Origin: Gordius sp. MW1
Taxonomy: Eukaryota; Nematomorpha; Gordioida; Gordea; Gordiidae
Length of the DNA: 64,000 nucleotides
Assembly (NCBI GenBank): GCA_964036665.1
Contig: OZ038526.1
Location: 22,692,001-22,756,000, forward strand
Reading direction: 5' to 3'
In this document: positions 1 to 64,000 of the stretch, in pieces
How positions within the stretch are numbered: position 1 is the first letter of the stretch
How the letters are laid out: each line of letters begins with the position of its first letter
The notes under the pieces: generated by a model
Database searches by the model: none
What the model was told of the DNA's origin: nothing
The model's input: only the letters and a program-made list of their open reading frames with translations
Position numbers and translations under genes: made by a program

Positions 1-620
1 GTCGGCCAGGGATTTAAAATTGTACTTGGCGATAACGATCGCAATTTTTTGTTTAAGTAAAAAATTTGTGGAATATTTAGAGGGCGGGCAGCGACGGCTG
101 ATATCTTTGAAAAGCTTGATGGCGGCAGGACCAAAATTCCCAGAACACAAGGCAACGATAGGGGTAAAGATATTAGAGGGTAGGAGGGCCTGGTATTTTA
201 CCGTTTTGCGGTGTTCGGCGAGGGTCAGAGCGTTGTAGTTCTGGTTAGAGGGGGCGAAAATGTCTATGCAGGTGAAATCCCATTTAAGGGGTAGACCATT
301 TAGCCAAGGGATGAGGGTAGAGCCGTCTTCCAACGAAGGGTCTGACGGCTCTAAGATGGACGGGATATTAGATTTTTTAAAAGCGGCTTGGATAAGGGTA
401 TTCACCCTTTCGTGCCTTATGTATTTAAATTTATTGTAAAGGCAGTGTAGGGGGTGCCTTGCATAAATGTCTATGTTCTGGGAGCAGTTGCGGCAGGAAT
501 ATTCCTTTGAATAGGGAATTCCTAGTCTGAGGGCAATGGAGTATGCTAGCTCTGGGTCCTCCAACATCAATCCAGAAAGTGAACTAGGATAAGCTTCTAG
601 CCACTCGTGACCTGATCCAA
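1..620 (-). pseudogene. C-terminal part of a non-LTR-type retroelement reverse transcriptase protein, running off the window edge
   Basis: Read on the minus strand, the frame through position 567 (ATG, methionine) is open from about 620 to position 1 and leaves the window. The order of motifs is that of a retroelement protein common in invertebrates: an SGHEWLEAYPSSLSG-like segment, ALRLG, a CRNC pair, HPLHC, RHERVN, LEPSDP, DGSTLIPW, then LKWDFTCIDIFAPS, and an end containing IAIVIAKYNFKSLAD. In that family the stretch combines a zinc-binding motif with a PD-(D/E)XK-like segment; here the usual RPDG before LIPW is missing, so the nuclease site looks damaged. The catalytic RT domain would lie upstream, beyond 620, but that stretch is AT-rich, so this copy is 5' truncated. 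It could be a fragment captured by a host transcript, but a TE remnant is more likely. Confidence 0.6.
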
Positions 621-1638
621 AAAGTATCTATCCAACATATTATTTTCATGGTAATCGATTTCATGGAATCCAAAGAAATCTTCCACATCATTACAAGGTT
701 CCCGTGAACTAGTTGTAGCTATTTTTCCGTCGGGTATTTGTTTCCTTAAAAAATTAATTAATCTGGCTTTTGGTTCCATATTTTTTGGAAGCTTAACTAA
801 TGTAATGAATTGCCCAAAAATTATTATAACCATTTAAAAAAAAATTATTATATAATAAAGAAACATTGATTTTATTTTAAAGTGTTTTTTTTTAATTTAA
901 GCTGCTGATTTTAGAGAAAAAAATCATTTTGTTGTTAATGCACAATAGGCATTTCGCCTTTAAGTTGACTTTATCATCTGTATCATCTATAAGCTTGAAA
1001 TATGTTTTGTATGGGAAAAATGGAAATTTGGTTTCTTCTTTTATACTCTCTACTACATCCATAATAAAACTATTTTTTATTATATATCTATAAAATGAAT
1101 ATTAATATGACTTACAAGATTTTTCAAAAAGTTTTGAATATAAAAAGGAAAAACTGATGTTTAATGTTTCTAATGATTAGATGAAAAATCAATATAAAAC
1201 TCGGCTTAACATTTAATAATGAATAAATTTGAATAAAATAAAATTGTATTTTCATTAAATTTTAATTAACAAATATTATTAATATCTAAAAAATAATATA
1301 ATTTATATATTAATTTAAAGGAGCCCTAAAAGGAGCTACTCCCGCGTCCGCTTTTCATTTTTAAAAAGGAAAGACGCTCCAGCTTTTTTTGAAAAAATGT
1401 AGCGGCTCTACTCCGGAGCGCCGCATCTGTAGCGCCCCTCCTTAACAAGACTGATTTTAACCATAATATATAAACATTTTATTATTTATTTCTTGCATTT
1501 ATTTATTTATTTCATTTATCTTTTTATTTAATTGATTTTCTTTAATTTATTTAATTTTATTTATTTATTTGTATTTATTTATATATATATTTATTTGCAT
1601 TTATTTATTTAATTTTATTTATTCCACTTTGTTTATAG
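621..1638. other. AT-rich spacer with TTTA repeats and a small GC-rich palindromic insert
   Basis: No gene is supported here. Around 1316-1447 a GC-richer island, unlike its surroundings, has partly matching inverted ends (AAGGAG..GCTAC against GTAGCGCCCCTCCTT), so it is probably a short MITE. Positions about 1476-1625 are a low-complexity ATTT/TTTA run that ends in TTTATAG, the acceptor of the first PDP exon seen in this window. The PDP 5' exon(s) and promoter were not found and probably lie left of the window. Confidence 0.5.
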
Positions 1639-4600
1639 CGACTTTCGACACCTCCTCACCCCCTCCCAATGCCGAGACGTCATAGCCGTCAATCAAATGA
1701 CCGTCGTACCATCTCAAGCTCACGTGACTCCAGCTGATCACGTGTTTCCTTCGGATCCTAATCACGTTATTACCAGGTTGGAAAGTAATTGGCTTGGTTC
1801 CAACGCCCCTACCGAAGACCGAATGGCGGCGGCCCTTCGATCAGCTGATGGGGCGGTGATTGCCGCGGGGGTCTTTGACGGTCACCTGGGTCCCCTATGT
1901 GCCCACCTCTTGGCCCGTCGATTTTTACACTTTCTCGCCCTCACCTTCACACCCCCGGCTTCACCCCTGCCCCTCCATGCCCAGCAGGAGAGGGGTGAGA
2001 AAGGGGCGGGGTCTTGGGGGGTAAGGGAGGGATACGGAGCGGGGCTGGACATGATTGACGTGATGGCTAACCTATCGTTCGCGCCGAGTCCCTACGCTAC
2101 GCCTTCCTTCCCCACCCATCTCTACGACGAGTGAGTGGTAGTGTTTGAACAAACGATTTTAAAGTTTAAGGCCTAGATTTGCATTTTAATTTACAAAAGT
2201 TTAATTCATGGTTAAATAATTTAATTGTGAATGTTAATTATAAAGAAGCTTCTTCGCTTACATTTATATGTAATAATAAATATAGTAAAGTAAGCACAAA
2301 TCATTAATTAGACTTTATTTATTGCATTTTTATCGATTTTTAAAATAAAAATTTAATCATAATTTTTTCTAATTATAATTTTAATGTGATTTTTTAACAT
2401 TTTATCATACTGTATTTAGTTCCATTCAACTACTTTGTATTTACGTCGTCAAGTTAGGTTAAGTAAAATTAAGCAAAATATTTGCATAAAGAAACATAAG
2501 ATATCGATAATTATGTATTTTTCATATCTCTGAAATATTAAATAAGCTAAAGCTTGGAAACTATGTGTGTCATATCAACCTTATTTGTTGAATGTTGATT
2601 TTGATATAAATTCACATATTTCATTAAAATTAAATACTACGATAAAAGCCTTAATCATATTACGCGTATACATTAGATTTAATCCAAATAAAATATTTCA
2701 GAATATTTTATTATTAAAATTGATCGATTGAATACATTTCAAGTTAACATAAAGAATAATAAAAACTTAAACATATAGCAGTTCGACCTTATAATCTATA
2801 ATATAAAAACGAAACTATGTGTGTGTGTGTGGGGTATATATATGCCGCCACCAATTTTGGAAAACTACCAGACCGATTTGGCTCAAAATTTCACAGTTCA
2901 TTCCTGACACTCTGGAGCATGTGATTTGTTCGAGCCAATCGGTCCAATAGTTTTCGAGCATTCGGACGCGTTGCACTGTATACGTAAATAGACCAATAGA
3001 AGTAGAACATATAGACATCAAACTTTATTTTTACTTCAATAAAATTCCAACATAATTTAATACAGTCGGGTAAATGGCAAAACTACGTTTGCCGGGTTCA
3101 TCTGGTTAATTATAAAATACAAGCTAAATAAAAACAAGTAAACAAATGTATATGTAACAGCAATCATTTAAAATAGAAATGAGATTCTTAAATAAACAAG
3201 TAAACAAAAGAAGTGAACTAAATAATAATAATTCGCGTATAAGGTAGATACGTATCGAATTTGCAATCGCTCCCGCACCCTAGCCCAGCCTTCCTGCGAC
3301 ACCCTTGGATCGTGGAATCCCTAGCCCGAGCCCATTCCTCCTTCGACGCCATCTTGAGTGAAAGCGCTCATCTCGCGATCCACGATCCCTCCGCCCCCGT
3401 GCCCCACCGGTTAACACTGTCCGAACTCGGTCGGATATTTCCGGACGTGAGAACAGCCTTTTCTGGTTCCACCTCCTGCACCGTCTGGCTCGATGAAGAA
3501 CAAGATGGCGGCGAAGGTGCCACCCTCTTTCTCTCCAACGTCGGTGATTCTAGGGCCGTCCTGGGTACGCTTATTTACTTCGTTGTTTACACTCTTGTTT
3601 TTGTTTACTCGGTTGTTTACACTCTTGTTTTTGTTTACTTGGTTGTTTACTCTTTTGTTTATTCTTTTTTGTCCTGAAATGATTCTCAGTGTTTTAAAAA
3701 TAGGGCGGGGTTTTGTTGTTTTGTCGACCTTTGGTTTATGGTGTCTGTTTTTCTTAGCCGACCTTTAGGCTTAGTCGAAATTTGAAAAATAGATCAGAGT
3801 GTCGACCGTTAGTCTTAGTTGAACCAAAGGCCGACCAAACAAAACCTAACGCTGCTTTCTTCGTACGTTCTCTGGTTTACTATCATTCTGTTTTTGTTTA
3901 CCAATTAGTTAAGGTGCGTGAAATTTTATACGTCGGAATCGTTGATATTCTCGTGACGTCTCGATTTTTGGATCATCTGTTTACTAATCTTTTGTTTGTT
4001 TACTCTTGCACATCGTTATTTCAAGTATTCAGCTCAGGATCAGGACTTAAATAATAAAAATTGCTGTTGTGTGGATGTTGTTGTTTATTTTAAGGATGGA
4101 TGGGAAGTGCGAAGCATCACGATATTACTTTCCCTAAATTGTAAAAAACCTCATTTCTGGCCCGGTAGTTGGGGCAGCTTTAATAATTTTGGCTTGGCCG
4201 GGCCGACGCCTAGAAGAGTTCGGGCCGGGCAGCTTAGTTGTAAAATCGGACCGGGCCGGTTCGCGCCCTCTCGACTTCTTATTTGTCAGTGTTGTAGTAG
4301 TTTCCCTAATATGTCTTTATTTACTATCATCATCATTATTTTTATTAAGAAGTGGTTGTTCCGGGGGGTGGGGGAGCATAGGGGCCGACCATCTTAAAAT
4401 CTTGGAAGTTAGCAATTGTGGGGTTATCGCGGTTTCCCTTTTTCATTCAAATTTCACGTTGTTTATTTATATTTGGGGCTTCGCGTGCTAAGAGGAAGCT
4501 ACTGTATTTTTGGTCAAAATTATTATTAGACGGTGTAATACTCAATCAAAAAGCAGTATAACATAGGTTTCCACATGAATTATTAAAAAAATTACAAGTT

Positions 4601-7600
4601 GGACGAGACGGACGGACAAACGGACAACCAAAAACGAGCCCATAAATTGCATAGCAATTAATAGTAAGAGAATTTAAATTCCAAACTTTTATACACAAAT
4701 CAGCTTTTTTTTTGGAATTACAAATATTAAATTTAGTTTTGCTATTTTTATTAAACTTCAAAGTTTGGAGCTCTAAAGAGATCACATTTTTTGGAGCTTA
4801 TATAAATGGCGGTATCGAATTTATCGTAAATTAGCTCTCGCTCAATATTCTTTATTTTTTTATCATTATCTTTAAAATAGCATTATAAATTTCCCATTTG
4901 TTAATGACTTTTTAAAACATATCATGCTCGTATAATATTTTATTGTTGTAACGTAAAAGAAGCTGTCTCGCATATTACCAAAAAAACCAGAATAAATATG
5001 CTGCTTAATGTAGCGTCCGGACTGCTGTGTCCAATCCTAATCAGCTGATTAAACTTCTTAAAAACAGATGATAAACATATGTTCGATTCATTCATTCTTT
5101 TATTGATTCAGCTATTGGTGTATGCATACATAGACTAATAATGATACCGTATGCTGATTTTTTGCATTCTTTGAGCATCTTAGATACAACTCTTTATATA
5201 TACTATTTGCAATGTAGTTTAAAATTTTTCCTACCGAGCCCTATTTTCCTTTGTTGAAGGCTTTATTGATTGCTTCATCAATAAAAATTTGAAGATAAAT
5301 TTCTTAAAATCAGCGCAATAAATAGCGCGCTTACTTCGTTAATATATGTGGTCCCTAAAAAGTCACTTAGGACCCGACCCGAGGTCAGGGCCGGTTTCGG
5401 GTCACCCGTGCAGGTCTCTACTACAGTCTTACTTAAAAATTATCAGCTGTTTGTCAGTGTCTATAGTAGTGTTGTAAAGGCTGGGCTTTGTTTGGTCGAC
5501 TACACATAAACAACCCATGGGTTTTTTGGTCCGTTTTTATTAGTCGACCACTAGGCTTAGTCGAAATTTGAAAAACAGACCAAAATCGATCGTTAGTCTT
5601 AGTTAAACCAAAGGTTGACCAAACAAGACCCAGGCGTTTTTTAACACTAGTTTATAGTAATCTTAGTCTATGTGTGTATCTCTTTTTTTCTTTTATCCAT
5701 GACTGTTTAGCGGTCTCTATATTTACATTACAGATCTTTGGTTATCTCCTGTTAATTTTCATATCCTCCTTTATTTTAAGATTCCCCGCCTAGCCTTGGG
5801 CCTCTTCCTCCTTTTCCTGCCAAATTTATCTTCTCTTTTTTCTACATCGCGACCATAATATCTTACTTAGTTTTTGTCTTGGTAGATGTTGTACCGGGAA
5901 CCGGTCAAAGGCGCACATAAATAGGAGCGAAACTCGTCATGATTGCTCAGGATGAATTTAATATATTGTCTTAACACAAAATATTTTATATTAACATGTC
6001 TTAGTGCAATCATAAAATATATGGGTTAGGGTAAGGGTTAGGGTTACAATAACAAAGTGTGCTCCTTTCCTGATGAGCTCTGATGTGCTCCTTTGACCCC
6101 CACTCGTTGTAGCCACCCACATATCTCTTCCTTATTCTTCAATGCCTTTATGTTCCTTTTTACTTACTCCTAACCAGTGTAAGACTAACGGGCGTTTTTG
6201 GTCTGTTTTTCAAATTTCGACTAAGCCCAGTGGTTGACTAATAAAAACGGACCAATAGAGCACAAAGTTTTTGGTCCGTTTATGTTTAGTCGACCAAACA
6301 AAACCCAGCCGTTTTTACAACACTACTCCCAAATCCATCTTAGCATTCTCATCTCCATGGACGTTATAGCCCCCATGATTCCCAGCTATACAGGATTGTT
6401 ATACCTTCGAGTCTTGTGCAGGGATCTTTTTGTCACACAAAAGGCCTGCTAATTCTCTTCATTTAAGCCATCCGGAATTTATCCTCGTTTTCATTTCTTT
6501 AGCCATCTACATACTTGAAGAATTTCACACTTTTAAGTTCCCCTTCGCCTAATGCAAGGCATGCACATCGCTGATCTTCATCTGGTTCAAAATTTGCCTT
6601 CGTCTATTCTGTTTTCTTTCTATTGCGTTTATGTTTATTAGCATGGGCGTAGCTAGGATTGGAATTAAGGGGGGAGGGGGGTAATAATGATATATGTAGG
6701 GACAAAATGTTCATTACTTGAAATTTTACCCATAATTTTGGATAATTTTCAACAAATTGGATTTAGAGTTTTAGAATAAATATAGTTTAGGTTTTTTAAC
6801 ATTTATCACAATCTTTATACGAATTTATATACCAAATTTTGCGAATAATGATCAGCGCCCAAGCCACAAAAATCAGAAAGACATCACAAAATCAAGCCCC
6901 TTCCTATTTTTTGAACAAAATTAATTTAAAAACCTATCGTATTATTTAAGGAGGGGGGGGGGAACAGCCGCGCCTCTCTGCCCCCCCCCCTCCTTTGGCC
7001 ACGCCTAGAGCCCTGAAAAATGAAATTTCTTCTGCCCGGCCCGAGTCCAACTTCTCCATTTTTATTAAGCCCGGCCCAAGCCCGAAAGACTTTTTTCTTT
7101 TTTGCCCGACCCGAACATGAGGCCCGAAAATTTTATAAAATTCGGCCCGACCCAAAATCCGATCGGGTTGGACTTCGGGCGGCTCGTGCAGGGCTCTAGC
7201 CACGCCCGCGTTCATTAGTGTTTATGTATGTATGTACGTACGTGTGTATAGGTTCCATAGGTCCAAACGGGGAATGGGTCACGACCAAGTTATCCTATAA
7301 ACATTACGCCGAAAACACGTGGGAATGTAAGAGACTGAAGGCCGCGCATCCAGCCTCCGAGGCGAGTACTATACTGAAGGCGGGCCGACTGCTTGGCTAC
7401 TTAATGCCGACCCGAGCCTTCGGGGATATGATGTTCAAATGGGGCCTAAAGGATATACTCAAGATCAGAAAGGTAACATTCCCATTTCATATTAGAGCGA
7501 CCCGAACCCGACCGCCAAGCGTTTTTGGAAATTTTGAACCCGGGTTGGAGTCGGGTTAGCCCTGTGCAGGGCTTTAATTCCCATTTATTTCATGATCCTC

Positions 7601-10431
7601 GAGATTCTTGTTGGAAATGCTTTGGAATCATAATCATCTTGTTTTATTGTGTCGTGATTATTATGTTAGAGTAGGAGAGGGCTTCGATTTGAAATTTGTA
7701 AGGACTGAATTTTAATTTGTGAAAACGAGTTATTTTTGCTAGTAAAATAATATGCAAATTTAGGAAAATTTTTATTCCAAAATCCTCTAATATGAGATTC
7801 TTAAATCAATTGGAATTATGTTTTAGTGATTATTAAAGTAGAAAAGTTTTGATTTAATTTGTTGAGACTGCGTTTTAGTCTTATTGTATATACATAAACT
7901 TAACATTTAATTAAAAAACTTGGAAAATAAAAAACTATGCAAAATAATATGTTGCCTAACTCGAATATGATTTATACAACAATTTTAGTAGCTTTAATCA
8001 ATGATTATCAAGTAAATACCACGTTTTTGTCTTTTTTTTGGCTCTGGGTTGAAGTTTTAGTCTCTGGATAACTATACTCTCCAAGGCCTAAGATGAACTA
8101 GAAGCTGCAAAGTGCGAATGTATTTTTTAAATAATAAGCTGAATTCTTCGATGATTGGGGTAGAAATAATGGGTTATTTTAATTGTGGACTCTAAGTTTT
8201 TACGATCGTCTATTTTAAACTTAATAACTTTGGGGCGGGTACACATGCCTGTAGAGCCACACATATATATGTGTATACCAGTGTTGTAAAAAGACCAGGG
8301 GGTTTTGTTTGGTCGACTGACGGTCAACCATGGTCTGTTTTTCACATTTCGACTAAGCCTAGTGGTCGACTAAGACCAAAAACAGACCAAACAAAACCCA
8401 GCTTTTTTCGCAACACTAATACAATACCTAAATTGCTTGATTTTCATTAGTATGTATGTGCGACACAATATGAGCGATCTTGTTGATGAGATTCTTTTGT
8501 GATTTTATTAGTAATTATGCTTTGAGACAATTTAGGTTAACTAGCCGCCGTTATAGGATGTGAAATATCATAGGCACTTCATGAAGTGTAAATGGTTGAA
8601 AATCACATTGATTTAGCTAACCCTTGCCTTTACCTCGCATAAACAATCACCCTTTAAAATGTAGGAAAGTGTCCATGAAATTTGCATGAAATCTTAGGTA
8701 AAGGGATTAGATCAATGAATAGGGCCAACCTATTTTGATCAGGTTGGACCTCAAGTCTCGGCAAATTTTTGAGAGACAAGTCATTTAACGAAGGAACAAT
8801 GTATTTAAATATGATTCTAACGAGGCGGTAAAAAGATATTGTTTTAGAAATACCATTCTATAGATAAAGAGGTTCTCATCATACACTTATAATTATTGTT
8901 ACTTTAGTTTAGAAAAATCTAAAAAAATTACATTTTTACCCCGTCTTTGGCTTGGTAATTTAAAAATGTTTTTTTTTGATCGATATACGTATGAATCGTG
9001 CTCGACACACAACAGCTATTTCCGTCCCTCGACGTCTACGTACCCAGTCACTACCACACTCCGCCCTATTTGACCGCCACCCCCGAGGTCATAAGTCACG
9101 TGATCACGCCGGCAGATAAATTCGTCGTCCTAGCCACGGACGGGTTGTGGGATTTCTTGAACACTCGTCAAGTCGTCCAAATTGTGGGACGTTATTACGA
9201 AGCACGATGGGGCGGCGGCGGTAAAAAGCAAAGGAGCGGCGGTATCGCCTTTGATCTTTCTCGTGATCAAAGAGAGCTGCCGCCTTCGCTCGAGCAATCC
9301 TTTGACACCGAGCCGCCGCTCGACGTTCAACTCGATCCGGTCTCTCGAGATTTCCGGCCCGATTCGCACGGTCTCGAAGATGTCGGCCATCATCTCGATG
9401 GTAATGAAGCGACTCGTCTAAAAACATGTGTCGACCGTCGAAAGTCCGTCGAAATTATATCGACACATTTGTCAGGCTTTTTTATAATGTTTGAAGCAGA
9501 GTCTTGGAGGTCGATTTATAAATATTATTTGAATAATTTAGGATTAAATCAATGTAATTGTTATGTAAAGTTTGGGATTTATTGAATCTCTTTTACCATA
9601 CGAGTTATTATTTAGCTTTATATGTAGATTGTATTTTGTAATTTAGAAAAGCTTTGGTCATTTGGATGAATGAATGAATGAATTTTTAATAATAATTAAG
9701 TAATACTCTCGTTAGATTATAAAAAATTTACCATACCTAAAAATGCATTGTTATCAACTATGGCCTACTGATGATCTCTTAGAGGAGCGAAAACTTTATA
9801 TAAGTGTCTGTTATTCTTTTCGAGTCACATGCTAAAAAAAAAGATAGGGATATTTAGCCAAATTAGTCTCTAACCAAAATCGCCACTAGATGGCAGTAAT
9901 TTGTGGCACTTGTACATATTCATAAACAACTCGCAATCATTATTAAATATAATACCTCGACTCCGATTAGAATATCTCTTCATACAAATTGTAAAAAAAA
10001 GGTTAAAATTAATTGTTATGCAATTTATGGTCTCATTTTCTGTTGTCCTGTCCTGTCCAAATTGTTTAATTTTTTCTTCTCAATTTAAATGTCTACTACT
10101 CATTGCCATGATAGACATACCAGACGTTACACCAACCCTGACCCCCCCGGACCCTGTGGTGGATCCTTTGAACAGCTGTTCGATTCCCGAAAGATTTTAC
10201 GATCCTTCCTCCTCGCCCGATGTCAATGCCGCTACCCTCCTGATCGAACACGCCCTCGGATCTAATCCCGCCTCAGGGGTGGGAAACCGGAAAGGGCATA
10301 ACCCTGCACGAGGCCCCACCTCCCACCTTGATTACGTCAAAATGTCTACCCTGCTCCAATTACCGCCCGAAATCAGTCGAGACTTCAGGGATGACATAAG
10401 CGTACTCATCCTATTTTTTCACGATTCTTGA
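1639..10431 (+). CDS. PDP: Pyruvate dehydrogenase phosphatase (PDP)-like PP2C phosphatase, 5' incomplete
   Basis: PDPs are mitochondrial Mg/Mn-dependent phosphatases that reactivate the pyruvate dehydrogenase complex by removing phosphate from E1-alpha. Five exons fit with matching phases: 1639-2130, 3248-3564, 7252-7472, 9016-9400, 10115-10431, giving 576 codons plus TGA. PP2C motifs appear in order: LTPSQ and SNAPTEDR, then GVFDGH (exon 1), AFSGSTSC and NVGDSRAVLG (exon 2), GRLLGYLMPTRAFGD (exon 3), HYHTPPYLTATPEV and LATDGLWDFL (exon 4), DVNAATLLIEHALG and RDDISVLIL (exon 5). All metal-binding acidic positions are present. LTPSQ, HYHTPPYLT and DVNAATLLIEHALG identify PDP rather than a general PP2C. 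The mitochondrial targeting start is missing, so an upstream exon lies outside. The acceptor at 9015 has a weak pyrimidine tract; the end of exon 4 (9400, or alternatively 9220) is uncertain, since both keep phase 1. ATTAAA near 10549 may be the polyA signal. Confidence 0.88.
2795..3105 (+). mobile_element. Helitron-like non-autonomous element, copy 1 (PDP intron 1)
   Basis: Starts TCTATAATATAAAAACGAAA and ends with a short hairpin (GGCAAAAC..GTTTGCC), GGGTTCAT and CTGG before a T. A TC start, a hairpin near the 3' end, a CTRR terminus and insertion between A and T are typical of Helitrons. A second copy lies at 58674-59001 with about 80 percent identity by eye. There is no Rep/helicase ORF; apparent ORFs across it are shadows. 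The (GT)n tract near 2818 follows the 5' end. Confidence 0.6.
3578..3665 (+). repeat. Minisatellite of about 31 bp units just after a splice donor
   Basis: Two full units and a shorter third, based on GTTGTTTACACTCTTG followed by TTTTTGTTTACT, begin about 14 nt after the donor of PDP exon 2 (3565). It is T-rich and encodes nothing. Confidence 0.7.
4140..4300. repeat. GC-rich dispersed repeat, partner of 16590-16680
   Basis: A GGGCCGGGC-rich stretch in the AT-rich PDP intron 2. GGGCAGCTTAGTTGTAAAAT followed by CGGACCGGGCCGG recurs with few changes at about 16637-16670. Such GC-rich ends are typical of the hAT-type elements in this window. Boundaries are not clear. Confidence 0.45.
4558..4800 (+). 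repeat. Dispersed repeat containing GGACGGACAAACGGACAAC
   Basis: The core ACAAGTTGGACGAGACGGAC..CCCATAAATTGCATAGCAATTA recurs at about 9990-10085 (minus orientation, just before PDP exon 5), 17610-17690 (minus) and 23990-24055 (plus). Short ORFs in both strands share INCYAIYG through this common DNA, not through a protein family. Confidence 0.5.
5467..5649. mobile_element. hAT-type MITE, TAGTGTTGTAAA family
   Basis: Inverted ends TAGTGTTGTAAAGGCTGGG and CCAGGCGTTTTTTAACACTA, flanked by GTCTATAG (5459-5466) and GTTTATAG (5650-5657), a nearly exact 8-bp target duplication. The inside is a near palindrome rich in GGTCGACC/GTCGAC. Same family as 42116-42319. Confidence 0.8.
5903..6098. mobile_element. 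Short TIR element with internal telomere-like repeats
   Basis: Left GGTCAAAGGCGCACAT and right ATGTGCTCCTTTGACC are inverted copies. Between them, at about 6021-6046, lies a degenerate TTAGGG run (GGGTTAGGGTAAGGGTTAGG). The right-end sequence recurs at 54957-54973, so it is dispersed. No coding capacity. Confidence 0.55.
6175..6325. mobile_element. hAT-type MITE, TAGTGTTGTAAA family, degenerate left end
   Basis: The right end CAGCCGTTTTTACAACACTA is intact; the left end is CAGTGTAAGACTAACGGGCG. Flanks CTCCTAAC and CTCCCAAA resemble an aged 8-bp target duplication. The inside carries the family GGTCGACC-type segments. Confidence 0.65.
7006..7198. mobile_element. hAT-type MITE, TAGAGCCCTG family, 53 bp before PDP exon 3
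   Basis: Ends TAGAGCCCTG and CAGGGCTCTA, with a perfect 8-bp target duplication GCCACGCC at 6998-7005 and 7199-7206. The inside has repeated GGCCCGACCC/GCCCGGCCC blocks. It sits just upstream of the PDP exon 3 acceptor at 7251. Confidence 0.85.
7486..7576. mobile_element. Short hAT-type MITE of the same family, directly after PDP exon 3
   Basis: The right end is GTGCAGGGCTTTA; the left end is eroded (TTCATATTAGAGCGACCCG). ATTCCCAT at 7478-7485 and 7577-7584 is an exact 8-bp duplication. The left target duplication begins only 5 nt after the donor at 7473. Confidence 0.65.
8279..8418. mobile_element. hAT-type MITE, TAGTGTTGTAAA family (PDP intron 3)
   Basis: Begins CAGTGTTGTAAAAAGACCAG and ends TTTTTTCGCAACACTA, with the family-typical TTTGTTTGGTCGACTG inside. 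I do not see a clean target duplication. The rest of intron 3 (7577-9015) is AT-rich with no gene. Confidence 0.65.
9741..9910 (+). mobile_element. Retrozyme-like repeat, partial copy in PDP intron 4
   Basis: Homologous to 15622-15995, from the ..TTATCAACTATGG.. segment through the hammerhead region to ..AGATGGCAGTAATT. It includes CTGATGA (9778-9784), GCGAAAAC and GTGTC ending at 9818, but stem II is imperfect and the 5' half of stem I is lost, so the ribozyme looks decayed. Confidence 0.65.
9778..9840 (+). ncRNA. Decayed hammerhead ribozyme remnant
   Basis: CTGATGA is followed by TCTCTTAGAGGA (a weak stem II), GCGAAAAC, a short hairpin and GTC at 9816-9818. The 3' strand of stem I (TTTTCGAGTCACAT, 9827-9840) is intact; its partner upstream is missing. 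Cleavage is unlikely. Confidence 0.5.
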
Positions 10432-12239
10432 GCGATTCACTTTGGATTTGCAACGCCTCACTTTTTTTGTCTCCCCGATTCACCCTGATTTTGTTTGTTT
10501 TTTTTGTTAACTACTAATATCATATCTTTACTTTTGTGTATTGACATTATTAAAGAAAATCTCACACTCGCAAACGCACACACAAATTTCTGCATGGGCG
10601 TAGTCAGGGGGGGGCGCCTCTCTAAATCCAAAGACTTGTTGAAATTTCATAAAATTCTGGCTAAAATTTAAAAGAAGGGATCATTTTGTCCCTCCCTAAA
10701 TCATTATTTTCCCCCCCCTCTGATTCCAATGCTGGCTACGCCCATGAATCTCTGGTACTTTCTCGTCATTTTGTATGTCTTTTATACCCCACAAGGGGAT
10801 GCAAACGTATTGTGATAAATACATAATGCAACTTGTAATTTGTGAATTGCTATAATAACCCCTTATTTGCTCATTATTCATTGATCGTCAATATATGCGA
10901 CGAGCTAGCCATCTGATCTTTGGTGTGTCTTCAAATGGAAGCTGTATAATCATCGCTTTTCGTCCTCATGGTATACAACTAATAATGTGTCTCTTACTAA
11001 TGATTGTCCTTTTAGGGAGTCCTGGGAATTGGATAAAGTATCTAATATCTCAAGATTCAATTAAGCTTTGCATTTTTAACTTTTGCTGTTAACTCCTTCG
11101 TTTGAAGTTATACGCTGTTAAAGCTCATTCAAGCCTAAAGTATAAACAAATATTAAATAGAGATTGCTCGTTTCGTTTAATTAAACCCAATTAATTTATA
11201 TTATATTTTTATTTCCTTTAAAATTAAAGGTTAAGTTAAATTTTAGAGATTATCAAATTTAAGTGATATCTTTTTACATATAATTTTAATCAATTATAAT
11301 GGTATATTGGTTAAGATTTGTTTAATTTGATAATACTACGAAATTTTTTAAGTGTCGACACAGCCATCATGTATGTTGAAGCTGCCCGGACCGAAATGAT
11401 AACTTTTTAGTAGTAATTTCATTGTATTTTTGGAAAATTCTGAATTTGTCTCGCGTTTTTGGATAGGGCATAGAAATTAATTACTATGATACAATCTAAT
11501 AAAATGGTAACAAAATAGTACACTATTTAGAAAATGCCATTCCCCTCTGTGCCACCAAATCTAAAGGGCCGGGCCCTTTAAAATTTATGGATTCTTCTTA
11601 TCAATAGTTTTGTTGTATAATACTTAATAACTCGCTTTCTGAATTAACTTTGTTTTTGCAAAACTCATCCTTTGCAATTGTTTAAAAAGATTGAAAATTT
11701 TCAAAGCTAACGTATATTTCCACCTTTGCATTCTGGGCCTCATTTTTGACATTTTAATTTGGAAAAGTTTATATATTGTACATTTCAAGAATTAATGGAT
11801 TCACATTTTTTGTAGCATTTTTAGAAACCTCGACCCCTTTCGTTGGGATTTTGATATATAGAGAATGTTAAATAAATCCTCTATAGATCTAATTTTGAAA
11901 TCATAAATTCGAACTTTCTAAAAATATATGATTCTTTAAAAGCTCTATTCTTCTCATTACCTTATAAGATGTTTTTGAGGAATAATCGATGTTTAATCAG
12001 ATTCCGAAATTGCCAACAAATTTATTAGATTTGATTTATTAATTTTAATATACCCTATGCTAAGTTTTTTTATATTTACTGTTAAGTTTTCTATTCATTT
12101 AGAAAGTTTTTATTATATTAATACATTTTTTTGCACTTTTTAATTTAATATAGCCAGAAATTTAATAGTATTTTATAAATAATTTTATAATTTTTGAGAG
12201 TTTGTCAATAAGAACAATATAAAATCGATGGCTATCGTA
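10432..12239. other. PDP 3' flank: AT-rich spacer with one MITE
   Basis: After the PDP stop I see only the MITE at 10593-10746 and AT-rich sequence. A perfect small palindrome of the TAAAGGGCC type lies near 11562-11580. No ORF here resembles a protein. Confidence 0.5.
10593..10746. mobile_element. hAT-type MITE, CATGGGCGTAGCC family
   Basis: Inverted ends CATGGGCGTAGTCAGG and CTGGCTACGCCCATG, flanked by AATTTCTG and AATCTCTG (8-bp duplication, one change). The inside holds G and C homopolymer runs near each end, typical of this family. Confidence 0.75.
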
Positions 12240-12620
12240 TTTATTTTAGATATTATAAAGTGTAAAAGGCCCAAAACAACCTTTTAAAGGGATCGGATAA
12301 GAAAGTAAATGTTAATTATAAATACTTGGTTTTTTATATCTAAACCTAATTTCAAAATGAACCTCATATGTCCATAATAAAAGGTAAAATTTCACAGAAA
12401 ATACAAATAAATAAAACTTAGCATTTACTCAAAAAAAACTTAGCAGAAAAACACAGCGCTTTTAATAATAATAATCTGACTTTTAGTAAAGAACTCTGCA
12501 TTTAAATAACGTTACAAGTTTCCTATGTGTTTTTTTTACAATAGCGCTACTTTATAAAATGGGACTTTTTTATCGATTTTTTTGCGAATCCAAGATATGG
12601 AATTTTACTTCCAAAATATA
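12240..12620 (+). repeat. Dispersed/duplicated repeat A, copy 1
   Basis: Matches 14868-15245 over the whole length (shared blocks include AAGTGT.AAAGGCCC, ACCTAATTTCAAAATGAA-like, AAAACTTAGCATT.ACTCA, CTATGTGTTTTTTT and GCGAATCCAAGAT-like). Non-coding. Each copy is followed by a retrozyme-like repeat. Confidence 0.65.
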
Positions 12621-12659
12621 TGTATAAATTATTATCTAAATCCGCGCTAGTTTTTTTAA

Positions 12660-14045
12660 AGCTGATAATAATAATAAACCCTGCTAAATAAATTAGTCTC
12701 TAATTTAAATTAACCTATAGTAGGTGCTAAATAGAGTAAACTTTTAAATTAATTGCGTCCCTCCTAAATTGAGTTATATTATCTCATTCAAAATATTAAC
12801 AAAACCGCAATTTATTTTCAAATATAATATAACAAAATAATAATTATTATTTACCATAATTATGAGGGTTATTCCATAATCACCATCAGAAGGGTTGAAT
12901 TTAATATGCCCTTATTATATATACCTATCTTGAATGCGACACAAAATTAACTCACATGCTAAAAAAAGATAGGGGGGAAAAATAGAGTCAAATTAGTCTT
13001 TTATTAAAATTGCCTATAGATGGCGCTAATTACACTGGTCAACAAAAAAAAATAACCGGGAAACGGTCAACATATTCCGATAGAGTTTTTTGTGGTGAAC
13101 ACAAATATGTTTTTAGTTTTTTTCCTATACGTCAAGTTTTTAGATATTTCGATTCAAAGTTGCGAAAAAGACCGTTTTTGACTTTTTCGACGCTCAATGG
13201 AGCGACATTGAATGGTTAAAAAAATTATTTAACTTCTAAGTGGTAGAACCAACTTAGGGTAAAACATTGAAAAATGATTTTTTCCCCTATTGTTTTTACT
13301 TTTTCCAATATATCGAATTTCAATTAGTCCCTATGCGAAGCGGCATCCTTTGAGCCTCCCTCCCTCCCTCTTGGTGCATGTGAGTGATTGATGGATGATG
13401 TGGGGGTGTGTAAGACTAGTGGCGTAATACGAGCTATTCCTCTAGTAAGGAGGGAGGATGACAGGCGTAGTAATAGGAATAGTTCGTATTAACCCACTAC
13501 TCTTGCACCCACCACACTCATCAATCACTTACATGCACTAAGGGTATAGTGTTATATAAGCATATAAGCCAATTAGATAGAGAGGGAGGGAGGCTCAAAG
13601 GAAGCCGCGATTTCGCATAGGGACTAATTGCATTTTTGATATATATTAAAAAGTAAAAACAATAGGGAAAAAAATCATTTTTCAATGTTTTACCCTAAGT
13701 TGGTTCTACCATTTAGAGGTTTAAAAAACATTTTTTTGCCATTCAATATCGCTCTATTAAGCATCGAAAAGGGTCAAAAACGGTCATTTTTGCAACTTTG
13801 AATCGAAATATCTAAAAAACTTGAAGTATAGGAAAAGAACGAAAAGCATATTTGTGTTCACCACAAAAAACTCTATCGGAATATGTTGATTGTTTCCCGG
13901 TTATTTACACAAGACCTTTATTTGTTGACTAGTGTTATAGTATACCTATAAGTTAATTGCGGCACTCCTAAATGGAGTTAATATTATCTTCTTCAACGTA
14001 TTTACAAACCCGCAATTTATTAAATAATTTCAAATATGTTTAATT
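12660..14045 (+). mobile_element. Retrozyme-like repeat, tandem copy split by a fold-back element
   Basis: One unit runs from TTAGTCTCTAATT (12683) through GCAATTTATT to the junction AACTCACATGC (about 12950). A second begins CACATGCTAAAAAAAGATAGG, runs to 13032 and resumes at 13932 (TAAGTTAATTGCGGCACTCC) to about 14045. The repeat period is about 307 bp (12683 to 12990). The hammerhead core is deleted at the junction between units. The fold-back element 13033-13931 is inserted in the second unit. Confidence 0.65.
13033..13931. mobile_element. Large fold-back element with arms of about 400 bp
   Basis: The left arm (CACTGGTCAACAAA, ..CCGATAGAGTTTTTTGTGG, ..GGTAGAACCAACTTAGGG) returns inverted on the right (CCCTAAGTTGGTTCTACC.., CCACAAAAAACTCTATCGG, ..TTTGTTGACTAGTG). 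TTA on both sides may be a 3-bp target duplication. No protein is supported; ORFs in the arms are shadows. Relatives lie at 29435-29975 and 32110-32885. Confidence 0.8.
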
Positions 14046-14244
14046 CGATACACTATTTTTGTGAAAATTTGCAATAACAATGGTAAAAATTGTGATAATC
14101 AACATTATTAAATAAAATAATACTTTTTTTAAAATTACTATTAGAAAAAATATTTTTGTGAAGATTTCTCGTACCAAACCAAAATGATAAAATTATTCAT
14201 CCAAAACGCTTAACGCTAAAGCCATCCCAAGAAATTCTGTCTAA

Positions 14245-14481
14245 GGGCTTGTCTTAATATCGGATTCAGATTCAAATGGCGCGAATTTATTTTTATCAAA
14301 TATCTTATTGAATTTTATGTGTCAAACTCGATTGATATTATTAATATTTAGTTTTTTGATAGTTAAAAACGTTTTTCTGTTTATATCAACTCTTGAGATT
14401 AATCGCTCTGCGTGTGAAATGTAAATCTGCTGTGAATTCGAAGTTAAGACACGGCTATAAATCCGATTATAAGACAAGCCC
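14245..14481. mobile_element. MITE with GGGCTTGTC ends and TWA target site (PIF/Harbinger-like)
   Basis: Ends GGGCTTGTCTTAATATCGGA and AGACAAGCCC with TAA on both sides. Other copies at 31245-31724 and 37828-38111 have TTA or near-TTA flanks. A 3-bp TWA duplication and GGG ends fit PIF/Harbinger. The inside is AT-rich, with TTTTTTGATAGTTAAAAACG shared by all copies. Confidence 0.7.
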
Positions 14482-14867
14482 TAACACTAAAAAGGCTGGG
14501 TGAAAATAAAGGCTAACAACTAAGCTTACATATATTCTTCATACATATATGACAGATCAAGAAAAGTGTTGAGTTTTTAAAAGAAATTTATAATGTACTA
14601 CTCCTATAAAAAATACTTGAATTTTTTATTGTGAGCTTGATAAATATTGGAATGCTGCCCTTTCTAATTTTTTTTTGTTTTTTATGAAACAGATTTAATT
14701 TTTTTGCCTATTATTTGTATACGCTGGGAAAACCCAGCCAGCCGTTTTTAAAAAACTAGTATAGTCTTACCTAAACAGAGTCCATTTTCCTAAACAGCTA
14801 AGTAGAATTATGTAATATTCAGATGATTGTAATATGGATTCATAACAAATGTCACATTTGATATCTT

Positions 14868-15245
14868 ATATAAAGTGTCAAAGGCCCCAATATATACAAC
14901 CGGTTAAATGTATTGGAAAATAAAGTAAATCTAGATTATAAAAACTTTTTAATTTTAAATCTAAATCTAATTTCAAAATGAATTATAAAAGGTAAAGCTT
15001 CACAAAAAAGCAAGAAAACTTAGCATTCACTCAGAAAAAAACTTAGCGTTTTTAATAATAATTTTCGGACTTGTAATAAAGAAGTTAGCTTTAATATAAT
15101 AAAAATGTAAGTAAATGTATTTCCTATATGTTTTTTTACAAATGCCCTTCTTAATTAGGTTAAAATAGGTGCGACTTTTTTATTGATTTATTTCGGAATC
15201 CAAGATTTAATGGGATTTTAATTGCAAAATGGTTTGATTAACATT
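14868..15245 (+). repeat. Dispersed/duplicated repeat A, copy 2
   Basis: Homologous to 12240-12620, offset by about 2.6 kb and in the same orientation. Between it and the next retrozyme copy (15246-15424) lies unrelated sequence with a GC-richer patch near 15300. Confidence 0.65.
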
Positions 15246-15424
15246 AAAGATCCGGGACTTTAAAGGAGTTCGGTCCACACGTACATGTTTTAAGAACTTT
15301 CCGGCCCGCTTAATTCCGTCCGTAATATTTTGTGCACTTCAGGCCTAGCAGTTTGTTTTATAACATTGTTTTTTTTTAATAAAAACTAACACTTATACTG
15401 CAGGTATGGCTAGTTTCTTAAAAG

Positions 15425-15621
15425 CTCACAATTATATTTGAAATTGATTAATAAACTGCGGTTTTGTTAATAATTTGAAGAATAATAATCCCATTTAGCA
15501 GTGCCGCAATTAACTTAAAAGTACACTCTAGTTATCGTTATCTACAGGCAATTTTAATTAGAGACGATATTGACTATAAATATCCCAATCTTTTTTAGCA
15601 TGGGTTCTCATTATCTTTTTT
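15425..15621 (-). mobile_element. Retrozyme-like repeat, inverted partial copy
   Basis: The reverse complement reads CATGCTAAAAAAGATTGGG.., GTCTCTAATTAAAATTGCC, ..TTAATTGCGGCACT.. and ..AACAAAACCGCAG, the same order as 15857-15990. It meets the plus-strand copy head to head at about 15621. The hammerhead part is absent. Confidence 0.6.
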
Positions 15622-15995
15622 AAAATATTAACAAACCCGCAATATATTAATTAATTTCAAATATGAATAATAATTATTATCTACCATAATTATCAATGTT
15701 TTTCTTTAACCGCCATAAGAATGGGTTAAATCTAGTTTGGCCTTATATATTATACCTATCTCGCTTAGAATGTGACTAGAAAATTAACTATGGCACACTG
15801 ATGAGCTCTAATAAGAGCGAAAACGTTATATGTCTGTTATCGTTTTCGAGTCACATGCTAAAAAAGCTAGGGATATATATAGTCAAATTAGTCTCTAATT
15901 AAAAATGCCTCTAGATGGCGCTAATTAGAGTGTGCTTTTAAGTTGATTGCGGCACTCCTAAATGTGGTTATTATTATCTTCTTCAAAATAGCTTC
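15622..15995 (+). mobile_element. Retrozyme-like repeat with intact hammerhead motif
   Basis: Starts in the AATATTAACAAACCCGCAAT part, runs through TATACCTATC to the hammerhead (15770-15856), and continues CATGCTAAAAAAGCTAGGG.., AGATGGCGCTAATTAGAG.., TTGATTGCGGCACTCC to TTCTTCAAAATA. That is about one circularly permuted unit, as expected if the unit ends at the ribozyme cleavage site. No ORF. In animals, retrozymes are short non-autonomous retroelements with type I hammerheads; assignment here rests on the motif, the size and the dimeric copy at 12.7-14 kb. Confidence 0.65.
15770..15856 (+). ncRNA. Type I hammerhead ribozyme candidate
   Basis: Core CTGATGA at 15798-15804; stem II GCTCT/AGAGC (15805-15809, 15814-15818) with loop AATA; then GAAAA, one A more than the usual GAAA. 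Stem III is ACGT/ATGT (15823-15826, 15830-15833) with loop TAT. The expected cleavage is after GTC at 15834. Stem I has a proximal TGT/ACA (15835-15837, 15795-15797), an internal loop, and a 14-bp distal stem, 15770-15783 against 15843-15856, with one mismatch. All required elements are in the right order. The extra A in the core might lower activity. Confidence 0.72.
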
Positions 15996-15999
15996 ATTT

Positions 16000-17040
16000 C
16001 GTTAATATTATAAATATGAAAGCATAAAGCATTATTTTAGATATTTCGTAATTTTTTACACGAATTTTTCACATGGTTAGTATTCGAAAATAATACAGGA
16101 GCGAATAAAGGCTCCTCGAAGTATAATAAATGTTACGTTATATTAATTAGTATTACTTACATTTGTTCAGAATAAATTTTTAAAAAGTTGTTATTTAGCA
16201 TCCTTAGACCCACCTAAGTTCGTAATGAAGCATATTTCATATCATTCCCCATCTTGGATTTTTTTCAAACCCATTTAAAACTTGTGTTAACATTATAAAT
16301 TGATGTAAAATATTAGAATATAAACGTTTTAAGTTTATTTCGCATGATTTTAACAATATATATTTTAAAATATTATTATTTTAATGATTGTCTACCCTGG
16401 CCCAGGCTATATTTGGGTTTTCTAGCGGGCCCGGGCGGGCATTATGACAAGATTCCGGCCCAACACCACTTCCTACATAGTGTATGATTTTGTCACTTTT
16501 TTATTTTTATCCAATAAAATTAGAGATTAAAATTAAATATTTGAAAATTAGAAAAAATATTATATCGAGTCGGGCATTTCGGGCAGTACTAATGATTAGG
16601 GCATGGCCAAGTGGTCACTAAGGAGGGTTCAGGCGGGCAGTCTAATTATAAAATCGGACCGGGCCGGATTGGGCACAAAAATTTTAACAAAAATGACCTT
16701 CGTTTGGTATAACATTCACACGCACTTGAAAATAACGAAAGTTATATACATGGTTAGTAATCTCGAAATAAATAATGGCATCAGGGGGGGGCGGGTGGTC
16801 AAGGGGGCCAACGCCCCCCCCCCCCTCCCTGTCAAAATCAGACGGTTATTTTTGGTTTATTTTCGCGATCCTATTATTTTCTTACGGTTTTTTTAGCAGG
16901 CTTTTAATATGTGATAGTGAATTAATATAAATTGTTGAAAAATGATAATGAAAATTGCGACAAATGCAGGAGGGTATATTTGAATAATATGTCTACCAAG
17001 GTTCACTTATTTTCACCATTCAGCTGTTTATACGTCTACG
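16000..17040. other. AT-rich spacer with GC-rich hAT-like fragments
   Basis: No gene seen. GC-rich patches at about 16397-16460 and 16590-16680 (CGGGCCCGGGC-like; the second pairs with 4140-4300) and G/C runs at 16785-16830 are remnants of the hAT-type families described elsewhere. Confidence 0.4.
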
Positions 17041-17048
17041 AAGTTTTA

Positions 17049-17155
17049 AACCCTTAAAAATTAAAAAAATTATGTTTTGCCCTTCCCTAATTCAACTTTT
17101 AAACGTTTTGCCCCCCCCCCCCCCCCTAATCCAAAACCTGGCTACGCCAATGATA
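17049..17155. mobile_element. Fragment of the CATGGGCGTAGCC MITE family
   Basis: ACCCTTAAAAATTAAAAAAA, a C run and TAATCCAAAACCTGGCTACG repeat the order seen in the complete copies 21720-21884 and 36485-36657. The left end is missing. Confidence 0.55.
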
Positions 17156-17339
17156 GGAAGCACCATTATTTGCTGCAAAAGATATTCTTGGGACTTCCTA
17201 AGATTTAATTTTAATACATCTTTGAGCATTGTGCCAAAATTTTTTGACACCGTGAGACAGTTTAAAAGCCAGCTAACTGTCGGGCGTTAGAGGTATTCTT
17301 TTTCAATATAAATCCTCTTTCTATTTTCATGAGTTTTTT

Positions 17340-17585
17340 TCTTTATCGATTAATAAATATTTAAGACGCTTTAGATGCACTGTAGCATTGCTTTTATATT
17401 TGCTTATGAAAAAGACAATTTACTAATTTGCCTCAACCAACATTTTCACTCCCATTGTCGCCTTATAATTAAGGATTTTCGGACACGTGCGAGAGATTTC
17501 CTAATATTCCCCGAACTTTTTGCTTATGACAAAAAAATTAGCATCCTAATTGCCAAATATAATTTGAAACCTCTAGCCCGATAAT
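17340..17585 (+). pseudogene. Degenerate fragment of the same retroelement protein as at 1-620
   Basis: The last 65 bases before the TAA near 17582 align with the reverse complement of positions 1-64 at roughly 70 percent by eye; the translations are ISILIAKYNLKPLAR here and IAIVIAKYNFKSLAD there. The sequence upstream is too decayed to align by eye. Confidence 0.45.
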
Positions 17586-17599
17586 AGCTGCGATGCCGT

Positions 17600-20500
17600 C
17601 GAGCTCCAATTATATCTTTTGGTTGTCCGTCCGTCCGCCCTGTCCAACTTGTATTCTGTAATTGATGTGGAAACTTATATAGGGTTTTAACGGCTCTGGA
17701 CTTATGCTCCTGTAAAAGACTTTTATATAGCTATCGCAAAAACTAGCGAATGACCGACCGCTGGTTGGCTTTAATTTTTTCGACCTCGCCCGAGCCCACA
17801 TTTTATTGTTTATGGGCCCGACTGATTACCTTTATATATAAAGTCTTTTTGGCAATTTGTCTAATTTGTGGCTTTATAACAGATATTTGCGAAACTGGCT
17901 AAATAATTAATTGTAAATTAATGCTGACCGTTGCCTACACACACATTTATATAAATATATATATTATTTTATTCGTTTATATAATTTGTGTGTGTTTCTG
18001 TTTATAGATGTTTGAATAAATAGTTTTTCAACTAAGTCAAGTATGACAGTTCCTCATAATCCTATTTTGCCTGTTAATGTGACACTTTGGTTAAGCACCA
18101 AGGTTACAAAATGGCCATTTTAGTTGCCACACGCCACATCTTAAAAATTCGAAAATCTCTAATAAAGGACCATGGATTCATCATCAAAATAGGGATGATT
18201 TTTAAAAATTAGCTCACCTACAAGAAAACTTAAAACCGTAAATGTTTGTTGGAACTAGTTTAGAGTTGTCCTATAGATAAAAATATTGCGTTTTTTTATA
18301 TTTTGTTAAAAACAAATATTTAGTTAAAACAAATTTAACTTATTTCAGAAACAAATTTCTAATGATCTCATAATATTTTGTCGATGAAATCAGCTTGTGA
18401 TTGTACCTAATATTTTTACATTTGTAATAGACAAAACGCAAGATAAACAAGAATCGAAATATTTGCTCGTTAACGGTCAAATTTAAATTATGATTGTGTT
18501 GTTTTAAACACTAAGATTTAAGGCGGAAAAATAAAATTAACAGTATTATATATTATCTGGGGGGGGGGGGACTAAGGGGAAAGTCTAATTTTGATCTCTT
18601 TAAATTTTCTGTTACAATAAATAATGGATTTTTGGCTGAAAAACAAAAAAATGATGTTTTCAAGAGTTCGCCATTTATACCATCCAGTTTAATCATTAGA
18701 TTCGATTCATTCTGAAAACTATGCGACCATATATTTTAAATAGAAAGAGCTAATTAAACAATTATTTTTACAAATAAATTTTTTTAATGATAAATTAAAA
18801 ATTTGAATGATTTCTTTTGGCGACAAAAATCTTTAAAAAAGTAAAAAGGCCACCTTTTTAGAACCCTAAACCGGATCAAAACTCATAATAAAGAACTAAC
18901 AAAAATTTAAGGTGTTTTCCACGTATAACGCGAGAAATTATATTCTACTTAATAACTAGTGATTAGTTAACAGATTTTATATTAGGTTTTATGAATTTAT
19001 TTTTATATATTATAATTACAATGTCCGGTAAATTTAAATAACAAATTACCATGTCTTTGATTTTACAAGTGTCAAATTGCCCTCACTGCTTTTCTCCCCT
19101 ATAGTGACCACTACCCTTACAACAATAGGTCCTAAAACCCAAGTCTCCTGAAAGAATTGGGGCGCCGTATAGCTGCCAATACCCTTGACAAAAGGGATAC
19201 TTTTTTTTTAAAACAGAAAATTGGAATCATTATTTGTTATTTCAACGCTATCGCAATTTTCGAATGTTTACCTCGTATGATTTTTATACTTTTTTATAGT
19301 TTCATTTAATAAAATGAACTTATGCAAAAAAAAAATAAATAAATTATTGATCAAAGTAAAATGGTTATTTTTTGATTTCCATCTCAATGCTGGCTACGCC
19401 CATGTGCTTACCTCACTTTAACCATAACCTCTTCCAGGCTAGCAATGCCATTACCTGGACAAATTTTAGCCTTAATTATTAAATTATGATAGAAAAAATT
19501 AGTAGAAAAGTTAATGAGTTGAATTACATTGTAATAATTGTATGTAATAAGGCCATGTATTAAAACGGCGTATTTCAATCGCATGCTTATTAAAAAGTCA
19601 ATGAATGATAAAACTAAAATTTTGAAGTCTGGTTATTTGTATGTGCCTTCATCTTCTCTTATACGAGTATTTTTAATAAAAAAAATTATGCTATAAAATT
19701 TTATAGAAAACATGGATTAAGAAATATTTTGTTCTATATCCTGATCCTTTTACTAACAAACCAAGATTGGAATGTTATGACTCAGAAAAGCATTATTCAT
19801 TAGATTTGTTGATGAAAAATGGTACAAAATCTAAAAAGCATATATCACTTGCAGATATAATATCGGTAAATGTGGACAAACTTTTTAATTCCATATTTTT
19901 TATTTCCTGCTTTAGCTTGTGATTTTTATTAAAATTTATTCTAAGTATGGCCATAGAGTAGTCTCTAAAATTTAATTTTACACAGCATTTATATAATATT
20001 TTTTCATTTGTATTTGTATAAGAAGTTAGTAATGTATGTATTAAATCCCTATTTTAAAAGTGGTAATTATTTTTTGGTTTTTTATATAATGCTTTTATCA
20101 CACTAATTTAAGAATTTTGATTATAAAAAGATGTTACGAAGGCTCATTTTTTAAAGAAAATAGCTTTGCTGAAAAAACATGGAGTGATTAGTTACATACT
20201 CTGTATTGACAAATATACCTTTAATTGTAATTCACTAATAAAATTAATAATTTTTTGAATAGAAAGAATTTTTTATATTTGTATTTTCACTTTTTTATAT
20301 TACAAACATTATAAATGCTTCAAAAGACAAAAGTTCCTTTTTTCTAATTGAATGTTCTATTATTTTGTTAAAGAGAAACCTGTGTTGGTTGCCATTATAT
20401 GTGCATTTGATTTATCTTTCTTGCTGACGGTATGTATGTAAAAGTTGATTAAGTATAGATTTTAATATGATTTTAAGACTGAATGCACATAAATTAAAAT

Positions 20501-21480
20501 GATTTATTCATTTTAATTGCAATTTTGTTGTTTAAATTTTTGTTAAAAATCTAATTAGGATGTTGTTACTCATTTAATGATTCCATTAATTAACTGTAAC
20601 AACCCTTACTGACTGAATAAATATTTTCATATTATTAATACTACACATAAATCAACATATTATTTATACACATAAATTATAATTTTAATATTGGATATGT
20701 TTGAAACATAAATAGACCATATTTAAAAATGTATTTTTATTTTCTAATTATAACTTCTGACTAATTTGTAGCATCCTTACTTGTAGTTTTTAAGTCATCT
20801 AGAGCAAAGTAAATGAGATTGATTTGAAGCATTCGTGCAATTATTTTGGTGAGAAAATAATTGTATTTATTCTGGGATGAATGTGAAAATTACGATTATA
20901 CTTGCACCTATTGTCCACTAATCTAACATTATTACTAATTGATTGCAAAAATAAAATATAAGCTTTTTCTACTAATTTTTTTGGTCTTCTAGTCATACCA
21001 AATAATTATCAGTTGTGTATCCAAATACTACAAAGTTATAGGGTTAGTTTGCAAATTGATGCAAAAAGGTGACTTAAATTAGGGAATAGAAATTTATTTT
21101 ACAATCATATGCAAATAAAGAGCAAAGTTTTATGCCTAAACCTAATTCCACCCCAAACTTTTTAGAAATAGCCTCACCCATTTTAAGCCTTTTCTTATTT
21201 TTCCCGACCCGTCCGAATAAATAATCTACCTGAAATATCTTTAAATTATTTTAAATGTGAAAATTCACCTTGATGAAAAGGTTAAAGGAACGAATAAATA
21301 AGTCATTAAATAATATTAATTTTTGAGGCGAGTTAATATGAAACTAAGTTTTGTTTATCTAAAATTTTGCTGAAATAATTTTTACGAAATATTAACATGT
21401 ATCTATTTGTTATTGGCCCGACCCCGAGGTTTGCCCGATTCAACTGAAGCAAGAGTTATTTATCTTTTAATTCATAAACT
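17600..21480. other. AT-rich gene-poor spacer
   Basis: No coding region, RNA gene or complete element is supported. Visible pieces: the inverted copy of the GGACGGAC repeat at 17610-17690, a poly-G run at 18560, and a CATGGGCGTAGCC-family right end at about 19386-19404. Confidence 0.5.
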
Positions 21481-21719
21481 AATTTATGCCCATAACTAAA
21501 CCACTTACTTTCATACCGTCAAAATCAATCAACTCTCACCCCTCGCGGTCCCCCTTTAAATCAAACGACAACACCTTGCTGCATAAATTAATGAAACGCG
21601 TCCACCACTGCAACAGTAGAGGAGGAAGAGGAATCATCACCACATCACGTACACACTCCAAACACCATACGCTAAACCCAGCCACCCATACATATATGAT
21701 GATTGGGTATTTGGTTATC

Positions 21720-21884
21720 TAGGCGTAGGCAGGGTGGGGGGCCCTAAATGAGAAAAAGATATTTTTTCAATGCAAAAACCCTTAAAAATTAAAAAAATTT
21801 ATGTTTTGCCCCCCCCCCCTTTAATTAAACTTTTAAACGTTTCGCCCTCCCCCCCCCCTAATCCAAAACCTGGCTACGCCCATG
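21720..21884. mobile_element. CATGGGCGTAGCC-family MITE with exact 8-bp target duplication
   Basis: TGGTTATC flanks both sides (21712-21719, 21885-21892). The left end has lost a few bases (TAGGCGTAGGCAGG); the right end is CTGGCTACGCCCATG. C-runs lie inside. Confidence 0.75.
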
Positions 21885-22363
21885 TGGTTATCACTCTCCT
21901 TTCCTCTTCCAACTCCCTACTTACTACTTACTTACCATATATCATCATCAGGTTGTCGTTTGAATCCTTCTATCCTTGTGGTTGTGTGTCTTGTGTGTGT
22001 GTATGCAAGTGTAATTAATGTGAAATGTGATAGCCTACCTACCTTGTTGTTCCCTGCCTCCTGCAATATCACTTACAGATCTATCATCTAAGCTAAGCGA
22101 CCGACGCTTCCTCCACTCTATGAACAACAGCGAGCGCTTCACATTTTAATGGTTCTGTGCGTAGCATCATATCATGTTATTTTAACACGTTTAAGTGGTG
22201 GTGGTGGCGGTGGAATGTGCAACAAGTCTTTTGTTCCTCCCCTCCTTTCTCTCCTCTCCTTCTGGGCCGCCTCTCATTCTCTCTCTACCATTCAATCAAT
22301 GCCCCACCAGGAATGGGTTTCAACACTCTTAGTTAGCGCATGCTTTCATAATTACATTTTAGT

Positions 22364-22833
22364 TAGAGCCCTGCACGGTCCCCCCAAAGCCCGGCCCGAT
22401 CGTGTTCCGGGCCGGGTCGGGCTGAATTTGGTAAAATAATCGGGCCTGATCAGTCCGACCCGGAACCCGACCTGAATTGAACTAAGGCTAGCTAATCTTT
22501 TATAAATTATGATTTAAATAAACTCAACTCGATATTAAATAATTATTATCTTCGCACAGCGTACTTATATATAGCTTCCATTTTCCCCCTGTCTATTATA
22601 ATATAACTGACCTGAATTGCAAACCTTACTCTAGTATTTAAATAGATATATAGTAGCTGTTACAACTTCTTTAGAAATAAGATTAGTAAATAAATAGTTG
22701 AAAAAGTTTTTTATTTGGAACTGTTAAAAATATAGTTTATAAATTTAGATTTTTAGCTTTAAATGATTAGCTGAATAAAGAGTCGGGCTCTAACCGGGCC
22801 CTGGCCGGAGAAATATCATTTTGCAGGGCTCTA
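22364..22833. mobile_element. hAT-type element, TAGAGCCCTGCA family, 470 bp
   Basis: Ends TAGAGCCCTGCACGG and TTTGCAGGGCTCTA with a perfect 8-bp target duplication ATTTTAGT (22356-22363, 22834-22841). Ends are GC-rich (GGGCCGGGTCGGGC) and the middle AT-rich. No transposase. Confidence 0.85.
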
Positions 22834-22841
22834 ATTTTAGT

Positions 22842-24110
22842 ACACTTCACGGTCTCGCGCCATGTTCCAACTTTCAAATGATTTAGGGGGAAAATAGGTA
22901 GGTAGATAATACCGTGCACATATCTTATTCAATGATATATGTTTCACCAATTAATTGCCTATGGATGACATTAAATGATACAAGAAACTTTGGTAAAACC
23001 TGAGTAGTGGCCTAACATGATCCCAGCTATTCGTGTTGCAGTAGGACTCTTCTCTATTTTACCTAAAACCTTTGCAAATGACTTTTTTGACTTATTTGCT
23101 GCGCCCCTCCGAAAATCCTCTAAGTCCGGCCACGTTAATATAATAAAGTATCATTTGCTCCTGGTACGCACTCCTAGCCGAAATATCTTAAAAATTTTCA
23201 ACCTTTGCCCTAGATTTGAATTTGTTTTGTTAACAAAAGTTACTTTCCTTCTTTCCTTTCGATGATCTTGAAAGATAAAAACCTTCGAAATTTACTAATA
23301 AAAGTAGGTGAATTACTGGTGAGAAAAATTTAATATTGATCAATTTCTTAATCTAAACGCTAAGTTTTTATAGATTTTCTTACTAGTATAAAAAATGTTC
23401 TCAAATTTTGAAAACGTTGTAACTGGACCATATCCTTTATTTATACACACAGCCCCTTGCTTATCTTATGGCCCGTTCAGGCACGGTTCCTAATTTTAAC
23501 GTGCAGGACCCTTTTAAACCCTAAGATAATTAAGTCACTACAAACGCATTAATTGTAGAGTTTATAGCATGACAAATTTAGGTGTGAAATAATGTTTATA
23601 TCAATTAGAGTATTCTTATGAAATATTATTTGCTTTAACTAATTGTCGCTCATTAATTGTAATAAGATAATAATAAATGAGCACCCTCGGTCATATACAC
23701 ACCTCTTAAATCCTCGAACTTTTTGTACATTTTTTAAGATTTATATACAGGGATTGCAATGAATGAGTAAAGTTTAGCTTATATCTTCTTCCTTGACCAC
23801 CCTCGGCATTGGACAGGGACCAATTATTAACTTTAAAATCCAAAGCTAAAAAACAATATTAGCGAAGGCACAATAAAAGGCATTTACAGAAGCATAAGGC
23901 CACAGCCAATAAAAACTCTTATAAGTTTACACGGCAATTATGCAAAAATTACAAGGTAGACACTACACAGACTCAATCACTCACGCAGTCAATTCACTCA
24001 CTCACGACAAGACAACGAAAAGCGAGCCCATAAATCGCTTAGCAATTAAACAATATTACAAAACGCGTAATGTCTTCAATAAAGTGTCGCGCGTTATAGT
24101 TACCCGTTTA
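22842..24110. other. Spacer upstream of the DOK-like gene; expected 5' exon not found
   Basis: The first half of the PH domain of the next gene should lie here or further left. I see no ORF with a credible PH start. Non-repetitive, GC-richer sequence at 21480-21710 and 22030-22360 could hold promoter or untranslated exon sequence, but nothing proves it. Confidence 0.35.
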
Positions 24111-24160
24111 TATAAAGTACTAAAAAGAGCTCTGAACGTGACTTATTGCTGTATCGACAG

Positions 24161-27100
24161 ATCAGGGATAAACCGACTAAATCACGTCCGCTCGCATTCC
24201 AAATCCAATCCCGTTCCTGTGAGGCTGCCACCCACCATTCTACCACGGGTGGTGGTGGTGGGGGCCCGGTCGTTACCACGGTTGCGGCTGCGGAAACAGA
24301 AAGCGATTTCAAGGATTGGCTCCGGGCTTTAAATGCTATCATCGCCCCCTCTCAAACTCCTCCTGCAACTGCTCCCCTCAATGCTTTTGCTACCTCCGCT
24401 AACCTGTCCCAACACTCCAACGCTAGACGGTGGGACGAGAGCGAATGTCGAGCGACAGACTCCTCCCTGCTTAGCGGTCGAAATGTTGAGCCTGCCGAAG
24501 GTAGCTTTTACCCATTTGGGGTCCTGCCTGCTAGTGTTGTAAAAACGGCTAAGTCTGTTTAAGCTTAGTCGACTAAAACCAAAGGTAGACCAAACAAAAC
24601 CCAGCCGTTTTTACAACATTACTGCCTGCCTCATGCGTTATTTGCGTGACACGAGCGAATGTTTTTGCAAAATTAAGGTCCCCCGTTACAAAAATAGTTT
24701 GTCCCCCGTTAAGTTTTATGTTAACAATTTAAGGGATCTATAAATTAATCTTGAATTAGAAGGCTTTGCATCGGGTCGTTATCAAGGAGGATTAGCTGAC
24801 ACGAATTTATCGTGAGGTACATAATGGCATCATATCGACAACAAATGTTTTAAATATATTTCAAGAGACACTGAGTGAGGGATTATATATTCTCAATCCG
24901 TGGTTCGCTTAAATCCATTTACTCATAAATTAGCAAGGGGATGCAAAATAGTAGGGTTTGGAAAAAAATTAGGAGATTTTTGCGATATAATACTATAATT
25001 TATAGGCAGCTTGCGTTTCTTTTCCGCCACACAAAATGTTGAGTCCCGCTGACCTGCTCAAAATTTCTTTTCTGCCAATCTTACCTATATACATGTATTA
25101 AGATGTATTTTTACTCTTTCGTAGTTTGGGCGCATACGTGAAACTGAAAGCACTTAATGAGCCCGTTTTATTTCCCCAAACCCTTCTTTCTCAATTTCAG
25201 AATGTTTGATGCATGCTAATAGGAGTGGGCGGCGAGAGGGAACAACAGATTAACGAACCAAAGTGTTTGGTAGCTGAGCAGCAGCAGGCACCACCATCCT
25301 CCTCCTCCTCTAGGGGTATATATATATATATTATTTATTAAATTTAATTTTCATTTACATGATATTAATCTTTTTTTTCAATATTAAACGAGCGTTTTAA
25401 AATCGACCGATCGAATTATATAAAATTCTGAGGGGCTAAATGAAATATGTTTTCTACTTTAAAAGTTAATGCCCCGACTGCTTCGAACGGGGATAACAAA
25501 ACCCACGCTTCTCCGCTTCAAAAGTATGCGGCGGCCGAAAATGATGAGGAGAGGGAAAATTTGGTTTACAGTTCTGCGGAATTGCGTAATTATTCACTTT
25601 TTATCAAGCATCCTTCCATTATTATACTACATGTATTTATATGCATAGATATATTACATTTCTTGCCTACTTGTGGACGAGTCTTTAATCAATCGGATGT
25701 AGGAGTTGAATGGCTTACGTTCTATCATTAATTAATCCCTAAAATGCGCAAAAACTTTCTTAAGCATTACACTCTTTAAGAAAGCTCTATATTTATACAT
25801 TAATTTTGGGTCGGTATAAGGTTGCGCATTTAATCTTATCGTATTTTACCAATTCTCTCTCTCATTTATAAGACAATTGAGTGATTTTTAGAAGTTGTAG
25901 TATAAATTAATATATATATATATATATCATCTCCGTGCCCTCGTGTGTGTGTGGTGTGCGATGACATATAGCTACGGGCTACAAAGTGATCGTCATTCCC
26001 ACCGATGCTTCCGCGCGTTGTCATTTGCTGTCAACGAGCCCTTGCTCTGCCTCCTCCCCCTCCACTTGCGACGATCATCTCGTCAACAAGCATGACGATG
26101 ATGAAGCAAGTTCAAACAACGATTCACAACACCACCGCTACTACTACCTCCTCGTCTCTTCCCAAAATTTAACCCTGACCGGGGTGTTGGATAACGGCCG
26201 ACCCAGCAATCAATATCTGTACGTTTGGCCATACCGGTAAATCCATCATAAATTTCATAACATCAAAAGCTTCTATTAAGCAGTTTATATGAGCCGTAAT
26301 GAGCGATATTCGTGGATTAGTAACCTATACTTTAAACCAATGTTAATGTGTAGCATATTCGTCTTATCTGGTGAAGATTGATCTACATAATTTATAATGA
26401 GTCGAGCTTAATTTCAATGAGCGGTCTTAACTTTTTAATGTTTTAAGCACGAAAACGCCTTATCATAATAGTGTAGTGAGGAGACGGGATATAGAAGATA
26501 TATTGTCATTCGCGCATCGTTAGATACATCCGAAGGTACGGTAGGTCGAGGAATGGGAAGGCGTTCACATTCGAAGCTGGTCGGAAGTGTGATTCCGGCG
26601 AAGGACTTTTCACCTTTAAAACTAAACTGAATCTCGAACTATTTTTGCAAGTTGCGGAAAATATGAAATTTCTCAAGGATAAGTTGCTCCTCGTTCCACA
26701 ACACCAACCCACCCATGTTTCATCCATTACCGACATCAGCAGCAATAATAATAATAATATCAGCCACGATGATACTTCCAAACTTCATTCCAACGAAGTA
26801 GTAGGCACTGATCCCCAAACCAATCATGATGGTACCTGTTGTTTAGCAAAAATTATCAACGGTTTGTATTCCTCACTAAATACATGTTTAACCTTTTTAC
26901 TTTCATTGATATAAAGTTTTTATAACTACTCTCATACGTGGTACAATGTGTGGTACTATTTGAAAGTTTTAAATCATACTTAATAATTTAACGAGACTTT
27001 TTTTGAGTTAATTCTGCGTATATACGTTATTAGACCCAGTTTCGCCTAGCAATCACTTTTACGACGAGTTGGACAACGTTACGGGTCAGTGTGACAATGC

Positions 27101-27839
27101 GGGCCAGTCTTTGACTAGCTCTTACTCCCAAGACGAAGCCATAGCCGTCATCAATTTTAGCAACGGTAGTGGGGGAATTTTAGATTTGGACTCATCGACC
27201 CCGCCCTCTCCCCTTGGCCCTGCTGGGTCGGGAGGAGGAGGAGTCTTAAATGTTGGAAGCGGTTCTCGACAAAATCACAAATCACCCATAATACATAACG
27301 AAACGGGGAGTAATTTTGATTTTACCCAAACATCCCACCGCGCAGCACCCAATCGAGTAGATAAAGAAGTGACAACAACGGGCACCACATCCGACTCCTC
27401 CACCAATTCCCTCAACGATAAACTGATTGAGGAAGTGCTGGGTGAATTGAATCACGTTATTTCATCATACGCCACAACTACTCCCCCCGACGACTCACAA
27501 GATAGCATCGCTCTAGCTCCAGCCTCTCGGGAACAGGGCAAGGCTGGAATGCCGCCTCATAAAAAGGTAGGCGGCGAAGGAGCTTATAGCAATAATATGA
27601 GTAACGCGGTCAAACAACGTTCGTGGGATCAAAGGCAAACGTTTGTGATAAAACCATCACCCGTTCACCCCAAGAAGGTGTCTAAAGGGGTAGGCAGTGC
27701 GGGCGATTATTACGAAGCCTGTCCCGTTGATCCGGATAAAGTTGGTGGTTGTGGCTCCTCCTCTCCTACTGCTCCTCCATTTCAAATCTGCCAACCCTTG
27801 TATTCTCAAGTACAAAAGAAAAAGGGGACCGCCACTTGA
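24161..27839 (+). CDS. Docking protein (DOK)-like adaptor: PH end, IRS-type PTB, tyrosine-rich tail; 5' incomplete
   Basis: DOK proteins are membrane-recruited adaptors that bind phosphotyrosine on receptors or kinases and are themselves phosphorylated. Exons, with matching phases: 24161-24500 (the start could be upstream to about 24117), 25466-25585, 25972-26236, 26524-26861, 27034-27839; 622 codons plus TGA. Exon 1 holds the end of a PH domain: FQIQSRSCE, a Gly-rich loop, VTTVAAAETES, then DFKDWLRALNAI, the final helix. Exons 3-4 hold the PTB: YKVIVIPTDASARC, LYVWPYR split by an intron from YIRRYGRSRNGKAFTFEAGR, then CDSGEGLFTFKT and LFLQVAENM. The last exon is low-complexity with possible phosphotyrosine sites: FYDELDN, GAYSNN, DYYEACPV, LYSQVQK. 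FRS2 or IRS relatives share the PTB fold; PH plus a single PTB favours DOK. An hAT MITE lies 31 bp after the first donor. AATAAA overlaps the stop. Confidence 0.82.
24532..24621. mobile_element. 90-bp hAT-type MITE, TAGTGTTGTAAA family
   Basis: Ends TAGTGTTGTAAAAACGGCT and AGCCGTTTTTACAACATTA with a perfect 8-bp target duplication CTGCCTGC (24524-24531, 24622-24629). It sits in the first mapped intron of the DOK-like gene, 31 bp after the donor. Confidence 0.9.
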
Positions 27840-27848
27840 ATAAATAAA
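27839..27848 (+). terminator. Polyadenylation signal of the DOK-like gene
   Basis: AATAAATAAA begins on the last base of the TGA stop, giving two overlapping AATAAA hexamers. Very short 3' UTR if used. Otherwise later AT-rich sequence would serve. Confidence 0.5.
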
Positions 27849-28960
27849 GTGATTGAATAATAATTACGACAGACGCAGCAATAATATCTCCGGAACTTTA
27901 CCCAACAAGCAACCTACCCATATTTCACTTCTCTCCTTCCTTTATTTATATATATAAAAGCATAGTTGATAATTCATTATTATCCCTTATTACATTTCAA
28001 AATTCAAATCACATTATTAAAATTTTGACATCATTCAAACGAATTTGGCATTTATAAAATCTTTTGTTCCATTTTTACCGAAATCAGCAATATATTTTTA
28101 TTGACGAGTGAAAAATTTTCGCATAATGTAAAATTTTTACTAGCTTTATATCGATGTAATTATATATTTATCTATTCCTATTTAATAAATTTTTTAAATA
28201 AGCCTCTTTCATGTGGATTGGGTTCGGTGCATCCCTCTATCACATAAAAAATTGTGATGAAATGTTAAATATTAAGTTGAAGGTTTTTCCGTTTTGGTCA
28301 ATTATAGCTTGGGAAAACCTTATGTATACAAGCATTTTTTGGTCCAAAATCTGTCATTAAGAAAACAAAGCCTTACTTAGTAGGTAAGTAAATACTAAAA
28401 ATCTGTTTTTTTATTTAAAACATTTAATGCGAATTAATTTTATACTAGAGGCACAGATTATAGTTACAGGTTTGACACGGCGTTAATAAATAAGCATTCC
28501 ATGTATGCATTACAGGCTATATTATTACGGGTGTGTGTGTATATATATAAGAGGTGACGTGGATTATGCTTTTGGGTGCACATGGATATTAATATATATA
28601 TAATTATTATTTGTATATATTATACCCAATTATGATATGGTATCGAATTATGAGGGGGGGGGGCGGAGGGACAAGGCATTTAACATATACGACAAATAGG
28701 GAAAATACGTGCTCGCTTTCTTGATATAGTGCCAGGCAGGGCCGGGTTCAAAATGTAGCTCACCAATTGCCACAATCCTCCACTCGCTGCAGCAAATAAG
28801 GTTGGAGCAGAGCAAGGGGCGGGCGGGGCTGAGTATTACAATTGAATAATATACCTATGCGGCGGGTTGTGGGATGATAACCTTGGATCAAATGAATTAA
28901 TATAAAGCGTTTAAACAAATGCATTTTGTCAATGAAGGAGGGGGTAAAGGGTGCCGTTGT
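27849..28960. other. Convergent intergenic region between the DOK-like and PDE3 genes
   Basis: AT-rich, with GT/TA microsatellite at 28528-28620 and a G run at 28651. Minus-strand AATAAA (TTTATT on plus, for example near 28094 and 28408) could end the PDE3 transcript. No gene seen. Confidence 0.45.
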
Positions 28961-44827
<15,867 letters not shown>

Positions 44828-45985
44828 ATTAAGATATTTTCACCCAAAAGTTTTTAGCCTCACCATATACAATTTCCATGATAGAGAATACCTTTTTGGA
44901 GAGGAATAAGTATTAATTAAAAGTTACAAATCTTAATCATTACATTTTTTATAAACTTGGCGAACCGCATAATTATTAGATCCTCTAGGAAAATTTTTGG
45001 GTCACCTAAACATGTGATTGGTTGAAAACTTAAATAATATTAGAGCGAAGTTATTTATTTTTACGTATTGCTAGTGAAAAACATATAGTTGTTTAGTTTC
45101 TAATATGCTCAAATATTTGTAATTGATTCAGTGATTCACTATTTAGTTTTGCTGCTCGGTGTTTTCTTTTTTTCTAATTTTTTCGGTATTTGGTTTTTAA
45201 TTATGTGCCAAGTAAAATTTGTGAGTTTTCTAATATTGTTAGGATGCAATTTACATATTGACAGATAATAATTGTGAATATCAACAAAATTGGGTACAAT
45301 TTTTATTACAACCTCGGGTATAAACAAGAATATTGATGACCTTGAGAAAGTAATTGGAAGAAGGGGATAGAAGGGGAAAATAGTTTTACAATGAATGAAA
45401 ATAAAAAGTGCCAAATGTAAATGTTTTTCCCTCGGCTATTCTTCAATTTTACGATTTTTTTAATTACAAAACAACTCAAAATGGGAAAATGGGATTTTAG
45501 ACTAGTTCGGATAGAATAAAGTTTCCGGATATTACAATTTTGAAGAAATTTATTATAAAATTTGTTAAGAAATTTCGGTTAAGCTTAAGATGTTAAGGAG
45601 TAAATTTAAAAAAATATCTAAAACTATGTATAGCAAACTGTTGTGGATTGATTCCTTAAATGCACCACCCTTGTAGCCGATTCCCCGTTTTCCCCTCTCT
45701 GTGCGATAAAGATTACGCTTGACCTTTGTACTATAAATAATATACTTTCATCTTCCCGTACCACTGTTATTGTAAATTAATTAATTACCAAAGCATGAGA
45801 TTGAGCATAAACAAGACGAGAATAAAAACAGAGTAATTATTCATCACACTAACAATAATTTAACCAGAATGAATTTTCTTCGGCATCCCCTTTATTTTTT
45901 TCTTGGTAATTTGCGCTACACTTTATATCATGAATACATGATGTTTATCAAGAAGTATTATTACTATTATATGTTAAAGAATTAA
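44828..45985. other. 5' flank of PDE3 with a dispersed repeat
   Basis: Probable PDE3 5' UTR/promoter region, AT-rich with no clear core motif. Around 45300-45440 a segment (GGGTATAAACAAGAATATTG, TGACCTTG, AAGTGCCAAATGTAAATG) matches 50571-50710 in the same orientation. Confidence 0.4.
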
Positions 45986-45989
45986 ACAC

Positions 45990-48390
45990 TACCTACGACG
46001 GTCCCAAATCCGTGTGCAAAAAGTGGAGGGTTGGCGTCAGGTCGGAAACCGGTTATAAAAACCAACTCCAAAATCATGATAGTTTCAAGCAAATTTTAGA
46101 AGAAAAAGATAGGGCGTCCTCCACAAACGACGCGCACTGCATACCACGCCCGTGCAATGTGAAAAATACACTAGGGTTACTGCCCAACTCACAACAAAGG
46201 CGGATAAAGAAATTAGTTGTGGAAAGAATGCGAATTCCGTGCTGGAATGTAAGATCGTTGACGGGGAAGTGCATCGAGGTCGCACTAATGCTAAAAAGAA
46301 GAGAGATACACATCGCCTGCCTACAAGAGGCGAGGTGGAACGGAACCAAAGCTCGGGAGTTAGGAGAAGGATACACACTATTCTACACACCAAATCGTAG
46401 AAACGGGGTCTGATCGTTCTAAGCGAATTGTTTAAGGACAAGGTGGTGGAAGTCAAGCGTTGTTTAGACAAACTAATGTGGGTCAAGATTGCAGATCAAG
46501 GGGGCCCCTTAACCATTATGTCCGCGTATGCTCCCCAATTTCGATGTATATAATCAGAGAAATACATATTCTTCGATTCATTGGGAAAGGAAATGCAAGG
46601 ATTAGGACAGGAAGAAAGGCTATTTATTGGGGCGGATTTCAAGGCTAACGTAGAGAAAGATTGCCTCGGGTATGAAGGCAATCATGGAGGCTATGGGCAT
46701 GGTGTGAAGAATAAAGAAGGGGATAATATTTTCCAAGTATTCCAAGCATACGACATGGCGATCGTTAACACTTATTTTTAGAAACGAGAAGATATTTGTG
46801 ACTTATAGAAGTGGGAAGCATTTTAGTCAAATTGACTATCAGCTCATACGGCGAAAGGACTTATAAAGTATCAAGGGTTGCAAAGCAACACCGAGAGAGG
46901 AAATCGCCCGGCAACATCGTCCCCTCGTTATGGATCTTGACAGAAGAGTATTTCCAGAAAGAAGAAAGGTCTATGAACCTCAAATTCAATACGAAAGACT
47001 AAAGGATACGTCGACGAACGAAAAACACCATCAAAAAGCCTCCTCATTCGGTGCAAGGAAGTTGCAAAGAAACGTATAAGTCGATTGTGACTAACTAGGG
47101 ACCAAAAGGAAATATCGATTCGTGTTCTAGGACGGACCAAATGAGGCAAAGCTATGAATAGGGAACCATGGTGGTAGGATTAATCGCTTAGGGATTTAAT
47201 CGAAAGAAAGAAAAATCTATATAGACTGTGGCATAAATCAAAAAGGTCAGAGGATTACCAAGAGTTTAGGGAAGAAAAGAGAGCCGCAAATAAGGCCGTT
47301 GCAATAGCGAAGAATGGCGCGTACACCGAGATGGCAAACAAACTCTATCATAAAGTGGGCGGTAGGCCGTGGTACAAATTGGCCAAGATAAGGGAGAAAA
47401 AAAGTCTCGATGTCGGAGTTTTTAAAATAGTAAAAAACGACAAAGGTCAAACCTTATTCAAGCCTAAGTAAGTGATGAAAAGATGGAAAAGGTATTTTTA
47501 GGAACTTATAAGATGCAAAAAGGAAAAGCTAATGACCCAGATGGAATGCTTATTGAAGCATTGTTCGGATCTCATGAAGAAGGAGTTACCACCATTATGA
47601 ATCTCCTTAACAAGATATTGGTAGAAGAGGGAATTTCTAATGAATGAAGAGCAAGCACGATTATACCCTGTTTAAAGGCAAAGGAGACCCTCAAGACTGT
47701 GGCAATTACAGAGGTATCAAGCTAACTTGCTACTCCATGAAGCTTATGGAAAGGATCTTAGTAACAAGGCTGAAAAACGAGGTGGAAATATAAAGTAATC
47801 AATTCGGATTTGTGGCCGGCAATCCACAATCGACCGAATCTTCGCACTTAGACAAATGATGGATAAGTATGGTGAAAAGAGGAAATACCTATGGTCTTTA
47901 TCGACGAGAAAGCTTATGACACGGTCCCCTGCGTTTTAATATGGTGGTGCCTTAGAAAACAAAATATCCTTGACGCATATATACGGCTTATGAAAAATAT
48001 TTATGAAGCCTCAAACTCTTGCGTTAGGACGACAGTTGGAGACTCTAAATCTTTTCGGGTTAAAATTGGATTACATCAAGCATCTGCTTTAAGTCCCTTT
48101 TTGTTTAATATAGTTATAGACACGATAACGAGGGACATTCAAAAGCCATCGCCATGGTGTATGCTATATGCCGATGATATAGTACTATGCGAGGAAACAA
48201 AGGAGAAAGTATTCGAAGAAGCCGAAAAGTAGTCAAAGCGCTTAGCTGGATATGGTTTAAAGGTCAACGATCGTAAAACGGTGTACATGGAAAAAGATTA
48301 GACAATATGGCGCTTACCCGGTTAAGCTGGAAGAATATTAAAACAAACCCCACAACTGTGGGACCAAATAATCGATAAAGAAGAAGATAT
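45990..48390 (+). mobile_element. RTE-like LINE, copy A, broken (plus strand)
   Basis: The AP-like endonuclease is scattered over frames: RMRIPCWNVRSLTG, ACLQEARWNGTKARELGEGY, then GADFKANVEKD. Reverse transcriptase: GFVAG, AYDTVP, GLHQASALSPFLFN and the catalytic MLYADDIVL at about 48160-48185, ending in an in-frame TAG. Many stops and frameshifts. After about 48300 the C-terminal part is deleted and the sequence jumps to the 3' end (ACAACTGTGGGACCAAATAA followed by AAGAAGAAG). Confidence 0.8.
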
Positions 48391-51282
48391 AATGCGGTAA
48401 TACCTACTTTAAGGCCATGCAATTATCTCCACGATCTGTCCAGATAAGTCGGGGCATGCTTCTCAGAACTATCTCATAACCCATTCTTGTCTCTCTTTCA
48501 GGCATTCCCTATTACCGGTGTCTTCCCTACAACATTATACCAACTCTAATTTAAATCCCTTAACCCTGACAAATAAATTATTATCATCATGTTCAATTTA
48601 TCAAAATATTTCATCTTCAAAAGCCTCCCTTAAAAACCCAAAGATCAAGTGTAATAGAGTAAGCATTAACACATATCAACAATGATTTTAAAGACCGCAA
48701 GCATGGTCCAACATGTTTCCAAATCTTAATTACCTAAGATTGCAAGTACTGTCAAGAATGAAGCTTAAGAGTCAAATAGAAAGAATTTACTCGATTGGTG
48801 CCACTTTTTGGTCGGTCAAATTTTTGAAAATTAGTATTCTACCCCACTAGGGTCTTGTGATTAGTCAAATATAAATTTTGTGAAAATAATGCACTTGGAT
48901 AGATAGATGTCATTTAGGAATAACCTTGGGCAGGCCAAAAATGCAATATTACGTTCTTTATTTGAACAATTACAACAAATTAATCATAAATCATGATGAA
49001 ACCCAGCATTTTTAATGTAATCCGGGGTCACAATAAGAACACTTAAGGCGAATGACCGTATTACAAACTTTATACCGCCTCTGCAAACAGGCTTCTTTTT
49101 CAAGTTTTGGGAATTTTGAAGAGTTGAATACACATTGTTTACCTTAAGCGCCCTGATTTTTTTAAAGCAAGGCGTAACTATTTTTTTAACGGATCTACAT
49201 AATGACAGATCCATATAAATTGATTAACTAAGGGTGTAGGCAGTCATGTCTGATAAGGCAAAAAAATTGTTTTCATTAAGTTAGGTATTTACATTTAATT
49301 AAATAATTTAGCAAAAAGGCTTGTGTTATGTAGAGAATATTTGAAACTACATTGTAAATAGGACAAAATATTTGTTTAACGTTCACATATTTAGGATAAT
49401 ATGTAATCGTTAAAAGTTATTGGTGCCATTTATAATTTATTTTCTTTCAGATACAAATGTCATGGTATATTATTTGGCATTATAACTGTTTGCTACCAAC
49501 ATGACATCATATAAGTTTTCACAGGTTCTATCACACTAATCAAAGATCAAAAAAAAATATATTGTCTCTCAAAAATAACAGCCCTTTTCAGATTTTAAAC
49601 GCCATCCAAATTAGCAGCCTAAGTTACTTAACCTACTTTTTAATGAAAAAGGAGCTGTCTCTGAGTCTATTCTTTTATTAGTTTATCCCATTAAATTACA
49701 TACTCAATAAAGTAAAATACCATTTATGTCTCTGTAAGATACTGGATTGGTTATTTTAATCATTTCGATCAACCCCACCCATATCTTATTCAACATTAGA
49801 AGTATAATATTTTGGTATCTTTTGAAATCCATTGCGGCCCCTATGATATTAGACAATTTTATAGTAACAATCATAAGAAATTCCCAAAACATGTTGATAT
49901 TTTTAGTGTTACACGCTTCGTAAGGAGTAATATATATTTTACATTATCCTTTTTAAAGTTTATGTCCATATTGTGTTTTCTTACATATAAACACGTCATT
50001 TCCACAATATCTGGCAGAAACTCGTCGGAGTATGCTCTATCAGGGTTTGGTAGATTTATAACATAGATGTGTGCACCTTCTAGCGGCCACATGTATATTT
50101 TTATTCACATGAAATGTCAAAATACCTTGAATGCAAGTACCCTGTAGGTTTGCAGAACTAACTATTAACCTCTACACAGGCAGAACACAAAGGTTTTCAT
50201 TGATATGAATATTATTGACACTCTTATGGTTTATGTCACCTTCATCGTTTGGAGTATAATAACCTCTTATGTATCTAAATGAGAGAATTCAAGTTACTCT
50301 ATTATTAATTTTATAGATTAATATTTTGTTTTGTATTTAACATGAAAATTTGATTCGTGGTTCCTTTTTTTGTAACGCACTATTAAATTTTGTAACACAT
50401 GAAATAATTTTGGTATAAAAGTCCATAGGATGTATTTAATAGACAAGATATAACATTGAAAATTACAATAATTTGAGGAAAAGAATAGAATAATTTGTTC
50501 AATAATTGCGATCGATTTTGGAAAAAAAGATAATATAATTTCCATTTTGTAAATCGTAATTATCATTTCGGGTTATAAACAAGAATAATGGTGACCTTGT
50601 TAAAGTGTCAGGTGAAGGGGATGGGAGAAGGTGTGCTTAAAATGATAAAGTGTCAAATGTCATTCTTCCTTGTTCAGCTTCTTCAATTTTCGATCTTTTT
50701 CAATATCTATATATAAATAAGACCCATATAGTGGAGGCGGATTGACGTGAAGGATCGAGATAAAACATTGAAATAATGTCTGGACGACTCTTACAGGCAA
50801 TTAAGTATAAGCTTAAAATAAGAGTATACTTAAAAAGTAAAATAATTTTTTTTGATTACCCTGCATTTTAAGCAAATGTAAACAATTTTTTTTGAATTTT
50901 TTAGTCTTTGCCATTTACAAGATTAATGATAGAAGTGTAGTACTTATAATAAAAAGATATCCAAAAGCCTATATTAGGTATTTATAGTTTAGGTGTCAAC
51001 AGAAAAGACCTACAAGTTTAAAAACAATTTAAATGAATTTATGTCACAAAAGGCGCTTTCCAATGCCACTATTAAAGATATTGAAGCTAAAGACTAAAAA
51101 ATAGGATTAAAATATAATTGAAAAAAATTTGTCAAAAAACACTTTTAAGAACTCTGACAAAATTTAAAGCACTAGTAATTTGTTTCTCCCAGTGGCGGGA
51201 GATTAGACTGTATTTTCCCTGTCATATTTTTCTAACTATTTTTCTAGTTGTCTTTTATGTCCTTTACCGCCACTATTTATCT
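48391..51282. other. AT-rich spacer
   Basis: No gene supported. Contains the second copy (50571-50710) of the repeat near 45300. The longest ORFs are AT-driven and unlike known proteins. Confidence 0.45.
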
Positions 51283-52671
51283 TCTTCTTCTTTATCAGTT
51301 ATTTGGTCCCACAGTCGTGAGGTTTGTTTTGATTAGTTTCTTCCCTTGACCGGGTGAGTGCCATATCTTGACTAATCTCTTTTGTTTCATTATTTTATCG
51401 ACTTGCCCTTTCCACGTGACACGGGGTCGTCCTCTTCCTCTCTTGCCCGGTACCTCCATGTCCAGTAATTTTAGATTTATGTTATTCGTGTCCCTTCTAA
51501 ATATATGCCCATACCACCTTAGCCGATTTTCGTTAATCATGTCCGCCATAGGTTGTAAACCCATTTTTGTCATGAGCAGGTCATTCGTCATATGGTTGAG
51601 CTTAGTATACCCCAAGCTCCATCGTATCATTCTCATCTCTGTGGCTTGTAATAGCTTTCCTTCCGTGGTGTTTGATGCCCATGTTTCACTTCCATAGAGT
51701 AACACCGGTCTTACGATGGATTTGTAAGCTTTGCTCTTCAACCTATTGGCATTTTCTTGTCGCACATTACACCGGATATACTTCGCCATTTAAGCCATCC
51801 TTTTTAAATCCGGGCATTGATCGGTTGCGCAACCTCCCTCTTGATGTAAAATCAAGAGGTATGTAAACATGTCTACTTTTGAGTACTTTAGAGGGTCATC
51901 CAGCGATGGGCTGCTTGTACCGTTCATTTCCATGTATACAGTTTTTCGATCGTTGACCTTTAAACCATATCCACTTCGACCACTTTTCGGCTAATTCGAA
52001 TACTTTCTCCCTTGTTTCCTCGCATAGTACTATATCATCGGCATATAGCATACACCATGGCGATGGCTTTTGAATGTTCCTCGTTATCGTGTCTATAATT
52101 ATATTAAATAAAAAGGGACTTAAAGCAGATCCTTGATGTAATTTAATTTTGACCCGAAAAGATTTAGAGTCTTCAACTGTCGTCCTAACGCAAGAGTTTG
52201 AGGCTTCATAAATATTTTTCATAAGCCGTATGTATGCGTCAAGGATATTTTGTTTTCTAAGGCACCACCATATTAAATCGCGGGGGACCGTGTTATAAGC
52301 TTTCTCCAAGTCGATAAAGACCATATGTAGGTCTTTCTTCTTTTCACCATACTTATCCATCATTTGCCTTAGTGCGAAGATTGGGTCGATTGTGGATTTG
52401 CCGGCCACAAATCCGAATTGGTTAGCCGATAATTCCACCTCGTTTTCAGCCTTGTTACAAAACCCATTCCATAAGCTTCATAAGCTTCAAGGAGTTGCAA
52501 GTTAGCTTGATACTTCTGTAAATGGCAGAGTCCCGAGGATCTACTTTGCCTTTAAAAAGGGTATAATCGTGCTTGCTCTTCATTCATTAGGAATTCGCTT
52601 TTCTACCAATATCTTGTTAAGGAGGTTCAACATGGTGGTGACTCCTTCTTCACGACATCCGAGCAATTCCC
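51283..52671 (-). mobile_element. RTE-like LINE, copy B, 5' truncated (minus strand)
   Basis: The 3' end TCTTCTTCTTC..TTTGGTCCCACAGTCG (plus-strand reading) starts at 51283. Two long open pieces: the C-terminal part 51789-51295 (SIVRPVLLYGSETW, RLRWYGHIFRR, KRGRGRPRVTW) and the RT piece 52438-51896 (GFVAGKSTIDPIFALRQMMD, VFIDLEKAYNTVPRDL, HQGSALSPFLFN, MLYADDIVL). They are separated by frame changes. The endonuclease is absent; the 5' break meets the duplicated block at 52672. Confidence 0.85.
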
Positions 52672-53512
52672 ATGCAAAAAGACCCAGGCATCAAATATGT
52701 CGGCATTTAAATTAGTTCTTCGCTCTTCATAAATGCGTTTTACAATTTCTCTAAATTTCCTTTTACCTGGACTTCTTTGCAACATTTATACGTTTGAAGA
52801 TGAGTATTCCCTATTAAGCATTATCAAAACTAGCATAAATTAATCTGATGAGCAAAAATTATATGATAACACATTCTTGCAGTTTTCACAAAAAACAAAA
52901 TCCATTCTCTTACCCACAAAAATAAAATAAGAACCTTTTCAATACTTCACTCATTCTGTTAAGGGTTTCATTTACTTTAAAAATTATTTTTTAATATTTT
53001 CAGCTATTAGAAGTAGATTTCTATTTCGCTCCATACTCAATCGTTGGCATATTAAAAATAACTCGAAATGAATGAATGTTTAATAGTTTTGTTACTTAAC
53101 TAATTAATTTTTTGATAATGTGAGATATCATTTCAAATAGAATCAAAGACTACTTAGACTACTACTTCTCAATTATTTCGGGCCTAAATTTTATTAATTA
53201 GGGCTAGCCCGGCCCGAAATTTTAAAACCTCAAAATTCTTGGGCCCGGGCTTATCCGGGCCGGGCTTGGGCAGCCCGTGCAGGTCTCTATGTTTGAATTA
53301 CGAATGGTCTTGTTAAGCAGTTTTTATAAATTGTGCAAGAAAATTCGTCCTCAGAAAATGTGGGGGCAATAGATGGCAAAAGAACTTTACTCCATGTGGA
53401 ATCCAGAGGCATATTACTTTTGTAAATATTTATTAGGGGTATCTGGCGATGAATTGGAGTTTGGTTTTGTGCCAATATTATCATTAAATTCTTTCATGTG
53501 TCAACCAACTTT
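52672..53512. repeat. Duplicated block, copy 1 (partner 63243-64000)
   Basis: CATGCAAAAAGACCCAGGCA.. through GTGCCAATATTATCA..TTCTTTCATGTGTCAAC recurs in the same order and orientation at 63243 to the window end, about 85-90 percent identical by eye with small indels. At 53190-53290 it contains a GC-rich hAT-type end (GGGCCGGGCTTGGGCAGCCC). Weak minus-strand ORFs in both copies share FSEDEF/FSEDDF but are broken. Confidence 0.75.
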
Positions 53513-56500
53513 TAACAAATAAACTATAAAAAATAATAATGAATTATATTTTTTATAGTGTATAGTATGTTGAGACATATATTGTATTTCGGAGGTGCAT
53601 TTCTGATTATAAGCATTATGCTGTTAATAATCCATGATGGACAAAACAATTTTTTTAAGAGGTGTTTCTCCTACATATAGTGCTTAGAGATTTAAGTGCT
53701 ATTATGGATGTAAGGAGGCATTATAAATATTAGTTAAATTTTGATATTGCAACTTTGATGATTTCAGGAGAGGTGTATAGATAGGTATTAGGTATGGTAA
53801 TATAATTTCTAATAAGTAAAGCTATAACCGGGAATTTTTATGATTGAGTGAAAAAGTGCAAAGGAATATTACTGATATATTGTACATTGCATAATGTAAC
53901 TAGGCTAGAGCATATAAAATCGGGTTTAATCAAATATTATAATTTAATATTGTCGCTTAAAGATAAAAGGCCAGCTATTTTATAAGTCAACAATCTGGTC
54001 CTTCTATCTTCTTATCGTAGAATAGGGTTTAAAGTAGCACAACGGTAAAAAAGTAGCACATATCGTGGTTAGAGAAAAAATACGAAACGAATCGTTAAAT
54101 ACATAAAATCTAATACATTGTAATTGCTCATATGCAGGGATTTGTCAATTTTTTAGCCAAGGATCGAATAGGTAAACATAATAAGGATTTTAATGCATAT
54201 TTATAGAATTTAAAAAATCAACAAGAAGTGGATATGTTCTAAACTAAACTTTCGTTCATATTCATTAAAGCAAATGTAGGAAGAGACAAAGTAGAAAAAT
54301 TAAATGTAATGGAAAAGGAGTCCTTTAATATGAAAAGTTTACACTACACATTTGTGATATACCAACATCCTTGCCTTCCACTAGTAACCTTGCAAACGAA
54401 TAATTAATATATATAAATATTACTCAGGTACTTACAACTTATCAAATGTTTCTATTGATCATAACCTAACAGACCTTAATAGGGACCAAAGTATTTTTGA
54501 TACCAAAGGTTTTTTTATTTTTTATTAGGTATGTATGATGCTTCATCCATCTTAATAGATACTTTAACCCAAACATTACATCCACAGATGGTAAACTTTA
54601 ATATTTATAAATTCTAAAATAATTTTTGGATAATCAAGATATGATAAATTTACAGATGGGAAAAGACTTACTCATGCATAATGGTTATCTATACAGACAA
54701 AAAAAGTTTTCAAGGAGACAATATTTTGTTTGTGGTTTAACTTAATGTGGTGGCAATCTGAATATTATTATTTTCATACCAAATATTAAAACAATAAACT
54801 TCATATCTCAATGCCTTTTATTAGAATATTTAGAAAACAACAGTATAATCTAAAAATGTAATTTCACAGAAATAATGTTACTTCATACTAAATAAATAGT
54901 ATTGTTTGAAATTTATCAATATTAAAAAATAGATGTAAATTCTGATGAGATCTGTTCTGTGCTCCTTTGACCAGTTCCCCATAAGATTACATATAACTGA
55001 ACATTCTCGTTTTTTAAATTTAATCTAAAATAAGTGTCAATTTCGTTAGAGTCTTTAATCGTTCATTTGAATAATCCCGTTATTATGCTTAAATTCCAGA
55101 TTTTTGTTCAAATAAATATTAATTTTCAAGCCATGCATTTGTTTGTCTCTATAATTCTAACTTTCACATGAAGCCAATTAAGTCTAAATTATTTTAAAAA
55201 GTTAGGCTTAAGTCTGGACCGCATTTTTATATTGTTCTTTTTTAGGCCGACCCGTGCAGGTCTCGTCTGAGCACTGATTTGCTTGCAGATTTTGGCGCCG
55301 ATCTAAGGGCGATTGCATATAGCAACTCTAGGTTATATCCTATAATTTTGGTTAGATACTCAGGTCAAAATTTAGAAATTAAGATAATTTTGAATGTTCA
55401 ATTTCTTATCATTAATTTAAAAAATATTTCTGAACAGCTAAATTTGTGGATTTGTTAAAAGCTTGATTAAAACAAAATTTCCTTGTTTATTTATTATAAT
55501 TTATATATATTTATCTATTTATCCAATACACATAGGAATCAATTTATTAGCAATATAATAATTTTTTATGATGAACTCAATTGAATTCGTCAAGGCATTA
55601 CACCAATTTTATCTTACAAAATGCATCATAATATATACGCGCTGAACAAATAAACATTTATTCAACCGAATTGAGATATTGATTAAATAGCTAATTTTGA
55701 TAAGGTTTAATAAAAAAAAGTATTGATTATTAATGATAAGAGACAAATGTAATTATTCGTGCTTGTTAATTTAACTATAGGATGTTACTTACTTTTATTT
55801 ATATACTAGGCCCAAATTCTTACTTACCAAAATGCCAAAACATATGAACAGCTCTTATAAAGTGTAATTAAACCAGTAAATTTTTGTATAGTAATTAATG
55901 TATTTAGAAATTCTTGATTTGTATTATAAAAAAATTGGCGTCAAAAAATTTATTGATAGTTATAAAAAAAATTACATTTACGATTAAAAAACTATAAAAA
56001 CGCGGTAAAACTAAACGGATAGCATGGATCCGTGTTTGAAAACCTTGTTGGGCCTGATAAAAAGTACTCTTTCAAATCTAATGAGACGCTAGAGATCGCT
56101 TTTCCAATTTGTTTCAAAAAAACAATGTTTAATAACATTTACAATTGAGCCATAAAAAATTTATTTAAGCAAATGTGTTTGCATATTATATATTCATCAT
56201 ACAAAATTTAAGCACAACTAAAATGTCTTTTATTATATTAATTAGGAGTCCTTATCAAACCGGTATAAAGTAAAAAAAAATTAAATCATTCCGAATTTAA
56301 ATATATATTCGCTTTCAACGTCATAGTTTGAATAGTTTTGTAGAAACAAAACCCACAATTATTATTAATAGCTTATGTACTTTTATTGGTTAAATATGGC
56401 TAAATTCTTTATATGCACACTTGGTTTTTATGTTCAATTGAGCTAGGAGTAAACTTGAATTATTCTATCAACTATGTTTATACGCTTCTGAAGACGTAGT

Positions 56501-57070
56501 TTGCTTTCATAACTTGAGGTCACAATATTAAACACTCAATATTACTTAACACTATTAGGTAAAATAAAAAGCATAAGAATAAGAAGTTTAAAAACCATAA
56601 ACCAAGGGTGCAAAATTTTTAGCTCTCTATATAAAACTGTTTCACCCATCATCTTAATTTTATATAGTATCTGTTATCCTTATCCGAAATATTATCCAGG
56701 GACTAAGTGACTATGAATGCCATATTTTTTACCGCTAGTTTGAATTATGCATTTTTATATCTCTTCGCTAACATAGTAAAAAATATTAGGTGAAGTAGAT
56801 TTAATATACACTAAACATTATTTTGAAAAATAAGCACGTCATTAATTCTAATTCATAAGAGTTAAACTTTAAATATTTCATAGTAGCTCTATAGTCTTAA
56901 AATAGTTTTATTATAGATTTTTCCTTTCTGCCTTTTCTATATTGTGCAAATAATTTTCTTTATATATTTAATTGCTAATAGCTTTTTTTGGCTTATTTTT
57001 AATTAATTTGCCAAATTATTATAAAGATATTCCATGTGCATTTATCATTAAGGTAGAAAAACGCTTCTGT
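53513..57070. other. AT-rich spacer
   Basis: No gene supported. CTGATGAGATCTG..TGTGCTCCTTTGACC at 54942-54973 is a stray right end of the element at 5903-6098; GTGCAGGTCTC near 55254 is a hAT-type end. Confidence 0.45.
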
Positions 57071-57311
57071 TCACAATGCCAATCGTCCATAATGCCAATG
57101 CTTTAGACCGCCAATGGCTTAACCAATCAAAACAAAGTTAAGGGGTAGGGTTAGGGTTAAAGTTAGTGTTAGGGCTAGGGTTAGGGAATATTATAAGTAC
57201 AATTAGTACACATAGATATAATATAACCATTATAATAGAATTAACTGTATAATGAGCTATTACTTAAAAATAATACAGTCATTGGCATTGTGGATGATTG
57301 GCATTATGAAT
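57071..57311. mobile_element. TIR element with internal telomere-like repeats
   Basis: Left ACAATGCCAATCGTCCATAA.. and right ..ATGATTGGCATTATGAATG are inverted, each with two ATGCCAAT-type subrepeats. The inside (57140-57186) is a degenerate GGGTTA run. Not related by its ends to 5903-6098. Confidence 0.6.
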
Positions 57312-57819
57312 GGGATTCTAGAAAAAATGACACAACTTTTTAGAGTTATTGGGTAATTTCTGCAGTCTGAGGTCATATCATCAAAATATTTATTTTAATA
57401 TATGAAACCAGTAATTAAAAACAAATTAAATTACAAATATAATAGCTATATAATGCTTGACTTATAAATCTTGGATGCACAAAATAATTGTCGGCAAATA
57501 ATTTTGATAATTGCTCAGTGATAAATTTGTATTTTGTGTACTCATTTTGTCATGACTAGTATTAATAAGAAAATCAAAGATTCATTATTTATTTAATTGA
57601 TTTTGCTAGATGACATTCATATTTACATCCTACTAAAATAAGGTTAATTTATTTCTCACCTGTGTCAATTAGGTCAATTGGCACACTATATCCTATAAAT
57701 CTTGAAATTTGTAGGAAAGATAAAGTTTGAATATCATAATTTATTTTTTAAGACATGTAAGTTTATTTGTAAAATGAATGATAATATTATTTTTATAAAG
57801 GGTTAATGTAATATCTTCA

Positions 57820-59333
57820 ATGGCATTTTTGGTGCTCATAATGATTACCGTGCTTTCAAGTAAATATGATTTAAAAATTTTACAAATTATTACTTTTTAT
57901 TATAATATATAGAGATAGGTGAATCCAAAATTGCTGATATCAAGTTGCAAAAGTCTATTCTAGACGCTCATAATAAGTACAGAGCAAATGTACAACCGCC
58001 ATCTAACAATATGCTGAAACTGGTAGTCTTAATTATTATGCTTTACCTACTAAATGTAGTATTCACTAAATATCGTATAGCATATATAGTGTCTCATTTT
58101 CCAATTTTAACGAAATGTTGGTCCTTTATTGCATACTTCTTTTTTCTAATAGACATGGAGTATGGCTCAAGCGAAAAAAGCTGAAAATTTGGTTAAAAGC
58201 TGCCCTCAGTTTATTAAAAACGCCCCAAAATATTCGACTGAATTAGGTATTTTTTAAAAATTGATTTATTTTAATATCCTAACTTATTTTGTTAAAAACA
58301 TATTATTTTAATTCATTGCTATAGGATTGTGGCATTTAAAATTAATTATATTTCAGCCACTCCAAATGCTGGTCAAGTTTTTTTTGCCTATAACACCCGC
58401 GCAGCTTGGCCAAACATAATAAAGAATTGGGCTATAAGGGCGAAGGATTCTTTTGAATATAAAGGAGCGGCTGACTTTGAGCCTACAAATAATGATAAGC
58501 AATACGCTCAGGTATAATAAATTCCCGTAGGTTCATTGTTGCAACATTGATGATATTATATTGGATTATATGGTTTTAGCTAGTGGCAGGAGCAACAAAA
58601 ACCGTTGGCTGCGCCTCTAATATATGCAATGGATGGGGCATATTTGCTTGCAACTACGATCCACCGTAATTTATCTTATATATAAAAATGAAACTATGTG
58701 TGTTATATGCTGCCACCAATTTTGGAAAACTACCAGACCGATTTGGCTCAAAATTTCACAGTTTATTCCTGACACTCCGGAGCATGTTTTAAGATTTGTT
58801 CGAGCCAAATCGGTCCAGTAGTTTTGGAGTATTCGTACGCGTTGCACTGTATACGGAAATAGAACTATAGAAGTAGAACTTATAGAAATCAAACTTTATT
58901 TTTACTCCAATAACCGCTTAATCATCATATATGCCCTAAAATTCCAACATAATGTAATACACCCGGGTAAATGGCAAAACAACGTTTGCCGGGTTCATCT
59001 ATTATATTTATATAGAAATGTAAACTTTTACCTTAATTATTGCGGAATTAAAGGTAGGGTATTCTTTGTGCTTATCTTTGGAGCCAAGTGAAAGTGTCAT
59101 GTTAGTTTTATTAATAAAAATTACATTGAAAAATCTAATTTCTAGCATCTACTATTCAAGAAAATGTTTAATCGCATATTATTTATTTATCCAATATTTT
59201 TAGTTTAATTGAAGCTAATGTCGCAACTCCATATGAAGAAGGTGACGTACAATCATGTGCCGGATGTAAAGCGAAAGCTGTATGTGAAACTAAAGAACCA
59301 TTTGCTGGCAAACTTTTGATTTCTTGTGGATAA
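57820..59333 (+). CDS. Secreted CAP/SCP-domain (CRISP/venom-allergen-like) protein
   Basis: Six exons with matching phases: 57820-57859, 57913-58022, 58153-58246, 58357-58511, 58580-58665, 59204-59333; 204 aa plus TAA. Exon 1 encodes a signal peptide (MAFLVLIMITVLS). CAP features: SILDAHNKYRANVQPPSNNM, LKLTWSMAQAKKAENL, WPNIIKNWA, then QLVAGATKTVGCASNICNG and FACNYDPP, followed by a short Cys-rich tail (CAGCKAKAVCETK) ending in SCG. The usual GENLA and HYTQ segments read GQVFF and QYAQ, so the conserved His/Glu tetrad is largely lost. CAP proteins are extracellular; the function here is unknown. Introns are short except the last, which holds a Helitron-like copy. The family assignment is firm, the role is not. 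Confidence 0.85.
58674..59001 (+). mobile_element. Helitron-like element, copy 2, in the last CAP intron
   Basis: Begins TCTTATATATAAAAATGAAA and ends GGCAAAACAACGTTTGCC, GGGTTCATCTA. Matches 2795-3105 throughout. It begins 9 bp after the donor of exon 5 (58665). Confidence 0.6.
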
Positions 59334-59850
59334 ATTTCTTATAAATTTCCATTTTCTTATTTTAAACACTTTAATTGCATAAGCTGTAAACCAATCATAT
59401 ATTAACAAAATATTCACTAATCTTGATTAAAATTTTATTTTTTTGAATCAAACTATGTTTATAACTATATACCTCTCACATCATCGATAAGTTAAAAAAG
59501 ATAAAAAACATATAGAATCGTTATGTATAATTACATATATTTAATAAATATGAAGTCCTAATAAAATGCATTTGACCAATATTTTTTAAATATTAATGTT
59601 AACAAGTTTTGACCTATTGGCCACAATCCAGAGTAAATAAAAAAAATCATGATATATTTTATACCAATTTCAAAATAATTTGTTTTATAAATTTAGTTTT
59701 AAAACATATACAACGATGGCTATAGATATAATTTGCAGTTTAATTAAAAAAATAGGTCTCATTCTAAAAATTTTTTTAACTTAAATCTTCTTTTTATGGT
59801 TTTAGAGTTTATTGGCTAAAATGGGAGTAACTTTGTAGGATGGTAAGTAG
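59334..59850. other. CAP gene 3' flank, AT-rich
   Basis: AATAAA-type signals lie downstream (for example near 59542). Nothing else is seen up to the hAT-type end TAGAGCCCTGCACGGGC at 59849, which abuts the next LINE. Confidence 0.4.
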
Positions 59851-59887
59851 AGCCCTGCACGGGCTGTTCGAGGCTCGGCCACGTCGA

Positions 59888-62620
59888 GGTTAGTATACCC
59901 TAAGCTCCACGGCATCATTCTCATCGCTATGGCTTGTAATAGCTTTCTTTCCGTGGTGTTTAATGCCCATGTTTTACTTCCTGAGAGTAACCGGTCTTAC
60001 GATGGATTTGTAAGCTTTGCTCTTCAACCATAGCATTTTCTTGTCGCACATTACACCGGATATACTTCGCCATTTAAGCCATCCTATTTGGATCCGGGCA
60101 TTGAAATCTGTTGCGGAACCTCCCTCTTGATGTAGCATCGAGCCGAGGTATGTAAACCTGTCTACTTTTAGGTATTTTAGATGGTCATTCAGCGATGGGC
60201 TGCCTGTAACGTTCATTTCCATGTACACCGTTTTTCAATCGTTGACCTTTAAACCATATCCAGCTAAGCGCTTTGACCACTTTTCGGCTTCTTCAAATAC
60301 TTTCTCCTTTGTTTCCTCGCATAGTACTATATCATCGGCGTATAGCATACACCATGGCGATGGCTTTTGAATGTATCTCGTTATCGTGTCTATAATTATA
60401 TTAAATAAAAAGGGACTTAAAGCAGATTCTTGATGTAATCCAATTTTTACCCTAAAAGGTTTAGGTCTCCAACTAACGCAAGAGTTTGAGGCTTCATAAA
60501 TATTTTCATAAGGCGTATATATGCGTCAGGGATATTTTGTTTTCTCAGGCACCACCATATTAAAACGCGAGGGACCGTGTCATAAGCCTTTAACACGGTC
60601 AAAGACCATGTGTAGGTCTCTTCTCTTTTCACCATACTTATCCATCATTTGTCTTAGTGCGAAGATTGGGTAGATTGTGGATTTGCCGGCCACAAATCCG
60701 AATTGGTTAGCCGATATTTCCACCTCGTTTTTCAGCCTTGTTACTAAGATCTTTTCCATAAGCTTAAAAGAGTGGCAAGTTAGATTGATACCTCTGTAAT
60801 GGCCACAGTCTTAAGGATCTTATTTGCCTTTAATTAGGGGTTAATCGTTGCTCTCCACTGATTAGAAATTCGCTCTTCTACCAATATCTTGTTAAGAAGG
60901 TTCGTCATGGTGGTAACTCCTTCTTCGCGACATCCGAGCAATGCTTCCATAGGTATTCCATCTGGGCCATTTGCTTTTCCTTTTTGCATCTTGTTCATTT
61001 GTGTCCTAACTTCATCCTCCTGAAAGAGTTCGACAATACTTATATTTGGCTCAATTTTGGGAAGGGAATCCTTGTCATTTGCATATTCATAAGGTTCCTT
61101 TTCATCTTTCCATCACTTCCTTCGGCTTGAATAAGGTTTGACCTTTCTCGTTTTTGAATATTTTAAGAACTCCGACATCGCGACTTTTATTTGTCCCTTA
61201 TCTTGCCAATTTGTACATAAGGCTATCGCCCCCTTCATAATCCAGTTTGTTTACCATCTCGGTGTAGGCGGCATTCTTCTCTATTGCAACGGCTTTTTTG
61301 CGGCCCTCTTTGCGTCCCTATACTTTTGATAATCTTCCGACTTTTTTGATTTATGCCACCGTCTATTTAGATTTTTCTTTCTTTCGATTAAATCCCTAAT
61401 CAATTAAACCCCCCCCCCCCCACCATAATTCCCTATTCATAGCTTTGCCTCCTTTGGTCTGTCCTATAACACGAATCGATGTTTGCTTTATGTCCTTAGA
61501 TAGCGTCTCCCAATCGCCGTCAACGTCCCTTTGCAACTACCTGGCACCCAATGAGGAGGCTTTTTGATGGTTTTTTTCGTTTATCGACGTATCTTTTAGC
61601 CTTTCATATTGAATTCAAGGTTCATAGACCTTTCTTCTTTCGGGAAATACTGTTCTGTGAATATCCATAACAAGGAGACGATGTTGCCTGGCGATTTTTT
61701 CTCCCGGTATTACATCGCAATCCTTGATCTCCATAAGTCTTTTCGCAGTATAAGCAAATAGTCAATTTGACTGAAATGCTTCCCACTTCTATAGGTCACA
61801 ATATGATCTTCGCGTTTTAGAAAATAGGTGTTAACGATCACCATGTCGTATGCTTGGGATACTTGGATAAGTTTTTTCCCTTCTTTGTTCTTAGACCACG
61901 CCCATAGCCTCCATCATTGCGTTCATACCCGAGGCGATCTTTCCCTACGTGAGCATCCGCTCCAATAAAAAGCCTTTCTTCCTGTCGGATTCTTTCAATT
62001 TCCTTTTCCAATGAATCGAAGAATATGTCTTTCTCTGATTCCATACACCCAATTTGGGGAGCATACGCGCACATAACGGTTAGGAGGCCACCTTGATCTG
62101 CAATCTTCACCCACATTAGCCTGTTGGAACAACACTTGACATCCACCACCTTGTCCTTGAACGAATCGCTTAGAACGATACCGACCCCGTTTCTAAGACT
62201 TGGTGACCCATTGTAGAAAAGCTTGTATCTTTCTCCTAATTCCCGAGCTTTCGTTCCGTTCCACCTTGTCTCTTGTAAGCAGGCGATGTGTACCTTTCTT
62301 ATTTTTAGCATTTGTGCGACCTCGATGCTCTTCACCGTCAACGTTCCCACATTCCAGCACGTTATTCGCATTCTTTCCACAACTAATTTTCTTAACCTCC
62401 TTCATTGTGAGTTGGGCAGTAACCCTAGTGTATTTTTCACATTGCACGGGCGGGGTATGTCGTTTGTGGAGGATGCCCTAGCTTTCTCTTGTAAAATCTT
62501 GTTTAAAACCATCATGATTTTGGAGTTGGTTTTTATAGCCTCGACCTGGCTATTTATCAAGTACGAAATAAATAATCTCTGCTTTCATCTCCACTTCCTT
62601 TGTTGAAATAAGAGGGAAGC
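59888..62620 (-). mobile_element. RTE-like LINE, copy C, longest but 3' truncated (minus strand)
   Basis: 5' end near 62620. The endonuclease is open over 62380-61838: RMRITCWNVGTL, ACLQETRWNGTKARELGERY, then GADAHVGKDRLGYERN, with the expected N, E and D residues. RT is broken, with AYDTVP and MLYADD (about 60350) preserved; the C-terminal piece with DRFTYLGSMLHQEGG, then SKAYKSIVRP, lies at 60228-59974. The 3' end seen in copy B is missing: the copy stops at an hAT-type fragment at about 59888. Confidence 0.85.
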
Positions 62621-62649
62621 AATAGTGAGATAAACGTTTTAGGTGTTTT

Positions 62650-62786
62650 CATGGGCGTAGCCAGGTCTTGGATTAGGGGGGGGGGCGAAATCGTTTAAAG
62701 TTCAATTAGGGGGGGGGGGCAAAACATAATTTTTTTTTAATTTTTTTTGTCATTTAGGTGGGGGGGGGGGGCTGGCTGCACCCATG
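62650..62786. mobile_element. CATGGGCGTAGCC-family MITE
   Basis: Ends CATGGGCGTAGCCAGG and CTGGCTGCACCCATG; flanks GGTGTTTT and AGTGTTTT (8-bp duplication with one change). G runs inside. Confidence 0.8.
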
Positions 62787-63242
62787 AGTGTTTTAGAAAG
62801 TATTATTTTTGTGACTTCTTACTAGGGGTTAAAATTGATTGTTTTCCTCACAAATTCTGATTGCCACTTTATGATAAAGGATTAAGTTTCCTGAAGATTC
62901 TAGTTACTTTTTGTTTTGGAGTTTATAGTCTTGATTTTTTTCTTCAATATTTCATCAAGAATCTTATTAATGTAAAAATTCAAAATCTTAAGTTTATTTT
63001 CTTAGAAGAGATGTGATAAGGAAATTTCTGCAAAACGATTTTTCTGTGGCCTCGCCCGAGCCCGAAATTTTGAATAAAAAAATTCAGGCCCCGCCAGGGC
63101 CCGACTTTTGGCATTTTTAAAAATAAGGCTCTGGTCCGGCCCGAAATTTTAATAATTATAGAAAATTTTATGAAACTTAATTTTGGAAACTTTTATTGAA
63201 AAATGAGACTAATACAATTATAACTTAAAATGGAACTATTTT
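62787..63242. other. Spacer between MITE and duplicated block
   Basis: AT-rich, with a GC-rich GGCCCGAAATTTT patch at about 63050-63155, likely an hAT-type remnant. No gene. Confidence 0.4.
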
Positions 63243-64000
63243 CATGCAAAAAGACCCAGGCATCAAATATGATTTAAATTAGTTCTTCGCTCTTCATAAA
63301 TGCGTTTTACAATTTCTCTAAATTTCCTTCCCTATTAAGCATTATTAAAACTAGCATAAATTAATCTGATGAGCAAGAATTGTATGATAACACATTCTTG
63401 CAACAAAATCCATTCTCTTACCCACACATATAAGAACTTTTTAATATTTCAATCATTCTTTTAAGGGTTTCTTATTTAAATTTTTTTTTGAAAATTTTCA
63501 GCTATAAGTATATTTCTATTTCCCCCATACTCAATAGTTGGCATATTAAAAATAACTCGAAAAGAATGAATGTTTAATAGTTTTATTACTTAATTAATTA
63601 ATTTTTGATAATGTGAGATATCATTTCAAATAGGACAAAGACTACTTAGACTACTATTTTTTTAATTATTTCGGGCATAAATTTTATAAATTAGGCCCGG
63701 CCCGAAATTTTAAACCCTCGAAATTCTTGGGCCTGGGCTTATCCGGGCCGGGCTTGGACAGCCCGTGCAGGTCTCTATGTTTGAATTACAAATGGTCTTG
63801 TTAATCAGTTTTTGAAAATTGTGCAAGAAAATCGTCCTCAGAAAATGTGGAGGCAAGAGATGGCAAAAAGAACTTTACTCCTCCATGTGGAATCCAGAGG
63901 CATATTAATTTTGTAAATATTTTAGAGGTAACTGGCGATGAATTGGAGTTTGGTCTTGTGCCAATATTATCATTGAATTCTTTCATGTATCAACGAATTT
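63243..64000. repeat. Duplicated block, copy 2
   Basis: Direct repeat of 52672-53512, running off the window. Contains the same hAT-type end at about 63690-63775. See copy 1. Confidence 0.75.

Follow-up and report, generated by a model that had tools for sequence, protein, structure and literature searches.

The genome examined here carries a ribozyme-bearing, non-LTR retrozyme of approximately 366 nt, and we consider it likely that the RNA of this repeat is inserted by the machinery of Penelope-like elements. In their sequences, the retrozyme copies show a signature already known from Penelope, in that they end at two discrete sites and occur as head-to-head insertions with one outer end of each kind. 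We describe the repeat in a 64-kb stretch of DNA (hereafter the window) and in a genome search that covered 211.8 Mb in 12 contigs.

A sequence-only reading of the window had proposed a type I hammerhead ribozyme inside a small dispersed repeat, and both parts of that proposal are supported at the level of sequence. All parts of the hammerhead are present in the claimed order on direct reading (Table 1), and the repeat is represented by partial copies in the window and, genome-wide, by hundreds of core sites. The distal stem I, described as 14 bp, does have the long arm but consists of 13 pairs and one mismatch, and, a point absent from that reading, stem I beside the core has just 3 bp, separated from the distal part by a large internal loop; this internal loop and loop II can both be read in the window hammerhead. 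The extra A before stem III, flagged as unusual, is indeed present, and the five aligned copies in which it is not exact carry substitutions there. A core variant with one additional nucleotide in the same GAAA stretch (U13a) is argued to be tolerable in a passage of PMC3088659; the extra nucleotide here differs in being an A that is common to the whole genomic family. Among 300 simulated 64-kb sequences (first-order Markov, both strands searched), the core with a stem II of at least 4 bp occurred on average 0.043 times per sequence, in agreement with the earlier statement that this combination is improbable by chance in 64 kb. The core with stems I-III averaged 0.0033 per simulated sequence, and the real window holds one.

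Table 1. Retrozyme copies in the window and parts of the hammerhead motif (window positions)
Feature	Position	Strand	Details
Direct arm of insertion, about one 366-nt unit	15600-15994	+	Ends at site A (junction-model 83, window 15992)
Inverted arm of that insertion	15430-15603	-	Head-to-head with direct arm; outer end at site B (junction-model 121)
Second ribozyme-bearing copy	9753-9913	+	5′-truncated; stem II damaged; 2-nt insertion before cleavage triplet
Third copy, 5′ portion	12690-13035	+	Core deleted between stem I arms; with 13936-14038 totals more than one unit
Third copy, 3′ part	13936-14038	+	Ends near site B (junction-model 118)
Type I hammerhead ribozyme motif	15770-15856	+	Predicted cleavage after C17 at 15834
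Distal stem I, 5′ arm	15770-15783	+	Direct reading
Proximal stem I, ACA	15795-15797	+	Direct reading
CUGAUGA	15798-15804	+	Direct reading
Stem II and loop	15805-15818	+	5 bp, loop AAUA; 90.5% of cells paired (38 distinct copies)
GAAAA	15819-15823	+	GAAA core with one extra A
Stem III	15823-15833	+	4 bp, ACGU/AUGU, one G-U
GAAA core with extra A, plus 4-bp stem III	15819-15833	+	Extra A exact in 36/41 aligned copies
C17	15834	+	Followed by proximal UGU, 15835-15837
Distal stem I, 3′ arm	15843-15856	+	Direct reading

The covariance-model check suggested by the same reading came out negative. At the gathering cut-off, Rfam gave 0 matches in the window; with permissive settings the best match, Hammerhead_HH9 (RF02275), reached 28.7 bits where the cut-off is 52, with E 5.7e-4 over 8 kb. 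The core and stem II of the window motif are almost letter-identical to that family, whereas stem I is shorter and one A is inserted. Array-type copies also scored under the cut-off (29.4 bits at best), the second window copy had no Rfam hammerhead match even with permissive settings, and at E 0.1 no hammerhead match was obtained in loci L016, L081 or L082. Such sub-threshold scores would be expected of a chance or decayed hammerhead look-alike, a reading we regard as exceedingly improbable. A search with the 37-nt core, allowing 3 mismatches, returned 424 sites in the genome and 0 for the reversed control, which refutes the look-alike as to sequence; the Markov simulation and the pairing of the stems also argue against it. 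Searching with the 27-nt core pattern and allowing 2 mismatches gave 527 sites, again with 0 for the reversed control, and 66 sites match the 37-nt core perfectly. Over 38 distinct copies, 95.3% of stem cells are paired, compared with 29-55% when the partners are slid, so that other genomic copies do keep both the core and the paired stems, contrary to the third refuting outcome named in that reading. Covariation could not support the stems because the copies are too alike: no pair showed a change in both partners, and 95.3% was reached by 490 of 500 shuffles. We conclude that the motif is real as a sequence feature and that its genomic copies settle this question.

A second hammerhead-like family was also seen, represented by CTGATGATGGGCTATAATAGCCCGAAA and its variants, with 54 sites at up to 2 mismatches and 0 in the control. 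Some of its members form head-to-head pairs and helix III is not evident; an example lies at C1:4250957 (L083).

Penelope-like machinery could also insert a repeat whose ribozyme no longer cuts, in which case the template would be a linear transcript. We hold this to be unlikely, though far from negligible. The weak stem I, the extra A and a competing fold are in its favor: in the window copy the hammerhead fold is at -14.8 kcal/mol (without tertiary contacts) and the minimum free energy (MFE) fold, which breaks the core, is at -26.1 kcal/mol, a gap of 11 kcal/mol. The core is also not convincingly more conserved than its surroundings, with 81 of 385 windows reaching it, and passages of PMC11167929 describe a Penelope hammerhead that showed no activity in the absence of protein and was not needed for insertion in vitro. 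On the other hand, CUGAUGA, CGAAAAC and AUGUC are all intact in 33 of the 41 aligned copies, although finding these copies by the core pattern favors intact cores, and the tandem array described below, which we consider young, likewise retains the core. Fifty pattern hits yielded the 41 alignment rows. Of the nine hits left out, L023 at 1239 and L089 at 550 matched by chance, L037 at 1887 and L089 at 326 contain a head-to-head join within the 5′ arm, L092, L094 and L096 have a 5′ arm that is truncated, L032 has an odd insertion and L049 at 2587 is a further array copy.

The unit of the window copy is 366 nt long with 29.5% GC, and no stop-to-stop frame of at least 110 aa overlaps 15430-15994. 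Folded as a circle it has an MFE of -80.6 kcal/mol (z -3.7), and 0 of 100 shuffles were as low. Core sites are both dispersed and arranged in a tandem array of approximately 26 kb on contig C1, from 13.9 kb of which we extracted 15 monomers of 341-375 nt with a mean identity of 98%. With its hammerhead, unit size, low GC and freedom from a long ORF, the repeat fits by sequence the animal non-LTR retrozymes. The metazoan representatives from coral, mussel and axolotl, as described in parts of PMC7229834, have the same type I hammerhead with helices I-III (judged here by sequence and pairing), low GC, tandem copies, and Penelope-like elements in the same genome, as is the case here. Their units are approximately 170-400 nt, a range that includes 366 nt, and both this unit and the array monomers fall within the approximately 150-450 bp in tandem that we took as the size test. 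Relative to the elements in that account, the repeat described here has an extra A in the core, has ends resolved to two sites with mixed head-to-head copies, and comes from what is probably another phylum, Nematomorpha.

Several further features of the window touch these copies. The unit contains CTCTAGATGGCGCTAAT (window 15909-15925), which resembles insect CTCF sites and the GATGGCGCTAATTA portion of which recurs in many copies. The 3′ part of the third copy was severed from its 5′ portion by the later insertion of a palindromic (fold-back) element of approximately 900 bp (13036-13935), so that this element lies inside the retrozyme copy; its arms match MIR7533 on both strands, below cut-off. 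A PDP1-like phosphatase gene occupies 1613-10431 of the + strand, and two of its exons flank the second copy, which is in sense orientation.

Copy ends were analyzed at 46 loci. Thirty of these (L009-L038, where L009 is the window copy) were the best by BLAST to window 15604-15990 among 40 scored of 1308 candidates; eight were distinct loci among the first core matches on contig C1 (L039-L048, with L041 and L046 overlapping L040 and L045); and eight (L089-L096) were picked by hand, with their sequences still unseen, from 20 of the 66 perfect core matches. Ends were mapped on a unit model, on which 5′ ends were variable and 3′ ends preferred, and then on a junction model built from internal unit joins. 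Among 41 ends (31 direct and 10 inverted), 16 fell at junction-model 76-91, 17 at 113-131 and eight elsewhere. Thus, by a hand count in windows chosen after the data were seen, 33 of 41 ends lie at two sites approximately 40 nt apart. Site A follows ...GGGGTTATTATTATCTTC, and site B lies approximately 40 nt beyond it, after ...AATTTCTAATATA. The BLAST ends of array-type copies were 37-65 nt apart, and the eight loci fetched by perfect core had direct ends at 75, 76, 80 and 81 and at 117, 122, 136 and 136, which again form two groups. Around the presumed start sites no stem-loop was clearly conserved (alifold -1.55 kcal/mol). The flanks of the copies are 73% AT. Penelope-like insertion would be expected to leave target-site duplications of approximately 8-12 bp. 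Duplications of at least 8 nt were found in 25% of 32 copies, compared with 10% in mispaired controls, and are clear in few copies; L021 and L026 each have one of 12 nt.

The copies are dispersed, differ at their 5′ ends, favor two positions at the 3′ end and can be joined head-to-head, features that point to reverse transcription. They weigh against the reading that this is satellite DNA spreading by recombination and excised circles, with the hammerhead as a passive relic, which would account for the 26-kb array and the near-identity of its monomers but which we judge very improbable.

Head-to-head insertions were present at 18 of the 46 loci and could be scored at 16, and in all 16 one outer end was at A and the other at B. 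Ten of these were clear and six soft, with short arms or with ends from a few to approximately 20 nt off the site (L016, L017, L019, L020, L025 and L089); the two unscorable loci (L037 and L047) each have one outer end at neither site. The probability of 16 of 16 under an independent even choice is 1.5e-5, and that for the ten clear insertions alone is approximately 0.001, figures to be weighed knowing that scoring was by eye and that these same insertions had suggested the A/B rule. The insertion in the window is itself of this type, its inverted arm running to B and its direct arm to A. Among 44 core sites outside the array (from 100 of the 527), neighbors within 1 kb were head-to-head in five cases, on the same strand in one and tail-to-tail in none.

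Inversions at the 5′ end are common for LINEs, and LINE-type reverse transcriptase fragments are present in the window. A LINE reverse transcriptase could therefore have inserted the copies, the inverted arms being ordinary twin-primed 5′ inversions. Twin priming, however, yields one fixed 3′ end and an inverted part whose outer end may lie anywhere, whereas here there are two preferred ends, with both outer ends at them in 16 of 16 scored insertions, and poly-A was not obvious after the 29 aligned ends. We rejected LINE twin priming on the position of the outer ends and regard insertion by a LINE as decidedly unlikely.

Penelope-like machinery is the preferred source, but its head-to-head copies might owe their form to self-priming on a single template and not to priming on both target strands. 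Passages of PMC3846280 proposed this for rotifer Penelope copies, with palindromes at the join, and attributed head-to-head Penelope copies to self-priming on the antisense template. For the retrozyme, both outer ends lie at sites where reverse transcription would start, one at each, and two separate starts are the simple explanation; we hold self-priming to be rather unlikely.

The same genome contains candidate sources of such an enzyme. There are 118 GIY-YIG matches, many of them in long open frames of up to 938 aa and some in tandem with a period of approximately 2957 bp. Locus L081 has one such frame of 885 aa and another of 876 aa; in the first, Pfam placed GIY-YIG near the C-terminus and detected no reverse transcriptase domain at threshold, and most of the 120 relatives listed for it carry a reverse transcriptase domain, six of them GIY-YIG as well. 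We assign these frames as putatively Penelope-like from domain architecture, as no match bears that name. GIY-YIG neighbors within 6.5 kb were head-to-head in 18 cases, on the same strand in 16 and tail-to-tail in 0. One Penelope-like family, examined after the A/B rule had been noted from the retrozyme copies, has two ends approximately 34 nt apart with five of its ten copies at each, and its head-to-head arrangements were mixed in 3 of 3 (L072 with L073, L074 and L079; L074 has one listed GIY-YIG match, and its two arms were taken as one insertion). The pointer to Penelope-like elements in the sequence-only reading was apt for the proposed insertion mechanism. Comparison of the retrozyme with 14 Penelope-like loci gave no convincing common sequence (best E 2.7e-4, AT-rich). 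As a separate observation, members of the Penelope-like family with two ends (L072-L075, L077-L080 and L082) have a hammerhead-like motif after the ORF in which CCGAAGA replaces CUGAUGA, this form being found in almost every copy examined.

The retrozyme copies also resemble published Penelope- and Poseidon-type elements, for which passages of PMC11167929 and PMC3846280 describe an optional tail of 30-40 nt, head-to-head copies tailed on one side, tandems and AT-rich targets. In particular, a 31-bp tail is optional on one of the inverted pLTRs of Penelope (PMC3846280), and the in vitro work of PMC11167929 shows internal starts of reverse transcription at two sites for a Penelope-like element, as well as cutting and extension of both strands. 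The retrozyme itself is not a member of this group: it is without an ORF of its own and hence without the telomerase-like reverse transcriptase and GIY-YIG, and its ribozyme has a helix III, in contrast to the minimal Penelope-type hammerhead as portrayed in part of PMC7761336. Penelope-like elements have been put forward as strong candidate movers of retrozymes since both carry type I hammerheads and occur in tandem and in the same genomes (PMC7229834, in the part concerned with mobility). What is new here is how retrozyme copies end, at two sites and with mixed head-to-head insertions; a literature search of limited depth found no description of such two-site ends for retrozymes.

Based on these results, we propose the following route. 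Tandem copies would be transcribed and the RNA cut into units by the hammerhead, and, by analogy with published retrozymes, a host ligase may close the units into circles. The reverse transcriptase and GIY-YIG endonuclease of a Penelope-like element would then bind the retrozyme RNA and cut both strands of AT-rich DNA, with reverse transcription starting inside the RNA at the two fixed sites A and B. Where both cut strands prime, two cDNAs, one from A and one from B, would meet head-to-head; otherwise a single direct copy would result, with or without the 40-nt tail. We infer a shared enzyme from the shared signature, and the origin of head-to-head copies in priming on both strands, like every RNA step, belongs to this proposed part of the scheme. 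Several results weigh against the route: the competing fold and the 3-bp proximal stem I of the window copy, the lack of covariation and of convincing extra conservation in the core, the failure to find convincing common sequence with Penelope-like loci, and the scarcity of clear target-site duplications. In addition, the published Penelope-like enzyme showed in vitro the same start sites on either strand, so that one site per strand is not what was reported for it (PMC11167929), and earlier work ascribed head-to-head Penelope copies to self-priming (PMC3846280).

A more specific version can be offered tentatively, in which the enzyme starts once per site, with one site per target strand, on a ribozyme-made RNA circle and tends to stop after one lap, which would make animal retrozymes true non-autonomous Penelope elements. 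Of 32 direct arms counted by hand, 14 begin within junction-model 56-86, after approximately one lap, 15 run further and three are shorter; these arms come from loci ranked by full-length match and are hence biased, and several of the 14 are head-to-head joins. Of the eight core-fetched loci, one begins approximately one lap back (junction-model 56-86) and seven are shorter. Given this ranking and the disagreement of the core-fetched loci, we do not put forward one-lap stopping among our main claims as evidence of a circular template.

The host lineage can be judged from protein matches in the window. The reverse transcriptase fragment at 51896-52477 is 78% identical to its best match, in Gordionus sp. 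m RMFG-2023, and the matches listed outside Gordionus are 43-57% identical; it is one of several LINE-type fragments close to Gordionus proteins, some with stops (the others at 47677-48304 and 60112-60810). The PDP1-like gene also has its best match in Gordionus sp. m RMFG-2023, by 93 bits, with exons 36-65% identical. Gordionus belongs to the phylum Nematomorpha, and the host is therefore probably a further member of that phylum. Our literature search found no paper with both "Nematomorpha" and "hammerhead ribozyme".

The phylum Nematomorpha is thus probably to be added to the carriers of retrozymes. The ends of the copies are traces of the insertion step itself and match those of Penelope. 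Sites A and B constitute a fixed prediction of where reverse transcription would start, and the same analysis of ends can be applied to any animal with retrozymes.
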